A stretch of DNA of 64,000 nt from Actinobacteria bacterium IMCC25003 (GTDB lineage Bacteria > Actinomycetota > Actinomycetes > Nanopelagicales > Nanopelagicaceae), in NCBI GenBank assembly GCA_002284855.1, contig CP015603.1, forward strand, positions 124,001 to 188,000, written 5' to 3'. Position numbers and translations under genes: made by a program. Each line of letters starts with the position of its first letter. Within the stretch, counting starts at the first letter, position 1. Under the pieces are notes generated by a model. The model saw only the letters and a program-made list of their open reading frames with translations, ran no database searches and was not told the DNA's origin. Shown here in pieces: positions 1-64,000 of the stretch.

Positions 1-624
1 GAACTCACTCGCACTGATTGCACCATCACTGAAGGCCTTAAGTCATACAAGGTTGTCAGCGAATGGCAGACAAGTACCGGCTACAAGGTCAAGCAAGTTC
101 AACTAGTCTCTCCTGTTAAGGATGGCTACTCAGTGAAAGAGACAATCACTGTTCCGAAGCAATTTGAAGATTTAGCTCGCGTCGGTATCAACTTCGAGAT
201 TGATGGCTCTTTAAGCAACTACACCTACTTCGGTATCGGTTCACATGAGAATTATCCTGATCGCAAGATTGGTCGCGTTCATAAGTGGGTCTCAACTGTT
301 GCACAACAATATGTTCCTTACGTTCGCCCACAAGAAAATGGTGGACATGCGGGGGTTCGTTGGTTTGAACTTACCGATAGCCAAGGAAACGGTGTTCGTA
401 TCGACCTCGATAAGCCACGTCAGGTATCTGTAAATCCGTTTAGAGCAGAACAACTTGCCGATGCAACACACGATGTTGAGTTAGTTCCAACAGGAAACAC
501 CATTGTTCATATCGATGTTGCTCATCGCGGCGTTGGAACAGCGTCCTGTGGTCCAGATACCTTGCCTGGATACCTAGTATCTGGCGGTACTTATAGCTTC
601 AGCTGGACAGTTCGCTCTATTTAA
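1..624 (+). CDS. Beta-galactosidase (GH2, LacZ type), C-terminal part only
   Basis: The reading frame is open from the first base of the window, so the gene starts upstream and only the last 207 residues are visible. The GTG at 133 is internal and not a real start. The segment resembles the C-terminal small-chain domain (domain 5) of LacZ: the RPQENGGHAGVRW stretch corresponds to the conserved RPQENG...VRW of E. coli LacZ, followed by a VAHRGVGTASCGPDT loop near the end. The enzyme would hydrolyse beta-galactosides in the cytoplasm; the catalytic glutamates lie upstream, outside the window. It ends at a TAA that shares the bases TTAA with the stop of the convergent SGNH hydrolase gene. Family call is fairly sure; substrate is not. 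Confidence 0.85.
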   Translation, partial: ELTRTDCTITEGLKSYKVVSEWQTSTGYKVKQVQLVSPVKDGYSVKETITVPKQFEDLARVGINFEIDGSLSNYTYFGIGSHENYPDRKIGRVHKWVSTVAQQYVPYVRPQENGGHAGVRWFELTDSQGNGVRIDLDKPRQVSVNPFRAEQLADATHDVELVPTGNTIVHIDVAHRGVGTASCGPDTLPGYLVSGGTYSFSWTVRSI

Positions 625-1400
625 CGAAGAGGCCACTTCACTGGCGTTGGGTATTTAGCACTGCGCCCATCACCAGATGATTTGCCCTGAATACGTCGCA
701 GGATCCAAGGAAGTGCAAAGACGAAGAACCATGCAACGGTAACGCCCTTTTCAATAATCCATGGCGTCTTCTTTGCAGGTGGCAACGGTGTACGCCATGC
801 AGGATCAAAGGGAAGTCCCAACTTCTCAAGTACTGCATTAGCGCATCGCTTATGACCTTCGGCATTCAAGTGCAGACGATCGAATGCCAAGAAGCGACGG
901 TCACTAAAGAATGCCTCTTGGTTTGCATCAACAACAATTGCCCCAACTTCAGCACCCACTTCACGGACAGCTGTGTTGAATTGGGAGAAACGCTTCTCCC
1001 AGATTTCAGAACCTTTTCCTTTATTGCCAGTTTTTTCTAAAACAGTAAAGAGCATCACCGTTGCACCAGAATCGGCAATCGCTCTGACAGTTGCTTTGTA
1101 GAGTTCATTGACAACATCAGCTTGGAATCCCGGACGTAGTGCATCGTTGGCACCAGCATGAAATGAAACCAAAGTATCGCGTCCTGTCACGTATTTCAGA
1201 GCAACTGGAACTTGATCTTCTACAACTTGCCTTATCAACTTTCCACGAATTGCAAGATTTACATAAGTGAAATCTGGATTTGCTTGCGCCATCACATCAG
1301 CGACGCGATCTGCCCATCCGCGGTAATTACCATCGATGATTTCATCGGTCATGCCTTCAGAGTATGAATCTCCGCAGACAATAAAACGTTGAAATGACAT
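621..1400 (-). CDS. SGNH/GDSL-type esterase or lipase
   Basis: A 259-residue protein with the block signatures of SGNH hydrolases: GDSYSEG near the start (Ser12 as nucleophile), GAND in the middle (block III), and DRLHLNAEGH (Asp and His of block V). The region after about residue 205 carries a hydrophobic stretch (WFFVFALPWIL), so it may be membrane-associated by a C-terminal helix. It lies 6 bases downstream of rlmB and is probably the last gene of the carD-ispDF-cysS-rlmB transcription unit. Members of this family deacylate many esters; the substrate cannot be read from sequence. Confidence 0.85.
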   Translation of the reverse strand: MSFQRFIVCGDSYSEGMTDEIIDGNYRGWADRVADVMAQANPDFTYVNLAIRGKLIRQVVEDQVPVALKYVTGRDTLVSFHAGANDALRPGFQADVVNELYKATVRAIADSGATVMLFTVLEKTGNKGKGSEIWEKRFSQFNTAVREVGAEVGAIVVDANQEAFFSDRRFLAFDRLHLNAEGHKRCANAVLEKLGLPFDPAWRTPLPPAKKTPWIIEKGVTVAWFFVFALPWILRRIQGKSSGDGRSAKYPTPVKWPLR

Positions 1401-1406
1401 AACAAA

Positions 1407-2357
1407 TTACCCTTTACGACGAGCCTCATCTACTGCGTATAAAGCAATGGATGTCGCAACAGATGCGTTGAGTGATTCGGTAGATGCGCTAATTGGAATA
1501 GAGACAATCAGGTCGCACTTTTCGCGCGTAAGGCGAGCTAGTCCCTTACCTTCAGAACCCACGATAACCATGAGTTTTTCCGTAGCAACCTTCATATCTG
1601 CAATAGCTACATCGGATTCGCCATCGAGGCCGACGATAAAGCAGCCCAGCTTCTTCGCTTCATCGATAGTGCGGGCAAGGTTTGTTACCTGCGCGATTGG
1701 TAGACGAGCAGCAGCTCCGGCAGAAGACTTCCATGCAGATGCTGTCATTCCAGCAGCGCGACGTTCGGTCATCAAGACACCAGATGCGCCAAAGGCTGCA
1801 GCGGAACGAACAATTGCTCCCAAGTTACGTGGATCTGTCACGCCATCGAGTGCCACCAACAACATTGGGTTCTTCGCGCGCTGAACGATCTCTTCAAATG
1901 ATGAGTATTGGAAAGGCTTAATCGCAAGGATGATTCCTTGGCTGTTTGGTGAAATCCCTTCAACTTCAGCACGGTGTGCTTCGCGGATAGAAAGTCCATG
2001 GTTTAAAGCAATCTGCAGCGATTCTGCAACGCGATCATCGACATCGATGCTGCGCGCAACTAACAACTCAGTTGCCGGAACAGATTCGCGAAGCGCTTCT
2101 AGAACTGCGTTACGACCTGCGACGATTTCACCACGAGGGGCGTCTCCCTTAGAAAATTTACGAGTGGTTGCAGGCTTCTTTGCCGCTGACTTTTCAGCAG
2201 CTTTCTTACGCTTTGCAGCTGCGTGGTACGGGCGGTCTTCAGCCTTAGGTGTTGGACCCTTACCTTCAAGACGGCGCTTATTGTTTCCGCCAGTTCCTGC
2301 TGATGGGCCCTTCTTAGATTTACGAACTGCACCGCGAGGTTTTGCATTACCGGCCAT
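1407..2357 (-). CDS. rlmB: 23S rRNA (guanosine-2'-O-)-methyltransferase RlmB (SpoU/TrmH family)
   Basis: A 316-residue SPOUT-family RNA methyltransferase that methylates the 2'-O of a guanosine in 23S rRNA using SAM. Residues 1-75 are a Lys/Arg/Ala-rich low-complexity extension, typical of actinobacterial members and probably RNA-binding. A substrate-binding domain spans about 76-150, and the SPOUT knot carries three motifs: DPRNLG (Asn178), VGSEGKGL, and SLNASVA (295-301). It begins 2 bases after the cysS stop, as in mycobacteria where rlmB also follows cysS. Confidence 0.95.
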   Translation of the reverse strand: MAGNAKPRGAVRKSKKGPSAGTGGNNKRRLEGKGPTPKAEDRPYHAAAKRKKAAEKSAAKKPATTRKFSKGDAPRGEIVAGRNAVLEALRESVPATELLVARSIDVDDRVAESLQIALNHGLSIREAHRAEVEGISPNSQGIILAIKPFQYSSFEEIVQRAKNPMLLVALDGVTDPRNLGAIVRSAAAFGASGVLMTERRAAGMTASAWKSSAGAAARLPIAQVTNLARTIDEAKKLGCFIVGLDGESDVAIADMKVATEKLMVIVGSEGKGLARLTREKCDLIVSIPISASTESLNASVATSIALYAVDEARRKG

Positions 2358-2359
2358 TG

Positions 2360-3763
2360 TTATTTTCCATCTCTAGAGATTGACCAACGTGGCCCTTGTG
2401 CAGTGTCTTCAATAGTAATTCCAAGTGCAGAAAGCCCATCACGAATTGCATCGGATGCCGCAAAATCTTTACGCTCGCGCGCTGCTGTGCGCTGAGCAAG
2501 TGCCAACTGAATAACTCCATCGAGCGCTGACGTCATATCTTCGCCAGCAGCCGCTGTTGCAAAGGCTGGATCAAATGGGTCGCAACCAAGGACTTCAAGA
2601 GCTCCACGAATTTCATTGGCAGAGGATGCAATAACAGCCTGATCTCCTGCAGTAATCGCGCTATTTCCCGCACGAAGTGCTTCAGAGATTGATGCAAGTG
2701 CTGTTGGAACAGCTAAATCGTCATTCATCGCATCAGTAAATGCTTGGCTAATTACAGGAGTTGGCTGGGTACCAAGAATTTCGACAGAGCGCGTGAGGAA
2801 TCCTTCAATGCGACGAAACGCTGTTGCAGATTCTGCCAATGCTTCATGTGAGAACTCGAGCATCGAACGGTAATGAGCAGAACCCAAGTACCAACGAAGT
2901 TCGATTCCGCGAACAGTCTTTAGCAATTCATGCACCTGAAGTGAGTTACCCAAAGACTTCGACATCTTCTCGCCAGATGCTGTCACCCAAGCGTTATGCA
3001 ACCAACGCTTAGCAAAGGCAAAGCCAGCAGCCTCTGATTGTGCGATCTCGTTCTCGTGGTGAGGGAAGATCAGATCGAGTCCACCACCATGAATATCAAA
3101 TGCTTCACCTAAATACTGATGTGCCATCGCAGAACATTCGAGGTGCCATCCGGGGCGACCTGGTCCCCACGGAGTTGGCCATGATGGATCTCCTGGCTTT
3201 GCAGCTTTCCACAAGGCAAAGTCGCGTGGATCTTTCTTATAAGTCTCATCTGCGTCAGCTGCTGGTTGAAGATCGTCAAGTTTCTGACGAGAAAGAGTGA
3301 GGTAGGACGAAAGTTTACGAACTTCGAGATAGACATCGCCATTGCCAGGAGCGTATGCAGCGCCCTTTTCAATGAGCAACTGCATGAGTTCGATCATCTG
3401 AGTGACATGGCCTGTTGCGCGTGGTTCATATGTAGGTGGCAAAACGTTAAGTGCTGCGTATGCATCAGTAAATGCGCGTTCGTACTTCATAGCAACTGCC
3501 CACCAAGGCATTTCCTCATGCACGGCCTTATGCAAAATCTTGTCATCGATATCGGTGACGTTACGGATAAAGGTGACGTTGTAACCAGACTTGGTTAGCC
3601 AGCGACGCAAGATGTCGAAGTTAACACCAGAGCGCACATGGCCGATATGAGGAGGCGCCTGAACTGTTGCACCACAGAGATAAATTCCAACTTCGCCCTT
3701 TTTCAGGGGAACAAATTCAGAGGTGGTCCGCGTTAGCGTGTCATATAAAGATAGCGAACTCAT
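2360..3763 (-). CDS. cysS: Cysteinyl-tRNA synthetase
   Basis: A 467-residue class I aminoacyl-tRNA synthetase that charges tRNA-Cys. Visible signatures are the zinc-ligand cysteine (Cys30, YLCGATV), the HIGH motif (His39-His42 in PPHIGHVRS), the WHLECSAM zinc/cysteine-binding segment, HHENEIAQSEA, and the KMSKSLGNS loop. Length matches the family. The order rlmB-cysS-ispDF-carD is conserved across Actinobacteria. The paralogous mycothiol ligase MshC is shorter and this protein has the full anticodon-binding C-terminus, so CysS is preferred. Confidence 0.96.
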   Translation of the reverse strand: MSSLSLYDTLTRTTSEFVPLKKGEVGIYLCGATVQAPPHIGHVRSGVNFDILRRWLTKSGYNVTFIRNVTDIDDKILHKAVHEEMPWWAVAMKYERAFTDAYAALNVLPPTYEPRATGHVTQMIELMQLLIEKGAAYAPGNGDVYLEVRKLSSYLTLSRQKLDDLQPAADADETYKKDPRDFALWKAAKPGDPSWPTPWGPGRPGWHLECSAMAHQYLGEAFDIHGGGLDLIFPHHENEIAQSEAAGFAFAKRWLHNAWVTASGEKMSKSLGNSLQVHELLKTVRGIELRWYLGSAHYRSMLEFSHEALAESATAFRRIEGFLTRSVEILGTQPTPVISQAFTDAMNDDLAVPTALASISEALRAGNSAITAGDQAVIASSANEIRGALEVLGCDPFDPAFATAAAGEDMTSALDGVIQLALAQRTAARERKDFAASDAIRDGLSALGITIEDTAQGPRWSISRDGK

Positions 3764-3782
3764 TAGGCAATTCTATCTTTAG

Positions 3783-4904
3783 TTAAGCGTTCTTAATAAC
3801 GAGCGCAGATGCAATCGCTGCAATGCCGCGGCCTTCACCGGTAAGGCCCATTCCATCGGTCGTTGTCGCAAGGATTGCGACCTCTGCCCCACCCAGTGCC
3901 TGCGAAAGCGTTGCAATTGCTTCGGCTCGACGTGCACCGATACGCGGACGGTTGCCGATGATCTGCACAGAGACATGCGAGATCAAATATCCCGCATTCG
4001 CAATCAATACATAGGTTTCCTTCAAGAGCGTGACACCAGAAGCACCCGCATATTCAGGACGTGATGTTCCAAAGTTACTGCCGAGATCACCGAGACCAGT
4101 TGCGGCAAAGAGCGCATCGCAGATTGCATGGGCTGCCACATCGCCATCAGAGTGGCCTTCAACGCCGACTTCATCAGGCCAGTGAAGACCTGCAAGCCAG
4201 AGCTCGCGTCCTTCGCCAAATGCATGTGCATCAACACCCACACCGGTAGTAAATGTTGTGGCATCTCCTAAGAATGTAAGAGCTGTTGCTAAATCTGAAG
4301 GAGTTGTAATTTTCAGGGCTCGTTCTTCACCAGCGATAACGCGCACCTTATGGCCCGCATTGAGCGCCAGAGTTGAATCATCTGTCGCATCTTGCGCACC
4401 CTGATGAATTGCATTCAATACTGAATTTGAAAAACCTTGTGGTGTTTGAATACGACGCAGGGAGCTGCGATCAACAGCGCTAATAACATAACCATCTGCG
4501 CCAACAGTTTGTAGAGTATCGACCACAGGAAGTGCGGGAACAACGGCAACGTCACCAGCTTTAAGAGCCGCAACAACACTTGCTGCTAATTCACGAGTAG
4601 CAAGCGCACGCGCTGCATCGTGCACCAATACAAACTCTGCGCCGCTAATTGCTGCAAGGCTCGCACGGACTGAATCAGAGCGAGTAGCACCGCCTGTAAC
4701 AACAGTGACGGCATCGCCAACGAGTGCGCGGATTTGATCTTCGAAACCAGCAGGAGCTGTGACAACAATCTGATCAACAACACCAGATAGCGATGAAACT
4801 GCATGTTCAAGGAGTGTGCGATCACCGAGTTGAATCAACGCTTTTGGAATAGATGCACCGAAACGATCGCCGGAACCTGCAGCTGCGACGATTGCGGCGA
4901 TCAT
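3783..4904 (-). CDS. ispDF: Bifunctional IspD/IspF of the MEP isoprenoid pathway
   Basis: A fused 373-residue protein. Residues 1-210 are MEP cytidylyltransferase (IspD): [10 protein letters not shown] nucleotide loop, KALIQL, and VHDAARAL. Residues 217-373 are MECDP synthase (IspF): GVDAHAF with metal-binding Asp and His, EGHSDGDV, and a [15 protein letters not shown] tail. It performs steps 3 and 5 of the MEP route to IPP/DMAPP. Separate ispD and ispF genes are usual in mycobacteria; the fusion is common elsewhere. It lies 18 bases downstream of carD. Confidence 0.95.
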
Positions 4905-4922
4905 GATGTCAGTGAAACTAAA

Positions 4923-5405
4923 TTAAGAAGCGAGAACCTCGTCAAGGAGAGTTGCAGCCTTCTCTTCATCTGTGCGCTCGGCAAGTGCGAGCTCAGAGAC
5001 GAGAATCTGCTTCGCCTTGGCGAGCATGCGCTTTTCACCGGCAGACAAGCCACGATCGAGATCGCGACGGTAGAGATCGCGTACAACTTCTGCGACCTTG
5101 ATGACATCTCCGGATGCAAGCTTTTCGAGGTTTGCCTTATAGCGACGTGACCAGTTTGTTGGCTCTTCGGTATATGGCTGACGAAGTACGTTGAATACAC
5201 GATCGAGGCCAGCTGAATCGACGACATCGCGGACACCGACGAGATCTACATTATCTGCAGGTACGCGCACAGTGAGGTCGCCCTGAGCAACCTTGAGAAC
5301 GAGGTAGGTCTTCTCTTCGCCCTTAATTACTCGAGTTTCAATTGCCTCGATAAGAGCTGCTCCGTGATGGGGATAAACAACGGTTTCGCCGACCTTGAAT
5401 GTCAT
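4923..5405 (-). CDS. carD: CarD-family RNA polymerase-binding transcription regulator
   Basis: A 160-residue protein with the N-terminal RNA-polymerase-interacting Tudor-like domain ([18 protein letters not shown], residues 3-60) and the helical DNA-binding C-terminal domain (about 75-160) containing the conserved [13 protein letters not shown] segment with its Trp. CarD stabilises open complexes and is essential in mycobacteria. It heads the minus-strand operon carD-ispDF-cysS-rlmB and is divergent from an LpqE-like lipoprotein, as in M. tuberculosis. Confidence 0.96.
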
Positions 5406-5483
5406 GTATTGCCCTTCGTTAGACGACCAATTCTACCAGCCATCACTGACAACGAAAACCCCAATTACTAGGCCTAAACCAGC

Positions 5484-5504
5484 GTCAAATAACGCTTATT
5501 TGAC
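5484..5504. promoter_or_regulatory. Perfect inverted repeat in the carD / lpqE-like divergent promoter
   Basis: Arms GTCAAATA (5484-5491) and TATTTGAC (5497-5504) are perfect 8-base complements separated by 5 bases. The dyad lies 17 bases before the ATG of the lipoprotein gene. A GATAAT hexamer (5509-5514) just downstream could be a -10 element, which would place transcription start almost on the ATG and make the message leaderless. The dyad is a candidate operator; no factor can be named. Confidence 0.45.
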
Positions 5505-5521
5505 ATGCGATAATTTGCCCC

Positions 5522-6016
5522 ATGCGTCGTCCACATATTAAGAAGTTCTCAGTTGCACTTATTACAACTGCACTTGCTCTCTCACTTACTGCATGCGGTG
5601 GTTCAGGCCCCGATGCAGCAACACGTTTGATCAAGCGCGTTACAGATGGCAATGAAGCAACTGTTAAGACAAATGGCAACGACCTCTCCATCACCAACCT
5701 TCTCCTTGTTGCAACTGAAGATGGTTCAGCAGTAGTCGTCGGCACCATCGTCAACTACGCAGATGAAGCCGATGCACTCCTTGGAATTTCAGCAGGCGGA
5801 ACAACAGCAACAATTACTGGCGAACAGAACCTTGTGAAGAATCAGCCAATCCGCTTTGAAGGCGACTCTGCTAACGCGAAGGCTGTATTTTCTGGCGTTG
5901 GCGCAACACCTGGCCGCAACGTTTCATTGCAGCTTGCCTTTGCTCGCGCAGGAGTTGTCACAGTAAATGCAATCATCCGCGACAAGCGCGATACCTACAA
6001 GAACGTTACTAACTAA
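5522..6016 (+). CDS. LpqE-like exported lipoprotein
   Basis: A 164-residue protein with a basic N-terminus, a hydrophobic signal segment and a lipobox LTAC with acceptor Cys25, so it is predicted to be lipid-anchored outside the membrane. The mature part is about 140 residues and rich in beta-strand-like alternation, compatible with the small beta-sandwich of the LpqE/PCuAC-related group. The name rests mainly on its position divergent from carD, where M. tuberculosis has lpqE. There is no Shine-Dalgarno sequence before the ATG, consistent with a leaderless start. Function is unknown. Confidence 0.8.
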   Translation: MRRPHIKKFSVALITTALALSLTACGGSGPDAATRLIKRVTDGNEATVKTNGNDLSITNLLLVATEDGSAVVVGTIVNYADEADALLGISAGGTTATITGEQNLVKNQPIRFEGDSANAKAVFSGVGATPGRNVSLQLAFARAGVVTVNAIIRDKRDTYKNVTN

Positions 6017-6019
6017 GAC

Positions 6020-6769
6020 TTACTTCTTACCCTGATTCGCCACAGCTGTAATCGCTTCGGCCGCAGCTAGAGGATCTAAGTATTCGCCGCCAGCTTTTAC
6101 TGGCTTGAAATTCGCATCTAATTCATAGAGCAGTGGAATTCCTGTTGGAATATTCAAGCCTGCAATATCTTCATCGCTAATACCTTCAAGGTGCTTTACC
6201 AACGCACGCAATGAGTTACCGTGAGCAGTAATCAATACTGTCTTTCCAGCCTTGAGGTCAGGGATAATTGATTCGGTCCAGTACGGAACCATGCGGACCA
6301 CAACATCCTTGAGACACTCGGTTAGCGGCATATCCGCGCCTAAGTCGGCATAACGAGGATCAGCATCTTGTGAGTACTCAGAACCCTTTTCAATCAACGG
6401 TGGTGGGGTGTCATACGAGCGACGCCACAACATAAATTGCTCTTCGCCGTATTCAGCCAAGGTCTGCGCCTTGTCCTTGCCCTGTAGAGCTCCGTAGTGA
6501 CGCTCATTAAGACGCCATGAACGCTTCACTGGAATCCAGTGACGGTCGCACGAATCAAGAGCCAACTGCGATGTATGGATCGCACGGCGCAACAGAGATG
6601 TGTGAACTACATCAGGCAGCAACCCACGCTCTGCCAATAACTTTCCACCGCGCGCAGCTTCAGCGATGCCCTTTTCAGAGAGTCTGACATCGACCCAACC
6701 GGTAAAGAGATTGAGGGCATTCCATTCGGATTCGCCATGGCGCAGGAGGATGAGTTTGAAGTTCGACAT
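6020..6769 (-). CDS. gpmA: 2,3-bisphosphoglycerate-dependent phosphoglycerate mutase
   Basis: A 249-residue histidine-phosphatase-fold enzyme interconverting 3- and 2-phosphoglycerate in glycolysis. Motifs: RHGESEWN with phospho-acceptor His11, [24 protein letters not shown] with the catalytic Glu, and [18 protein letters not shown] with the second His. Length equals that of GpmA. It is downstream of the YbjN gene and mshA, as in mycobacteria (Rv0486-Rv0489 region). Confidence 0.96.
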
Positions 6770-6787
6770 AAGGCGAATTCTCTCACA

Positions 6788-7267
6788 TTAAACGAGGTGT
6801 TTGAATGCCTCGAGATTCGCCAATGACTCTCCGCGACTTACTCGCCAAGCCCATTCACGGCGAATTGCATCTGCAAAGCCCAATTCGAGCAATGGATTAA
6901 ATGATGAATCCGAATACTGCAGCACTGAACCAATTAAGCGATCAATCTCTTTCGCATTCACGGCATCGAGTGGCAAGCGCCCAACAAGATAGATATCGCC
7001 CAATTCATTGATTGCAAAGGCAACTCCGTACATCGCAGCGTTCTTGGCCATGCACCACTGATGCACTGCATCTTCATGGGTATCAGGTTTGCGAATCACA
7101 AATGCGTTGATGCTCAATGAGTGATCGCCAACAATCAACGCACAATGTGTCTGCAACTTATTTTCACCAGGCAACGTCACCATAAAGGTGTTGTTATCTG
7201 AGCGGTCGAAATCTAAATCGTGGGATTGAAGAAAATCTTCAATGACCTCGCGTGGATCAAGGGCCAT
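6788..7267 (-). CDS. YbjN domain-containing protein
   Basis: A 159-residue soluble protein of the YbjN (type III secretion chaperone-like fold) family, whose actinobacterial members regularly lie between mshA and gpm. It has the alternating strand/helix pattern and conserved tail ELGFADAIRREWAWRVSRGE. The ATG directly abuts the TAA of mshA, suggesting translational coupling. Biochemical role unknown. Confidence 0.85.
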   Translation of the reverse strand: MALDPREVIEDFLQSHDLDFDRSDNNTFMVTLPGENKLQTHCALIVGDHSLSINAFVIRKPDTHEDAVHQWCMAKNAAMYGVAFAINELGDIYLVGRLPLDAVNAKEIDRLIGSVLQYSDSSFNPLLELGFADAIRREWAWRVSRGESLANLEAFKHLV

Positions 7268-8527
7268 TTAGCCGATGTTCTTCGCTTGTTCAGCACGTGC
7301 AGTTAAAACACGATCGTAAATATCGAGAGTTCCGCGCGATGTTGCATCCCACCCAAAGTGCGATGCATGTTCGATTGCGCCCATTGATAGAAGCACGCGA
7401 CGCTGCGGCTCTAGCAGCAAACGTGCCAAGACAGATGACCATGCACGTGGATCATGTCCATCAACCAGAACACCTGAAATACCGTCAGCAACCGCTGTGC
7501 GAAGCCCACCCACAGCAGTAGCTACAACAGGTGTGCCACACGCCTGTGCTTCAAGTGCAACTAAACCAAAGCTTTCGGAATAACTTGGCACACAGACCAA
7601 ATCAGATGCGCGATACCACTGCGGTAACTCTTCACGAGGAACAGGGGGCGCAAAGCGCACCACATCATCAATGCCAAGCCATGTTGTTAACTCTTTCAAA
7701 CGTTCGACTTCTGATTGGTTGGCACCAGATGCTCCACCAATAATGTTGGTGATCAACTTCGCGCGCAGATGTGGTGAATGAGAAACAAGTTCAGCGATAG
7801 CACGAATCAATACTTCAGGGCCCTTATGTGGCTGAATGCGCCCTACAAAGCTGATGATGTGCGAATCTTTATCGAGGCCCACAACTTCACGAGCCGCAGC
7901 GCGACCACCACCCGGCGTAAATACCTTTAGGTTCACACCTGGGCTTACAACCAAGACGTTATCTGGGCATGCTTCATAGAGAGATACCAGGCTGGCAGCT
8001 TCGGCATCGGTATTAGCAATCAAAGCATCGGCTGCCGCAACAACCTGTGTTTCACCCTGCACGCGAATCATTGGCTCAGGTGTTTCTCCTTCAGCCAAAT
8101 TCAAATTCTTTACCCGAGCCATCGTGTGCATTGTGTGCACCAGCGGAATATTAAGATCTTTCGCAACCGGCATCGCGACCTTGCCGCTGATCCAATAATG
8201 CGAATGAATAATGTCGTAACGAGTATTTACCAACGCATCTTTAAAAGCCGCAGATAAATCAGGAATCAACTTCGGCAATTGCTCTTTGGTAACGCCAGAA
8301 ACTGGCCCCACATTGAGTTGAATAACGCGCACACCAGGGGCTACCTCAACGACATCGGCAACTTCTGTATTTGTTCGACGTGTAAAGATATCTACCTGCA
8401 CACCCATCGCTGCCATGTTCTGCGCAGCTTCACATACGTAGATATTCATTCCACCGGCATCGCCAGTTCCCGCTTGATCAAGCGGTGAGGTATGCACCAT
8501 CAAGGTGGCGATACGGCGGGAAGTCAT
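7268..8527 (-). CDS. mshA: D-inositol-3-phosphate glycosyltransferase MshA (mycothiol biosynthesis)
   Basis: A 419-residue GT4 glycosyltransferase. It transfers GlcNAc from UDP-GlcNAc to 1-L-myo-inositol-1-phosphate, the first step of mycothiol synthesis. Visible features: the N-terminal HTSPLDQAGTGDAGGMNIYV loop binding acceptor and UDP, HSHYWISG, FVGRIQPHKGPEVLI, and the retaining-GT motif SYSESFGLVALEAQACGTPVVA. It is upstream of and abuts the YbjN gene. An MshD-type gene lies at 15.4 kb. Confidence 0.95.
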   Translation of the reverse strand: MTSRRIATLMVHTSPLDQAGTGDAGGMNIYVCEAAQNMAAMGVQVDIFTRRTNTEVADVVEVAPGVRVIQLNVGPVSGVTKEQLPKLIPDLSAAFKDALVNTRYDIIHSHYWISGKVAMPVAKDLNIPLVHTMHTMARVKNLNLAEGETPEPMIRVQGETQVVAAADALIANTDAEAASLVSLYEACPDNVLVVSPGVNLKVFTPGGGRAAAREVVGLDKDSHIISFVGRIQPHKGPEVLIRAIAELVSHSPHLRAKLITNIIGGASGANQSEVERLKELTTWLGIDDVVRFAPPVPREELPQWYRASDLVCVPSYSESFGLVALEAQACGTPVVATAVGGLRTAVADGISGVLVDGHDPRAWSSVLARLLLEPQRRVLLSMGAIEHASHFGWDATSRGTLDIYDRVLTARAEQAKNIG

Positions 8528-8547
8528 GGATGAAAGGGTACGCGGGC

Positions 8548-9468
8548 TTAGAAAGTTGCGCGAATGGTGCCGATTACTCGGTCACCACCAAGCACGTTTT
8601 CAGCCTCGTATGGGCTATCAATACCCAGACGCTTCAAACCTGCATGCACCAATACTCGGAATGGTCGTAGCGAACCATCAGAGACCTTAAATACCAGCGT
8701 GCGTCCATCAGGCATCGATGCAATCTCAACTGCTTCAGCACCATCCTTCATATACAAACCAGGCACGGCTTCAATCATCTGCGTTGTTAAGCGACCTTTA
8801 CCTGCAACCATTTCAGGATACTTTCGTGAGGCATCCAAGACTGATTGGTGAATCGGATCAACAGAAATTGTGATTGCGCGAATCGCACGAGCCAAACCAA
8901 TTACTGAAATCAAAAATAGAGGAGCACCACAACCATCAGTTGAAGTAAGCGTGATTTTCTCTCCAGCCAGTGCCTCTAGCTCAGCCTTAATCGCGACCTG
9001 CAACGGATGGGCTGGATCTAAATAATTCTCAGTTGGCCACCCATTAGTGACACAGGTCAGCAACATTGCTGCATGCTTTCCGCTGCAATTCATTGAGATA
9101 CGAGTAGCTGGCTTATCGCCCCACGTACGTCGCTCGGGTTCGCCCAACGGCTTATCAAGCATGCATTGCAGGGCGCTTTCATCGAGCTTTGCCATGGCCA
9201 AGATTTCACGAACAGCAGATAAATGTTCTTCAGAACCTGAATGGCTAGAACATCCCAGTGCCAATAAACGCGGCTCTAACTTCAACCCAGCACGCACCAT
9301 GGCAGCACCTTGAATTGATTTAATAGTTGAGCGAGGAAAAATCAACTGATCAATATTTCCAAGCTCTAAATTCACCGAGCCATCTGAATTTAAAGCAACC
9401 AAGTATCCGCGGTGCACAGATTCAACAACACCATCGCGAACGTATTCAGCTAATACTGCGTCGTTCAT
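8548..9468 (-). CDS. Asparaginase (type II asparaginase family, PF06089-like)
   Basis: A 306-residue cytoplasmic protein beginning AEYVRDGVVESVHRG and containing CSSHSGSEEHL, MNCSGKHAAML and STDGCGAPLF, all characteristic of the bacterial Asparaginase_II family (Rhizobium AnsA-like), unrelated to E. coli AnsB. It would hydrolyse L-asparagine to aspartate and ammonia. The nitrobindin-like gene ends directly at its ATG (9469/9468), so the two are probably co-transcribed. Confidence 0.88.
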   Translation of the reverse strand: MNDAVLAEYVRDGVVESVHRGYLVALNSDGSVNLELGNIDQLIFPRSTIKSIQGAAMVRAGLKLEPRLLALGCSSHSGSEEHLSAVREILAMAKLDESALQCMLDKPLGEPERRTWGDKPATRISMNCSGKHAAMLLTCVTNGWPTENYLDPAHPLQVAIKAELEALAGEKITLTSTDGCGAPLFLISVIGLARAIRAITISVDPIHQSVLDASRKYPEMVAGKGRLTTQMIEAVPGLYMKDGAEAVEIASMPDGRTLVFKVSDGSLRPFRVLVHAGLKRLGIDSPYEAENVLGGDRVIGTIRATF

Positions 9469-9969
9469 TTATTCGCTCTGACGCTCGAGAGTGGACCAGA
9501 TATGCGCCTGAAGTTCTTGTCCTTCAGCAGCCATGTCATATGCAAAGAAGAGTTCGCCTTCAACGAGACCGTATAAACGCACGCCAGCAGTAACAATCTT
9601 CGCGGTTGGCGCTGAATACCCTTGATCCATGACCAACTGAATTTTTGGACCATCAAACTGTCCGACCCAACCTTCAGTGATTCCGGTGCTATGTGAGATA
9701 ACAACTTCCAAAACCTTATTCTCTTTCACGCGCCAGAAACCAGCCTCAGATGCTGCCGGACGAATGATTTCGCCTTCTGCATCGATGATCCATGAACGTG
9801 AGTAGTAATTCATAAATGGACGACCATCGTGGTTAAAGACCACTTCATGCGCGTATTCAAAGGTTTCAATCGTTGGGTATTCGCCACGACCTTTACCGCG
9901 CCAAGTACCGATCATCCACGCAAGCGGATTGAGATCAGGATGTAATCCTTCAGGGATTGTGAAGGCCAT
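9469..9969 (-). CDS. Nitrobindin-like heme-binding beta-barrel protein (FABP-like)
   Basis: A 166-residue protein with the nitrobindin/THAP4-like signature: HPDLNPLAWMIGTWRGKGRGEYP at the N-terminus and a C-terminal AHIWSTLER in which His156 fits the proximal heme ligand. Family members form ten-stranded barrels binding ferric heme and can isomerise peroxynitrite to nitrate. It overlaps by one base the stop of the upstream 44-residue membrane protein (TAATG junction), so they are coupled. Confidence 0.88.
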   Translation of the reverse strand: MAFTIPEGLHPDLNPLAWMIGTWRGKGRGEYPTIETFEYAHEVVFNHDGRPFMNYYSRSWIIDAEGEIIRPAASEAGFWRVKENKVLEVVISHSTGITEGWVGQFDGPKIQLVMDQGYSAPTAKIVTAGVRLYGLVEGELFFAYDMAAEGQELQAHIWSTLERQSE

Positions 9970-10103
9970 TAGAGCCTGCCTCTCTTATATGTGCGTCCAT
10001 CGCGTGCTTGAGATTCACGAGTACCGCGGATCCCATAAATAACGAGCCCCACACCCACAACAAGTGCGACTAGCGCCAGCACCACCGTTGTGAAGAGCTC
10101 CAT
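9969..10103 (-). CDS. Small single-pass membrane protein (44 aa)
   Basis: Translating the minus strand from the ATG at 10103 gives 44 residues: a hydrophobic helix at about residues 5-24 (TTVVLALVALVVGVGLVIYG), then a basic tail (RGTRESQARDGRTYKRGRL). The stop overlaps the ATG of the nitrobindin-like gene in a TAATG junction, a strong sign of coupled translation. No Shine-Dalgarno sequence is seen. Function unknown; the architecture suggests an inner-membrane microprotein with a cytoplasmic tail. Confidence 0.7.
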   Translation of the reverse strand: MELFTTVVLALVALVVGVGLVIYGIRGTRESQARDGRTYKRGRL

Positions 10104-10151
10104 GGGGTAAGAGTAGGGCAAGATTCTAGATGTGCCGGAAATTCTTGAGGC

Positions 10152-11003
10152 CTACTTGACCGACTCACTGAAAATAGATAACCCGAGCGGGATTCTCATA
10201 CGCATTTCGGTAAGCAGCAAGATTCTTAGAATCGGTGTGAGTAATTTGATTAAGAAATTTTCACTCGTTGGCACACTTTTCCTCTTTTCCCCTCGTATCC
10301 CCATTAAGAATGGCAATCTGCGCAGGACAAATGCTGGGGCGATAAATATGAAAAATAGATTCGATATTTTTGTCTGTTTAAAATTAGTTTCATTTAAGAG
10401 GCTAGAAAGAGATTTTCTAGAATATCTCCGAAAGTGACCAATCTGTAAGTCAAAGTCAGAAAACAACCACTGATAGGCCGGGACTGAAGTCAAAAGGACT
10501 CCACCTGGTTTCAATACTCGATAAATCTCCCTCAGGACTATTTCAGGATTCGATAAATGTTCAAGCACGTCAAAAATCCCAATTGCCCCTAAGCAGTTAT
10601 CCGGAAGATTTAACTGATCAAGTGTCTGCGCGTAGGAATGAAAACCTCTCGAGGAGAGTGCCTTGGCTCCACTATAAAGGGGTTCAACAGGGATTGTTGC
10701 GATACCTAGATCTGCGAGCGGAATTGCCATGTTGCCATGACCAGCACCAACTTCCCAGATAACATCTACCTTCCGATTTTTTAGAAGTGTTGCGATTTTT
10801 CGGGAACGGATCTCTGACCAAATCCCCTCAGATTCGGAAGAGTTTGAATCTACGTCGTATTTCTCTGAAGGAAAAGAGATTGTGTTTTCGTCTACATCAC
10901 TGAACACTCGCACTCCGTTGGCGTCGGGCGATGAATCTTCCCAACCTAGGGCACGAATCCTTCGAATTTCTTCCAGGGATTTATCTTCAAGACTAAATGG
11001 CAC
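10152..11003 (-). CDS. Class I SAM-dependent methyltransferase
   Basis: A 283-residue protein with a Rossmann methyltransferase core at about residues 65-185: EVGAGHGNMAIPLA (motif I), IGIFDVLEHLSNPEIVLREIYRVLKPGGVLL (motifs IV-VI), then GHFRRYSRKSL. A hydrophobic stretch (LFFIFIAPAFVL) follows at about 218-230, as in methyltransferases acting on membrane-linked sugars or lipids. It is clearly AT-richer than its neighbours and is not part of the usual gene set here, suggesting an acquired gene. The substrate is unknown. Confidence 0.85.
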   Translation of the reverse strand: MPFSLEDKSLEEIRRIRALGWEDSSPDANGVRVFSDVDENTISFPSEKYDVDSNSSESEGIWSEIRSRKIATLLKNRKVDVIWEVGAGHGNMAIPLADLGIATIPVEPLYSGAKALSSRGFHSYAQTLDQLNLPDNCLGAIGIFDVLEHLSNPEIVLREIYRVLKPGGVLLTSVPAYQWLFSDFDLQIGHFRRYSRKSLSSLLNETNFKQTKISNLFFIFIAPAFVLRRLPFLMGIRGEKRKSVPTSENFLIKLLTPILRILLLTEMRMRIPLGLSIFSESVK

Positions 11004-11060
11004 ATCTCAATCATAGTGAAACTAGATATAAAATTGGGTTACCTCCAAGAGATTTGTACT

Positions 11061-11135
11061 CTAGAACTTGCGAACAGCCCACATGATTGCAAGGCCAGCC
11101 AATGAAGCTACAAACAATTGACCTATAAATTTCAC
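11061..11135 (-). CDS. Microprotein, 24 aa, single predicted membrane helix
   Basis: Immediately after the TAA of the YgfZ-type gene, a GTG starts the frame MKFIGQLFVASLAGLAIMWAV followed by RKF and a stop. A strong ribosome-binding site, GGAGG, lies 5 bases before the GTG inside the end of the upstream gene. The product is almost entirely one hydrophobic helix flanked by Lys and Arg. Good RBS, exact junction with the upstream stop and sensible membrane topology support a real gene. Function unknown. Confidence 0.6.
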   Translation of the reverse strand: MKFIGQLFVASLAGLAIMWAVRKF

Positions 11136-12041
11136 TTATGCCTCCACGATGATCTGTTGTGCTGCAGCCACACCTTCAACGGTGAGCTGTGCATCAACTG
11201 GCGTATTGCGCTTAACAATTGCGAGAGCAATCGGACCCAATTCATGATGGCGAGCCACGGTGCCCAAGAAACCAACTTGGACTTCACCGTTCATCACAGG
11301 AGTTCCTGATGGTGGCATCACAACTGCATGGCCATCAAGGTGCAACATCACCAAACGACGTGGTGGCTTTCCTAAGTTATAAATCTTGGCAACAGTCTCT
11401 TGTCCTCGGTAACAACCTTTATTCATATGGACTGCGCCATTAAGAACGCCAAGCTCATTAGGAATCGTCTTAAAGTCAGTATCAATCCCATGTCGCGGAC
11501 GCCCTGCAGCAACTCGTTCTGCATCAAGTGCCCATGTGCCCACCTGCATTGCAGTGGAATCAAAAGCTGATTTCATCTCTTCAAGTTCTGCGCGCGGAAC
11601 CAAAGCGAACGGCCCACCGATTTCATTTGCCACACCAGGGGCGCGCATCACTGCAAATTCAGATGTCGCATCGCGAACTTCAACGCGCAACATAAATCTC
11701 ATCTTGTTCAAGTATGCAGATAGACCTTCAACAAAGTGTGGATCCATTACAAGATAAGAAGTGGTTCCATCATCGACCACATTGAATTGATACTCAACAT
11801 GTCCCTGTGGATCTAGAACCATCGCTGAGGTCCAAGTACCTGCGCCGAAATCAACTAAGTACTGAGTTGTTAAATCATGTAACCATTTCAGGCGATCTTC
11901 ACCAGAAATTGCAATCACTGAGAGATGAGATAAATCTGCCCACGCCTTACCTTCAGCAAGTGCACGTTGTTCTTTATTGGGTTCGCCGAAATGCCAGATA
12001 GCGCCCTTATCGGGGCCTTCTTCAACAAATACGGCTGTCAT
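11136..12041 (-). CDS. ygfZ: Folate-binding YgfZ/GcvT-like protein (Fe-S cluster assembly)
   Basis: A 301-residue protein of the YgfZ/IBA57 family, related to aminomethyltransferase GcvT. The hallmark K-G-C-Y-x-G-Q-E motif is present as MNKGCYRGQETVAKIYNLGKPPRRL. The family helps assemble or repair [4Fe-4S] clusters in a folate-dependent way. Residues 40-60 (LSVIAISGEDRLKWLHDLTTQ) match the conserved N-terminal segment. It lies downstream of the Fur-type regulator and upstream of the 24-residue microprotein. Confidence 0.92.
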   Translation of the reverse strand: MTAVFVEEGPDKGAIWHFGEPNKEQRALAEGKAWADLSHLSVIAISGEDRLKWLHDLTTQYLVDFGAGTWTSAMVLDPQGHVEYQFNVVDDGTTSYLVMDPHFVEGLSAYLNKMRFMLRVEVRDATSEFAVMRAPGVANEIGGPFALVPRAELEEMKSAFDSTAMQVGTWALDAERVAAGRPRHGIDTDFKTIPNELGVLNGAVHMNKGCYRGQETVAKIYNLGKPPRRLVMLHLDGHAVVMPPSGTPVMNGEVQVGFLGTVARHHELGPIALAIVKRNTPVDAQLTVEGVAAAQQIIVEA

Positions 12042-12074
12042 GCTCGCAAGTCTACGAGCGCAATGGGATAACTG

Positions 12075-12482
12075 CTATTTAACGCAGGCAGCACAGGTGC
12101 CATAGATGGCAAAGTGCGTGACATCGGTCTTAAAGCCGTAGTCATCAGAAAGGTTCTGTACAAAGTTCGCTGCAACATCGATTGGCGCATCGCCAACAGA
12201 TCCGCAGGTACCGCAGACAAGGTGCAAGTGAGTGAGCTCTTCGGCTGCGTGATACGTCGCTCCACCGTGTCCTAGGTGTGTGTGCTGAACAAGGCCAACG
12301 TTTTCAAGTGTTTCAAGGTTGCGATAGACAGTTGAGAGGTTGATTCCAGGATGTGTCTGGCGCACCTTCTCGGCAACTTCTTCAGGTGTTGCATGCCCCA
12401 ACGCACGAACAGCAGACAAAACGAGTTCGCGCTGCGGTGTAAGGCGTAAGCCCTTTTCGTGGAGTTCGTGTTTTTCAGCCAT
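12075..12482 (-). CDS. Fur-family metalloregulator (Fur/Zur type)
   Basis: A 135-residue repressor with an N-terminal winged helix (LTPQRELVLSAVRAL...LSTVYRNLETLENVGLV) and a C-terminal dimerisation domain. Two cysteine pairs (Cys90/Cys93 in CGTC and Cys130/Cys133 in CAAC) form the structural zinc site, and a His-rich THLHL segment (85-87) supplies sensory ligands. The spacing resembles actinobacterial FurB/Zur more than peroxide-sensing CatR/FurA, but metal specificity cannot be settled from sequence. Confidence 0.9.
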   Translation of the reverse strand: MAEKHELHEKGLRLTPQRELVLSAVRALGHATPEEVAEKVRQTHPGINLSTVYRNLETLENVGLVQHTHLGHGGATYHAAEELTHLHLVCGTCGSVGDAPIDVAANFVQNLSDDYGFKTDVTHFAIYGTCAACVK

Positions 12483-12505
12483 GGCCAGAAGTCTACTTTC
12501 CCAAT

Positions 12506-12829
12506 TTAAATTTGGATAACGAGATCTGTTGGCTCGCCCTGAGCTGCAACAATCTTCTTCTCTACGCGAGCACCCGGTGCCTGAACTACGAGAGTCCAGG
12601 AACCAGGAGCTGCGAAGAAACGGAACTGACCTTCGAGGTTCGTTGGAACCTCTGCCGTGAATTCACCAGATGCATCTAGTAAACGAACATGGCCGTTGGT
12701 GACGGGTGCACCGTTAGGTACTGAATCATTCTCACCCTCTTTGAGAATAACTCCCTGAATAACAGTCTGCTTCGTTACATCAATGCCATCGAGTGATGGA
12801 CCACCAGGTGTTGCACCGCAAGTACGCAT
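12506..12829 (-). CDS. DUF1416 protein (SseC-like, sulfurtransferase-associated)
   Basis: A 107-residue protein matching actinobacterial SseC/DUF1416: an N-terminal CGAT-GGPSLDGID segment followed by a transthyretin-like or carboxypeptidase-regulatory-like beta-sandwich (VIQGVIL...EGQFRFFAAPGSWTLVV). In mycobacteria sseC always follows cysA2/cysA3, and here it lies 3 bases downstream of the sulfurtransferase gene. A role in sulfur transfer is inferred from that linkage only. Confidence 0.88.
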   Translation of the reverse strand: MRTCGATPGGPSLDGIDVTKQTVIQGVILKEGENDSVPNGAPVTNGHVRLLDASGEFTAEVPTNLEGQFRFFAAPGSWTLVVQAPGARVEKKIVAAQGEPTDLVIQI

Positions 12830-12832
12830 GAC

Positions 12833-13666
12833 TTACGCGCCTACTGCAACAGGAACGCCGACGAGTGAACCGTATTCAGTCCATGAACCGTCGTAGTTCT
12901 TTACATTGTTAACACCAAGAAGTTCGTGAAGAACGAACCATGAGAACGCAGAACGCTCACCGATACGGCAGTACGCAATTGTGTCTTTAGCAAGATCAAC
13001 ACCAGCTCCCTGGTAGATCTCCTTCAACTCTGCATCTGACTTAAATGTTCCATCTTCATTTGCAGCCTTTGACCAAGGAATATTCTTCGCTGTTGGAATA
13101 TGACCCTTGATCTGTCCGCCTTCTTGTGGAAGGTGTGCAGGAGCTGCAAGCTCTCCTGAAAATTCTGCAGGTGAGCGAACATCGACGATGTTCTTTGAAC
13201 CAATCGCAGCAATAACTTCGTCGCGGTATGCGCGGATTGAGTTATCGCGCTCCTTAGCAACGTAGCGAGTAGCTGTACGTGTTGGAACCTCGGTCACGAA
13301 TGGGCGAGCATCTAGTTCCCAGCGCTTGCGGCCACCATCAAGCAAGCGAACATCAGCGTGGCCATAGACCTTGAAGTACCAGAATGCGTAGGTAGCAAAC
13401 CAGTTGTTATTGCCTCCGTAGAGAACAACTGTTGAATCATTGGAGATTCCACTCTTTGAAAGAAGCGCTTCAAACTTCTCCTTTGAGATGAGGTCGCGGA
13501 TCAAGCCATCTTGAAGATCTTCGCGCCAGTGGAAAGTAATTGCGTTCTCAATGTGGCCCTGTGCATAGAGAGTTGTATCTTCGTCGACCTCGACGATAAC
13601 CACCTTTGGATTGTTGAGGTTTTCAGCTACCCAATCAGCGGTAACGAGTGATGTTTCACGTGACAT
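12833..13666 (-). CDS. Thiosulfate sulfurtransferase (tandem rhodanese, CysA2/SseA type)
   Basis: A 277-residue protein with two rhodanese domains (about 5-125 inactive, 140-275 active). The active-site loop is YCRIGERSAFSW with nucleophile Cys233, and DVRSPAEFSGE is the conserved CH2A-type strand of the catalytic domain. It moves sulfane sulfur from thiosulfate to thiol acceptors. It sits in a cluster with DUF1416, DUF4395 and a thioredoxin, as in mycobacteria (Rv0814c-Rv0816c). Confidence 0.93.
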   Translation of the reverse strand: MSRETSLVTADWVAENLNNPKVVIVEVDEDTTLYAQGHIENAITFHWREDLQDGLIRDLISKEKFEALLSKSGISNDSTVVLYGGNNNWFATYAFWYFKVYGHADVRLLDGGRKRWELDARPFVTEVPTRTATRYVAKERDNSIRAYRDEVIAAIGSKNIVDVRSPAEFSGELAAPAHLPQEGGQIKGHIPTAKNIPWSKAANEDGTFKSDAELKEIYQGAGVDLAKDTIAYCRIGERSAFSWFVLHELLGVNNVKNYDGSWTEYGSLVGVPVAVGA

Positions 13667-13711
13667 TTTATTCTCCTAAGTTAGTTGATGAAATTTCTTT
13701 TTCTTACAAAA

Positions 13712-14158
13712 TTATTTAGATGTAAAGCGGGTTATCAGTAGGTACATCTCACAACCCAAACAATAATTAAATGCGGCGTTAAGAAACGCGGCGGCTAGTG
13801 CAAACCCTGCTGCAACCGTGAAGACGATATCTGCTCCAGCAAATGCACCGATTGTTCCAACAAGTGCGAATCCAAAACCAACTGCCTGTGCAAACTTTGG
13901 TGGGCGTACATCTTCTGTTGGAGCTACCTTGTTAAGTCGTGGCTTGATGATGTTCTTAAAGATTAATCCGTATGGAGTGAACTGAGGACCACGTGTTGCA
14001 CCAATAAGGAATACAAGACCTTGTGCAACAAGAATCCACTTATTCTGAGTTACTAACGCTGTTGCAAGAACAATCGTTGTAAGAGACGCAGAGAAACGTG
14101 GACCGCGTGCATCAATATAAATCTTTTGCACTTCTGGTTTATTGAGAACTTCAGACAT
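13712..14158 (-). CDS. DUF4395 membrane protein
   Basis: A 148-residue polytopic protein with about four hydrophobic segments and the family's C-terminal motif NYCLGCEMY, whose two cysteines could exchange disulfides. DUF4395 proteins are routinely encoded beside rhodanese and thioredoxin genes. It lies 45 bases upstream of the sulfurtransferase and 56 downstream of the thioredoxin-like gene. A role in membrane thiol or sulfur transfer is plausible but unproven. Confidence 0.85.
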   Translation of the reverse strand: MSEVLNKPEVQKIYIDARGPRFSASLTTIVLATALVTQNKWILVAQGLVFLIGATRGPQFTPYGLIFKNIIKPRLNKVAPTEDVRPPKFAQAVGFGFALVGTIGAFAGADIVFTVAAGFALAAAFLNAAFNYCLGCEMYLLITRFTSK

Positions 14159-14214
14159 GGTTGAAGGGTAGAGAAGTGCTTAGAGATAAGCGAGTTGCGA
14201 ACAATTCGCAGTAG

Positions 14215-14628
14215 TTAATGAATTGCAGCCAGCGCCGCTAAAACTTGCTCACGCTTTGGTGTTCCTGCTGCGCGGCCTACTTCAATGCCGTCTTTATTAA
14301 TAAATAGCGTTGTCGGAGTCGAACGAATGTCGAGTTCGCGAACCAATTCAAGATGAGACTCTGCATCGATATGGATGTGCTTCACATCGTTCATGGGAAT
14401 GACCATTTGAGACAAGAGCGCATGTGTGGCACGGCAGGGAGTACAGAATGCTGATGAGAACTGCACCATGGTGGCTCGCGATCCCAGAGCCTCGCCCAGG
14501 ACTGCCTCAGTCAATCGATGGCCTGGAATAGCTTTATTCGAGCGAATCGCACCTTGTTTACGCTTCCACCAGAATCCATATGCTGAAGCAAGAGCCAGCA
14601 CAATGACGAGTGGTAGATACGTTTTCAC
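14215..14628 (-). CDS. Membrane-anchored thioredoxin-like protein
   Basis: Starting at the GTG at 14628 gives 137 residues: one N-terminal membrane helix ([18 protein letters not shown]), a short basic linker, then a thioredoxin fold with active site CTPC ([12 protein letters not shown]) and a cis-proline segment [10 protein letters not shown] longer frame from 14706 would overlap the start of the divergent glnR-like gene and adds a non-thioredoxin segment, so the GTG is preferred. It corresponds in context to mycobacterial ThiX (Rv0816c). Confidence 0.82.
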
Positions 14629-14645
14629 AAGAGTATTCTCACACA

Positions 14646-15359
14646 ATGGCCAAGGTGTTGCTACTGACAAATTCGCAAGGAGCAAGCGCAGAAGTTCTTC
14701 CTGCACTTGGCTTGTTGCAACACACTTGCAAAGTCATGCCACTTGAAGCATCAGTTCTCGTCGATACACCTTTGATGGATATTGTCTTCGTCGATGCTCG
14801 TCGCGATTTCCCAACAGCTAAATCACTCACACGACTTCTTTCAACAACTGGAGTCGGCGCACCCATCATTGCAATCACCACTGAAGGTGGCCTCTCTGCA
14901 TTCACTGCAGACTGGGGCGTTAACGATGTCATCCTCGATACCGCAGGACCTGCTGAAGTTGATGCACGTATCCGCATCGCCGTTGGCGCACATGCAGCAC
15001 AGCTCGAATCACTTGACCCAACCTCATCTGAAATCCGCCAAGGCGATGTCGTCATCGATGAAAATACTTACACAGCCAAGATCAAAGGCACATCACTCGA
15101 TTTAACATTCAAGGAATTCGAATTACTGAAGTACCTCGCACAACACCCAGGTCGCGTATTTACAAGAGCACAACTTCTTCAAGAGATCTGGGGTTATGAC
15201 TACTTCGGTGGCACTCGCACAGTAGACGTACACATCCGTCGCCTTCGCTCAAAGCTCGGCCCTGAATTTGAATCAATCATCGGCACTGTCCGCAATGTCG
15301 GATACCGCTTCACCGTACAAAACGGTGGCAAGGAAACTTCTATCTCTGAACTTGTTTAA
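14646..15359 (+). CDS. glnR: GlnR-type OmpR-family global nitrogen regulator
   Basis: A 237-residue atypical response regulator. The receiver-like domain (about 1-115) contains [28 protein letters not shown] and [19 protein letters not shown]. The winged-helix output domain contains [20 protein letters not shown] and [23 protein letters not shown]. These segments are nearly identical to Streptomyces and mycobacterial GlnR, which controls ammonium assimilation genes. The ATG at 14646 is chosen because homologues begin here; a GTG at 14610 would add residues and overlap the thioredoxin gene. An mshD-like gene follows 2 bases later, as in M. tuberculosis. Confidence 0.93.
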
Positions 15360-15361
15360 CC

Positions 15362-15835
15362 ATGCGCCACATTCTTAAGCTTCACCGTTCACTTGAAACA
15401 CCAATCGCGCATATTCCACACAACTATCAATTCATAACCTTCGACCCAGAAATTCACGACCAAGCCTGGCTTGATCTCAACAACCTCATCTTTGCCGCCC
15501 ACCCCGATCAAGGAAATTGGGCGATGGCAGATCTAGAAAACAGAATGCAAGAACCTTGGTTTGATCCCAAAGGGTTCTTCCTCTGCGTTCACAACGGCAA
15601 GATTGCAGGATTCTGCTGGACCAAGATTCACCAAGACTTCGTAAACCAAGATCCGAGCGGTGAGCTCTATGTAATCGGTGTTGACCCAAGCGAGTCAGGC
15701 AAAGGCATTGGCAAAGCAGTCTGCACCGAGGGTTTGATCTACCTTAAGGAAAAAGGCATTAAACAAGCGATGTTGTACGTCGATGACGATAACGAAGCTG
15801 GCAAAGGTTTATATAAAACCCTCGGATTCAATTAA
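15362..15835 (+). CDS. MshD-like GNAT acetyltransferase, half-length (candidate mycothiol synthase)
   Basis: A 157-residue protein with one GNAT domain. Its sequence (GFFLCVHNGKIAGFCWTKIH, LYVIGVDPSESGKGIGKAV, AMLYVDDDNEAGKGLYKTLGF) matches the C-terminal catalytic domain of mycothiol synthase MshD, including the acetyl-CoA loop. M. tuberculosis MshD has about 315 residues and two GNAT domains. Here the N-terminal domain is missing and the protein stops right after LGF, about a dozen residues short. Position after glnR and the presence of mshA support a mycothiol role. Whether a one-domain form is active is unknown. Confidence 0.75.
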   Translation: MRHILKLHRSLETPIAHIPHNYQFITFDPEIHDQAWLDLNNLIFAAHPDQGNWAMADLENRMQEPWFDPKGFFLCVHNGKIAGFCWTKIHQDFVNQDPSGELYVIGVDPSESGKGIGKAVCTEGLIYLKEKGIKQAMLYVDDDNEAGKGLYKTLGFN

Positions 15836-17193
15836 CCGTTTACAAGCTCCGCGCACATTGTCCTAAATGCATCAGTGTGGCCATCGACATCTGCCTCAGT
15901 TGTATCTGGGCACATCAAAGCCATGTTGTGGAACGGTGTAATCAAGTAGCCATCATTAAGTAGGCGCAAGTGAATGTACTGCTCAAGTTCGAAGTCACCT
16001 GAATCCGCAGCTTCTTTACCTGTCACAGGTTGCTTACCCTTAAAGATGTACTCTCCACGTGCACCTAAACGGTTGCAGTGCCAATCAAGATCAAATTCCT
16101 TAATTGCAGCATCAATACCGTCACACCAACGATTGCCCAGAGCAATCATTCGTTCAAAGTTTGATTCGGTAAGCACCTGGGTCAACGTTGCCTTCATCGC
16201 AGCGAGTGACAGCGCATTGCCTGCAAGAGTTCCACCGATGCCACCGAGGTCGATGATTTCGAGTTCAACCATCTTCTTGATTGAATCCGCAATCTCTTGA
16301 GTCATTCCAAATGTTCCTGTTGGAATACCTGCAGCAAGTGCTTTACCAATTGTGAGGAAGTCAGGCTTCAAGCCAAGTGCCTTCGTCATTCCACCAGGAC
16401 CTACAGAGATTGTGTGGGTCTCATCGATGATTAAATAGGTGCCGTACTTCTTCGCAAGTTCCTGCACACCCACCAAATAACCATCTTGCGGAAGAACAAT
16501 TCCAATATTGGTCATCGCCGGTTCCATCAAGATTGCCGCAACATCACCGTGCGCAAGTGCCTTCTCCATCGCAGCTAAATCATTAAATTCAACAACCCGC
16601 GTAGTTTCGGCCAAATCAACGGGCGCACCAATATTTCCCTCGCGCTTAACCGTAAAACCTGCATCATCAAGTGTTGCAAAAGTTTCATCGACTGAACCGT
16701 GGTAGCAACGATCAATCACAACAATCTTGCTTCGACCTGTAATCATGCGTGAATAACGAATAACGTGGCGGTTGGCATCGGTAGCTGACACTGTAAATTG
16801 CCACAACGGCAGACCGAAGCGCTCTTTAAGTAACCCAGAGACAATGGCGGCATCTTCTGTAGGCAACATCGCAGTAATGCCCTTACCAACCTGTTCGCGA
16901 ATCGCAGCCACAGTCGCATCAGGTGAGTGACCTGTCATCGAACCGGTATCGCCCAAACAGAAATCAACATAGGTATGGCCATCAACATCGGTAAAGCGCG
17001 CACCCTTAGCTTCTTTCACAAAGACAGGATGCGAACCTGGCCACTTAGCCATCCAAGACATTGGCACACCTTCGTGCATGACCTTCTTTGAATCTTCAAA
17101 GGCGGCAGCTGATTTCTTATGGGTATTAAGAAAGCGCTGTTCTTCCTTTGCGCGAAGAGTTTTAAGGTGCTGGCGATTTATCTGTGTGCTCAT
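15832..17193 (-). CDS. Class III PLP-dependent aminotransferase
   Basis: A 453-residue fold-type I aminotransferase resembling glutamate-1-semialdehyde aminomutase-like members. Features: GDTGSMTGHSPDATV, the cofactor-side SATDANRHVIR segment, DETHT in place of the usual DE(V/I)xxG, and the PLP lysine in FLTIGKALAAGIPTG. The genuine HemL signatures are absent, so this is probably a catabolic or specialised transaminase. It is the last gene of an operon with an aldose epimerase, a PfkB kinase and a UPF0303 protein (gap 15 bases), suggesting action on an amino-sugar or aldehyde intermediate. Substrate unknown. Confidence 0.85.
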   Translation of the reverse strand: MSTQINRQHLKTLRAKEEQRFLNTHKKSAAAFEDSKKVMHEGVPMSWMAKWPGSHPVFVKEAKGARFTDVDGHTYVDFCLGDTGSMTGHSPDATVAAIREQVGKGITAMLPTEDAAIVSGLLKERFGLPLWQFTVSATDANRHVIRYSRMITGRSKIVVIDRCYHGSVDETFATLDDAGFTVKREGNIGAPVDLAETTRVVEFNDLAAMEKALAHGDVAAILMEPAMTNIGIVLPQDGYLVGVQELAKKYGTYLIIDETHTISVGPGGMTKALGLKPDFLTIGKALAAGIPTGTFGMTQEIADSIKKMVELEIIDLGGIGGTLAGNALSLAAMKATLTQVLTESNFERMIALGNRWCDGIDAAIKEFDLDWHCNRLGARGEYIFKGKQPVTGKEAADSGDFELEQYIHLRLLNDGYLITPFHNMALMCPDTTEADVDGHTDAFRTMCAELVNG

Positions 17194-17208
17194 AAGCGCC
17201 GATTCTAT

Positions 17209-17976
17209 TTACCCTTGAGAGAAAACGAATAGGGCTTCGATGTAGTTCTCACCACTAATACCCAAATTAGCCGCATCAGGCGGCGCTGTCTGTGGCTCGA
17301 TGCAAACCCCATCTGGATCTTCGTTATAGACAACCCACCATGGCGCATCAGATTCAATATCGATACGCGCGACGTCTTCCCAAATTACCGATGGAGTTCC
17401 GCGGACTTCGGTAAAGGCATCATCCCAAGGTTCCGGCGTAGGTGAAATCAGTTCTCCCGTAGGCAATCCATCTGATCCACGCTTTAACATCTTGGCAGCG
17501 CTAAATTCGATTTCAGCGGCCCCTCCGCGTTCGAGATCGCGAGCAAACCATGGATGCATTCCGAGCCACACAGGAATATCGCAACCATTGTCGTCGTATT
17601 CAAGAGACCAGCGAATTGCATCATCAAGAACTTCAATTGTCTGTTCAACAGTTGCACCCATATATGGCTTTGGTAGGTGCAATAGCGAACGCCCCGGACC
17701 AATCTCTTGCCATGACGAAGAGAATCCAAATCCATGAATCGCATTGGGCGGATCAATGTTTGTCGGAAGCTGATGTTCAACACCTGATGCAGATGTAATC
17801 AAACCATCGCGAATACGCCCCGCCCACGGAGCCATCGGATACCAGCCGTTGGAAAGAATGTTGCCGCGGAAAGGAACAGTAAATTCCATCTCGCGCCATT
17901 TAATGGATGTGATCTTTCCTCCGCCATCGAGATCGATTGCGACCTGGAATTCAGCATCATCAATAAATTGCATCAA
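17209..17976 (-). CDS. Aldose 1-epimerase family protein
   Basis: A 255-residue beta-sandwich protein of the galactose mutarotase superfamily. Visible are NILSNGWYPMAPWAGRIRDG (binding-site Arg), AIHGFG and GMHPWF (catalytic-type histidines) and the C-terminal NYIEALFVF with the catalytic Glu. It would interconvert sugar anomers. The start overlaps the stop of the sugar kinase gene by 4 bases (ATGA type). Confidence 0.87.
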   Translation of the reverse strand: MMQFIDDAEFQVAIDLDGGGKITSIKWREMEFTVPFRGNILSNGWYPMAPWAGRIRDGLITSASGVEHQLPTNIDPPNAIHGFGFSSSWQEIGPGRSLLHLPKPYMGATVEQTIEVLDDAIRWSLEYDDNGCDIPVWLGMHPWFARDLERGGAAEIEFSAAKMLKRGSDGLPTGELISPTPEPWDDAFTEVRGTPSVIWEDVARIDIESDAPWWVVYNEDPDGVCIEPQTAPPDAANLGISGENYIEALFVFSQG

Positions 17977-18881
17977 ACACCCTTCAACTCATGTTTGTAA
18001 GGAGGCTGCGCACCCTTACGAGAACATGTAATTCCTGCAGCAACTGCTGCACGGTGCAGAGTCGCCTTCAATACTTCATCAGTTAAATTAAGAATTCCCT
18101 TTTCAATCATTGCTTCAACAATAATTGCGCCAACCGTGTCACCTGCGCCCACAGTATCTGCGACTTCAATCTTCACACCTGGTACTTCAACTGAACCATC
18201 TGCAGTAATTCCAAGTAGGCCATCAGCACCGCGAGTGATAACCAAAAGGGCAGCACCATCGCTAATCCAGCGCTGCGCAACATCGTGATACTTCTGATCT
18301 GGATATAACCACGCCATATCGTCATCGCTAACCTTGATAACGGAAGAGATAGCAGCCCACTTTTCAACGGCCATCTGATACTTATCACGATCACCCATTA
18401 CTGCAGGGCGGATATTGGGATCAAAGACAATGGGTGCGAACTCAGCCACACGAATAGCCCAGTCATAGAGCACATCAGCACCAGGCTGAATAACAGTGAC
18501 CAGAGTGCCTATATGAAGCACATTTGGCTTATAGCGAGATGGATCTGGCAACCAATCGAGTGAGAAATCAAAGGTCGCTGTTCCATCAATTTCGAATTCG
18601 TAAGATGCTCCACCATTTTCAGCCAGTGACACAATTGCTAAACATGTTGGCTTATCACTCTTTAAAGCAAGATCTAACTTCACTTCATCATCAAGTAGCT
18701 CTTTGCGAGACATTACACCGTATTGATCACTAGAAATACCATCAATAAATTGCACATCGTGACCCAAGCGCGCCAACGCCTTTGCAGTATTTGCTGGCCC
18801 TCCACCCACATGCGGAACACGCACACCATCAGCGCCAGGAATTAAATCAATCAGCACCTCACCACATACCCAGATGCTCAC
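17973..18881 (-). CDS. PfkB-family carbohydrate kinase (fructokinase-like)
   Basis: A 302-residue ribokinase-fold kinase. N-terminal signature GGGPANTAKALARLG, sugar-binding DPNIRP, and C-terminal DTVGAGDTVGAII with the catalytic Asp; the usual Ser/Phe after GAGD is Thr/Val. It phosphorylates a sugar, most likely fructose or a related ketose, with ATP. Overlaps of 4 bases with both neighbours indicate a tight operon. Confidence 0.88.
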   Translation of the reverse strand: MSIWVCGEVLIDLIPGADGVRVPHVGGGPANTAKALARLGHDVQFIDGISSDQYGVMSRKELLDDEVKLDLALKSDKPTCLAIVSLAENGGASYEFEIDGTATFDFSLDWLPDPSRYKPNVLHIGTLVTVIQPGADVLYDWAIRVAEFAPIVFDPNIRPAVMGDRDKYQMAVEKWAAISSVIKVSDDDMAWLYPDQKYHDVAQRWISDGAALLVITRGADGLLGITADGSVEVPGVKIEVADTVGAGDTVGAIIVEAMIEKGILNLTDEVLKATLHRAAVAAGITCSRKGAQPPYKHELKGV

Positions 18882-19366
18882 TGCTGTTCTCCTTTGCGTG
18901 CCAAATATTCGGTAATAACTTCAACACCTAACAAGTGATCTTCGACTTGTGGCAGCCCGCTAATAATCAAAATTCCAGTCAGCCCTAAACCAACAACATT
19001 GAGTGCAAGTCCACCACCATGGATTGCATACAGCTCATCCTCTAAACCTTTTTCCGCATGCCAATCAATTCCTAGTTCTTCTGCAATCACTCGCTCATGC
19101 ATTGTTGAACGACCCGTTAAATTCACAACGCGCGCTTTGCGACCAATCCACCAATCATTTTCTGGAGAAGATCCCGGCAATGATGCGTGAAAGACAATCC
19201 AATCTTTCATCCGAACTTCAACTGCAATCGGGAGCTTTCGCTCTAAACCAATTGCCTGTGCAATCGCACCGATTTCAAGTGCCTCTGCCTGCGTCAACGA
19301 TGACAACTGCAAAGCCTTGGCCTCGAGAGCCAAACCTTCACTTGTAAACCCACCAGTCGTCGCCAC
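18878..19366 (-). CDS. UPF0303 / heme-degrading-domain-like protein
   Basis: About 162 residues from the GTG at 19366. The segment LPIAVEVRMKDWIVFHASLPGSSPEND-WWIGRKARVV, the YAIHGGGLALNV motif and GLPQVEDHLL are typical of the UPF0303 (HbpS-like) family, which has been linked to heme binding or degradation. The open frame extends to 19501, but the extra N-terminal part is basic, unlike the family, and overlaps the divergent aldo/keto reductase start. GTG codons at 19369/19366 fit best; no clear Shine-Dalgarno sequence. It leads the kinase / epimerase / aminotransferase operon. Function here unknown. Confidence 0.75.
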   Translation of the reverse strand: MATTGGFTSEGLALEAKALQLSSLTQAEALEIGAIAQAIGLERKLPIAVEVRMKDWIVFHASLPGSSPENDWWIGRKARVVNLTGRSTMHERVIAEELGIDWHAEKGLEDELYAIHGGGLALNVVGLGLTGILIISGLPQVEDHLLGVEVITEYLARKGEQQ

Positions 19367-19386
19367 CACGCAAGTATCATGGCTCA

Positions 19387-20310
19387 ATGCTGACAATTCC
19401 AGAAACTGACCTCGTTGTTCACCCGCTCTGCCTCGGCGGAAACGTATTTGGCTGGACCGCCGACGAAAAACAGTCTCACGATGTCTTAAACGCCTATGCA
19501 TCCCACGGCGGTAACTTCATCGATACAGCCGATGTCTATAGCGAATGGAAACCCGGCAACAAGGGCGGTGAATCCGAGACCATCATCGGCACCTGGCTTA
19601 AGTCTCAAGATCGCAGCAAATTCGTAATTGCAACCAAAGTCGCCAAGCTTTCAACCCGCCCCGGCCTTCGCCCGGAAAACATCATTGCCGCCTGCAATGA
19701 CTCACTCCGCCGCCTACAATCCGATTACATCGATATCTACTATTCACATCACGACGATGCAGAAGTACCCATGGCTGAAACTCTTGGTGCATACGCCCAA
19801 TTAATCAGCGAAGGAAAAGTCCGCTACATCGCAGCTTCTCAACACACGGGTGTACGTCTACAAGAAGCACTCACTATTTCTAAAGAAGAAGGTTTACCTC
19901 AATACATCGCACTTCAAGATCATTACAACTTGATGGAGCGCAATCCATTTGAATCGGAACAGCAAGAAGTTCTTGCCACCAACAACATCAGCGCACTTCC
20001 TTTCTACTCACTCGCCCGCGGATTCCTTTCAGGCAAATACCGCCCTGGAGTAACAGTTGAATCTGTTCGCGCCGATGGCGTAAAGGATTATCAAACCGAT
20101 AAAGGTTGGGCCGTCGTTGCTGCCCTTGATGAAATCGCAAAAGCGCATAACTCTTCAGTCTCAGCAATTGCACTCGCTTGGCTTCGTTCTAACCCACAGG
20201 TCAGCACGCCGATTGCATCAGCTCGTACAGTGGAACAACTCATTGAAATCATCGAAGTTGTTCACTTATCTGAGTATGAAGTGAAAAAGCTCAACGCAGC
20301 TAGCGCTTAA
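19387..20310 (+). CDS. Aldo/keto reductase
   Basis: A 307-residue NAD(P)H-dependent TIM-barrel oxidoreductase. Catalytic tetrad elements are visible: FIDTADVYSEW (Asp, Tyr), VIATKV (Lys), and a YSHHDD segment at the position of the catalytic His. The C-terminal STPIASARTVEQL cofactor loop is also present. It reduces a sugar or other carbonyl. It is divergent from the UPF0303 gene with only about 20 bases between the starts. Its TAA shares TTAA with the convergent apbE stop. Confidence 0.92.
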   Translation: MLTIPETDLVVHPLCLGGNVFGWTADEKQSHDVLNAYASHGGNFIDTADVYSEWKPGNKGGESETIIGTWLKSQDRSKFVIATKVAKLSTRPGLRPENIIAACNDSLRRLQSDYIDIYYSHHDDAEVPMAETLGAYAQLISEGKVRYIAASQHTGVRLQEALTISKEEGLPQYIALQDHYNLMERNPFESEQQEVLATNNISALPFYSLARGFLSGKYRPGVTVESVRADGVKDYQTDKGWAVVAALDEIAKAHNSSVSAIALAWLRSNPQVSTPIASARTVEQLIEIIEVVHLSEYEVKKLNAASA

Positions 20311-21068
20311 TAACCTTTATTAGGCCCATACGACCACGCAGTTCCATCGTGGCGGTTGATTGTCCAAAAAGAGTATTCGGCAAGCTCTTCTCGCCCAATC
20401 CACTTCTGCGCATCAACCCCATCAACCATCAGCGCAGTTGCCAGCGCATCACAGATAGCCCCATCAGGACCAATAACAGTTGCTGAGCGCGCGCCAATAG
20501 CAATCAACCCCGTATGTGGATCAACAATATGTGCACCTTTTTCATAATCACCGCTAGTTGCAACTGATCCATCAACGACATCAAAGAACTTCACATATTT
20601 CTCAACATCATCAGGGCTAGCAATACCGATCTTCCACGGCCCGCCTTCAGGTTTTCCACCTCGCAGAACTATGTCGCCAGAAGCATTAATCAATACCTTC
20701 TCAACTCCTGCCTCAACAAGCATCTGCGCACCTACTTCAGCAGCCCACCCTTTCACAAGCCCCGATGGATCAAATCCGCCTTCCGCTTTCCAAGGATCGA
20801 ACGCACCCAAAGTTAACTCTCGCGAAAATTCGCAGAGCGCCCAAACTTGCTTAACGTATTCAGTTGCATCCTCAATCGATAACTCGCCGCGTCGAATGCG
20901 CGAGACTTGCGAATCAGATTTATATGTCGAGAAATCACGATCTACTTGATAAAAAAATTCTTCAACTTTATCAACAGCCTGCTCAAGAGAATCTTTATCT
21001 AGCCCTGAGGAAGTCGCATCAACGACAATGACTGTTCCCCAGGTTTCAACAAGTCTTTCTAGCCTCAC
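20307..21068 (-). CDS. apbE: FAD:protein FMN transferase
   Basis: A 253-residue ApbE-family flavin transferase that attaches FMN covalently to Thr or Ser residues of exported proteins. Motifs: DPSGLVKGWAAE, NASGDIVLRGG, HIVDPHTG and the metal-binding CDALATALMV. No signal peptide is evident, unlike secreted lipoprotein ApbE proteins. It overlaps by 4 bases the gene for an FMN-binding-domain protein, its obvious substrate. Confidence 0.93.
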   Translation of the reverse strand: MRLERLVETWGTVIVVDATSSGLDKDSLEQAVDKVEEFFYQVDRDFSTYKSDSQVSRIRRGELSIEDATEYVKQVWALCEFSRELTLGAFDPWKAEGGFDPSGLVKGWAAEVGAQMLVEAGVEKVLINASGDIVLRGGKPEGGPWKIGIASPDDVEKYVKFFDVVDGSVATSGDYEKGAHIVDPHTGLIAIGARSATVIGPDGAICDALATALMVDGVDAQKWIGREELAEYSFWTINRHDGTAWSYGPNKGY

Positions 21069-21703
21069 AAACCAGCCTTCGATATTGCCGACTTCACTGA
21101 TTGCCAGAATGCAGTTGCAGTAAATGATGCCTGTGAACGACAGCTATTTGAAATCGCACAAGGCAACTGTTCTGCCGCATAAGTCTTTACTTGTTCAACA
21201 GTGATTTTTCCGCCATTTACAAAGGGAAGAAGGACAGAAAGTGAATTCTGGCTCCATGAACGAGGTGATTGTGATGCACTCACATTTGTAATCTTGCCAT
21301 TACTAAATGTCACCGTTGCAGAAAGTGTTCCGTAATTACGAGCATTAAAAGATGCACCGGTAACTGTTCCTGAATAACCACTTGTTACTGGTGCAGGAGC
21401 CGCAGTCGTATGAGTTGCGCTTGGAGTCGGCGTAGCCGACGCAGTAGGAGCACTCGACGCACTGTGCGTTGGTGCAGCCGATGTAGTAGCTGTCGCCTTC
21501 TTTGTCGGTGTAGCTTTCGTAGCAGCCGGCTTCGGCGCAGCACTTGTTGCTTGCGCAGTAGGTTGAGCAGAAGCTGTCCCAACTCCAAGAGATCCAGTTA
21601 AACCACTGATATCTTGAGTCGATGTGAACTGCGGCGGTGTAATCGCCAAGACAGCACCAAGCCCACCGACCGTGCCGCCTGCAATCAACAATGCGCGTTT
21701 CAT
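21065..21703 (-). CDS. Exported FMN-binding-domain protein (ApbE substrate)
   Basis: A 212-residue protein: N-terminal signal or anchor helix (LLIAGGTVGGLGAVLAI), a low-complexity Ala/Thr/Ser/Pro linker at about residues 48-108, then a C-terminal FMN_bind domain (GTLSATVTFSNGKITNV...). The family's flavinylation motif (S/T)GA(T/S)xT reads S190-Q-A-S193-F-T195, so Ser193 is the likely FMN acceptor instead of Thr. Cys182 and Cys188 could form a disulfide. With ApbE downstream and a membrane ferric-reductase-like protein upstream it likely carries electrons outside the membrane. Confidence 0.87.
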   Translation of the reverse strand: MKRALLIAGGTVGGLGAVLAITPPQFTSTQDISGLTGSLGVGTASAQPTAQATSAAPKPAATKATPTKKATATTSAAPTHSASSAPTASATPTPSATHTTAAPAPVTSGYSGTVTGASFNARNYGTLSATVTFSNGKITNVSASQSPRSWSQNSLSVLLPFVNGGKITVEQVKTYAAEQLPCAISNSCRSQASFTATAFWQSVKSAISKAGL

Positions 21704-21768
21704 GGGGTAACTATCTCTCTCAATCCTGAGAGGTATCTGAGTTCGAACGGTGCCATCTCTACCAATCT

Positions 21769-23124
21769 TTACTCTGAGTGGAAGGCAAAAGCCTCATCAT
21801 GGAAGCGGTTCTTAGGCACTCCGAGGTCCTCAGCAGCCTGTTTCACGGTCTCAACAAGCGGCCCTGGGCCACAGATGTAGATATCTGAGTCAGAGATACG
21901 GGGGACCAATACCTTCAACGCCTTCGCATCCATTGGATGTTCCTTGCGTGATCCCACCAAGTAGTGAACTCGAATCGTGCCTCCCGAATTAGCCTCGAGG
22001 TAGTCGAGTTCTTCTTTGAGCACTAAATCCTCTTTGCGCGATACGCGGAAAATAACATCCATCTGCACGCCATTCTTAAACTCATCCATCAGCGCACGAA
22101 TCGGTGTAATACCCACACCGCCACCAACCATCACCACATGCGGTCTCGTTGCACGCCCTGCAGTAAATGCTCCATAAGGACCCTCAACAAATACTCGCGT
22201 TCCACGCTTTAAGAATGCAAGTGACCGAGAGTGATCACCTAGATCCTTCACAGTCACACGTAAGAAATTCTCAGTCGGCGCAGCCGATAGAGAATACGGA
22301 TGTGACATCAAGAAGTGACCGCGAGTTAAGAAGCGCCACCCAAAGAACTGTCCACCTTCAGCTGCCAGCTTATGTAAGTTGCGCCCTTTCATAATCACCG
22401 AGATAACTCCAGGTCCTTCAACCACTACTTTGTCCACAACCAAGTTAAGTTGCAGCGAGCGCCACAAAGGAATGCCAAATCGATAGTAAACAACACAGAC
22501 CACCATCAATACATAGAGAGATGTCCAGTACAAACGATTAAGTGGATGTCCCACAAACATCTGACCGTTAAGCACCTGATGCATAAATGAAACTGCGATA
22601 GCGATGTAGGTATAGATATGGATAATCCACCATGTCTCATAACTCATCTTTGCTCGCGCCTTCTTATATGAAGTCACTCCCGCCATTACCATCAATACAA
22701 ATCCCGCCAGCGCCGGCCACATCCACGCCATCGAATTAACCATTCGCCACATCTCGACAACTAACATCACGCCATCTTGGCCCGCAGATGACAAGACAAT
22801 AAAGAGCACATGTGCCCCAATGAGATACAAGCTCCATGGCCCCAGCTTTCGATGCCAGGTCACCAATCGATCGTGCCCCACCCCGCGTTCAACCCACGGA
22901 ATACGCGCAATCAGAAAGATGCCCACCACCGCAAAGAAAGTCCCTGTAAGGGCTGCCAAGCGCGATACAGATGCCACCACCGCATAGACCGATGAGATAT
23001 CGCTCTTACGCATCGTCGTCACCTGCAGAGCCAACGTCAGCCCCAAGCCAATCCCTAAGAACCACGAAGCCCAATCAACCCCAGCTGATGAGTACTTCCT
23101 AAATGTGGCCCCGGTGCTTTTCAT
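21769..23124 (-). CDS. Membrane flavocytochrome oxidoreductase (ferric reductase-like TM domain plus FAD/NAD(P) module)
   Basis: A 451-residue protein. About six membrane helices (residues 15-220) carry heme-ligand-type histidines (WHRKLGPWSLYLIGAHVL and HIYTYIAIAVSFMHQVL). The cytoplasmic part is a ferredoxin-reductase module: FAD site HPYSLSAAP, NAD(P) site GGGVGITPIRALM, and ICGPGPLV. It would pass electrons from NAD(P)H through FAD and heme across the membrane, probably to the FMN-binding protein encoded next. It is the first gene of the three-gene operon and divergent from the glycan island. Confidence 0.9.
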   Translation of the reverse strand: MKSTGATFRKYSSAGVDWASWFLGIGLGLTLALQVTTMRKSDISSVYAVVASVSRLAALTGTFFAVVGIFLIARIPWVERGVGHDRLVTWHRKLGPWSLYLIGAHVLFIVLSSAGQDGVMLVVEMWRMVNSMAWMWPALAGFVLMVMAGVTSYKKARAKMSYETWWIIHIYTYIAIAVSFMHQVLNGQMFVGHPLNRLYWTSLYVLMVVCVVYYRFGIPLWRSLQLNLVVDKVVVEGPGVISVIMKGRNLHKLAAEGGQFFGWRFLTRGHFLMSHPYSLSAAPTENFLRVTVKDLGDHSRSLAFLKRGTRVFVEGPYGAFTAGRATRPHVVMVGGGVGITPIRALMDEFKNGVQMDVIFRVSRKEDLVLKEELDYLEANSGGTIRVHYLVGSRKEHPMDAKALKVLVPRISDSDIYICGPGPLVETVKQAAEDLGVPKNRFHDEAFAFHSE

Positions 23125-23214
23125 GTCTTAACCATCTCCTACTTTCCTGAGAACCACCTGCATGTAACCCGAGCCACCACTTAACAAAGAAAGATAAAAG
23201 ATAGACTCACACCC

Positions 23215-24165
23215 ATGCGCGCTTTCATCACCGGTGGTGCCGGTTTCATCGGCTCTCACCTTGCCGATGCCCTCATCGCCCGCGGCGATAGCGTCACAAT
23301 CCTCGACAACCTTTCAACCGGCTCGAAGAAGAACATCGCCCACCTCAAAGGCAAAATCACCGTCCACGAGGGCGACATCCGCGATAAAGAACTCGTCGAC
23401 AAACTCGTCGCTGAATCCGACACTGTCTTCCACATGGCCGCAGCCCTTGGCGTTAAGAACATCATGGAACACACCATCGAATCCATCGACCGAAACTTTG
23501 CTGGATCTGAAGTAGTTCTCAACGCGGCCACAAAACACAACAAGCGCCTTCTGATTGCATCAACCTCTGAGATTTACGGCAAGAACCCTAACCAGCCCCT
23601 TCACGAAGAATCAGATCGTGTGGTCGGTGCCCCACAGAAAATTCGTTGGACTTACTCTGATGCAAAAGCTCTCGAAGAAGCTGTCGCACACACTCTCCAC
23701 AAGACCCACGGCCTCAAAGTCACTACAGTCCGCTTCTTCAACACCGTTGGCCCACGCCAAACCGGCCAATACGGAATGGTCGTGCCTCGCTTTGTCCAAG
23801 CGGCCCTTAAGAACGAAGACATCACCATCTACGACGACGGCAGCCAATCTCGCGTCTTCTGCCACGTCGAAGATGCCGTCCGCGCTGTACTTTCGCTGCT
23901 CGACTCTGATTCAACAATTGGCGATTACTTCAATGTTGGAGGAGTCGGCGAAACCACAATTAAGGAATTAGCCCAACAAATCATCAAGCAGACTAATTCA
24001 CAATCTGCAATCAAATTCATCCCATATTCAGATGCTTACCCTGCAGGCTTTGAAGATATGCAACGTCGTGTTCCAGATGTTTCAAAGATCAACAAGGCGG
24101 TCGGCTGGTCGCCAACTCATACTCTCGATTCAATAATCGAAAGCGTGGCAAAGAGTTTTGCTTAA
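23215..24165 (+). CDS. NAD-dependent nucleotide-sugar epimerase/dehydratase (extended SDR)
   Basis: A 316-residue extended SDR: NAD-binding GGAGFIGSH (7-15), STSEIYG, YxxxK as YSDAK, and RFFNTVGPRQTG. The sequence is of the UDP-glucose 4-epimerase / UDP-glucuronate decarboxylase group; a specific product cannot be assigned. Codon use and composition match the housekeeping genes more than the AT-rich island that follows. No Shine-Dalgarno sequence precedes the ATG, so the message may be leaderless. The stop shares TTAA with the convergent dehydrogenase gene. Confidence 0.88.
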   Translation: MRAFITGGAGFIGSHLADALIARGDSVTILDNLSTGSKKNIAHLKGKITVHEGDIRDKELVDKLVAESDTVFHMAAALGVKNIMEHTIESIDRNFAGSEVVLNAATKHNKRLLIASTSEIYGKNPNQPLHEESDRVVGAPQKIRWTYSDAKALEEAVAHTLHKTHGLKVTTVRFFNTVGPRQTGQYGMVVPRFVQAALKNEDITIYDDGSQSRVFCHVEDAVRAVLSLLDSDSTIGDYFNVGGVGETTIKELAQQIIKQTNSQSAIKFIPYSDAYPAGFEDMQRRVPDVSKINKAVGWSPTHTLDSIIESVAKSFA

Positions 24166-25367
24166 AGCCCTTTAGCTCCAGCAACTTTTCCAGTCGTATC
24201 AAATACATAGGGCGCACTAGCCAAAATATCGCGTTCTTTAACGTCATCGTGCTTGGTTATTACGAGAGCAATGTCCGCCCCTGATAAGAGCGATGATGAC
24301 TCGCCGTTCCAGCTTTTCACAACATCGTCGTGCCAACTGACAACCGCACCACGTTTACGCAAGTGCTCAATGACTAGTTCTGCGGCTGTTTCGCGAACAT
24401 CTGCAACATTCGGCTTATAGGCCACTCCAACGACCAGAACGCTTTTGCCTTGTAGCGATCCACCATTATCGGCTTGGACGCGATCCACCACATATTTCGA
24501 CATCTCAAGGTTGACTTCATTTGCGCGGCGTATAAAAGTTGCCGGCGCACCATGCTTTTCCGCTGTCGCCGCCAAGTATGTTGGATCAACCGGAATGCAA
24601 TGCCCCCCAACTCCAGCACTTGGTGTGAACTTCATAAACCCATACGGCTTGGTGTTTGCGGCATCCAAAGTTTCATAAACACTAATGCCAAGAGAGTGAG
24701 CAATCTGAGCAAATTCATTTACTAGCGCAATATTTACCTGTCTGAATGTGTTTTCGAAGAGTTTTGCAGCTTCTGCTACCTCAGGAGATGAAACCTCAAC
24801 TAGTTGATCGCAGAACTTGGAATAAAAATCTCGAGTCTTTGCAGAGGCTTCAGAAGTTAGCCCTGCATAAAGTCGCGGAGTATTCTTTTGATTGAAATCT
24901 CCGCGCCCTGGGTCAACCCGCTCAGGTGAAATCGCATACAAATGCTCAAGCGGCCTGTTTGAATACCTCTCGATGGCAGGCTTGATGTAGTTGCGGAGGG
25001 TTCCAGGAAATGATGTTGACTCGTTGATGACCAAGACAGACTTGGTCACGTTTTCACCAATAGTTTTACATGCGGCTTCAATGAATGTTAAGTCCGGCTG
25101 ACGATCTTTTGAAAGTGGAGTTGGGACAGCAATAACGACTAAATCCGCGTCGGCAATATCTGAACCCACAGTCGATGCAGAGTAACTGCCTGACTTAACC
25201 AAGTTCGCCAGTTGTGAACTCTCCACGCCTTCAATATGTGAAATCCCGTTATTTAGTTGGTCCACAATTCGCTGATTGTTATCAAAACCAACTACTTCAA
25301 AGTATTCGCCAGCAAAGGCTGAGATAGTTAATCCCACATACCCTTGCCCAATAATTGCAACTTTCAT
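24162..25367 (-). CDS. Nucleotide-sugar 6-dehydrogenase (UDP-sugar dehydrogenase family)
   Basis: A 401-residue NAD-dependent enzyme oxidising the C6 hydroxyl of a UDP-sugar to a uronic acid. Features: Rossmann GQGYVGL at the N-terminus, VPTPL, the ESTSFPGT active-site segment, and the catalytic Cys loop GVGGHCIPVDPTYL. The wording of these motifs is closer to UDP-HexNAc dehydrogenases (WecC/WbpA) than to UDP-glucose dehydrogenase, but the choice is not certain. The start overlaps the stop of the polymerase/ligase-like gene by 4 bases. Confidence 0.9.
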   Translation of the reverse strand: MKVAIIGQGYVGLTISAFAGEYFEVVGFDNNQRIVDQLNNGISHIEGVESSQLANLVKSGSYSASTVGSDIADADLVVIAVPTPLSKDRQPDLTFIEAACKTIGENVTKSVLVINESTSFPGTLRNYIKPAIERYSNRPLEHLYAISPERVDPGRGDFNQKNTPRLYAGLTSEASAKTRDFYSKFCDQLVEVSSPEVAEAAKLFENTFRQVNIALVNEFAQIAHSLGISVYETLDAANTKPYGFMKFTPSAGVGGHCIPVDPTYLAATAEKHGAPATFIRRANEVNLEMSKYVVDRVQADNGGSLQGKSVLVVGVAYKPNVADVRETAAELVIEHLRKRGAVVSWHDDVVKSWNGESSSLLSGADIALVITKHDDVKERDILASAPYVFDTTGKVAGAKGL

Positions 25368-27070
25368 TGAGTCGTAGTCACATCCGGATTCAATGGGTCC
25401 AGGCGCTTCATATTTTGAAGTGCAATCGACTTTTCATCTGGGGTTGATGCGCTTAAGAGGTAATAAACTTTCCATAGCTCAAAGTTTTCTGGATCAAACT
25501 TAACCGCAGCTTGAGCATATTTATGAGCAAGATCGGGAAGATTGCTGCCCTCAAAAGCTTGAATTGAAAGTAGATACCTAGTTGTGTGTTGAGGGTTCAT
25601 GAAAGAGGGAGTAAGAGATGCCTCGAGAAGTGAAACTGACTGAGCCACTTGGGCAGAACGCCATTTCGTATCTGAGGCAAGGGGTGGGCTCGCAATGATC
25701 GCTCCTACAACCATTCCGATGCCTGCGACTAAACCGGAACTCACCACCGAACCTTGCGTAAGGTTTTTTCCCTTACTTCTTGGCGAAGGAATTGTCTTGG
25801 CATCCCCTCCTGCACTTGAGTTACGTGTATTTCGTTCATAGGCAATTAGTGCACCGGTGAGCACCCATCCCCAGATAGCCAAACCAATTTGATTAATACT
25901 GATTATTGATTGAAGTTGATACCCCAACCATGCCACCGAAATAGCCACAAAGATCGGGTCATATGCCTTGCTCCTGAGAGCCACCTTAATCAATGAGACT
26001 CCTGCGAGAAGCATGATTGCAGAATAGGTAAGTAGAAGTGGCCATCCCCCGAAGGCAAACATATCCATAAATACATTGTGCGCAGCATTTACTACTGTGT
26101 TGACACCTGGCGTAGTGAGTGCTTGGACATCTCTTGCCCTGCGATACCAATCACCAAAACCATCCATGCCAACACCGTGAATTGGGTTTTCTACTCCAGC
26201 GTTCCAGCCTGCAAGCCAGTATTGGCCACGAAGTGAAACAGAATATTTATAGATGTACTGCGTAAGTGGACCAACTTGCAGAGCGCCGAGCGCCGCAAAT
26301 GCCCCTGCCAGCACAAAGACAAGTGAGTAAAGGGAAGTAAATAAGATGCTGAACCTTGATCTGATTGCAAAGAAGAGCACTACTCCAAGTCCAAGTGCAG
26401 AGACGACTCTTCCTTGGATTGCATGAGATTTGTAGATTTCAAAGAAGGTAAGGAGGGAAACGAGAGAAAGCACTAACTTCACTTTAACTTCTGTCTTCGT
26501 GTCAAAAACGAAAGCCATGCATACTGAAAAGAAAATACCAAGGAAGGCGCCAATAAAATTGGGGTTGCCTAGCGTTCCCAAGATGTTTCCATAAGGGTTA
26601 GACCACCCAATAAAATCACCGAATAGGATCACCCACAGGCAGTACACCAAATTCACAGAGCCAGCGGCTCCCAACCCAATTAAAATTTTCTTCAAATTTT
26701 CATTTGCTTGAATCGCAAGAGTTCCAATTAAAACTGTACACAAGCACATATAAGTGAGAAGTCCAGAATTTCTACCGTATGCACCGTAGAAATTCTGGCT
26801 CATTGGAAGCTTACTCAAACTGACCGAGGAAATCATGGCTAAGAAAAAAAGCGCAACGAAAATTATGACCTGACGATTTGCCTTAACGAGCTGTAGGAAT
26901 CCAGATTGCAGGAGGACTGCAATTACACTAAAACCAATTGCGCCAAGAAGTAAGAGTTTTGGAACGTTCACCGGATCGGTCACAGATCCGCTGATAAGAA
27001 ATATTGTGATTAGCGCCGACCCCATTGAGATGAGTCGAATTAATGTCATTTCTTTAGCTAAGTCATGCAT
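25364..27070 (-). CDS. O-antigen ligase/polymerase-like membrane protein (Wzy_C) with C-terminal helical repeats
   Basis: A 568-residue protein with about 10-12 hydrophobic helices over residues 10-450 and a Wzy_C-type loop (GWNAGVENPIHGVGMDGFGDW-like, about 290-315) between helices. The soluble tail (about 480-568; HKYAQAAVKFDPENFELWKVYYLL) looks like TPR-type repeats. This architecture occurs in O-antigen ligases, polymerases and O-oligosaccharyltransferases. It is directly downstream of the surface protein gene, separated by a terminator. Ligase, polymerase or protein glycosyltransferase cannot be told apart from sequence. Confidence 0.82.
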   Translation of the reverse strand: MHDLAKEMTLIRLISMGSALITIFLISGSVTDPVNVPKLLLLGAIGFSVIAVLLQSGFLQLVKANRQVIIFVALFFLAMISSVSLSKLPMSQNFYGAYGRNSGLLTYMCLCTVLIGTLAIQANENLKKILIGLGAAGSVNLVYCLWVILFGDFIGWSNPYGNILGTLGNPNFIGAFLGIFFSVCMAFVFDTKTEVKVKLVLSLVSLLTFFEIYKSHAIQGRVVSALGLGVVLFFAIRSRFSILFTSLYSLVFVLAGAFAALGALQVGPLTQYIYKYSVSLRGQYWLAGWNAGVENPIHGVGMDGFGDWYRRARDVQALTTPGVNTVVNAAHNVFMDMFAFGGWPLLLTYSAIMLLAGVSLIKVALRSKAYDPIFVAISVAWLGYQLQSIISINQIGLAIWGWVLTGALIAYERNTRNSSAGGDAKTIPSPRSKGKNLTQGSVVSSGLVAGIGMVVGAIIASPPLASDTKWRSAQVAQSVSLLEASLTPSFMNPQHTTRYLLSIQAFEGSNLPDLAHKYAQAAVKFDPENFELWKVYYLLSASTPDEKSIALQNMKRLDPLNPDVTTTQ

Positions 27071-27094
27071 GTGGAAATTCTATCTATAGAAAGG

Positions 27095-27132
27095 CCGAAT
27101 CCCGGCTCCCCCGAAGGGGAACCGGGATTCGG
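27095..27132 (-). terminator. Strong hairpin terminator after the surface protein gene
   Basis: An almost perfect 17-bp stem closed by a TTCG tetraloop on the minus strand: CCGAATCCCGG pairs with CCGGGATTCGG, and TTCCCC pairs with GGGGAG with one G-T wobble. It is followed by CCTTTCT. It lies 30 bases after the TAA of the 669-residue surface protein and before the polymerase-like gene, so it should end most surface-protein transcripts and insulate the gene downstream. Confidence 0.85.
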
Positions 27133-27161
27133 TTCTGATCTTTTCAGTTAAAGGGGGCTAA

Positions 27162-29171
27162 TTAAGCCTTGACCTTCTTCTGGATCTTGATGACTAGGTT
27201 AGTCAATGATGTGATCTGAGCCTTGAGGCTTGCGACCAACTTAGCAACAGTTGCTGAAAGTGCTGCAACTGCATCTGATGCATCCTGAGCTGCAGCTGTT
27301 GCTGCATCTGCTGCATCTGCTGCTGCAAGAGCTGCATCTGTAGCTGCGTTAGCTGCATCTGTAGCCTCGTTAGCTGCATCTGTAGCTGCATCGACTGATG
27401 CGTTAACAACAGTTGCTGTAGCTGATACGGCAACACGGCCAGCAAGAGCAAGACCTGTTGATCCTGTTGCTGAGATTGTTACATCACCAGATGAAGCTGG
27501 CATGTAGACGTAGTAGACCTGTGAACCAGCTACTGCGCCAGAAGTTGAAGATGATGCAGCTTCCAATACAACTGAAGTTGCTGTCAATGTGTCGCTTGAC
27601 TGTGAGAATCCAACTGAAGTTGTGATTCCACCAGTAGCTAGGGCAGCTGAAACGGTCTGCGCAGGCAGAGCCTTTCCATCTGTGTCAAGGACTGTAACGG
27701 TGATCTTAGCCTTTTCGAATGGTGCGTATGACGCCTTATCGAATGAGAGCTTTACAGATCCTGGTGTTCCAGCTGAAACAGTTACTGAGAATTCATCTGA
27801 TGTTGCTGTTGCTGTTGCAACTGTAGCTGCATCGATGATCTTGAACTTAGCTGTTCCAACGAGCTTACCTGTGACATCGCAACGGATTCCGTTAGTCGCT
27901 GTCCATGAGCAAGCAGCTGGAGTTTCTGAACCAGCAATGAGCGCGCTAGCTGCTGAAGTTGCGTAGATGTAAGCGGTTCCTGTCCAAGCGATACCGCCAG
28001 CATCAACAGCTGCTACTCCGACTGCACCTGTGTTAGCGCCTACTCCAAGAACTGGAATACGAACTGTAGGTGTAAGAGTCTTAGCAGCCTTTGCATAGAA
28101 AGTAACTGTCTTTGTAGCGAATGTAGCCACTGTTGAAGAAATGACAACTGATGCTACGCCAGCGTTACCGTCCGCGCGAACTGTGAGTTCCTTTGTACCT
28201 GCAGTGAGAGCAATTGCTGTAAGTGACTTACCGCAAACTGAACCATCACAGATAAGACCAGGACCCGTCAATGTAGCTGTAAGTGAATCTTCAGCGACAG
28301 CAGCAGTTCCGTTGGTGTTATTTTCGTTCACCTTGATGTATGCAACAGGAGTTGTTGAAGCAGTTGCTACAGCAGTGACTACAACATCCGCTGCTGGAGC
28401 AGTTGCTGTACCGATAAATGCTGTTGCATTTGCAGCAGCAGGAGCCTTAAGAGCAGCAGCAGCAGCAGCTGTACCAGCACCAACAACAATCGTTACATCA
28501 ACCTGGTTAGAGGAAACTGTGTAGTTAGATCCACCAGTATTGCTGTACGTGGTTGCAACAACTGTATAAACGTATGAACCAGCTGTCTGTGTTGTGTTTG
28601 AATCCAAGAAGAGTTCAAACTTTGCGCCGATAGGACCTGTTGAAGATCCGCGGGTAAGAGCACCGACTGAACCACCTGAGAGCACCTGGTAGATATTTCC
28701 AGCTGTAACAGATTCAGTATTGTTTGTTGAACCAACAACACGGCGACCCATGTTTGACGCTGTTGTAACACCTGAAGCGAATGTTGTTGCTGCAGAAGCT
28801 CCATAAGAAACTCCAGCCACAGCTGCGTTCGCTGATACATAGGTGTTAGCAGTTGTTGTATCAATTACCTGCATTGACGCTGTATTTGACGTAGCAGCAG
28901 CGCCTGTTGGGCGTGACTTCTCATAGAAGGTCACAGTGATTGAGTCTGTAGTTGATGTGACTAGACCCGATACGGTGAATGAAGCACCTGTGGTGGTATC
29001 TGAATCAACTACGCCTGATGTACCTGAACGAAACGTTGCAGTTCCGTTAACAGCATCAGTGATCGCTGTACCTGTAACTACTGCTGATGATGGTGCAACA
29101 GAGAGAACTCCGAGGCCCAACGCAGCAACAGCTACAAGCGCAATGCGCTTGAATGTTGTCTTTGTAGACAT
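27162..29171 (-). CDS. Large exported Thr/Ala/Ser-rich surface protein with C-terminal coiled-coil repeat
   Basis: A 669-residue protein with a basic N-terminus and signal peptide (RIALVAVAALGLGVLSVAPSSA, cleavage near residue 30). The body is rich in Thr, Ala, Ser, Val and Gly, with beta-sandwich-like stretches (KLSFDKASYAPFEKAKITVTVLD). Residues about 590-640 consist of Asp/Ala/Thr heptads (DAANEAT, DAANAAT) predicted as a coiled coil, and a Lys-rich end (IQKKVKA) follows. Only two to four Cys residues are present, and no LPXTG. A good RBS (AAAGGAAAC) precedes the ATG. It looks like an abundant S-layer-like or cell-wall protein, inferred from composition, dedicated terminator and leader hairpins. 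No enzymatic domain recognised. Confidence 0.85.
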   Translation of the reverse strand: MSTKTTFKRIALVAVAALGLGVLSVAPSSAVVTGTAITDAVNGTATFRSGTSGVVDSDTTTGASFTVSGLVTSTTDSITVTFYEKSRPTGAAATSNTASMQVIDTTTANTYVSANAAVAGVSYGASAATTFASGVTTASNMGRRVVGSTNNTESVTAGNIYQVLSGGSVGALTRGSSTGPIGAKFELFLDSNTTQTAGSYVYTVVATTYSNTGGSNYTVSSNQVDVTIVVGAGTAAAAAALKAPAAANATAFIGTATAPAADVVVTAVATASTTPVAYIKVNENNTNGTAAVAEDSLTATLTGPGLICDGSVCGKSLTAIALTAGTKELTVRADGNAGVASVVISSTVATFATKTVTFYAKAAKTLTPTVRIPVLGVGANTGAVGVAAVDAGGIAWTGTAYIYATSAASALIAGSETPAACSWTATNGIRCDVTGKLVGTAKFKIIDAATVATATATSDEFSVTVSAGTPGSVKLSFDKASYAPFEKAKITVTVLDTDGKALPAQTVSAALATGGITTSVGFSQSSDTLTATSVVLEAASSSTSGAVAGSQVYYVYMPASSGDVTISATGSTGLALAGRVAVSATATVVNASVDAATDAANEATDAANAATDAALAAADAADAATAAAQDASDAVAALSATVAKLVASLKAQITSLTNLVIKIQKKVKA
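27331..27393. repeat. Three tandem 21-bp units encoding coiled-coil heptads
   Basis: Three back-to-back 21-base units, each beginning GCTGCATCTGTAGC on the plus strand (27331-27351, 27352-27372, 27373-27393), differ at only a few positions. In the minus-strand gene each encodes one seven-residue coiled-coil unit of the Asp/Ala/Thr type. Shorter degenerate GCTGCATCT units continue at 27289-27330. Confidence 0.8.
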
Positions 29172-29189
29172 TTGTTTCCTTTCGATAGT

Positions 29190-29214
29190 CGACCTACGGA
29201 ATTTCCGTAGGTCG
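29190..29214 (-). promoter_or_regulatory. Leader hairpin just before the surface protein RBS
   Basis: Perfect inverted repeat CGACCTACGGA (29190-29200) / TCCGTAGGTCG (29204-29214), 11-bp stem with a 3-base loop. On the minus strand it lies 18 bases before the ATG and directly ahead of the AAAGGA ribosome-binding site. No T-run follows, so it is more likely an mRNA-stabilising or regulatory leader structure than a terminator. Confidence 0.6.
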
Positions 29215-29242
29215 GCTTGGAATTAGTTTCCTAACTCCTCTC

Positions 29243-29297
29243 GATTCATCGCACGTGCTGATGAATCAAATTCTCCACCGTGTATCCGGACGCGGTG
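29243..29297 (-). terminator. Two further hairpins between sigma factor and surface protein genes
   Basis: GATTCATC (29243-29250) pairs with GATGAATC (29260-29267) around a loop holding the palindrome GCACGTGC, and CACCG (29276-29280) pairs with CGGTG (29293-29297). They lie in the 141-base gap between the sigma factor stop and the surface protein start. Either could end sigma-factor transcription or belong to the surface-protein promoter/leader; no T-run decides it. Confidence 0.4.
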
Positions 29298-29312
29298 AAG
29301 AAACTTATTTAA

Positions 29313-30629
29313 TTATGCTCCGGGTACTAATACCGCCTGAGCTAAAATTTGGGTCTTGCTCGCGTTGAGCAAGAGACGAGACGTGATCGTCTTAGGTGCG
29401 CCAACAAGGTCGTACCCGCGGTCGCCCACGGGGATTACGAACTCTGAAGTTGGGGTAGAGAGTAGGGAAATTGTAACGGTCATAAGGTACTGGCCATTGG
29501 ACATACGCTCAAATTCCACGCTCGTGGCGTCAGCGTTAGCTACCGCCCATGAGCCCTTCATTCCAAGCGCAATGTAACTGACCTCATATTTTGTGCCGTT
29601 GCCATCGACTGTGATGGTCTGATCGATCATCACGTTTGGTCCACCCCCAGATGTGATGGCCTGGGTGGCCAAAATTGTGCCTTCTTCGGTTGCAATCGGA
29701 TTATTACGGTTTACGCGGATCTTTCCGATTGGACCATTTTCACCTGCGACGGTGAATCCTGTTGGGACGCCTTCATTATCAAGGCCAGGCCAGTAAGCCT
29801 TCGCACTCTTGACATATACGCCAGAAACCATCGTTGATGACTTCTTAGCTGGCATCGAGATAGATGGAGCAGGTGATGGTGAATCTGTTGAAGTAGATCC
29901 AGCAACCGCGCCTGAAGAATCGTTTGAACTGACAGTTGGAAGTACGCCTTCGCGGCCAGTCATTGAGTTAAAGCCAAGGAAGGCTGTGACCACTAATAGT
30001 AAGGACAAAGCAACTTTGGAAGACTTGGCTGCAAGCTCAGATGCCTTCTTATAGGTGGTTGAAAGCATGTCGAGAGCTGTGAGGCCACGCTCTTGATCGA
30101 TAACGAGCTCTGAAAGTACACGGCGAAGAGATGTGCGAGCGCGTGAAACTGTGTGGCGCACTGCAGATTCCTTGATTCCAAGCTCTGCTGCGATTTCCTC
30201 TGTTGAACGGCCTTCCATCTCCCACATAACGAGCGCAGCGCGCTCAGCAGGGGAGAGAAGGGCCAAAGCTTGGCGAATAATCGCAGCATCCTCAGCTTGA
30301 GTAAGTACTTCTGAGTGATCACCATTTACCTGCCATGCAGCTTCAACTTCAGCCTGGGCATCGTCGATAACCACAAGGTTTGGACGGCGCCCTTCCATGC
30401 GGAAGTAATCGATGCAGAGGTTTTCAATGGTGCGATGTAGATAAGAGAGTGCGTGCTCTTGTGATTCAAGCTCAGGGGCAGCGAGCATGAACTTAATAAG
30501 AGAGTCTTGGGTGATTTCTTCAGCCTTTGCTGAATCCTTCAATACGCGATTGGCATGCGCGAGTAGCTCTGAACGGTGCTCAGTGTAAAAAGCCCCCAGT
30601 TCAGCAACTGTCCATACGCTAAGTGCCAC
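29313..30629 (-). CDS. ECF sigma factor with C-terminal transmembrane helix and external domain
   Basis: A 438-residue protein. Sigma-70 region 2 at about residues 15-80 (HANRVLKDSAKAEEITQDSL, YLHRTIENLCIDYFR) and region 4 at 120-172 (LLSPAERAALVMWEMEGRS, helix-turn-helix IAAELGIKESAVRHTVSRAR). Then comes one membrane helix (206-221, VALSLLLVVTAFLGF), a Ser/Pro/Thr-rich linker (233-262) and a 175-residue C-terminal domain predicted outside the cell. A separate anti-sigma gene is not seen. Start is GTG with AAGGATC upstream. It directly precedes the surface protein gene. The fused architecture suggests a membrane-tethered sigma factor that senses envelope state. Confidence 0.85.
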   Translation of the reverse strand: MALSVWTVAELGAFYTEHRSELLAHANRVLKDSAKAEEITQDSLIKFMLAAPELESQEHALSYLHRTIENLCIDYFRMEGRRPNLVVIDDAQAEVEAAWQVNGDHSEVLTQAEDAAIIRQALALLSPAERAALVMWEMEGRSTEEIAAELGIKESAVRHTVSRARTSLRRVLSELVIDQERGLTALDMLSTTYKKASELAAKSSKVALSLLLVVTAFLGFNSMTGREGVLPTVSSNDSSGAVAGSTSTDSPSPAPSISMPAKKSSTMVSGVYVKSAKAYWPGLDNEGVPTGFTVAGENGPIGKIRVNRNNPIATEEGTILATQAITSGGGPNVMIDQTITVDGNGTKYEVSYIALGMKGSWAVANADATSVEFERMSNGQYLMTVTISLLSTPTSEFVIPVGDRGYDLVGAPKTITSRLLLNASKTQILAQAVLVPGA

Positions 30630-30688
30630 TTTATTGATCCTTCATTAACCGGTTTTGGTCGTACAGAACCAGCCGTCGCTGCTTCTAT

Positions 30689-30729
30689 CCCCTACTACGA
30701 ATCCCAATCTGGATTGTAGCGGGAAGGGG
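30689..30729. promoter_or_regulatory. Imperfect hairpin in the gap between FkbM and sigma factor genes
   Basis: CTACGAATCC (30695-30704) pairs with GGATTGTAG (30711-30719) with one bulge, flanked by CCCCTA and GGGAAGGGG that may extend the stem. It lies 60-100 bases ahead of the sigma factor GTG and after the FkbM stop. It could terminate the upstream unit or control sigma-factor expression. The rest of 30630-30753 holds no gene. Confidence 0.35.
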
Positions 30730-30753
30730 ACAAAACGGACAAAATACCCAATA

Positions 30754-31482
30754 TCAGCTTCTTTTAAGCAAGGTCGACATTGGGAGAACATAAAGAGGCT
30801 CGTAACCTAGCCCGATTGCATATTCAACCGAGTCGGTCTTTAAAGCAGATGAAACTGGCGGGGTTGCCTCGAGAAGTAGGAATCGAGGGAATCTATCTTT
30901 CTCAAGACTCTCAAAATCCATACTTTTCAAAACATTGAAATCTGACCCTTCCGCATCAATTGAAAGCAGATCTATGCAATTTCGTGGAAAATTTTGATTG
31001 TAAATTTCTCTTAGAGAAATTCCAGGTACCGTGACAGTTCTGTCGACTTCCCACCCATCTGCTTGGAATTTATCTTTCCACTCAGCAATTACCGATGACA
31101 GTGCTGGCTCTTTAAAAATTGTGAAGGTGTAGCTTTTCTCTGTTCCCACTGCTGCGCAGATATTGATGTCGCGCTTTCTCTCCTTATTGAATGTCTCGAT
31201 TAGTTCGCTATTCGCATCTATATTCACGCCTCGCCAACCTATTCTTGAAAGGTGGTGTGTGACTGAAAATCTGTATGGATGGTGAGCTCCAACGTCAATA
31301 AAGAGTCCGTCTCGTTTGCCTGCTATGGCATGCAAAAGGGCTAGATCTTCTCCACCTTGGCTCCAGCTTATAGAAAATGCATTGCTAAAACCTGCAATTT
31401 CGGAAGTCTGAACGAAGTTGCCCCACGTCTCTCGTGGAGCTAGCTTCACTAGGGCTTTAAGAAATCTGAGAATCTTGTTCAT
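30754..31482 (-). CDS. FkbM-family methyltransferase
   Basis: A 242-residue SAM-dependent methyltransferase of the FkbM type: SQGGEDLALLHAI, FIDVGAHHPYRFSVTHHL (motif I) and LLSIDAEGSDFNVLKSMDF. Such enzymes O-methylate hydroxyls of sugars in surface polysaccharides and glycoproteins. It follows the ABC transporter gene by 12 bases and is likely co-transcribed with it and the upstream glycosyltransferases. Confidence 0.9.
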   Translation of the reverse strand: MNKILRFLKALVKLAPRETWGNFVQTSEIAGFSNAFSISWSQGGEDLALLHAIAGKRDGLFIDVGAHHPYRFSVTHHLSRIGWRGVNIDANSELIETFNKERKRDINICAAVGTEKSYTFTIFKEPALSSVIAEWKDKFQADGWEVDRTVTVPGISLREIYNQNFPRNCIDLLSIDAEGSDFNVLKSMDFESLEKDRFPRFLLLEATPPVSSALKTDSVEYAIGLGYEPLYVLPMSTLLKRS

Positions 31483-31494
31483 TTTGAATCCATT

Positions 31495-33339
31495 CTATAA
31501 ACCCATCAATTGTGCCTGTTTTTCAAAATTTGGTACTTCTGCACGAACTTGTTCAAATGTACCTTGGGCCAAAATTTTACCCTCATCAATATAGATAACT
31601 TTGTCAGCGAATCGAACTGTTGAGAGCCTGTGAGCAATCATTACTACAGTGACTCTGCCCTTCAATTCCAATATTGAACTTGAAATATCAGATTCAGTCT
31701 GACCATCCAAAGCACTAGTAGCTTCATCTAGCACGAGAAGCTTAGGTTTTGTGAACATCGCTCGCGCAATTCCTAAACGTTGACGTTGTCCACCGCTTAG
31801 TTTTGTTCCTCTTTCTCCTACTTGAGTATCTAATCCTTGGGGTAATGACGCAACAAAATTTGAAAGTTGAGCGAGTCGAAGTGCATCGTCAATCAACGTT
31901 TGATCCTCAGAGTTATTCGGAAATCCAAGAGTTATATTCTCTTTGATTGTTCCAGATGACATTGCCACATCTTGCGGGACATAAGCAATTGCACCTGGCC
32001 AACGAGCTATAGTTTCCAGAGGTGGTTTTCCTGAAATAAGTACTGTTCCCGAACTTTCATATAAAACGCCAAGCAAGACATCAACGAGAGATGTCTTTCC
32101 TGCCCCCGATGGGCCGACGATCGCGACGAAAGACCCACCCTCTATGTTCAAAGAAATTTGGTCTAGGGCTGGGACATCTTTTTGAGGATAAGTTAGCGTA
32201 AGGTTTCGGATTTCAATAGCTGGAATAAAACCTGAGTGTTCTGTTTCCAATAAATTGTTTGCCTCGGAGTTCTCTTCCACGCCTTCGAGTGATTCAATTA
32301 AAGTTAATGTAGGACCTGCTGAGCCCAAGCTCTGCCGTATTCCAATGGTTCCTTGTTGAATTCGCATCACTGCCGGTGCAATTCGAGTAGAGGCGGCCAT
32401 GAAAACTGACAAGGTAGCTACCGCATGACTCGCGTCCTGCAGGAGGAACTGACTTGCACTGATTATTAGTGTGCCCAGGACAACCGTAGATTCAATAACA
32501 TATTTACTAATACTTGGCAGGAATGCGATATCAGCCAAAGTGTGAGCTAATTGAAATTTAGTCTTTTCAATTTCTTTCGCATAAAAATAACGACGGTTAC
32601 GTACTACTGATTCACGATAAGAGTTCAATACTTCTACAATCTTCTCGTTGTTCGCAATAGTTAAATTCGATTCTGCAAGACCTAATCTCTTTGCACTTTT
32701 ATTAAGTAGGCGGTAAAGAAGCCAGCCGACAAATCCAAAAACCGCGACAGTGCTGAGGGCAATGATGGGATCGACAACTAATAAGCCGATTGTCATGACC
32801 ACCAACAACGATATATCTGAAATTAAGGTCACGGTTATGCCTATTACTCCTAAAGTAATGCTGTCAACTCCGCGTGTTACCGCATATAGGGTTTCTTGGG
32901 TTGTTCTTCTTTGGATTGTGATCAAGTCTTGAGAAAGTAATTTTGAAATCAAGGATGAAGAAATCCGTGCCCCTCGGCGACTTAAGAAATAGAGCGTGCG
33001 TCGCGCAAAAATCACGGAAAGAACCGTCCGGCTAATAAGCAGGCCTGCCGCAAGGCAACCGAGAACTGCGGCTTGTGTTTGAAAAGTTTGATTTGAAAGG
33101 TGTAAATATCGAAGGACTACTTCAACGCGATCTCCGGGGCGTTGTGACGATACACCCCTGACAGCTAAAGAACCTAACATTCCAATAGCGGCTACACCTG
33201 CCAAATCCAATAGCCCCAGGAAGATTTGAAACACAACAACGACAGAGATTTTTTGTTGATCATTGCGTGATAGCACCCGAGCAGAACGACCAATCGTCGT
33301 CCCTCTCCATTTCCTACGCATTAAAATCAACATTCCCAA
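31495..33339 (-). CDS. ABC transporter, fused permease and ATPase (lipid/glycan exporter type)
   Basis: A 614-residue half-transporter: about six membrane helices (35-320) followed by an ATPase domain with Walker A GPSGAGKTS, Q-loop YVPQDVAM, signature LSGGQRQRLGIARA, Walker B KLLVLDEATSALD and H-loop AHRLS. It resembles MsbA/PglK-type exporters. In this glycan locus, where no Wzx flippase is seen, it is the best candidate for moving lipid-linked oligosaccharides across the membrane. The true start may be a few codons downstream of the first ATG (MGMLILMRRKW). Confidence 0.9.
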   Translation of the reverse strand: MGMLILMRRKWRGTTIGRSARVLSRNDQQKISVVVVFQIFLGLLDLAGVAAIGMLGSLAVRGVSSQRPGDRVEVVLRYLHLSNQTFQTQAAVLGCLAAGLLISRTVLSVIFARRTLYFLSRRGARISSSLISKLLSQDLITIQRRTTQETLYAVTRGVDSITLGVIGITVTLISDISLLVVMTIGLLVVDPIIALSTVAVFGFVGWLLYRLLNKSAKRLGLAESNLTIANNEKIVEVLNSYRESVVRNRRYFYAKEIEKTKFQLAHTLADIAFLPSISKYVIESTVVLGTLIISASQFLLQDASHAVATLSVFMAASTRIAPAVMRIQQGTIGIRQSLGSAGPTLTLIESLEGVEENSEANNLLETEHSGFIPAIEIRNLTLTYPQKDVPALDQISLNIEGGSFVAIVGPSGAGKTSLVDVLLGVLYESSGTVLISGKPPLETIARWPGAIAYVPQDVAMSSGTIKENITLGFPNNSEDQTLIDDALRLAQLSNFVASLPQGLDTQVGERGTKLSGGQRQRLGIARAMFTKPKLLVLDEATSALDGQTESDISSSILELKGRVTVVMIAHRLSTVRFADKVIYIDEGKILAQGTFEQVRAEVPNFEKQAQLMGL

Positions 33340-33376
33340 CCTCTTGATAATTTAAAATCGTTAGTTTGATTCTTGT

Positions 33377-34336
33377 CTATTTCCACGCTGACACTCTCTT
33401 CCAACTTGGAGGTATCAAATCTAGTGGCTCGGCCTCAAATCTAAACCAAACATCCGGACAAATAACCGACGGATTCTCAGTCTTGCTTAGAACTGCTCCC
33501 CACCAGCTAAATGTGGAGTTCGCAATTACGTAGGATTTACCTAGACGCATTATCTCCAGGGTTTCGGCTGACGACAATTGAGTATCCGTAAACCACCGAG
33601 TTCGATCCATAAACTCACTCGGAAAGACCTTTCTAGCCTCCACTTCTTCATCGGAGAAAACCCAGATTTTTGAATCTGGGTTTTCTGCAAGAATTTGAGT
33701 AAGGGCATTTCTGTAATAATTGGCAGTAGGTATTCCAAAGGAGCTTTCGAATTTATAGTCCCCAAATCTAAAATGAATGACTATCGGCTCTTCAATTCGG
33801 GCGATTTCTACGAATTTTTCGACCTTTGAATTCTTCGTCGCCAACGACATTGTTTTGAGATCTTTATAAGTATCGATATCGTTAGTAAATTTATAGCTTT
33901 GAAAATATCCAACTATAAAACTGCTGCTAGGACTTACATCTAGCGCTGAATAGCCAATCCCAATCCCACGTTCTACCTTTATCAATTTTCTAAAATATAC
34001 CGAGACCACTAAATTGCCAAGCACGGCTGTCGCTTTCTTAATCAAGCGCATTTTTTCCCAGTTCTTTGGAGCAATCCCTGATCTCAGAAGATATCCAACA
34101 GTTTTTGATGTAAACCTTGAGTAACGAGTAGCTGGCATTAAATGCGATCGATTAGGGAGTTGAAAGCTAAAAAGGTCGGGTAATCCTTGATTATTACAGC
34201 GAGGCTTTCCTAGTGTCCACTCAAGGTATATCTCACGCTTGGAATCTAGAGTTAGCGCATTTGCCAACTGAAATAATTGATTTCCTAGACCTCCAGTTAG
34301 AAAAACAATTAAGGGTTTTTTCGTCACTTTAAGCAC
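33377..34336 (-). CDS. GT11 glycosyltransferase (alpha-1,2-fucosyltransferase-like)
   Basis: A 319-residue protein with the GT11 signatures FLTGGLGNQLFQLANAL at the N-terminus, IHFRFGDYK (HxRxGD-type nucleotide-sugar site) and NSTFSWWGAVLS. The family transfers fucose from GDP-fucose to galactose or other acceptors, though donors may vary. It overlaps the preceding GT2 gene by 8 bases. A second GT11 is at 40505-41350. Confidence 0.9.
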   Translation of the reverse strand: MLKVTKKPLIVFLTGGLGNQLFQLANALTLDSKREIYLEWTLGKPRCNNQGLPDLFSFQLPNRSHLMPATRYSRFTSKTVGYLLRSGIAPKNWEKMRLIKKATAVLGNLVVSVYFRKLIKVERGIGIGYSALDVSPSSSFIVGYFQSYKFTNDIDTYKDLKTMSLATKNSKVEKFVEIARIEEPIVIHFRFGDYKFESSFGIPTANYYRNALTQILAENPDSKIWVFSDEEVEARKVFPSEFMDRTRWFTDTQLSSAETLEIMRLGKSYVIANSTFSWWGAVLSKTENPSVICPDVWFRFEAEPLDLIPPSWKRVSAWK

Positions 34337-35225
34337 CCCGGACTGAAGTCTGAATAACTGCTCTTAACGCATTTAGAAACGTTGGTTTAATAAACAGTTT
34401 TGTCCGAAAAAATTCAGCGAGTAAACCGAATCTAGTTCTCATATTTCCGTGACGACTTCCGGACATCATTTGTTTTGCCGCCATTAAACTAAGGAAGGGG
34501 GCAACTTGGCCAGTACTTAGCTTAAGAATTTCACTGGTTTTCTTAAAGGCGGGGAGTAAGTCTTGAAGGGCTGCTGAGTTCTTGGTTAAGTGGGAGTTTG
34601 AACCCGTGAAATAGGTGTAAATCTGGTTATCAGCAAAAACGAACTTTGAAGCTCTTGAAATTGCTTGACAAATAAAAATCTGATCTTCCGCCATCCTCAA
34701 TGGTTCGAAGCTTAATCCTTGTATTAGATCTCTTGCAAAAACAATCCGCCAGATGCCTGGATTTCGCGCGACAGTGTTCAAATCCTTTCTTGTATCTGAA
34801 CTCCAGGCAGGTGATTCTGATGTTAGATGTGAAATTTCATTAAAAATTTTGTACACGCCGAAACAAATATCTGGACTTCTCACATCGATGTAATTCAATA
34901 ATGTAAGAAAATTTTCAACGTCCGGTTTATCGTCGCTATCCCAAAAGATAACCCACTTACCTTGGCAAATCTCTAAGCCGGCATTTCTCGCACTCCCTGG
35001 ATTCCCAAAGTTACCCTCAATTAATTTCAAATTCTCATTTTCTTCGTAAATTGCTCTTAGTTCAGCACTTGTTGCCTCATCTGAGTAATCATTAATAATA
35101 ATTATTTCTATTTGAGGATTCGAAGATAACTTTCCTACCCACTCCTTCAAGGTCTGCAGCCTTCCTGCCATGTTAAAAACGGGACAGATAATGGACGCTA
35201 ACTTGGTTGCCTCTTCTAGAATCAC
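34329..35225 (-). CDS. Family 2 glycosyltransferase (GT-A fold)
   Basis: A 298-residue inverting glycosyltransferase: SIICPVFNMAGRL N-terminal strand, IIINDYSDEAT, SARNAGLEICQGKWVIFWDSDD with the metal-binding DSDD, and a C-terminal acceptor region. The start is a GTG that lies inside a perfect 9-bp inverted repeat (see separate entry); the fold begins by residue 9, so a much later start is unlikely. Confidence 0.88.
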   Translation of the reverse strand: MILEEATKLASIICPVFNMAGRLQTLKEWVGKLSSNPQIEIIIINDYSDEATSAELRAIYEENENLKLIEGNFGNPGSARNAGLEICQGKWVIFWDSDDKPDVENFLTLLNYIDVRSPDICFGVYKIFNEISHLTSESPAWSSDTRKDLNTVARNPGIWRIVFARDLIQGLSFEPLRMAEDQIFICQAISRASKFVFADNQIYTYFTGSNSHLTKNSAALQDLLPAFKKTSEILKLSTGQVAPFLSLMAAKQMMSGSRHGNMRTRFGLLAEFFRTKLFIKPTFLNALRAVIQTSVRGA

Positions 35226-35238
35226 AACCGTGATTCTA
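35217..35238. promoter_or_regulatory. Perfect 9-bp inverted repeat covering the GT2 start codon
   Basis: TAGAATCAC (35217-35225) and GTGATTCTA (35230-35238) are exact complements around AACC. The GTG start of the minus-strand GT2 gene (35225-35223) falls in one arm, so the mRNA hairpin would bury the start codon. A 10-base palindrome CACATATGTG lies further along the same divergent gap at 35293-35302. Confidence 0.5.
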
Positions 35239-35315
35239 ATGGCTCGGTATTGTTGCTGTGCCTAATCTCTCTAGCAATATCAATGATTTTGGCACATATG
35301 TGACAGAATGTTGCG

Positions 35316-36209
35316 GTGGCAGTCTCTATTCATAACTCTAAGTGCGCGGTTGTGTTCCTAGTAATTAACCAAATACAGGATCTTCCAGTTCTCGCTATTA
35401 ATTCCGTTATTCAAAACTCCAACTCTCCAATCTTTATCGGGACAGTACGAGAGCAAGATCAAGAAGGTCTCCCGAAAGATGCGCGGATTACATTTATTGA
35501 CCTCAGCGCTGACGCCTCTGAGTTGGGCATCCCTGTAGGAACCGGCAATTATGAAAGTTTTGAGAAAGATGTGTTTTTCTCGCTCGTGCAATTAAAGTGG
35601 GCTCTCTTTAAACATGTATCTACGATTAGTGGTTGTGACTTTTTGATTTACAACGATATTGATGTGTTCTGGCTCCGACCAGTATTACCTGATTTGTTAG
35701 AAGCATTTGAAAAGTCTCCAACAACCCAGATGATGATTCAGCATTTCACGTGGGTGCCTGGACAGCCGCAACTGTGTATGGGTTTCGTAGTGTTCAGAAT
35801 GGGTAATTATTTTGACACGCTAGTAAACGAGGCATCCAACTTGCATGCACTGATGCTTAAAACCAATCCTCGAAGTGGTGACGACGATGTGATCACTATG
35901 CTTTATCGAAGAGAGCATTTCCCGGCTGAAATTCAATTACTTCCACAGACAACGTTTCCCGTTGGCAATTTACTGAACTTATTCTCAAAGCGCGATCAAT
36001 TCCCTGGATTGCAGCCGTTCTCCCCATATATTTTTCATGCAAATTTTGTAGTGGGGCTAAAAAAGAAACTTCTCATAACGAGTGTTGCCTACCGGCAACA
36101 CAATCTTGATTTGAGTGCAGTTCCCTTTATTAAGCGAATTGTGATGCTCTATCAGGTCCCAATTTTTAGACTCTATTTCAATTTGAGAAGAATTGTAAAG
36201 CCCAAGTAG
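35316..36209 (+). CDS. Nucleotide-diphospho-sugar transferase (GT77-like)
   Basis: A 297-residue GT-A type protein. FLIYNDIDVFWLRPVLP carries a DxD motif, followed by a GFVVFRMGNYFDTLV segment and DDDVITMLY, the pattern of PF03407/GT77 proteins best known from plants and algae. The acceptor is unknown. Start is a GTG; no strong RBS. It heads a plus-strand run of six glycan genes (35316-40510). Confidence 0.65.
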   Translation: MAVSIHNSKCAVVFLVINQIQDLPVLAINSVIQNSNSPIFIGTVREQDQEGLPKDARITFIDLSADASELGIPVGTGNYESFEKDVFFSLVQLKWALFKHVSTISGCDFLIYNDIDVFWLRPVLPDLLEAFEKSPTTQMMIQHFTWVPGQPQLCMGFVVFRMGNYFDTLVNEASNLHALMLKTNPRSGDDDVITMLYRREHFPAEIQLLPQTTFPVGNLLNLFSKRDQFPGLQPFSPYIFHANFVVGLKKKLLITSVAYRQHNLDLSAVPFIKRIVMLYQVPIFRLYFNLRRIVKPK

Positions 36210-36230
36210 AACTATGGTTGGACAATAGTT

Positions 36231-37115
36231 ATGTCGAATATGTGGGAGGAGATAAGACCTTCGAGGTTAAGAGTATTGCTGACGTACACCAAGCGTGCTA
36301 TTCGGTGGAGAAGGAACAGTGCTCCTTATTTATCTGGAGATTTGTTCTCAGATATGTCCGATGTGAGTATGTACCCCCCTCGGTTTCGAGGAAAGCAACC
36401 AGATTTGGATTCAATACGTGCTGCAAAAGTAATCTTTTGCCCAAGTGACAAACTTCAGGATTTCTTCATGGAATTTCATGACGCCGTTTCGGCACGAGTC
36501 ATAATTTGCGGAAATAGTGATCATGAATTCAAAGAGCTACCCGAAAATATACCCGGGAGCGTTAAGCAACTTTTTTTACAGAATTCCTTCATTTCAGACC
36601 ATCCGCTTGTAACTACCTTGCCTATTGGAGTCGAAAATTTTCGGTGGGGGGTAAATGGAAATCCGCGAAACTTGACTCAGGGGAGAAATTGGCCTGATCG
36701 AAAGAATGAAATTTTGATCGGACCTCTTGGCTTGACTCACCCGATAAGGCTTGAAGTTAGGAATAATTTTTCAATTCCAGCTGAAGGTATCAAGCTCATT
36801 CAAAATCGTTTGGAGCCTGCTCGATATGCCAGACTCGCAAGGGAAACACGCTATGTGGCTGCCATTCGAGGTAACGGTGTTGATACACATCGCCACTGGG
36901 AAACTCTCTACCGAGGTGGCATACCGTTGATTCTCCGTGATGCTTGGAGCGATGGGATAAAGGGACTTCGTTTGCCATTTATTGAAGTAGACGCTTGGGA
37001 CGCTCAACAATTGCACTTAATCACTGCAAACCATGAAAATTTGGGCTTTAATCCAGCCCAAATCCCTGCATTGTGGTGGCCATATTGGAAAGAAATAATT
37101 GCTTCGTACCTATAA
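36231..37115 (+). CDS. Exostosin-like glycosyltransferase
   Basis: A 294-residue protein whose C-terminal part (RYVAAIRGNGVDTHRHWETLYRGGIPLIL) matches the conserved donor-site segment of exostosin-like (GT47-related) bacterial proteins, where the RGNGxDTHRxWE-type motif binds the nucleotide sugar. The N-terminal half is not recognisable. It ends 7 bases before the preferred start of the following FkbM gene. Confidence 0.6.
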   Translation: MSNMWEEIRPSRLRVLLTYTKRAIRWRRNSAPYLSGDLFSDMSDVSMYPPRFRGKQPDLDSIRAAKVIFCPSDKLQDFFMEFHDAVSARVIICGNSDHEFKELPENIPGSVKQLFLQNSFISDHPLVTTLPIGVENFRWGVNGNPRNLTQGRNWPDRKNEILIGPLGLTHPIRLEVRNNFSIPAEGIKLIQNRLEPARYARLARETRYVAAIRGNGVDTHRHWETLYRGGIPLILRDAWSDGIKGLRLPFIEVDAWDAQQLHLITANHENLGFNPAQIPALWWPYWKEIIASYL

Positions 37116-37122
37116 TCTCTTC

Positions 37123-37974
37123 GTGAACGTCAAAAAAGCCTTACAGAGAATTGTCACTGGACAGCTTGAAGAATTAGGAATAAATCTTTCTCGTAACACC
37201 ACTACAACTGGCTTGACTGCCAAGAGTGAGGTTTTAAACCTACTCGGGCGCATTCGCCCTCAAGACAATGGACATAGATTAATTCGTGTTGGTGGCCCTG
37301 GAGATGGCGGTTATCTCATACCAGATGACCTGACTGGAATTTCAGAGTGTTTTTCACCGGGGAGTAACAAGCTCTCCAATTTCGAGAGTGAGATTGCACA
37401 AAACTGGCAGATTAAATCCTTCATCTGCGACTCGGTTGATGAAAAGCCATCAGATTTGACCGCTTTACAAGACTTCACCGAAGCGTGGGTTGGGCCTGCA
37501 ACTGATGGCAAAAAATATATCTCTCTTGAGGATTGGGTTGAGGAAAAGAGCCAATCTCAGGGAGATTTAATGCTTCAAATTGATATCGAAGGTGCCGAGT
37601 TCTTAACATTATTGGCAGCCTCGACACATTTACTAAACAGATTTCGAATTGTTGTTATTGAACTTCACTTTCTGGAGGCGCTGAAGAATAAGTGGGCTTT
37701 CGACCAAATCTATTTCCCGTTTTTTGACAAAATACTAAGTGAGTTTGATGTGGTTCACCTACACCCCAATAATTGTTGTGGAACTTGGACTTATGGTGAT
37801 TTCGAATTCCCTAGGATTATTGAATTAACTTTGCATCGGAAGAATCGTAGTATGTACTCACGTCCAGTTTCGTCCTCAAGAAATGAACTCGATCACCCCA
37901 ATGTAGAATCAAGCAAAGATTTTTCACTTAATTTCTCAGAAATTGGCAATCGCATTACCGTCGAGTGGGATTGA
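37123..37974 (+). CDS. FkbM-family methyltransferase
   Basis: About 283 residues from the GTG at 37123; an upstream in-frame TTG at 37099 would overlap the previous gene by 17 bases. RVGGPGDGGYLIPDD is a variant motif I, and MLQIDIEGAEFLTLLAAS with VVIELHFLE are typical FkbM elements. It presumably O-methylates a sugar of the local glycan. The last 40 residues are polar and not conserved-looking. Confidence 0.82.
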   Translation: MNVKKALQRIVTGQLEELGINLSRNTTTTGLTAKSEVLNLLGRIRPQDNGHRLIRVGGPGDGGYLIPDDLTGISECFSPGSNKLSNFESEIAQNWQIKSFICDSVDEKPSDLTALQDFTEAWVGPATDGKKYISLEDWVEEKSQSQGDLMLQIDIEGAEFLTLLAASTHLLNRFRIVVIELHFLEALKNKWAFDQIYFPFFDKILSEFDVVHLHPNNCCGTWTYGDFEFPRIIELTLHRKNRSMYSRPVSSSRNELDHPNVESSKDFSLNFSEIGNRITVEWD

Positions 37975-37983
37975 GCCGACATA

Positions 37984-38808
37984 ATGAAAAGTCCAACTGT
38001 GCTTGTGGCGATTGGCCATGGTTTGTATGAACCCTGGCTCAATATTCTTTATCAAGGTCAAGAAAAAACTTGGTTAAACGCTGATCCCCCTTTGGGGGTC
38101 TCGACAATTCACTACCATGGCACTCCTGTAGGCAAGATTGGGTGGAAGCTTGATCGGCTTCATGAATGGTTAAGATGGAAGAATCGTTGGTTTGCGACTT
38201 TTCTTAGGCTGATAGATCGAATAAGAGGAGTACTCCTGCTTCTATTCATTCCAAGGATTTCTACATCGAAAGAAATCAAGTCCAGTCATTTAGCGTTGCA
38301 TATTCACTTTCCTGATACCTATCAAAATGTAAGGTGGAAAGACTTGGCAATTTTGAATTATTTCATTAATGAGCGAAGCGAGGATTTTATTTTATTTACA
38401 ACGACATCCTCATACATTCATTATGCTCACCTCGTCGAGAGGGTTTCAGGGCTTTATGTTCAAGATTTTTATGGGGGAGTAGTTCCATATGATGGTGCTA
38501 AATTTGCTGCAGGAAATAATCGTCTCATCTCAAGGAGTGCGGCAGTGAAACTGTTAAAACATAGAATTTACTTTGATCCGGGATATATTGAAGATGTTGC
38601 AATGGGGAAGGCTTTCGAAAAATTAAAGATTAAATTGGAGTCTCTCCCGAGCTTGAATTTTACTGATATTCAAGGTGTTGAGAATTTAACTGAGGAAGTC
38701 TTCTTGAAAAATTATCATTTCAGAATGAAATCTGGTACTTTCGGGAATCGGTTAGATGTCCCCATAATGTTATCCCTACACAATAAAATTGCAAATGAGT
38801 TTATATAA
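37984..38808 (+). CDS. Uncharacterised protein, possibly GT31-like glycosyltransferase
   Basis: A 274-residue protein without a clear family match from inspection. The segment FYGGVVPYDGAKFAAGNNRLISRSAAVKLL...GYIEDVAMGKAFEKL resembles the acceptor-side and catalytic part of beta-1,3-galactosyltransferase/fringe-like GT31 enzymes (gap-S-R...E-D-V-xxG). A GT-A DxD is not obvious. It is embedded among glycosyltransferase genes, which supports the idea. Moderate uncertainty. Confidence 0.6.
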   Translation: MKSPTVLVAIGHGLYEPWLNILYQGQEKTWLNADPPLGVSTIHYHGTPVGKIGWKLDRLHEWLRWKNRWFATFLRLIDRIRGVLLLLFIPRISTSKEIKSSHLALHIHFPDTYQNVRWKDLAILNYFINERSEDFILFTTTSSYIHYAHLVERVSGLYVQDFYGGVVPYDGAKFAAGNNRLISRSAAVKLLKHRIYFDPGYIEDVAMGKAFEKLKIKLESLPSLNFTDIQGVENLTEEVFLKNYHFRMKSGTFGNRLDVPIMLSLHNKIANEFI

Positions 38809-38809
38809 A

Positions 38810-39787
38810 ATGAAGACTGCGTTATCAGTTTCATTTGCGAATTGGCCAAACCCTATCGGTTCTTCAGAAGAAATTTTTGCGAGCCTTCTTTCCTTAGCGC
38901 TTAATCGGGAGGTCGTAGTTGAAACTGACCCACATAAGGTGGTTGATATTTGTATTGAGTCCGTCTACGGGAAAAAAGTTCTGCCTAGTTTTCAAGCCCG
39001 GGCATACCGTTACTTGGCTTCGCATTCAAAATCAGGTATTGATTTTGCTAATAGGAAATACTCTCCCAACCAACAACCCTCAAGAAAAGCAAGGTACTCC
39101 ATTTTTTTTACAGGTGAAAATGAACGACCCCCTTATGGAGACTGGGACTGTTACCTGTCTTTCGATTTAAACAGTTACGGGGGGAAGAATGCATATCTGC
39201 CTCTTTGGTGGATTACAAGCTCAGATTTAATTGGGCCAACAATTTCTCCGTACCTAGGGCGACCAATTACCATTGATGAAATGCTAAAGGCACGAGACGT
39301 TGATTTCATCTCTCGAAAGAAATTCTGTGTTGCATTTATTGGAAAGGCCTACCCGTTTCGGATGCAAGCAATCGCTGCGCTGTCAGCCATTGGAAAGGTT
39401 GATGTCTATGGCGGGATAGCTAGAAACTCAAATCGGAGGGCTGCCTTAGCAAAATTTGAAACTGCGCAGAAGTATAAATTTGTATTCGCTTTTGAAAACG
39501 ATCTGTTCCCTGGGTATGTCACCGAAAAGGCTCCTGAAGCGTGGGCGACTGGGGCAGTCCCTCTCTATTGGGGTTCTGACCCCGCGGGTTATTTGAACCA
39601 GGATGCAATGATTAATCTATCAAACTTCCAAAACCTCGAGTCCTTTACGGAGCGAGTACGAGATGTTGCTGGAAATTCCGAACTTTGGAGCAATATCGCA
39701 AATCAGCCGATTTTGAAGAGGAAGCCTGACCTTGACGAAGTGCTATCTGTCTTGCGGAAAGCGCTAGCGCCTCTGGTTCAGAGATAG
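38810..39787 (+). CDS. GT10 glycosyltransferase (alpha-1,3/1,4-fucosyltransferase-like)
   Basis: About 325 residues from the ATG at 38810, which follows the previous stop by one base; an ATG at 38795 and TTG at 38789 are in frame but overlap that gene. GT10 landmarks: FFTGENERPPYGDWDCYLSFD and YKFVFAFENDLFPGYVTEKAPEAWATGAVPLYWG, the donor-binding FENS/YVTEK region. The family uses GDP-fucose on GlcNAc or glucose; some members use other deoxyhexoses. Confidence 0.88.
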   Translation: MKTALSVSFANWPNPIGSSEEIFASLLSLALNREVVVETDPHKVVDICIESVYGKKVLPSFQARAYRYLASHSKSGIDFANRKYSPNQQPSRKARYSIFFTGENERPPYGDWDCYLSFDLNSYGGKNAYLPLWWITSSDLIGPTISPYLGRPITIDEMLKARDVDFISRKKFCVAFIGKAYPFRMQAIAALSAIGKVDVYGGIARNSNRRAALAKFETAQKYKFVFAFENDLFPGYVTEKAPEAWATGAVPLYWGSDPAGYLNQDAMINLSNFQNLESFTERVRDVAGNSELWSNIANQPILKRKPDLDEVLSVLRKALAPLVQR

Positions 39788-39796
39788 GCTTTAGAT

Positions 39797-40510
39797 GTGA
39801 GCACTCCTATACCTTTGTATGTAATTAATCTGGAGAAAGATGTAGATCGCTGGGAATCCGTTATGCAAGAGACGGCTAATTCTATCTTTAGAACCAACCG
39901 TGTCAACGCAATCAACTCTCGTAAATTGCCCGAACATGATTTCGTTTCCTCGGGGGTTCATGCAGCTTGGTTATCACATTTGAAAGCGATGAGTGACTTC
40001 TTGCAAACAGATGCAGAATTTGCATTGATTGCTGAAGATGATTTCCACATCACAAATATGAAAGAGCTATCGAACTATATCGAAATATTGAAGGCGCTTG
40101 ACTGGGATATGGTGCAACTCGGCTTTCTTAAGCCTGGGGTCGACACGAAGATAAAGATTTTTATTGCAAATACTGAGGGCTTGATATTCGACTTGTTAGG
40201 AAAGTTGAGTCAAATGCCTGGATTAACAACCAAAAGTTTTTCATCAAGGATGAGGGTAAAGCAGTCTCTTGACACTCCTAGAGGATTTGTTGTCGATGAC
40301 TGTCAGCCCGGAGCGCACTTTTACCTAGTTAGGCGCACTTTCTGTCAATCAATTTTAATTCTTAATAACCCACAGTTCCTCAGTATCGACGACTTTTATA
40401 CAGCTCTTTCCAGAATGCGTACCTTTAAAATGCTGCGGGTAAAGAGAAATTTGGCGACTCAAAAGCCATTCTCTGCATGGGCTGGTCCTAGATTCAAGCG
40501 CACTCTATAG
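39797..40510 (+). CDS. GT25 glycosyltransferase (LPS galactosyltransferase-like)
   Basis: A 237-residue protein starting at GTG. LYVINLEKDVDRW at the N-terminus and FALIAEDDFHIT (the EDD motif) define GT25; PGAHFYLVRRTFC is the conserved acceptor-side strand. Bacterial GT25 enzymes add galactose or glucose to lipooligosaccharide, and animal relatives modify collagen. Its TAG shares the palindrome CTATAG with the convergent GT11 stop. Confidence 0.88.
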   Translation: MSTPIPLYVINLEKDVDRWESVMQETANSIFRTNRVNAINSRKLPEHDFVSSGVHAAWLSHLKAMSDFLQTDAEFALIAEDDFHITNMKELSNYIEILKALDWDMVQLGFLKPGVDTKIKIFIANTEGLIFDLLGKLSQMPGLTTKSFSSRMRVKQSLDTPRGFVVDDCQPGAHFYLVRRTFCQSILILNNPQFLSIDDFYTALSRMRTFKMLRVKRNLATQKPFSAWAGPRFKRTL

Positions 40511-41350
40511 AAATCTGGAATCAACTTTCGTAAATTTCTTATAATGTAAAACATCGTCGTTCTTAAAGTCGCCTTTATAAAATGGGCTCGGTGAGTAAAC
40601 GGACTTACCTCTATTGGAAGCTAAAAATCCCCCCCACCAGCTGAGAGTTGAATTCGCAAGTACCAACGATTCTGCCAAACCCATCATTTTAAGCGCCTGC
40701 CATGCTGTTGAATCGCTAGGCGAAAAGACAAAATCCGGATTCAAATCAGCGATTAAAGAGGCCGCTGAACTGACGTCATCCGTTCCAACTACAAGTGGGA
40801 GATCTCCCCTGATAAATCTTCTGTAGTGATTAGCACCTATTAAGCCGTAAGTCGAATCACTTGTGACGTAGTCACCGCGTCGCACATGAACATACTGATA
40901 TTTCATCGGAAGCAGCTTAGGCATCTCAATATTAGACATTATTCTGTGAAGTTCAGGGTGCAGTACTTCTTCAACTTCCTCAACATTGCGCGAATTGATA
41001 AAGAATCCGGTAACAAGTTTAGGTATTGTCATCGGGAGTTCTGGAATAAAATAACTATCCCTTGTTCGAAGGGCACCCAGTTGCTTTTCAAGTAAGGTTG
41101 TTAGTGGCGCGTTTAGAGTTGATGCCTTATCCAGAGCCATACAGATGAATCCTGCCCAGTCTTTTCTTGTAACAAGTTGAACATGTTCACATTGATCCAG
41201 TTGAGAATACAAATCATCGCCTTTAAAACCGTTTGCGTGTGATGAATCCATAAATAGTGATACCTTCGAATTGTAATGCAGAGCTAACTTGTGACTGAAT
41301 GCCCATTGAAATAACTGGTTCCCAAGTCGACCTGATAGCTGCTGAAACAA
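40505..41350 (-). CDS. GT11 glycosyltransferase (alpha-1,2-fucosyltransferase-like), second copy
   Basis: A 281-residue protein with GRLGNQLFQWAFSHKLA, YVHVRRGDYVTSDSTYG and VLANSTLSWWGGFLAS. It contains a more canonical HxRRGDY than the copy at 33.4 kb. It lies 9 bases downstream of the UDP-glucuronate decarboxylase-like gene in a minus-strand run with the acyltransferase. Confidence 0.9.
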   Translation of the reverse strand: MFQQLSGRLGNQLFQWAFSHKLALHYNSKVSLFMDSSHANGFKGDDLYSQLDQCEHVQLVTRKDWAGFICMALDKASTLNAPLTTLLEKQLGALRTRDSYFIPELPMTIPKLVTGFFINSRNVEEVEEVLHPELHRIMSNIEMPKLLPMKYQYVHVRRGDYVTSDSTYGLIGANHYRRFIRGDLPLVVGTDDVSSAASLIADLNPDFVFSPSDSTAWQALKMMGLAESLVLANSTLSWWGGFLASNRGKSVYSPSPFYKGDFKNDDVLHYKKFTKVDSRFL

Positions 41351-41359
41351 TTTGTTAAA

Positions 41360-42295
41360 CTACTTCGAAAGCGCTGTCTTGAAGTATTCGACTGACGCTT
41401 GAATGCCTTCTCTAAGTTCAATCGTAGGTTCCCACGCCAAATCTTCCTTGGCTTGAGAGATATCTGGTTTTCGTTGCTTGGGGTCATCTGAAGGGAGAGG
41501 TTTAAATTCGATTTTGGAGTTTGAACCGGTTAGCTCGATAATCAATTCTGCGAGTTGAAGCATTGTAAATTCATTAGGGTTTCCAAGGTTGATCGGCCCT
41601 TGAATTTCCTTATGTGAAAACGCAAGTTTAAAAAGTCCGTCAACGAGGTCACTTACAAAACAGAAGGATCTAGTCTGGAGGCCATCGCCATACATTGTAA
41701 TTGGCAGATTTTGAAGTGCTTGGACTAGAAAATTGCTTACGACTCGACCGTCATTTAGTGCCATATTCGGTCCATATGTATTAAATATTCTCGCTACTTT
41801 TATCTCTACTTTATATTGACGATAGTAGTCAAAGAACAGCGCTTCGGAAGCTCTCTTACCTTCGTCATAACATGCGCGAATTCCTATGGGATTTACATTT
41901 CCCCAGTAAGTCTCCACCTGTGGCGAAATATTGGGGTCGCCGTACACCTCGCTTGTAGATGCCTGAACTATCCGAGCATTCTTTTCACGCGCTAACTCAA
42001 GCATGTTTATTGAGCCCAACAAGCTGGTTTTCAATGTTTGTACAGGGAACCGTTGATAATGGACTGGCGATGCTGGGCATGCTAAATTAAAAATCATATC
42101 TACTTCGGCAGAAAAAGGCACTGTCACGTCGTGACGAATCACTTCATAGTTCTTGTTATCAAGGAATTTCTTTACATTATCTCTTGACCCCGTAAAGAAA
42201 TTATCAATTGCCACTACTTCATGACCTTCTCGAAGTAACCGCTCGGTTAAGTGGGATCCAATAAACCCTGCTCCACCTGTAATGAGTATCCGCAT
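41360..42295 (-). CDS. UDP-glucuronate decarboxylase-type SDR
   Basis: 311 residues from the ATG at 42295; the open frame reaches 42394 but the extra 33 residues lack homology and overlap the upstream acyltransferase. NAD site [49 protein letters not shown] (YxxxK) and [10 protein letters not shown] are the signatures of UXS enzymes making UDP-xylose from UDP-glucuronate. A related reaction on another NDP-sugar is possible. A nucleotide-sugar dehydrogenase that could feed it lies at 24.2 kb. Confidence 0.9.
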
Positions 42296-42317
42296 AACAA
42301 CCCTTCTCCGAGGAGCA

Positions 42318-43328
42318 CTATACCATTTTTGAGTTAACTCCCCAGTAACGTCTAATGGGTTCCTCAATAAACCTAAGAGACACTTTTGTGGCAAGAATAC
42401 TCAAAATTGAGGTAACTGAAATCTCTAGGGAAGCCCTCAAAATTGATGTCGAATCAAACTCAAATTTATTCAGCGCGAAACTAGTCAGGCTTAGTAATGG
42501 AAAGTGCCACAAATAGAAACCATACGAGTATTTACCAATTACGGCAAAAAACTTTGAGATGTTTGGTGGTGTAGATAACATGGAAAAAATCAGGATGCAT
42601 GCAGTAAATGGCCAAACGGATAATAGCGCTTGGTATTCGCCTAAATTTGATATTGAAAAGTAGATCGGAACCAAAAACAAACTAACTAGAAATATATAAC
42701 TTCGATATCTAGAGTATTCATGACGAAAAGCGAAAGCAATTAACCCGAATGAAAATCCCCATAATGCCCGCCCAAGTTGATTCAATAATTCTAATTCATA
42801 TACTGCCGAGGCAATGATGAGAATTGCCCCACAGGCCAAAGAGATGTATTTACTCTTGATAGTAAATACTTGGATTAGCGTGACCACAACATTTGCTACC
42901 CACTCCGCCGATAGACTCCAAACTGGATAGTCCACAAGAATCGCTGGTGAATAAAAGATTTGTAGCATTAGTAAAGAAATCACAAGAGTGGGAATGCTTA
43001 GAATTATTGGACTAGTCGCTGGCTCTTCAAGTAACCAATGCTTTGCGTTGATTACCAAGTCATAAACAATGGTAAATAAGACTATCGCCAAAACCATGGG
43101 AAATATTCTGATGAATCTAGAGGCAAGAAATCTCCCGGCATCTTTACTGTTCCTCACTCTAGCTAAGGTGGGAGCTAAGACAAAGCCACTCAAGACAAAG
43201 AAAAAATCAACAGCAATATACAAGTGACTGAAAACATTTATGCGGTTCCCGACGACATGAAACACGAGTATGCAAAATGCTGCTAGCCCACGTGCGCCAT
43301 CAAGAGCATACATCCGAGATTGATTCAT
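42318..43328 (-). CDS. Acyltransferase 3 family membrane protein (OafA-like)
   Basis: A 336-residue polytopic protein with about ten membrane helices. The N-terminal [20 protein letters not shown] with its catalytic-type His, and [10 protein letters not shown], plus R(F)IRIFPM, are typical of OafA/NodX-type O-acetyltransferases of surface glycans. It lacks the periplasmic SGNH domain of longer members. Divergent from the membrane glycosyltransferase at 43377. Confidence 0.9.
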
Positions 43329-43376
43329 TTATTCCTTATCAGAGTTTAATCCCTTGCACTACTGTAGATTGGGATC

Positions 43377-45065
43377 GTGAATCTTCTGGGGCGTTTAAAC
43401 CTTAAGTCTCCAAATTTCTATTTGACTCCACTTTTTGCCGTTGCGATATTTGAAAATCTCATTGCCGCGACTTGGAATGTCGATCCGTATCACGAAGGTG
43501 CGCTCTTTCCGACAGCAGTTGGCTTGGCTGAGGGTTTAGCCCCTTTTAGAGAGATAAATCAGCAGTATGGTTTCTTGGGTCCACTATTGGTTTCCCTACC
43601 ACTGCATTTATTTGGGAATTACCTAATTTTCCAAAGACTGTTCGGTTTTTCTCTTACAATCCTAATTTCTTTGCTCTTCTACTCTTATTTGAAAACCTTG
43701 ACAAATAAGACAGTTGCTAAACACGTAACTCTTATTTGGATGTCAATCAGCCCCATTTGGAGTTGGTCGCTTGACCGCAACGCTTTGAGTGGTGGTTATT
43801 GGCCCAACCAGCTTGGGACATTTCTGGTACTGCTCGGCTTACTCTTTTTAAAAAGGTCTAGATTTGAGGCGTTGCTTGCTGGATTCTTCATATTTCTTTC
43901 ATCGCAAGCACGAGTGGAATTTATCTTCGTTTGGCTATTTATTTCTGTTGCAATTCTAATTAAGGAAAAGGGCAGAAGAATATTTTGGGCAGTTGGTAGT
44001 TCTTTATCTTTTTTACTCATTTTCTTTTACCTGATTTCAAATAATTCGTTAAACCAGTGGTATGAACAAACTCTTCTCGTCTGGACCATGAATCCTCCAG
44101 ATGTGGTGACAATTAATGCAAAGTTTTTGATAATTAATTTAATTAGTTTCCTTTCAATTTCAATCATCGGTGCCTTGTTGTTTGCTTCAGCCTGGGGATT
44201 AACGAGTAAATCCGGTAAGGTTTGGGTTTCCGTGTGCTTACAATTGGTTTTGGTCTGTATATTTCTCTCTGTACCACGGTATCTCAATTTTCAAATCAAG
44301 ATTGGGCGCTTTGATATTGTCGATCCCATCAAGTTTGCCTTCACGAATACTCTGTTTTCATTCATTAATATGACTTTACTGGTTTGTTTTATTCTTGTCT
44401 GTTTTTTTACTTGGCAGAAGAGACCAAAGTTATCTCAAATATTTGGTCTGTTTGACTCCACCCAGTTATCCTTACTAGCTTCTTGTGTGGGGCTCTTGGC
44501 GTTGTTCCATAACTTTAACCCGGACTACATACATATGGTCTGGCCGATTTTTGCCGCATTGATGATTTCCTTACTTCCAGATTTATCTAAATCAAGACTT
44601 GCCAAAATGACAGCAAAATCTAGTGCAATCTTTGTTCTTGCTTTAATTGTCGGATCAAGTCTTATCTTCTTGACACATTTGCTGGAACAGGTGCATCCCT
44701 ATAAGACCCCCATGCTGAAAGGGCTGTATGGGAACTCTACACTTCAGGTTGAAAACCTTGACAATTCCTTCACGGTGATTGACAAGCAAGTCGAAAGGAA
44801 AAAGGTTTTGATGGTGTGTTATACCGGCTTGTTATCAGTAAGCACTGAGGGTTATTTAGGTGTAGATGAGTGGAGTTGGAATCTACAACCAAAGGAAATG
44901 ATTTCACATAGGTTAGACAAAATGCAGAAGGAAAACCTAGTTCTTGCCTGCCATCTGTCAGCTGATGAAGTCGCGAGAATCAACTATTTACAGAGGGAAG
45001 GCCTTCTCAAGCTAATTGAAAAAAACAATTCGTTTCATTTATATAGAGTTACTCAATCCTTCTAG
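43377..45065 (+). CDS. Polytopic membrane protein, GT-C-like glycosyltransferase candidate
   Basis: A 562-residue protein with about 10-11 membrane helices. An early loop with acidic and His residues (WNVDPYHEGALFPTAVGLAEGLAPFREINQQYGF) resembles the first external catalytic loop of GT-C enzymes that use polyprenyl-phosphate sugars. A C-terminal soluble domain of about 110 residues follows. It overlaps by 17 bases the convergent GtrB-like gene, which would make such donors. Start is GTG. Assignment by topology only. Confidence 0.7.
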   Translation: MNLLGRLNLKSPNFYLTPLFAVAIFENLIAATWNVDPYHEGALFPTAVGLAEGLAPFREINQQYGFLGPLLVSLPLHLFGNYLIFQRLFGFSLTILISLLFYSYLKTLTNKTVAKHVTLIWMSISPIWSWSLDRNALSGGYWPNQLGTFLVLLGLLFLKRSRFEALLAGFFIFLSSQARVEFIFVWLFISVAILIKEKGRRIFWAVGSSLSFLLIFFYLISNNSLNQWYEQTLLVWTMNPPDVVTINAKFLIINLISFLSISIIGALLFASAWGLTSKSGKVWVSVCLQLVLVCIFLSVPRYLNFQIKIGRFDIVDPIKFAFTNTLFSFINMTLLVCFILVCFFTWQKRPKLSQIFGLFDSTQLSLLASCVGLLALFHNFNPDYIHMVWPIFAALMISLLPDLSKSRLAKMTAKSSAIFVLALIVGSSLIFLTHLLEQVHPYKTPMLKGLYGNSTLQVENLDNSFTVIDKQVERKKVLMVCYTGLLSVSTEGYLGVDEWSWNLQPKEMISHRLDKMQKENLVLACHLSADEVARINYLQREGLLKLIEKNNSFHLYRVTQSF

Positions 45066-46002
45066 TGACGATTATTGGGTCCTCCCCACTCATCACCTCG
45101 TAAATTTTTCTTATGTAGGAACCAACTACTCCAAGTAATATTGAATTTACGCCTATTCCGAAAAGGATCATCACGTACAGGCTGGCAAATCCGCGGGGCA
45201 GATTAGGCTGATAAAATTTTAAGGCGATGAAATAGATAAAGCCGATTACACTCAGCGCTAGGGAGAAAAAACCAACAAAATTTGCAATTTTCAATGGGAG
45301 CTTTGAATGATTCGAGAAGCCGGTTAGGCCGAGTTTTATCAGTTCTTTTACTCCAAACTTGCTCTCACCATTCATTCGGGCGTCCCTTTTGTAATAGACA
45401 TCTTTTTCTGTTAGCCGCATTCCGGAAATCACACCCCGAAGATATGGGTTAGGGGACTTAATCCCACCAAGAGCATCAACAACAGCTCTGTCAATTAATC
45501 TGAAGTCTCCGGTGTTGCGCTTAATTGGGTGCTCGCTCGAAACGTCAATGAACCAATAGCCCATACTCCTAAAGAGCTTCATCAGATTTGATTCCTTGCG
45601 ATCTTCGCGGACACCTGAAACCACCTTGTAGCCCTGCTCCCAATATTTTAGAAAAGTCTCAATTATCTCTGGGGGGTCTTGCAAATCAGCGTCAATCTGG
45701 ATCACCGCGTCACCCTTAGCCTGCTTGTAATTAAATAAAATAGAGTTTTGAAATCCGATGTTTTTTCCAAACTGGAAGGCTCGAATTTCGGGATGGGTCA
45801 ATTTCATCTCGTTCAAGATCTCCCAAGTGTTGTCGGTCGATTTGTTGTCTGTGAAAATGTACTCAAAACTATACGAGTCGAATAGACGAGACTTCAATAA
45901 ATCAAGGCGCTCTATTAAGTGAAGTATAGAAGCTTCTTCATTCAGGACTGGAACACAAATCGAAATAAGTGGCCTTTTATTTAATTTATCGGTTTGCTCC
46001 AT
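45049..46002 (-). CDS. GtrB/DPMS-like polyprenyl-phosphate glycosyltransferase
   Basis: A 317-residue GT2 enzyme: SICVPVLNEEASILHLIERL, TDNKSTDNTWEIL, IDADLQDPPEII (DAD and QDPPE motifs), RMNGESKFGVKELIKL, then two membrane helices at about 230-285. This matches bactoprenol glucosyltransferase GtrB and relatives, which load sugars on polyprenyl phosphate for use outside the membrane. It overlaps the broken SDR gene upstream by 17 bases. Confidence 0.92.
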   Translation of the reverse strand: MEQTDKLNKRPLISICVPVLNEEASILHLIERLDLLKSRLFDSYSFEYIFTDNKSTDNTWEILNEMKLTHPEIRAFQFGKNIGFQNSILFNYKQAKGDAVIQIDADLQDPPEIIETFLKYWEQGYKVVSGVREDRKESNLMKLFRSMGYWFIDVSSEHPIKRNTGDFRLIDRAVVDALGGIKSPNPYLRGVISGMRLTEKDVYYKRDARMNGESKFGVKELIKLGLTGFSNHSKLPLKIANFVGFFSLALSVIGFIYFIALKFYQPNLPRGFASLYVMILFGIGVNSILLGVVGSYIRKIYEVMSGEDPIIVTRRIE

Positions 46003-46822
46003 TTTGAACCCCCAAAGCTCTGAACCAGGATGTTACCCCTTCAATTGAATCTCGAAAGTCTATCCCGTCCAATTCTTCGGTCTTTCTAAATACGTAATTT
46101 CGGTTATCGTTTATGTCCGCACTTTGTGCAGCAATATGTAGAAGCTCTGTGGAGTTGAATTCTTTGAAAATTGCTATTGCCAGGTCTACAAGTCTCACTG
46201 GGTTTCCTTGGCTAATGTGATGGGTTGCGGTTTTCCCTCTGTCAATCAAATGACCAATGGCCTGTACGACGTCATGTACATGGTGCTACTCACGAATTTG
46301 ATCTCCTCCACTCATATTAAAAGATTTCTGTGAATTAATTGCTTCAAATATCTGACCTAAGAACATTTCTGGCTTCACGTGACTCCCCCCGTAAAGCGTA
46401 TGCATTTGAAAGTGAATATTCTGCCTCATCCAGTCTTCGCGAGATGTGTATTCCTCAAAATATGCAAGCTTTGAATTTAAATATCGATTACCTTTTGAAT
46501 ATTTGGGGAAATGCTCCATGACGGTGCCAAAAGTTGCTAGTTTAAAACCTATTTCGACACTCTTCTCTGCTAGAAAAATTGGGATACTTGAGTTTACGAA
46601 CTTCATCTCTTCCAAATCAGCACCAGTGTCTGTGATTCCTGCGCAGTTGAAAATGATGCAGTTTCTTGGTTGTATTGCTAATTTCGAAAGGAAATCTTCT
46701 AACTGATTCGGATTCTTAGGCCACTGAATGAACTCACTTCGTGTGACTTTTATTGAGTTTGGGTAATAATTATTTAAGGTTGTCGCAAGATTTCCCTTGA
46801 CCCCTAAAATTATTTTATCCAT
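45986..46822 (-). pseudogene. NAD-dependent nucleotide-sugar SDR interrupted by one in-frame TAG
   Basis: One continuous frame of 278 codons, broken only by TAG at 46288-46286 (codon 179). Upstream half: N-terminal Rossmann LGVKGNLATTL, NCAGITDTG and a reduced SDR core. Downstream half: HHVHDVVQAIGHLIDRGKT, the region that follows the stop and continues the family pattern (R-E-Y-H-H-V-x-D). The TAG stands where relatives have Tyr (TAT or TAC), a single-base change. No other lesion is seen, so this is a young pseudogene, a sequencing error, or a readthrough case. RmlD/epimerase-like, exact reaction unknown. Confidence 0.8.
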
Positions 46823-46860
46823 CTAACGCTTGACCAGTATTTTCGGAATATTCATCTAAG

Positions 46861-47931
46861 TTACTCTTCGACTTGCAGGACACTCGCTATGTCAGCCTTG
46901 CACGCCATCAAAGGGTCAGTCTGCTCGGTTAACACCTTTAGCCACCATTCAATCGATGAGGTAACTGCTGCTTCTTGACTCCAATTCGCATGCCAATTTA
47001 ATTCTTTATTCGCCAAACTCGGATCAAGTCCTAAAGTCTTTGCCTCTAGAGAGTCATTTTTTTCGAAATACTCCACTTTTGGATTGTGTGGCCAAGTATT
47101 TTTAGCTATCTCTGTAACTGTCCTCACACTCAAACTTGGAGTTGAGGGTCCAAAATTGAAACTGCTGATATCAGAGCCAAGAAGCGCATTTTCTAGCGCA
47201 AGGAGATAACCTACTAAAGGGTCTAATACATGTTGCCATGGCCTAGTACTGCCCGGGGAACGGATCTCGACCGTTGCAGATTTGGAAAATCCCCGCACTA
47301 AATCAGGAATCAAGCGATTCTCGGACCAATCACCGCCGCCGATAACATTTCCTGCTCTCACAGAAAGTATACGAGGCCCTCCCATCTGAGAGACAATCTT
47401 TCGCCACGCATCCACCGCTGATTCTGCCGCTACTTTACTCGCGCTATATGGATCATGACCTTGGAGTGGATCTGACTCTTTGAAATCTTTTCCGTCATTT
47501 GAATTTCGATAAACCTTGTCTGTCGTTACAGCTAGTACTGCTTTTACATCTGGAGCGTGGCAAGCAGCATTCAATATATTTGCCGTTCCGAGTGCATTTA
47601 CTGCAAAGGTTTCGAGTGGTTCTTGGTATGAAGTAAGCACAAGCGGCTGAGCTGCCATGTGGATGATGGCTTTCACATTATGCTGAGAAATAAATTCCTT
47701 CAGTATCTCTAGGTCCAGAATATTTGCAAAAACTTCCGAAGCACTTGGTTCACTTCCAAGTCTTTCATAAAGTGATCCCGGTTCGGGTTTCAGTGAATAA
47801 CCAACGTATGGGATACTTAGCGAATCAAGCAGAAGACCTAACCAAGCTCCCTTAAAGCCAGTGTGTCCAGTCACCAAAATTGGTCCCTCTAATGACCTAA
47901 TTTGCGTCAACGGGGAGGCAGCAAGTCTCAT
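46861..47931 (-). CDS. rfbG: CDP-glucose 4,6-dehydratase
   Basis: A 356-residue extended SDR. VTGHTGFKGAWLGLLL (20-35) is the diagnostic NAD site of RfbG, with HMAAQPLV, TTDKVY, YSASK (YxxxK) and STRPWQHVLDPLVGYLLAL. It converts CDP-glucose to CDP-4-keto-6-deoxyglucose, following RfbF and preceding RfbH, both encoded divergently 150 bases away. Confidence 0.94.
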   Translation of the reverse strand: MRLAASPLTQIRSLEGPILVTGHTGFKGAWLGLLLDSLSIPYVGYSLKPEPGSLYERLGSEPSASEVFANILDLEILKEFISQHNVKAIIHMAAQPLVLTSYQEPLETFAVNALGTANILNAACHAPDVKAVLAVTTDKVYRNSNDGKDFKESDPLQGHDPYSASKVAAESAVDAWRKIVSQMGGPRILSVRAGNVIGGGDWSENRLIPDLVRGFSKSATVEIRSPGSTRPWQHVLDPLVGYLLALENALLGSDISSFNFGPSTPSLSVRTVTEIAKNTWPHNPKVEYFEKNDSLEAKTLGLDPSLANKELNWHANWSQEAAVTSSIEWWLKVLTEQTDPLMACKADIASVLQVEE

Positions 47932-48024
47932 AGCTCAATATTACGCAATTCCGAGCGTTTTGTTGATCTTTTCATGTATTCTCACATCTTGTTCTAGTGA
48001 AATCTAAGGATACGTTTTCGGAGT

Positions 48025-48053
48025 CTTTGATTCCCTAGATGGAGACATCAAAG
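48025..48053. promoter_or_regulatory. Dyad in the rfbG / rfbH divergent gap
   Basis: CTTTGAT (48025-48031) and ATCAAAG (48047-48053) are perfect 7-base complements around 15 bases. The dyad is near the middle of the 186-base gap between the rfbG start and the preferred rfbH ATG, so it could be an operator acting on both. Nothing else recognisable is seen in 47932-48117. Confidence 0.3.
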
Positions 48054-48117
48054 TAAGCTCGCGCACAGAAGCAATTAATCAGAATTGGTAGTGATAAATC
48101 AGAGGGGGTCTGTCTTG

Positions 48118-49428
48118 ATGGAGGAATCCCTTAAAGAAATGGCTGAGCTCCTATCACGAGAAGCCGTAGATAAATTGCATGCCCCAGTTAACTTCATTCC
48201 CGGTGTATCAAATGTCCCAGTTACGGGGAAGGTGTTTGGAAGTGAAGAAATTTCAGCTGCAGTTCAAGCTAGTGCGGAATTTTGGCTAACTTCAGGCACT
48301 CATTCAGAGACTTTTGAAAGTAGATTTGCCAAGATTGTTGGGATGCGTCACGCATTCATGGTCAATTCGGGATCATCAGCAAATTTGTTAGCGCTTAGCG
48401 CACTCACAAGTCCCAAGTTAGGGGATCGCGCACTACGTCCGGGCGATGAAGTGATTACTGTCGCTGCGGGTTTCCCAACGACCGTTACTCCAATACTTCA
48501 AAATGGGCTCATCCCAGTGTACGTTGATATCGATCTTGTCACTTATGTAGCAAATGAATCTGCGCTGGAAGCCGCCGTCTCCCCAAAAACTCGAGCAATC
48601 ATGATGGCTCATACCCTTGGTAACCCGTTTAATTTAGATTTAGTTGCGAGGCTTGCTGAAAAACACAACCTTTGGATAATTGAAGATAGTTGCGACGGCT
48701 TGGGTGGCACTTACAAAGGTAAAACACTCGGATCCTTCGGGGATCTCTCCACTTTCAGTTTCTACCCTGCACACCACATTACTACTGGTGAAGGTGGTGC
48801 GGTGCTTGTGAAGAAGGCTGCACACAAAACAATCGTTGAATCATTCCGAGATTGGGGTCGTGATTGTTGGTGCCCTTCAGGTTGCGATAACACCTGTCTT
48901 AAGCGTTACGAATGGACTTTGGGTGAATTACCTGAAGGGTATGACCACAAGTACACATACTCTCATCTAGGTTACAACTTGAAATCGGGTGATATCCAAG
49001 CCGCTATTGGTCTTGCGCAACTTGATCGCTTGGACTCCTTCATCGAACTTCGCCGACGAAACTGGGCACACCTAAAGGCTGGGCTAAAAGGACTCGAAGG
49101 GTTTTTTATACTTCCAGAACCATCCCCAGATAGTGAACCGTCGTGGTTTGGCTTTGCGCTAACCGTGAAACCTGGTGGACCAAAGACGCGTAATCAAATT
49201 GTGCAAGAGCTTAATGAATCTAAGATTGCTACTCGGTTGCTTTTTGGTGGAAATTTACTTCGCCAACCTGCATTCAAAGGAACTCCAAGGCGCATAATTG
49301 GAGAGCTCACAAACACAGATATTGTCATGAACGACACTTTCTGGATTGGGGTTTGGCCGGGTTTGACTCTCCCAATGTTAGATTATGTAATTCACCAGCT
49401 TCACAGGATTCTTGGGGTTACAAAGTGA
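48118..49428 (+). CDS. rfbH: CDP-6-deoxy-4-keto-glucose-3-dehydratase (E1)
   Basis: About 436 residues from the ATG at 48118, preceded by AGGGGGT; an upstream TTG frame reaches 48085. The enzyme is a B6-dependent [2Fe-2S] dehydratase removing the C3 hydroxyl. Diagnostic features are His in place of the PLP lysine ([13 protein letters not shown]) and a Cys-rich cluster-binding segment ([16 protein letters not shown]). The partner reductase E3 (ascD/ddhD type) is not in the window. It overlaps rfbF in a GTGA junction. Confidence 0.95.
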
Positions 49429-50144
49429 AGGTGATTATTTTAGCGGGCGGACTTGGAACTCGAATTTCCGAGGAAACATCAAATAAGCCAAAGCCGATGG
49501 TTCTGCTAGATGATAAACCAATAATCTGGCACCTAATGAACATTTACGCTCGGCAAGGGTTTACAGATTTCGTTGTTGCTGCTGGATATAAAGCCGAGGT
49601 GATTCGAGACTGGGTCGACAATTTAAATACAAGTTGGAATATTCAAGTTGTAGACACGGGCCAAGAGACGCAAACTGGTGGCCGGATTTCTCGATGTATG
49701 AAGGAATTTCCAAATCAGCGAGTCATGGCTACTTATGGCGATGGTTTAGGGAATATAGATTTGCAAGGACTCTTAGATTTTCACGTACACCATGGAAAGA
49801 TGGCCACGGTAACAGCAGTTCGTCCGCCTGCGCGCTTTGGGGTTTTAGAGAGTGAAAATGGCTTGGTAAAGCACTTCGGGGAAAAGAATCAAGCTGATGC
49901 AGGGTGGATTAATGGCGGTTTTTTTGTGCTGGATCCCCAAGTTTCTGGATTGATTTCTTCTGATTCTGAGCCCTTTGAGACTGGTGCATTGCCAAAGCTC
50001 GTTGCCAGTAGAGAACTTATGTCCTTCCACCATAAGGGGTTTTGGCAGCCAATGGATACGTTGAGAGAGAAGGAAGAACTTATGAAACTTGCAAGTTTTC
50101 CTCAACCCCCTTGGCTTAATTTCGAATCTAAAGTTGATGCGTAG
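49425..50144 (+). CDS. rfbF: Glucose-1-phosphate cytidylyltransferase
   Basis: 239 residues from the GTG at 49425, which overlaps the TGA of rfbH (GTGA). [21 protein letters not shown] is the nucleotidyltransferase loop; [15 protein letters not shown] and [11 protein letters not shown] are RfbF features. It makes CDP-glucose, the entry to the 3,6-dideoxyhexose and branched deoxysugar routes. The longer frame from 49353 is not supported. Confidence 0.95.
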
Positions 50145-50180
50145 CTCAAAGACTTCGGTGATTACAGTTATAATTCAGAA

Positions 50181-51941
50181 ATGCCTGATAATCAAGTCTA
50201 TGAAAACTTCCAAAATTGGACATTTTTCTTACAAGAAGTTTCTTCGTTGCAAGATTTGGTTGCAAAGAGCTATCCTTTTGAATTAAACGAGCAGAACTTC
50301 TCACTGATTCCTTTTACAAAATTTGACTTGAGTTCAGAAAATTCTCTCCAGCTACTGGGGAACTGGAGAAAAGATAATGAATTCGCTTATCCGACTAGAT
50401 CTCTGATCACAACTGATGGGACATCAAAGTGGCTCGAAAATGCAGTCTTAAATAATGAAAATAGACTGCTTTTTTGGATAGTGGATTCTTCCCTCTCAAG
50501 ACTGGGGCATATTGGAGTTGTTTCCTACCCGATGGAAAATAGATTTGAAATTGACAACGTGTTGCGGGGAATTCCAAGTGAAAATCCAGGATTAATGGCG
50601 GCTGCTCTTTCAAAACTTGAAGCCATCATGGAGGAAGAATTCTCTATTGAAGAGATTTTCCTCCGAGTTCTTGAAAGTAATGTGCATGCAGTAGATTTTT
50701 ATTTGGCGCACGGATATTCAGAGTGTGCTCGCGAGGAGCTCTCATGGGAGTACACAGCAACGGGCTCTCGGCTCGTTCCAGGCAATACTAAAGATGATTC
50801 TTTTATCACCATGAAAAAGAATTTTTTGGAGTCTATCGCTTACATTCCCGGTCCTATACTTACGGCCGGTCCCTCAATTTCCGCGCTCGAGAATGCATAC
50901 GTGGCGGACGCCGTGCGCAATGGGTGGAACGCGCATCACTCCGACTATCTGCTTCGTTTTGAAAAAGAGTTCGCAGAATATGTAGGGGCTAGGTACGCAA
51001 TGGCTACCTCGAGTTGTACTGGGGCCCTACATTTGTCACTACTGGCTCTGGGTATCGGGCCAGGCGATGAAGTTATAGTCCCTGACATCACATGGGTTGC
51101 CACGGCGAGTGCCGTTAGGTACGTGGGAGCTAAGCCAGTTTTTGTTGATGTTTTGCCAGATTCATGGACTTTAGATCCTCAAGAATTGAAAGCATCGATT
51201 ACGCAGAATACAAAGGCGATCATTCCGGTTCATCTTTATGGATATGGGGCAAGAATGCCTGAAATTATGGCGATAGCTCATGAATTTAATTTGAAAGTTG
51301 TTGAAGACGCGGCACCGGCTATTGGTACACAGATTCACAAGAAATTTGCCGGGACATTTGGAGATTTTGGTTGTTTTAGTTTTCAGGGTGCAAAGCTTCT
51401 CGTTACGGGCGAGGGGGGTATGGTTGTAACGGATGACCCCATCCTGTATGCAAAAATCAAGAAAATTCAGGACCATGGTCGAAAACCAGGAACATTTTGG
51501 ATAGAAGAACTAGGTTTCAAATACAAGATGAACAACCTGACAGCCGCCTTGGGATTAGCTCAAATTCAGAGAGCCCAAAACCAAATTGACAGAAAAAGAC
51601 GAATAAATTCTTGGTATCAAGAAGGATTGAGAGACATCCCGGGTGTAAGTTTTCAGGTAGAAGACCGTGACACAAAGTCCATCTGCTGGATGAGCAGCTT
51701 CACGCTCGGGCAAGAATGCAAAGTAGATCGCGACGGTCTGATTGCGGCATTAAAACTTAATGGGATTGATTCTCGCCCAGTTTTCCCTTCAATTTCTCAG
51801 TACAAAATTTGGGGATATGCTCCTCAAGTCCCTCACAACTCCAAGTTAATTGGGGACTCTGGCATTAATCTTCCAAGTGGAGTTCTACTAAATTTCCGGA
51901 CCGTTGAGAAAGTAATTGAAACGATACGTAAAACTCTTTAA
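50181..51941 (+). CDS. Fusion of GNAT acetyltransferase and DegT/DnrJ sugar aminotransferase
   Basis: A 586-residue two-domain protein. Residues about 35-215 resemble a RimJ-type GNAT (NWRKDNEFAYPTRSL, GHIGVVSYP, LESNVHAVDFYLAHGYSECAREELSW). Residues 222-586 are a DegT/DnrJ/EryC1 aminotransferase (GPSISALENAYVADAV, SSCTGALHLSLLALGIGPGDEVIVP, VEDAAPAIG, SFQGAKLLVTGEGG with PLP lysine Lys405). The two activities are commonly encoded as separate genes; together they would make an N-acetylated amino sugar from a keto sugar. Its TAA shares TTAA with the convergent transketolase half. Confidence 0.88.
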   Translation: MPDNQVYENFQNWTFFLQEVSSLQDLVAKSYPFELNEQNFSLIPFTKFDLSSENSLQLLGNWRKDNEFAYPTRSLITTDGTSKWLENAVLNNENRLLFWIVDSSLSRLGHIGVVSYPMENRFEIDNVLRGIPSENPGLMAAALSKLEAIMEEEFSIEEIFLRVLESNVHAVDFYLAHGYSECAREELSWEYTATGSRLVPGNTKDDSFITMKKNFLESIAYIPGPILTAGPSISALENAYVADAVRNGWNAHHSDYLLRFEKEFAEYVGARYAMATSSCTGALHLSLLALGIGPGDEVIVPDITWVATASAVRYVGAKPVFVDVLPDSWTLDPQELKASITQNTKAIIPVHLYGYGARMPEIMAIAHEFNLKVVEDAAPAIGTQIHKKFAGTFGDFGCFSFQGAKLLVTGEGGMVVTDDPILYAKIKKIQDHGRKPGTFWIEELGFKYKMNNLTAALGLAQIQRAQNQIDRKRRINSWYQEGLRDIPGVSFQVEDRDTKSICWMSSFTLGQECKVDRDGLIAALKLNGIDSRPVFPSISQYKIWGYAPQVPHNSKLIGDSGINLPSGVLLNFRTVEKVIETIRKTL

Positions 51942-52846
51942 GCACTTAGCTCTTTGTTTATCTCTTGAATTGAATTCAGAATAGATTCAAATCCAATTTC
52001 ATAGTGGTTACGTAGATATTGTTGCGACCCACTAATTTGACTTGACAGAGAATGAATTCCCTTTCTATACACGACTGATTTTGACTGTGAAAGTAATTCA
52101 AGGATAATTGAGCCGAATCCCCCGCGGAGCAAGTGTTCTTCAACTGTAAGTATTCGCCGGTACCTAAGAGTTGGAATGTAATCAACTAACGCATCAAATT
52201 CGCTCACACTAATTATCGTGGGTCTTAATTCTGCCGCGAGGGCATCTACCGCCGTAACTACTTCAGAGAGCACATTTCCAGTACTTATCACTGCAATATC
52301 AGTTGATCCACTCATAATCGAAATTCCAGGCACAGCCTCTTGGAACTTCTCAGTGATTTGGCCCTCGCCACCCTTTCCTAGACGGATATATTTCGGACCT
52401 GCTTTGGCCAACATTCTGGGGAGTACATTTGTAACCTCAAGCGTATCGGCTGGAGAATACAAGGACATATTGGGTAGAACCGAAATAGCAGAAATGTCTT
52501 CAACTAAATGATGGGAGTAGCCCGCTGTTCCGTAACTAAACCCAGCCCCTAAAGCCACAATGGAAACATTTAGATTCATATGGCAGACATCATTTCTTAT
52601 CTGCTCAAGGCATCTAAATGTTGGAAAATTTCCGATGCTGTATACGAATGGCTTGAATCCTTTAGATGCCAGGCCAGCAGCTGCACCCATCATGGATTGC
52701 TCATTTATGCCAAAATTCAGGAATTGTTTTGGAAGTTCTTGTGCAAATCTATCAATCACGCCGTAGCCAAGATCTCCCGTAATCAAGAGAATAGATTCGT
52801 CCTTTTTCGCCTCTTCTAGTAATCCGTTAACAAAACTATTTCTCAT
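51938..52846 (-). CDS. Transketolase-like C-terminal subunit
   Basis: A 302-residue protein equal to the pyrimidine-binding and C-terminal domains of transketolase: FLNFGINEQSMMGAAAGLASKGFKPFVYSI with the catalytic Glu, IRNDVCHMNLNVSIVA, GTAGYSHHLVEDI and a C-terminal EEHLLRGGFGS. It overlaps the N-terminal subunit gene by 4 bases. Together they form one split ThDP enzyme, here linked to deoxysugar genes, not to the pentose phosphate pathway. Confidence 0.9.
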   Translation of the reverse strand: MRNSFVNGLLEEAKKDESILLITGDLGYGVIDRFAQELPKQFLNFGINEQSMMGAAAGLASKGFKPFVYSIGNFPTFRCLEQIRNDVCHMNLNVSIVALGAGFSYGTAGYSHHLVEDISAISVLPNMSLYSPADTLEVTNVLPRMLAKAGPKYIRLGKGGEGQITEKFQEAVPGISIMSGSTDIAVISTGNVLSEVVTAVDALAAELRPTIISVSEFDALVDYIPTLRYRRILTVEEHLLRGGFGSIILELLSQSKSVVYRKGIHSLSSQISGSQQYLRNHYEIGFESILNSIQEINKELSA

Positions 52847-53664
52847 TTTGAGGCCTCATCGATTTCAGCAAAAGCCAAATCAAGCTCTTCGAGTGTCGGA
52901 GATTTATAGTGCCACGCGATTGAATTCTCCATAAAGGAGACTCCTTTGCCTTTTACAGTTGTGGCGATAATGCAAAGAGGTTTGTCGGATTCTCTCGATA
53001 TTCCGTCCAAGATTTTTTCATGGTCGTGCCCATCTATTTCTAGTACATTCCAACCGAAGCTTTCCAACTTAGGCGCGATTGGATTTAATCTGAGTGTCTC
53101 TTCTGTAAAACCGAGAGATTGAATTCCGTTTCTATCGATAATCAATATCAGATTTGAAAGTTTGTTCTGAGGAGCCACTAAAGCTGATTCCCATGTGGTG
53201 CCTTCATTTAACTCGCCATCAGAAATTATGACTATTGTTTTCTGTTGGGATTTATGTTTCTTATTTGAAATTGCAAGTCCTATTGCAAATGGTAAACCGT
53301 GTCCAAGTGAACCTGTTGAGAGTGGGATCTGCGGGCTCGCATGATGATTCACATGCCCATAAAGCTGGGATCCGTCTTTGCAGTACGTATCCAAGGGTTG
53401 TAGAAGGAGATTTAAGGCATCTAATACTGCATAAAGTCCCGCTGCTGCATGCCCTTTTGAGAGAAGTACATCATTCCTGCTGGCAGAGGATACTAAGTTT
53501 TTCTGTGTAAAAACTACTGCAAGCAAATCAATTACGGATAAGCATGAACCAATATGAGAAGCTTTGCTTTGATTCGTCATTTCGAGCGCTGACTTTCGCG
53601 CCTTCGATGCGACCTGTAAAGATTTTGATAGTACCTTGCTAGCGCTATTTCCCGTCATTATCAA
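52843..53664 (-). CDS. Transketolase-like N-terminal subunit
   Basis: A 273-residue ThDP-binding subunit: SHIGSCLSVIDLLAV, LSKGHAAAGLYA, STGSLGHGLPFAIGLA, and the ThDP/metal motif IISDGELNEGTTWESAL...IIDRN, where Ser replaces the first Gly of GDG. Split transketolases in NDP-sugar clusters add two-carbon branches to keto-deoxysugars or make sugar precursors. The neighbours rfbFGH point to a CDP-linked branched sugar (inference). Confidence 0.9.
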   Translation of the reverse strand: MIMTGNSASKVLSKSLQVASKARKSALEMTNQSKASHIGSCLSVIDLLAVVFTQKNLVSSASRNDVLLSKGHAAAGLYAVLDALNLLLQPLDTYCKDGSQLYGHVNHHASPQIPLSTGSLGHGLPFAIGLAISNKKHKSQQKTIVIISDGELNEGTTWESALVAPQNKLSNLILIIDRNGIQSLGFTEETLRLNPIAPKLESFGWNVLEIDGHDHEKILDGISRESDKPLCIIATTVKGKGVSFMENSIAWHYKSPTLEELDLAFAEIDEASK

Positions 53665-53744
53665 AAGGTAGCATCGATGTTGGGGTACTCAAAGGGGTTT
53701 CTGATATTGCAGCGGTTTGATTTTGAAATTGATTTTCATCACGT

Positions 53745-54389
53745 TTAATCGAGGACTACGTCCCCACTTGGAGTTGAAAGGTGCACTGCAACAATTCCTG
53801 ATTGATCATCATTTTTTGACGGCTCTACCCACTCGATATTGACATCTCCAAGTGAAGCAAGGATCTCGTCCTTAAACCATGAACCTGCAAGCTGATCTTT
53901 ATCAGCAATAACAATCTTCTCGATCTCTGCAAGTGGTGTTCCATCTTGTGAAGGATGATCCGCAGAGAGCCATTGGATGAAGAATGGGAATTCTCTAGTG
54001 TCAGCAATCTCCTTGACACCGATTTGCTTCCACTTTAGGTCTGTTCCATTTGGGCGTGTTCGGTGTGCTTCAACTGCATCGCGACCAAACTTTGAAGCAA
54101 TTGGTGCAATATCTTTTGTGCTGAAAACCCATGTAAACCAACCGCCACCTTCGTTAGCTTTATTTGATACAGCCTTACCCCACGGTGTTTGTTCTGTTGC
54201 TGGGTGATCAAGTGGGCACACTACTTCGATGTACTGGCCGTTCTTCAGTGAAGCGGTGAAGTTGCGTGTTCCGAATCGTGGGTGGATACCACCGTCCACG
54301 AAGGTGCTGCCGAGGCGCGAGCCGAGGCGTTGTACTGTGTCAGCAAGTTGATCATGGGAAGTCACATAAGAAACATGGTCTAGACGCAT
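53745..54389 (-). CDS. VOC-superfamily (glyoxalase-like) protein
   Basis: A 214-residue protein: MRLDHVSYVTSHDQLADTV with a metal-type His, FGTRNFTASLKNGQYIEVVCPLDHP, GWFTWVFSTKDI, and a second half-domain ending STPSGDVVLD. It fits PF13468-like Glyoxalase_3 proteins. Substrate unknown. It follows holB in the minus-strand housekeeping block, outside the glycan island (62-base gap). Confidence 0.82.
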   Translation of the reverse strand: MRLDHVSYVTSHDQLADTVQRLGSRLGSTFVDGGIHPRFGTRNFTASLKNGQYIEVVCPLDHPATEQTPWGKAVSNKANEGGGWFTWVFSTKDIAPIASKFGRDAVEAHRTRPNGTDLKWKQIGVKEIADTREFPFFIQWLSADHPSQDGTPLAEIEKIVIADKDQLAGSWFKDEILASLGDVNIEWVEPSKNDDQSGIVAVHLSTPSGDVVLD

Positions 54390-54450
54390 GGTGGAATTCT
54401 GCCTTATGGCAAGGGGTGCTGATGACCACCCTCAAGGCTTGGTTGAGAGG

Positions 54451-55608
54451 CTATTTACGCGCTAATTGGCACATCAACGCTTCGCATGTGACAAGCGGAG
54501 CCGAATTGCGTGCGAGGTTTTCTCGCGCTTCCATGATGGCGTTAATTTTGTTGATGGTTGAGTGTGAAGGAGAGCTGGCGGCATAACTTTCTATCTGTTC
54601 GCGCATATCGGTGTTAATCATCGAATCTATGTTGCCTGACTGCACCATCATGGCGTCGCGGTAGAAGGTGGCGATATCAAGGAGCGCGCCGTCTATTGAG
54701 TCACGGACCATACGGGTAGATCGTGACTTCTGTTCTTTTTCAAGTTCTTTCACGGCTTTAGCACCACCGGTTGCCATGCCGCGGCCGGTTGCGCCTTTTC
54801 CATAAGCTTCTTGTAGTTTCTCGACTTCTTTTTCATCGCGCTCATCTGATACTGCATTAGCCTCGGCGGTCGCAAGATCGACAAGGGTTTGTGCCGCTTG
54901 GAAAGCTGCAGCGAGTGACCCAAGTTGAAGTGGAAGCTGCATAATTGTTTTGCGGCTACTGCGAACCGATTCATTGATTGCTAAGTATTTCGCGCGCCCA
55001 ATATGTCCTTGGCTCACTCGTGCGGCGAAGTCCGCCATGCCTGGTGCGATGTGATCGCGGTTAATAAGTACGTTGGTAACTGCTTCAAGACTTGGTGTGC
55101 GAAGTTGTAGGTGGCGGCAGCGTGAACGAATCGTTGGCAAGACATCGTGCAGTGTTGGTGCGCAGAGCAACCAGACTGTGCGTGTGCCAGGTTCTTCGAT
55201 TGCTTTTAGAAGTGCGTTGGCAGCGGACTCAGTAAGTCGATCGGCATCTTCCATCACAACTACGCGCCATCCACCCATCGATGGTGCCCATGCAACTCGA
55301 GTAAGTAGTTCTCGAACTTCTTCAACTTTGATTGATAATCCTTCGGTGCGAATGATTTCAACATCAGGGTGGCCGTGGGTCTTGGCTGAGTTACAGTCAT
55401 TGCAGGTTCCGCAGCCATTGTTGGGGCAGATAAGTGCTTGAGCGAAAGCGACTGCAGCTGATGAGCGGCCAGATCCTGGAGGGCCAGTGAAGACCCAAGC
55501 GTGCGTCATTTCTTGTGATTCTTCGCCTGTGCGAGAAGCAGCAACGGCGCCTTCTAGGATTTCGATGATGTGTTCTTGGCCGACGAGATGATCAAAGACG
55601 GAAGTCAT
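54451..55608 (-). CDS. holB: DNA polymerase III subunit delta'
   Basis: A 385-residue clamp-loader AAA+ protein. Residues 42-49 (GPPGSGRS) are a Walker A with Arg for Lys, as in ATP-inactive delta'. Zinc-module cysteines at 61, 66, 69 and 72 (CPNNGCGTCNDC), and EDADRLTESAANALLKAIEEPG with IRSRCR sensor. Its ATG abuts the tmk stop (TAAATG), the standard tmk-holB pairing of Actinobacteria. Confidence 0.95.
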   Translation of the reverse strand: MTSVFDHLVGQEHIIEILEGAVAASRTGEESQEMTHAWVFTGPPGSGRSSAAVAFAQALICPNNGCGTCNDCNSAKTHGHPDVEIIRTEGLSIKVEEVRELLTRVAWAPSMGGWRVVVMEDADRLTESAANALLKAIEEPGTRTVWLLCAPTLHDVLPTIRSRCRHLQLRTPSLEAVTNVLINRDHIAPGMADFAARVSQGHIGRAKYLAINESVRSSRKTIMQLPLQLGSLAAAFQAAQTLVDLATAEANAVSDERDEKEVEKLQEAYGKGATGRGMATGGAKAVKELEKEQKSRSTRMVRDSIDGALLDIATFYRDAMMVQSGNIDSMINTDMREQIESYAASSPSHSTINKINAIMEARENLARNSAPLVTCEALMCQLARK

Positions 55609-57744
55609 TTACTTTTTCTTCTTTGTGGTCGCTGACTTACTTGCCTTGGCTGCACGTGTAACTGTTGTAGTGACTGCATGCGTAGCTGTGCGAATTGGCT
55701 TGAGGAATTTATTTTGCTGTGGTCCTTGTGCGTTGCGCTTGAGTGCGGGAAGTTCGGCAACGCGGGCGATGATTCGTGTGTGAATCTCTTCAACAGATTG
55801 CATACCATCGACAACGAAGTAGCGCTCGGGATCCATCATGGCGATTTGTAAAAACTCTTGGCGAACACGTTCGTGGAATTCGATTGGTTCTACTTCTAAG
55901 CGATCGCGTGATTGCAGGCGGCCAAGTCCGATTTCTGCAGGGACATCGATAAGAATTGTCAGAGTTGGATACAAACTCTCTGTCGCCCATCGAGAGATAC
56001 GTGCAACCTCTGATGGATTGAGAACGCGACCTGCGCCTTGGTAGGCAGCAGATGAATCGAAGTAACGGTCGGTGATGACAACATCTCCGCGATCAAGACC
56101 TGGGCGGATTACTGAGAAGACATGGTGCGCACGGTCAGCTGCGTAGAGAAGAGCTTCTGCGCGTGGGCTAATGATTCCAGTTTCATGACCGAGAAGAATT
56201 TTGCGTAAATCTTTTCCAAGATCAGTGCCGCCGGGTTCGCGCGAGAGAACTACGGTTTCACCCTCTTGTTCAAGCCACTTGGCAAGTAATTGTGATTGTG
56301 TTGATTTACCGGTGCCTTCGCCGCCTTCGAATGCGATGAAGATTCCCTTGGTGGGTGCGCCAGTGATTGCCCCGAGTTCGCCTTGAAGGGCGGCAAGGAT
56401 GTCTGACCACAAAGAAACCGTTGGTCGATCTTTCATCTGGTGATACGAGACAGAGCCAATGAGAACTGCGATAAGGCCTGCAATAAGTATGGTGATCTGT
56501 GCGCCGTTGTAGTTAAGGACGATTGTTTGGAATTCATAGCGGTGTACACCGATTGTGGCGGCGATGATGGGGGCGATTGCAAGAACGGCCACCAAAGTAA
56601 TACGTATCAGTGACTGTACGAAGGCGAAGGTGCGGCCGCGGATTTCATCGTGGACTTCCATGCCGAGCATGGTGAAGCCTGTTACCCAGGCGATGCCGCT
56701 GAAGGCTCCGAGGATTGCAACGATGAGAACCGAGAGAACTAGGTTTGAGATAAGCGCTAGTAGGACGAGGAATACACCTGAAGTTGTCAGCGATGCACCA
56801 AATAAACGGCGGCGGGAGAACTGTGCAAATACTTTAGGTCCAAATGCGATTCCGATGGCAAGGCCAGTAAATACAGAACCAAAGAGAACACCGTATGCCG
56901 CGTCTCCACCACCAAGATCTCCTACGAATGTGCGGGCAAGGCCGATAACAGCGCCGGCTGCTGAGAATGCGCCGACCATTCCGATAATGAGGCCGCGGAT
57001 GATTTTTGATTCCGAGACAGCTTTCCATCCTTGAATTAGTGACTGTCCGACGTTCTCATCTTTATTTGATTTAGATGCTGCACCCTTTGGAATCTCCTTG
57101 AGGCCGCGGATTGTCCATGCTGCGAATAGGAATGAGAGTGCGTTGATGTATAGGGCGATATCAACTGAGTTACTTGGCAAGAGCGGGCTGATTGCTGCGA
57201 TTACACCAGAGAGTAGTGTGAGGAGCGAGAAGAGAATTGCGGCAACGGGTGCGGTTCCATATGCAGCAAGCAGTGAGACTTGATTTGCGTTCTCAAGCTT
57301 GTCACGCGGAACAAGGTTGGGAACTGATGCCTCTTTGGCAGGTGACCAGAAGAGAGTCAGGCACTCAACGAGAATCATGGCGGTGTAGAGCCAGAAGTAT
57401 GTGTGAACGATTGGGATAGAGATGTAGAGAGCTGCGCGCATGATGTCGACTGCGACCATGAGGCGTCGGCGATCAAAGCGATCGGCGATTACTCCGGCGA
57501 TGGGGCCGAGAAATACTGCAGGAAGTAAGCGGGCAATAAAGACACCGGCGATTGCGAAGTTTGCTGTTGCGTATGAGCCGCCAGAGAGTTGTTGTGCGAG
57601 CGCCGTAGTTGCAAGAAGGCCGAGCCAATCACCAAGGGAAGAGAAGACCATCGAGTTCCAGAGCTTGCGAAAGGCTGGGATTGCTAGGACTCCGCGGGTT
57701 GCATCCTGCGCTGGGGCAGCGGGGGTTGGCAGGCTTGCAGGCAT
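55609..57744 (-). CDS. tmk: MFS transporter fused to thymidylate kinase
   Basis: A 711-residue fusion. Residues 20-435 form about 12 membrane helices of an MFS permease (ADRFDRRRLMV loop). Residues 467-675 are dTMP kinase: P-loop FEGGEGTGKST (472-482), SREPGGT, DRYFDSSAAYQGAGR. A Lys/Ala/Thr-rich tail ends in four Lys residues. The kinase makes dTDP; the permease substrate is unknown. This fusion is known in several actinobacterial groups. Confidence 0.94.
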   Translation of the reverse strand: MPASLPTPAAPAQDATRGVLAIPAFRKLWNSMVFSSLGDWLGLLATTALAQQLSGGSYATANFAIAGVFIARLLPAVFLGPIAGVIADRFDRRRLMVAVDIMRAALYISIPIVHTYFWLYTAMILVECLTLFWSPAKEASVPNLVPRDKLENANQVSLLAAYGTAPVAAILFSLLTLLSGVIAAISPLLPSNSVDIALYINALSFLFAAWTIRGLKEIPKGAASKSNKDENVGQSLIQGWKAVSESKIIRGLIIGMVGAFSAAGAVIGLARTFVGDLGGGDAAYGVLFGSVFTGLAIGIAFGPKVFAQFSRRRLFGASLTTSGVFLVLLALISNLVLSVLIVAILGAFSGIAWVTGFTMLGMEVHDEIRGRTFAFVQSLIRITLVAVLAIAPIIAATIGVHRYEFQTIVLNYNGAQITILIAGLIAVLIGSVSYHQMKDRPTVSLWSDILAALQGELGAITGAPTKGIFIAFEGGEGTGKSTQSQLLAKWLEQEGETVVLSREPGGTDLGKDLRKILLGHETGIISPRAEALLYAADRAHHVFSVIRPGLDRGDVVITDRYFDSSAAYQGAGRVLNPSEVARISRWATESLYPTLTILIDVPAEIGLGRLQSRDRLEVEPIEFHERVRQEFLQIAMMDPERYFVVDGMQSVEEIHTRIIARVAELPALKRNAQGPQQNKFLKPIRTATHAVTTTVTRAAKASKSATTKKKK

Positions 57745-57785
57745 GAGGTGAGTCTATCGGGCGGGGCTGATACGCCTAGAAAGGG

Positions 57786-58754
57786 CTAGAAGAGGCTGCG
57801 GACGCTCTCTTCGAGAGAGTATTGCGAGGTAAAGCCCATCGCTGACTTGGCGAGGTTGATATCTGCGCACAAGAAAGCTGGGTCGCCTGCGCGACGTTCG
57901 ACTTCGTTGACCTTGGTGTCGCCCTTGTTGGTGGCTTCTAATACGAGCTTGATGATCTCGCGCACTGATGCGCCACGGCCGGTGCCGATATTCATTGCGG
58001 GTGGAAGTTTGGTTGTGGCATTGGCTGCAGCTAAATGTGCGCGGGCAATATCGCGGACATCGACATAGTCGCGGATACATGTGCCATCGGGAGTTGGGTA
58101 ATCGGTACCGAAGATTGTTGGTGCCTCACCCTTGTTGAGTTTGCCAAGAACGATAGGAACAAGGTTTTCCACTGAGTTATCGAGAAGTTCTGGGGCTGCG
58201 GCACCTACGACGTTGAAGAAACGTAGTGATGTACCAAAGTTACCGTCGGTGTTGATGAAGTCGGTGACCTTTGACTCTGCTTGATACTTTGAATCCCCAT
58301 AAGGAGAGATTGGTTTCTTATCGCCATCTTCTTTACATGGATCCATTGAATCCGGGCTGCCATAGACAGCTGCAGTAGATGAGAAGATGAATTTCTTAAC
58401 GCCGTTGCGCTTTGCGATTTCAAGAAGTTCTGTTGTGGCATCGAGGTTTACCTCGAAGTACTCATCTGGCTTTTCCATGGATTCACCGACTGCTTTGAGC
58501 GCAGCTGTGTGGACGATGCCATCAATCTTGTGGATGCGGATTACATTTTCAATCTCGTTGTAATCGCGGATATCAGCTTTGATTAGTGGGATCTCTACCT
58601 TGTGCTTTGCGCGCAGGTAGACGATGCGAGATTCAAGGCCCTGGTAGAGCGAGTCATAGATGACGACGTTCTTGCCGTTGCGGATGAATTCATCAGCGAT
58701 ATGTGTGCCGATGTAACCAGCGCCTCCGGTAAGTAACCACGTCTCTTGAGTCAT
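57786..58754 (-). CDS. galE: UDP-glucose 4-epimerase
   Basis: A 322-residue SDR: LTGGAGYIGTHIADEFI, HTAALKAVGESMEKPDEYFEVN, FSSTAAVYGSPD, YGDSKYQAE (YxxxK), RFFNVVGA and GTCIRDYVDVRDIARAHL are GalE hallmarks. It interconverts UDP-glucose and UDP-galactose and can feed the glycan island upstream of it. It lies 25 bases downstream of topA. Confidence 0.93.
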   Translation of the reverse strand: MTQETWLLTGGAGYIGTHIADEFIRNGKNVVIYDSLYQGLESRIVYLRAKHKVEIPLIKADIRDYNEIENVIRIHKIDGIVHTAALKAVGESMEKPDEYFEVNLDATTELLEIAKRNGVKKFIFSSTAAVYGSPDSMDPCKEDGDKKPISPYGDSKYQAESKVTDFINTDGNFGTSLRFFNVVGAAAPELLDNSVENLVPIVLGKLNKGEAPTIFGTDYPTPDGTCIRDYVDVRDIARAHLAAANATTKLPPAMNIGTGRGASVREIIKLVLEATNKGDTKVNEVERRAGDPAFLCADINLAKSAMGFTSQYSLEESVRSLF

Positions 58755-58779
58755 GTGTGGAGTCTACTTGGCGAAGTAG

Positions 58780-61542
58780 TTAAGCCTTCTTCGCTTTTCC
58801 TGTGGCTTTCTTGGCAGCTTTCTTCTTTGTTGCTGCCTTCTTTACGGTGTTCTTTGTAAGAGTTGGGGCAGCATCTCCTGGCTTTACCTTTGCTGCCTTT
58901 TTGCGAGACTTCTTCGGTGATGGGCCGTTTTCAGCTTCCCATGCGCGGCGTCCTGCAAGGAGTTCGAGTCCGCGCTCGAGAGTCATTGCCTCTAGCGTGT
59001 CACCGCGACGAAGTGTTGCATTGGTTTCACCATCGGTGACATACATACCGAAGCGACCATCTTTAATGATGACTTGTTTTTCACTGCCGGGATCAACGCC
59101 GAGTTCTTTCAGTGGTGGCTTTGCAACACCGCGGCGTCGCTCCTTTGGCTTTGAGTAAATCTCGAGTGCTTCATCTAGATTAATCGAGAAGAGCTGTTCT
59201 TCAGAAGTAAGTGTGCGCGAATCTGCGCCGGCCTTTAGGTAAGGACCGTAGCGACCGTTCTGCACAGTGATTTCATCGCCTGCGCTGTTGGTGCCAAGTA
59301 CGCGAGGAAGAGATAAGAGTTTGAGTGCATCATCGAGTGTGATGGTGTCGAGGTTCATGGTGGAAAGCAATGATGCGGTCTTTGGTTTTGGTGCATCCTT
59401 CTTCTTGCGCTTCTTCTTTGGTTCGCCTTTATCGTTAAGTTCAACAGGCTCTTCAGGGAAGATTTCGGTGATGTAAGGACCAAAGCGCCCTGACTTTGCA
59501 ACAACTTCAAAGTTTGTCTTTGGGTCTACGCCGAGTTCGCGCTCACCTGATGGGGCGGCAAGTAGTTCAATTGCTTTTTCAAGAGTGAGTTCATCGGGCG
59601 CAAGATTTTCAGGGATGTTCGCAAGCTTGCGATCTACATCCGGTAAGTTCTCTTGTAAGTATGCACCGTAGCGACCAACGCGGATTTCAATCGTGTCAGA
59701 CAAATTCATTGTGTTGGTAGCGCGTGCATCGATAACACCGAGGTCGAGTGCGAGTTCGTTCAGTCCAGGTTGGCCATCGACGCCGTAGTAGAAATCACGA
59801 AGCCAATCGACACGGCCGGCTTCACCGGAAGCGATCTTGTCCAGGTCTTCTTCCATTGATGCGGTGAAGTCATAGTCCACAAGCTTGGTGAAGTGAGTTT
59901 CGAGCAAGCCTGTCACTGAGAATGCGAGGAAGGTTGGAACGAGTGCGCGGCCGCGCTTATAGACATAGCCGCGGTCTTGAATGGTTTGAATGATTGATGC
60001 AAATGTTGATGGGCGCCCGATACCGAGTTCTTCAAGTTTCTTAACCAATGTTGGTTCGGTGTAGCGCGCAGGTGGCTTGGTGTCGTGGCCTTCGCATGAG
60101 TATTCATCGACCTTTACTGATTGGCCAACAGTCATTGCAGGTAAGCGACGGTCTTCAGATTCTTCATCCTTGTTTTCATCTGTTGCGATCTCATCGTAAG
60201 CGGCTAAGAATCCTGGGAATGTGATGACAGAACCATTGGCGCGGAAGATGGTCTCTTTCTTATCTGCAGTCTGTGCATCGAAGTCGACGCGCATCTGCAT
60301 CTTCTTGGCATCAGCCATTTGTGAAGCAACGGTGCGCTTCCAGATGAGGTCGTAGAGCGCGAATTCATCGCGTGAAAGTTCTGGTGCTAGTTCGCCAGGC
60401 GTCTTAAAGACATCTCCTGCTGGTCGGATTGCTTCGTGAGCTTCTTGTGCGTTCTTTGACTTTCCTTGATAAAGACGCGCAGTCTCGTAGACGTGGTCTT
60501 TTCCGTAGAGTGAAGTTGCCGCTTGGCGTGCAGCTTTGATTGCTTGATCAGATAAGTTGATTGAATCTGTACGCATGTAGGTGATGTAACCATTTTCGTA
60601 CAGGCGCTGTGCAATACGCATTGTGATCTGTGCGCCCCAGCCAAGACGCGAACCAGCATCTTGCTGCATCGTCGATGTTGTAAATGGTGGCTTAGGGCGT
60701 TCAGTGCGTGGACTCTCTTCCATCGACTTCACTGTCAGTGGTGTGTTCTTAAGGCTTTCAGTAAGCGCTGTTGCTTGCTTTTCATCTAGTAAGAGAATGT
60801 CCTTAAGTGATTTCTCTTTGACTGTACCATCTGCTCCGAAGTCAGCGGTTGAGGCTACTTTCTTGCCATCTACGGAAAGTAAGCGTGCAGTAAAGCCAAG
60901 CTCTGTCTTTGCATTGAGATTCCACCATGAAGATGAGATGAAGGCCATGCGTTCGCGTTCTTTTTCAACGATAAGGCGTGTTGCTACGGATTGCACGCGC
61001 CCTGCAGAAATGCGCGGCATAACTTTCTTCCAGAGAACCGGAGAAAGTCGGTAACCATAGAGTCGGTCTAATACACGACGAGTTTCTTGCGCATCAATGA
61101 GGTTGTAATCAAGGTCGCGGGTATTTTCAACAGCTGCCTTGATTGCCTCTTCGGTGATCTCGTTAAAGACCATGCGCTTGATGGGAATCTTTGGTTGTAA
61201 TACCTCAACGAGGTGCCAAGCGATTGCTTCGCCTTCGCGGTCTTCGTCAGTTGCAAGAAGGATCTCGTCAGCGTCCTTCATCAACTCCTTAAGCTCAGCA
61301 ACTTTCGCCTTCTTATCGGGGTTGATGACATAGAGAGGTGCGAAATCGTTTTCGATATCGACGCCTTCTTTAGACCAGGCGAGCTTCTTTACCTCTTTAG
61401 GGATATCTGCGGCTCTCTGGGGCAAATCGCGAATATGACCGACGCTAGCCTCGACGATGAAACCATCGCCGAGGTAGCCGCCAATTTTGCGTGCCTTCGC
61501 TGGTGATTCAACAATCACCAGCTTCTTGAGATCTTTTGCCAT
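58780..61542 (-). CDS. topA: DNA topoisomerase I
   Basis: A 920-residue type IA topoisomerase that relaxes negative supercoils. TOPRIM domain at 1-130 (VIVESPAKARKI with Glu12; DEDREGEA with Asp99/Asp101), catalytic Tyr322 in GYITYMRTDS, and the SAGRVQSVATRLIVEKE segment. Instead of zinc fingers it has four C-terminal G-R-(Y/F)-G-x-Y repeats (e.g. GRYGAYL, GRFGPYI, GRYGPYLK, GRFGMYV) and a Lys/Ala-rich tail, as in actinobacterial TopA. Confidence 0.97.
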   Translation of the reverse strand: MAKDLKKLVIVESPAKARKIGGYLGDGFIVEASVGHIRDLPQRAADIPKEVKKLAWSKEGVDIENDFAPLYVINPDKKAKVAELKELMKDADEILLATDEDREGEAIAWHLVEVLQPKIPIKRMVFNEITEEAIKAAVENTRDLDYNLIDAQETRRVLDRLYGYRLSPVLWKKVMPRISAGRVQSVATRLIVEKERERMAFISSSWWNLNAKTELGFTARLLSVDGKKVASTADFGADGTVKEKSLKDILLLDEKQATALTESLKNTPLTVKSMEESPRTERPKPPFTTSTMQQDAGSRLGWGAQITMRIAQRLYENGYITYMRTDSINLSDQAIKAARQAATSLYGKDHVYETARLYQGKSKNAQEAHEAIRPAGDVFKTPGELAPELSRDEFALYDLIWKRTVASQMADAKKMQMRVDFDAQTADKKETIFRANGSVITFPGFLAAYDEIATDENKDEESEDRRLPAMTVGQSVKVDEYSCEGHDTKPPARYTEPTLVKKLEELGIGRPSTFASIIQTIQDRGYVYKRGRALVPTFLAFSVTGLLETHFTKLVDYDFTASMEEDLDKIASGEAGRVDWLRDFYYGVDGQPGLNELALDLGVIDARATNTMNLSDTIEIRVGRYGAYLQENLPDVDRKLANIPENLAPDELTLEKAIELLAAPSGERELGVDPKTNFEVVAKSGRFGPYITEIFPEEPVELNDKGEPKKKRKKKDAPKPKTASLLSTMNLDTITLDDALKLLSLPRVLGTNSAGDEITVQNGRYGPYLKAGADSRTLTSEEQLFSINLDEALEIYSKPKERRRGVAKPPLKELGVDPGSEKQVIIKDGRFGMYVTDGETNATLRRGDTLEAMTLERGLELLAGRRAWEAENGPSPKKSRKKAAKVKPGDAAPTLTKNTVKKAATKKKAAKKATGKAKKA

Positions 61543-61569
61543 AACTACTTCGGGGGAAGTGACTTTCTC

Positions 61570-63855
61570 TTAGTAGTCGATCGTTGTCGATTGACGACGG
61601 TTACGGATAAGAGCTCCGATAATCACCAGTGTTGCAGCAAGTGCAATAAAGAGTGATGTCGACTTCTGTGTAGGAAGTGCGAAGCTGACAATCGCAGGTG
61701 TAATCAAGAGACCAACAAGGTTCATCACCTTGATAAGTGGGTTGATTGCAGGGCCTGCAGTGTCCTTAAATGGATCTCCGACAGTGTCACCGACGATTGT
61801 TGCTGCATGGGCTTCTGTGCCCTTGCCGCCGTGGTGTCCATCTTCAACCATCTTCTTTGCGTTATCCCAAGCGCCGCCTGAGTTTGAAAGGAAGACGGCC
61901 ATCAAAGTACCTGTACCGATAGCACCAGCAAGGTATGCACCGAGTGCGCCAACGCCGAGACCGAAGCCGACTGCGATTGGTGCCATGACTGCAAGAAGTC
62001 CTGGTGTCACGAGTTCACGGAGTGAGTCGCGAGTACAGATATCGACAACGCGACCGTACTCAGGCTTCTCTGTGCCCTTCATGATTCCTGGGTGAAGTTT
62101 GAATTGGTTACGCACTTCGACAACAACTGCACCGGCTGCACGAGAAACTGCATTGACTGCAAGTCCTGAGAAGAGGAATACAACTGCTGCGCCGATAATC
62201 AAACCGACGAGGTTGCGAGGAGATGCGATATCAAGGATGCCTTGGTATTCGAGAGCAACTGTTGTGCCTTCGCCAACTGCCTTGATGACAGCTTCCTTGA
62301 TTGCATCGGTGAATGCACCGAACAAAGCAGTCGCTGCAAGAACAGCTGTCGCGATTGCGATTCCCTTAGTGATTGCCTTTGTTGTGTTACCAACAGCATC
62401 GAGGGAGGTAAGAATCTGTGCGCCTTCACCCTTAACATCGCCTGACATTTCTGCAATGCCTTGAGCGTTATCTGAGATTGGGCCGAATGTATCCATCGCG
62501 ACGATGACGCCTACTGTTGTAAGCAAGCCTGTACCAGCAAGTGCGATTGCAAAGAGTGACAAGACGATTGATCCGCCACCGAGTAAGAATGCACCGAATA
62601 CTGCTGCTGCGATAAGAAGTGCTGAGTAGACAGCTGATTCGAAGCCAACTGAGATACCAGCGAGAATTACTGTTGCGGCACCTGTCTGAGATGAAGCTGC
62701 TACATCGTTTACAGGGCGCTTGCCGGTTTCAGTGAAGAAGCCTGTAAGTACCTGAATTGCAGCTGCGAGAACGATTCCGATGATTACTGCACCAAATGCA
62801 AGAACGCGTGGGTTGATATTGCCAGCTTCTTCAAGAACTGTTGGTGAATAGTTAGTCAGCAAGTTGAACTTACCTGGAAGGTAGGTAAATGTTGCAAGCC
62901 CTGTAAGACCTGCAGAGATAATTGCTGACATAAAGAATGAGCGGTTAATCGCTGTCATTGCTGACTTATCTGTTGAACGCAAGCGTGTTGCGAAGATTCC
63001 GATTACTGCTGTGACGATTCCGATTGCAGGAACGATCAGTGGGTAGATAAGGCCTTCGTTACCGAATGCAGCCTTTCCGAGAATAAGAGCTGCAACGAGT
63101 GTCACTGCATATGACTCGAAGAGATCGGCAGCCATACCAGCACAGTCACCGACGTTATCGCCGACGTTATCTGCGATTGTTGCAGGGTTACGTGGGTCAT
63201 CTTCTGGAATACCTTTTTCGACTTTACCGACGAGGTCTGCTCCGACGTCAGCTGCCTTTGTGAAGATACCGCCGCCGACGCGCATAAACATCGCGAGCAT
63301 TGCAGCACCGAAACCGAATCCTTCGAGAACAACAGGTGCGTTCTCGCGGAAGAGAATTACAACGAGTGATGCGCCAACAAGTCCGAGACCCACAGTTGTC
63401 ATACCGACAACGCCGCCTGTGCGGAATGCGATCTGAACTGCCTTGGTGCCATCCTTCTGACGAGCAGCTTCTGCGACGCGAACGTTTGCGCGTACAGCGA
63501 GCCACATGCCGTTATATCCAACGAGTGCAGAGAAACCTGCGCCAAGGAGGAAGAAGATAGAGCGACCGACGCGGATAGCTGTTGTATCCGCAGGAAGAGC
63601 GAAGAGTAGGAAGAAGACGATTCCTACGAAATATGAAAGTGTGCGGAACTGGCGCGCGAGGTATGCCGCTGCTCCTTCTTGTACGGCTTCAGCAATCTCA
63701 CGCATCTTGTCTGTGCCATCGCTTGCAGCAAGGACTTGCTGGCGAAGAGCGAAGGCGATCGCGAGCGCGCCGAGGGCGACTGCGAGGACCACGTAGGTGA
63801 TGTTGAGATTTGAGCCCGTTACTTGGACGGTCGATAGTGCAGCAGAAGCACTCAT
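61570..63855 (-). CDS. hppA: K+-independent-type proton-pumping pyrophosphatase
   Basis: A 761-residue membrane protein of about 15-16 helices. It hydrolyses pyrophosphate and pumps protons. Substrate-site segments: DVGADLVGKVEKGIPEDDPRNPATIADNVGDNVGDCAGMAADLFESY and the late GDTVGDPFKDTAGPAINPLIK. The switch position reads NTTKAITKG; Lys there marks the K+-independent class. RBS GGAGGAG 5 bases before the ATG. Confidence 0.96.
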   Translation of the reverse strand: MSASAALSTVQVTGSNLNITYVVLAVALGALAIAFALRQQVLAASDGTDKMREIAEAVQEGAAAYLARQFRTLSYFVGIVFFLLFALPADTTAIRVGRSIFFLLGAGFSALVGYNGMWLAVRANVRVAEAARQKDGTKAVQIAFRTGGVVGMTTVGLGLVGASLVVILFRENAPVVLEGFGFGAAMLAMFMRVGGGIFTKAADVGADLVGKVEKGIPEDDPRNPATIADNVGDNVGDCAGMAADLFESYAVTLVAALILGKAAFGNEGLIYPLIVPAIGIVTAVIGIFATRLRSTDKSAMTAINRSFFMSAIISAGLTGLATFTYLPGKFNLLTNYSPTVLEEAGNINPRVLAFGAVIIGIVLAAAIQVLTGFFTETGKRPVNDVAASSQTGAATVILAGISVGFESAVYSALLIAAAVFGAFLLGGGSIVLSLFAIALAGTGLLTTVGVIVAMDTFGPISDNAQGIAEMSGDVKGEGAQILTSLDAVGNTTKAITKGIAIATAVLAATALFGAFTDAIKEAVIKAVGEGTTVALEYQGILDIASPRNLVGLIIGAAVVFLFSGLAVNAVSRAAGAVVVEVRNQFKLHPGIMKGTEKPEYGRVVDICTRDSLRELVTPGLLAVMAPIAVGFGLGVGALGAYLAGAIGTGTLMAVFLSNSGGAWDNAKKMVEDGHHGGKGTEAHAATIVGDTVGDPFKDTAGPAINPLIKVMNLVGLLITPAIVSFALPTQKSTSLFIALAATLVIIGALIRNRRQSTTIDY

Positions 63856-64000
63856 AGGTTCTCCTCCATTGGAGAGTCAGGGCGCCCCAATTTGAGTGAG
63901 GGCGCGCAGGCTCTGCGAAGTTTAGGGTCTAGGGGGTGCGTTTTAGCAAATTTATACATATTTATTACAGTCAAAAAGAGCACATGAAAGTACGCTCACC
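63856..64000 (-). promoter_or_regulatory. hppA upstream region with leader hairpins
   Basis: No gene is seen. On the minus strand a TTGACT hexamer near 63972 followed by AT-rich sequence could be a -35 region, but no well-spaced -10 is convincing. GCGCCC (63882-63887) pairs with GGGCGC (63900-63905) in the expected leader. CTCC just before the RBS could pair with GGAG of the RBS itself. Confidence 0.35.

Follow-up and report, generated by a model that had tools for sequence, protein, structure and literature searches.

We suggest that a gene cluster in the window (the whole 64,000-nucleotide stretch of DNA from Actinobacteria bacterium IMCC25003 analysed here) probably makes a CDP-activated, C-4-branched deoxyhexose, with a split transketolase adding the branch and an acyltransferase-aminotransferase fusion capping the branch ketone. 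From the known chemistry of their families, RfbF and RfbG would give CDP-4-keto-6-deoxyglucose, from which RfbH would take off the 3-hydroxyl. The split transketolase, as a dedicated sugar-cluster paralogue, would then take a ketose or hydroxypyruvate as donor and place its two-carbon ketol unit, hydroxyacetyl, on the C-4 ketone, so that a tertiary alcohol with a ketone in its side chain results; this would be the counterpart of the YerE-type step with pyruvate. The fusion, whose role we are less sure of, may aminate and N-acylate the side-chain ketone, and in other clusters its place is held by a short-chain dehydrogenase/reductase (SDR) presumed to reduce that ketone. The finished sugar would enter a surface glycan built by the surrounding glycosyltransferase genes. 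Only tentatively do we name the product as a CDP-linked 3,6-dideoxy-4-C-(1-acylamino-2-hydroxyethyl)hexose, the transketolase adding the hydroxyacetyl group and the fusion turning the branch ketone into an amide. We know of no report of a surface sugar class with such an acylamino-branched hexose, and limited searches of the open-access literature found neither one nor a paper joining a transketolase with rfbH and rfbG.

Table 1. Genes of the cluster and its flank, with positions in the window and profile matches.
Feature	Position	Strand	Profile evidence
RfbG, CDP-glucose 4,6-dehydratase	46861..47931	-	TIGR02622 (NCBIfam), 349 bits (cut-off 278)
RfbH (E1), CDP-4-keto-6-deoxyglucose 3-dehydrase	48085..49428	+	NF011936 RfbH equivalog, 676 bits (cut-off 423)
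RfbF, glucose-1-phosphate cytidylyltransferase	49353..50144	+	TIGR02623, 271 bits (below cut-off 300; best family)
GNAT acyltransferase-DegT/PLP aminotransferase fusion	50181..51941	+	PF13302, PF01041
Transketolase C-terminal half (pyrimidine and C domains), proposed carboligase subunit	51938..52846	-	PF02779, PF02780
Transketolase N-terminal half (ThDP/Mg domain), proposed carboligase subunit	52843..53664	-	PF00456
SDR-like gene with in-frame stop (tied to the pathway by position only)	46003..46822	-	PF01370 on read-through

Profile searches confirmed RfbG, RfbH, RfbF and the split ThDP transketolase where the preliminary description had placed them, and the family scores agree with its reading of the first three as a CDP-4-keto-3,6-dideoxyglucose set, RfbF (65% to L030_7) falling under its NCBIfam cut-off (Table 1). 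The annotated start of RfbH is a TTG and the true start may be a few codons downstream; the homologous portion of RfbF begins at about 49425. On residue inspection, RfbH has His where the PLP Lys is expected and a C-X57-C-X-C-X7-C pattern, which we take to be the active-site replacement of the lysine and an Fe-S pattern, respectively. As had been noted, RfbH lacks a recognisable E3 (RfbI) reductase partner: the single PF00175 match genome-wide lies inside the window ORF 21769-23124, whose sequence suggests a membrane protein of the ferric-reductase type. RfbH could instead be served by a different ferredoxin or flavodoxin system. Of the 12 genomes of the order that have the transketolase, several of them drafts, RfbH was detected in only 2; 3-deoxygenation therefore appears optional, and the acceptor need not be 3-deoxy. 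A second RfbH-RfbG pair, in G628 (L125), has no ThDP gene adjoining it.

A contig scan with the transketolase C half alone matched only one distant locus, L004, and whole-genome searches were therefore used. The window transketolase clade occurs in 12 of 296 genomes of the order (E<1e-100; next best 2e-62), all 12 of which carry RfbG, against 22 of 135 genomes of the genus (hypergeometric 1.4e-11, uncorrected for relatedness). Ten of these genomes have RfbF or RfbG near the transketolase on its contig; in the other two, G638 and G642, the contig breaks off first. Relatives outside the order scoring above 300 bits sit in loci with RfbF and RfbG (G490), with RfbF, RfbG and RfbH (G425) or with RfbH (G152). 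In G127, RfbG is split into two fragments that both score under the cut-off; the RfbG-like genes of L104, L105 and L146 have TIGR02622 as best family at scores below its cut-off, and genomes with other below-cut-off matches (G668, RfbH-like; G097, G109 and G578, RfbG) were left unopened. Ten genomes of the genus have RfbG without the window clade. Among the seven opened, three have an acetolactate-synthase-like enzyme adjoining RfbG, G623, G657 and G681 have no ThDP gene in the stretch inspected, and in G085 a split transketolase from a different sub-clade lies some 9 kb from RfbG; a carboligase is therefore not obligatory alongside CDP-hexose genes. The YerE family is itself acetolactate-synthase-like. 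Every genome of the genus with an above-cut-off RfbH (five of five) carries a ThDP carboligase in the cluster, a split transketolase in two and an acetolactate-synthase-like (YerE-type) enzyme in three, and in each of these three genomes a further gene, outside the cluster, scores higher for the Pfam family in question. This swap is the strongest evidence for two-carbon branching. The unusual branched CDP-sugar raised in the preliminary description is supported, at the level of sequence, by gene context and the swap, which favour two-carbon branching of a CDP-4-keto sugar. The source genome has three PF02776 genes, none of them in the window, and we recognise no YerE-type carboligase among them; the contexts of two read as menD and iolD, and we infer that the third, the best-scoring 603-residue frame, is ilvB-like.

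The transketolase halves share a 4-base overlap and both reading frames are open. Among NCBIfam families the N half scores highest for transketolase (NF004559, 212 bits, below the cut-off of 488); its PDH E1 alpha score is only 31.8 bits, and the pair does not fall in the PDH-E1 alpha/beta family. The window pair keeps H26, H66, H100, D155, N185, H261, E411 and H473 (E. coli numbering), which we take to be ThDP/Mg and donor-site residues. S385, H461, D469 and R520, presumably phosphate and acceptor residues of transketolase, are G, G, A and K in the pair, and R358 is kept. The preliminary description had proposed looking for a separate full-length tkt and placing the halves by phylogeny. Such a housekeeping transketolase is present at C1:946717 (430 bits) and retains all four of these residues, and the halves group with sugar-cluster split transketolases, apart from housekeeping enzymes. 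Neither of the two outcomes that it had named as overturning its reading was seen. In a 37-row tree, which omits L035 and L134 (partial), L040 (near copy), L004, L147, and L048, L049, L114 and L115 (a half cut, missing or uncalled), the 25 sugar-cluster split transketolases form one side of a branch (100/99), a grouping recovered with each half separately (N 86, C 98). Ser385 and Arg520 are retained in 1/25 and 2/25 of this sugar clade, in 9/10 and 10/10 of the catabolic enzymes and in 2/2 and 2/2 of the housekeeping ones. The SDGE that the N half has in place of GDGE had been read as a sign of sugar-cluster relatives; the motif is there, but it marks nothing, because the genome's own full-length enzyme reads SDGD. 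We rejected it as a marker also on the GDGE of the CDP-cluster rows L105 and L106 and the SDGE of the catabolic rows L043, L044 and L047.

The retained donor-binding His residues would also suit an enzyme that makes, through conventional sugar-phosphate chemistry, a precursor (a pentose or heptose phosphate, for example) for another sugar of the glycan and leaves the CDP sugar untouched, and the sugar side of the tree does include clusters without visible CDP genes (L036, L107-L113), of which L036 and L111 read as heptose-like. We consider this role unlikely: the clade has mostly lost the phosphate-site residues, its nearest relatives consistently neighbour CDP genes, acetolactate-synthase-like enzymes swap into the same slot, and no protein of 46861-53664 has a heptose or pentose nucleotide family as its best match. 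The loss of phosphate-site residues is, however, a problem for a sugar-phosphate donor in the carboligase model too.

Between RfbF and the transketolase, and oriented opposite to the latter, lies the fusion gene, which the preliminary description did not mention. Judged from its sequence and context, the fusion probably acts in the step after carboligation. The protein matches PF01041, has the PLP Lys, scores 25.2 bits for PF13302 (just under the cut-off of 25.4) and has full-length homologues at 53%, 46% and 49%. It was found in 2 of 296 genomes of the order and 3 of 396 of the phylum, at four loci in all, and every locus adjoins a ThDP enzyme (transketolase in two, YerE-type in two) as well as CDP-hexose genes; the G168 locus was inspected after its context had been predicted and fits this pattern. 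L104 also has GMD- and Fcl-like ORFs on the opposite strand, as the third and fourth genes away from the fusion. PADLOC gave no match for the three proteins submitted, the two transketolase halves and the fusion.

In a table of 17 loci compiled by hand from gene maps, the gene adjoining the carboligase is an SDR at 13 and the fusion at 4. Since one close lineage accounts for 8 of the 13 SDR loci, the independent groups number about 6 against 4 (1/210), and the loci are not random draws because L146 was found via the fusion and L128 via RfbH and RfbG. Not counted in the table are L035 and L134, whose C half is cut by the contig end, and L045_5 (a 262-residue fragment); L120 and L121 are included despite CDP genes on other contigs, and L106 by RfbH only. 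The SDR class was tested by family for L030, L031, L105, L106, L126 and L127, with L030 and L127 barely over the Pfam cut-off, and the remaining seven were classed by likeness to L031; the SDRs of L105 and L106 resemble dehydratases or epimerases as much as reductases. The window has its own SDR-like gene adjoining RfbG, with one in-frame TAG near 46286 and the frame continuing beyond it; translation past the stop gives a PF01370 score of 22.9 bits (cut-off 20.9). A frameshift was considered and rejected, the translation showing a single in-frame TAG with the frame unchanged. The gene is perhaps a vestigial reductase. Compared with SDRs beside other carboligases, its best shuffle z is 4.0 (7.7 to an Fcl-like protein), so it is not clearly homologous to them, and no solved structure matched at E 0.01. 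No intact side-chain ketoreductase was found beside the carboligase at the window locus; another part of the genome may still encode a reductase.

The DegT domain of the fusion is closest to perosamine synthetase and the GNAT domain is weakly like PseH; because GMD- and Fcl-like genes also exist elsewhere in the source genome, the fusion could act as a C-4 aminotransferase on a different sugar. The cluster would then make an unbranched 3,6-dideoxyhexose, or, by the fusion alone, a 4-acylamino-4,6-dideoxyhexose, the transketolase belonging to a separate pathway or decaying, as the one broken SDR and the genomes of the genus with RfbF and RfbG and no carboligase might suggest. We find this less likely still, given that so rare a fusion has a ThDP enzyme as neighbour in a CDP-hexose locus in four cases out of four, and that both transketolase halves are open with their catalytic residues kept. 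That the pair, although of the transketolase superfamily, serves central metabolism is very improbable, as the trees set it apart from the housekeeping enzyme and the presence of that full-length enzyme, with all its phosphate-site residues, already refutes the pair as sole transketolase.

Miharamycin and amipurimycin are nucleoside antibiotics. By description, their clusters resemble the carboligase model proposed here in having split transketolase genes among keto-sugar genes, with hydroxyacetyl addition proposed (PMC12247030); the window locus is instead of the surface-sugar type, comes from an actinobacterium with a small genome and involves CDP sugars, and sister genomes carry a YerE-type counterpart. 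Excerpts of that 2025 review propose ketone-accepting transketolases for these two and for 13 Streptomyces sequences, none assayed in vitro, and state that in vitro proof of a ketone acceptor is lacking for every transketolase (PMC12247030). The yersiniose A pathway of Yersinia pseudotuberculosis shares the CDP-4-keto-3,6-dideoxyglucose acceptor and the addition of two carbons at C-4 by a ThDP enzyme (excerpts of PMC12247030 and PMC4753412). YerE is there described as a one-protein ThDP enzyme, a flavoprotein of the decarboxylase family, with pyruvate as donor, whereas the window has a split transketolase with a predicted hydroxyacetyl branch and, unlike that pathway, an aminotransferase-acyltransferase beside the carboligase. 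AviB1/B2 and the kibdelomycin KbDH (alpha-keto-acid dehydrogenase 2) are, in the same excerpts, two-subunit ThDP enzymes making C2 branches whose ketone is reduced or transaminated, the latter in kibdelomycin (PMC12247030); they are PDH-E1-like and use pyruvate, whereas the window pair fits transketolase families much better. The nearest solved sequences are the separate chains of the Carboxydothermus split transketolase (6yaj for the C half, 6yak for the N half). The wps-2 EPS cluster of Actinoplanes missouriensis also has a split transketolase beside DegT aminotransferases; the excerpts of its description list domains and give the transketolase no role (PMC13390465).

The locus sets a candidate ketone-accepting transketolase beside a defined acceptor route (CDP-4-keto-deoxyglucose), and sister genomes have a YerE-type enzyme in the same slot; together these features make the question testable in vitro, and this freshwater-type actinobacterium offers a concrete system in which to ask whether transketolases build branched sugars. 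If the proposal is true, synthesis of the acylamino-branched sugar would depend on a transketolase reaction yet to be demonstrated in vitro. The clusters suggest that two-carbon branched sugars, with the branch reduced or aminated, may be spread among free-living actinobacteria, adding to their variable surface glycans.

The CDP-sugar genes that the preliminary description had reported beside a split transketolase are all present (see table), as is a cluster gene it lacked, the GNAT-DegT fusion, in a genome that is a single contig of 1.35 Mb, of which the window is C1:124001-188000. The small genome and the 711-residue frame of the table suggest a freshwater Nanopelagicales actinobacterium. 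The two transketolase halves overlap by four bases. RfbH has a histidine at the PLP lysine position and a C-X57-C-X-C-X7-C pattern, which we take to be that of the E1 iron-sulphur enzyme, and so reads as a dehydrase; the DegT domain of the fusion keeps the PLP lysine and thus reads as a real aminotransferase. The absence of an E3 partner for RfbH holds genome-wide at the PF00175 level, and therefore another reductant must serve RfbH, if RfbH works. The SDR-like gene has one in-frame TAG, after which the frame runs on to the domain end; either recent decay or strain variation could account for the stop.

Features of the CDP-sugar locus and its surroundings (window coordinates)
Feature	Position	Strand	Remark
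SDR-like gene	46003-46822	-	
RfbG	46861-47931	-	family match
RfbH	48085-49428	+	family match
RfbF	49353-50144	+	best family match, slightly below cut-off
GNAT-DegT fusion	50181-51941	+	between RfbF and transketolase C half
Transketolase C half	51938-52846	-	family match
Transketolase N half	52843-53664	-	family match
Glyoxalase-like gene	53745-54389		MRLDHVSYVTSHDQLADTV
711-residue frame	55609-57744	-	reads as MFS-type transporter joined to thymidylate kinase

It had been considered that the pair might be the only transketolase of the genome, or that its halves might group with housekeeping enzymes; neither is the case. A separate full-length enzyme (430 bits to PF00456) lies at C1:946717. A tree was built from 37 joined-half rows, which we labelled sugar cluster, catabolic or housekeeping from neighbouring genes; some fetched loci, among them partial ones and a near copy, are not in it. 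Here 25 sugar-cluster split transketolases form one side of a branch supported at 100/99, with 10 split enzymes labelled catabolic and two housekeeping enzymes on the other. Single-half trees repeat this division (support N 86, C 98), and both halves from the window fall on the sugar-cluster side. The CDP-cluster rows are not a clade of their own: the DegT, dpm and heptose-like groups have members interspersed among them.

Residues were compared with Escherichia coli TktA, using its numbering and its residue roles (ThDP, magnesium, donor and phosphate/acceptor sites). The window enzyme retains Arg358 together with the residues for ThDP, magnesium and the donor; in place of Ser385, His461, Asp469 and Arg520 it has G, G, A and K. 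Ser385 is kept in 1/25 sugar-clade, 9/10 catabolic and 2/2 housekeeping rows, and Arg520 in 2/25, 10/10 and 2/2, respectively. Since the catabolic rows also lose His461 (10/10) and Asp469 (9/10, three of them gaps), only Ser385 and Arg520 tell the groups apart. Their loss fits an acceptor other than an aldose phosphate and makes a sugar-phosphate donor less likely too. The SDGE motif, once proposed as a mark of sugar clusters, is uninformative across the aligned transketolase rows.

The window's transketolase clade (E<1e-100; next best match 2e-62) occurs in 12 of 296 order genomes, all belonging to one genus. Of the 135 genomes of that genus, 22 have RfbG (E<=1e-50), among them all 12 that bear the clade (hypergeometric 1.4e-11, relatedness ignored). 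An RfbF or RfbG gene is close to the pair in 10 of the 12; in the other two the contig ends first. Genome G061 has rfbH-rfbF-tkN-tkC-SDR (tkN and tkC being the halves) in a single run, with RfbG ~16 kb off, and its cluster looks to occupy the same chromosomal place as the window's, because both border the same glyoxalase-like gene. That gene recurs beside or near differing sugar gene sets in loci L030, L034, L036, L126 and L132, as if it bordered an island of variable surface-glycan genes. Three relatives from outside the order score above 300 bits, and all lie in CDP-hexose loci, beside RfbF and an RfbG-like gene (G490), these plus RfbH (G425), or RfbH alone (G152). RfbH itself is found in just two of the 12 clade genomes, several being drafts, which argues that the constant feature is the C-4 ketone, not the 3-deoxy position.

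Split transketolases also occur in other sugar loci. In L107, L109, L110, L116 and L108, one from the same side of the tree adjoins a DegT aminotransferase (not visible in L116, whose contig ends too early) and is accompanied by a bacterial sugar transferase, for which the family was tested in L107 only; L107 and L110 also have large dehydratase-like genes nearby. We regard these five as a second, non-CDP sugar context. In L038 (6891-11428) and L046 (7036-11560) the split transketolase precedes two SDRs and a methyltransferase-like protein that starts with LEEL..LW, after which L046 has a GDP-mannose-dehydratase-like gene; a GDP-sugar branching cluster is possible. RfbG is ~9 kb off in the L038 genome. 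By eye, L036, L039 and L111 read as heptose-like clusters (HAD or kinase-like genes, with SIS-domain genes in L036 and L039). L112, L113 and L115 combine the transketolase with a DPM-type glycosyltransferase, and no CDP genes were seen in them; L112 and L113 add an SDR and have SDAE as the ThDP motif.

Ten genus genomes have RfbG without the window's transketolase clade, and seven were inspected. Three carry an acetolactate-synthase-like enzyme; in G623, G681 and G657 (in the last, a contig of 4 kb) the visible stretch around RfbG holds no ThDP gene; and in G085, which has RfbF and RfbG, a split transketolase belonging to another sub-clade lies ~9 kb away. In G031, of another genus, RfbF and RfbG lie ~5 kb from the other-sub-clade transketolase set of L046. 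The CDP-hexose genes therefore also serve sugars without this branch. L130, L132 and L133 come from genus genomes in which no ThDP gene adjoins RfbF and RfbG; a nearby ORF there reads by eye as a sugar C-methyltransferase, perhaps giving a one-carbon branch instead of two.

Within the genus, the same rfb set is accompanied by one of two kinds of ThDP enzyme, split transketolase or acetolactate-synthase type. Five of the 135 genomes have RfbH above the curated cut-off. Two (the window's and G061) bear the transketolase; in G628, G645 and G669 the rfb genes adjoin an ORF in which the three ThDP-enzyme domains of the acetolactate synthase family are all present, and each genome holds another, higher-scoring family match elsewhere. 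We call these enzymes YerE-type from family and context. The superfamily has three members in the window's genome: two read as menD and iolD from context, and the third, the best-scoring 603-residue frame, is presumably ilvB. YerE moves activated acetaldehyde onto CDP-4-keto-3,6-dideoxyglucose, according to passages of PMC12247030 and PMC4753412. G628 has a second RfbH-RfbG pair (L125, 1151-3473) with no RfbF or ThDP enzyme adjoining.

The GNAT-DegT fusion occurs in 2/296 order genomes and 3/396 sampled phylum genomes, the window in both counts, giving four loci, all in a CDP-hexose setting beside a ThDP carboligase. The G490 locus was known before this context was predicted; G168 was opened only afterwards, and there a single run holds an rfbG-like gene, rfbH, a glycosyltransferase-like gene, the fusion, a ThDP enzyme and rfbF. 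Full-length identity to the window fusion is 53% (G669), 49% (G490) and 46% (G168). In all 17 loci tabulated by hand the carboligase neighbour is an SDR (13, eight from one close lineage) or the fusion (four), and the two never both directly adjoin it; some loci were dropped from this table, and some that it counts are doubtful. Because the carboligated sugar bears a side-chain ketone, reduction and amination plus acylation are natural alternatives: the SDRs, putative reductases, would reduce the ketone, and the fusion would aminate and then acylate it. Passages of PMC12247030 describe such ketones as reduced, methylated or oxidised, and as transaminated in kibdelomycin. The broken SDR next to rfbG would fit a cluster gone over to the aminating route; sequence comparison found no demonstrable homology between it and the SDRs beside other carboligases. 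A real rival is that the DegT domain aminates C-4 of another sugar, as perosamine synthetase is its closest match and the genome carries genes like GMD and Fcl elsewhere.

Split sugar transketolases have been proposed for miharamycin and amipurimycin, and the same passages of PMC12247030 give no transketolase with an in vitro assay supporting ketone acceptance. An Actinoplanes EPS cluster has one beside DegT genes, with no role stated for it in passages of PMC13390465. In the open-access text searched, we found no publication linking RfbG or RfbH with a transketolase. The chemistry that we propose, hydroxyacetyl addition followed by amination and acylation of the branch, is a variant of yersiniose-type branching, differing from the yersiniose pathway in that a transketolase would fill the carboligase slot and the branch would carry an aminating and acylating cap.
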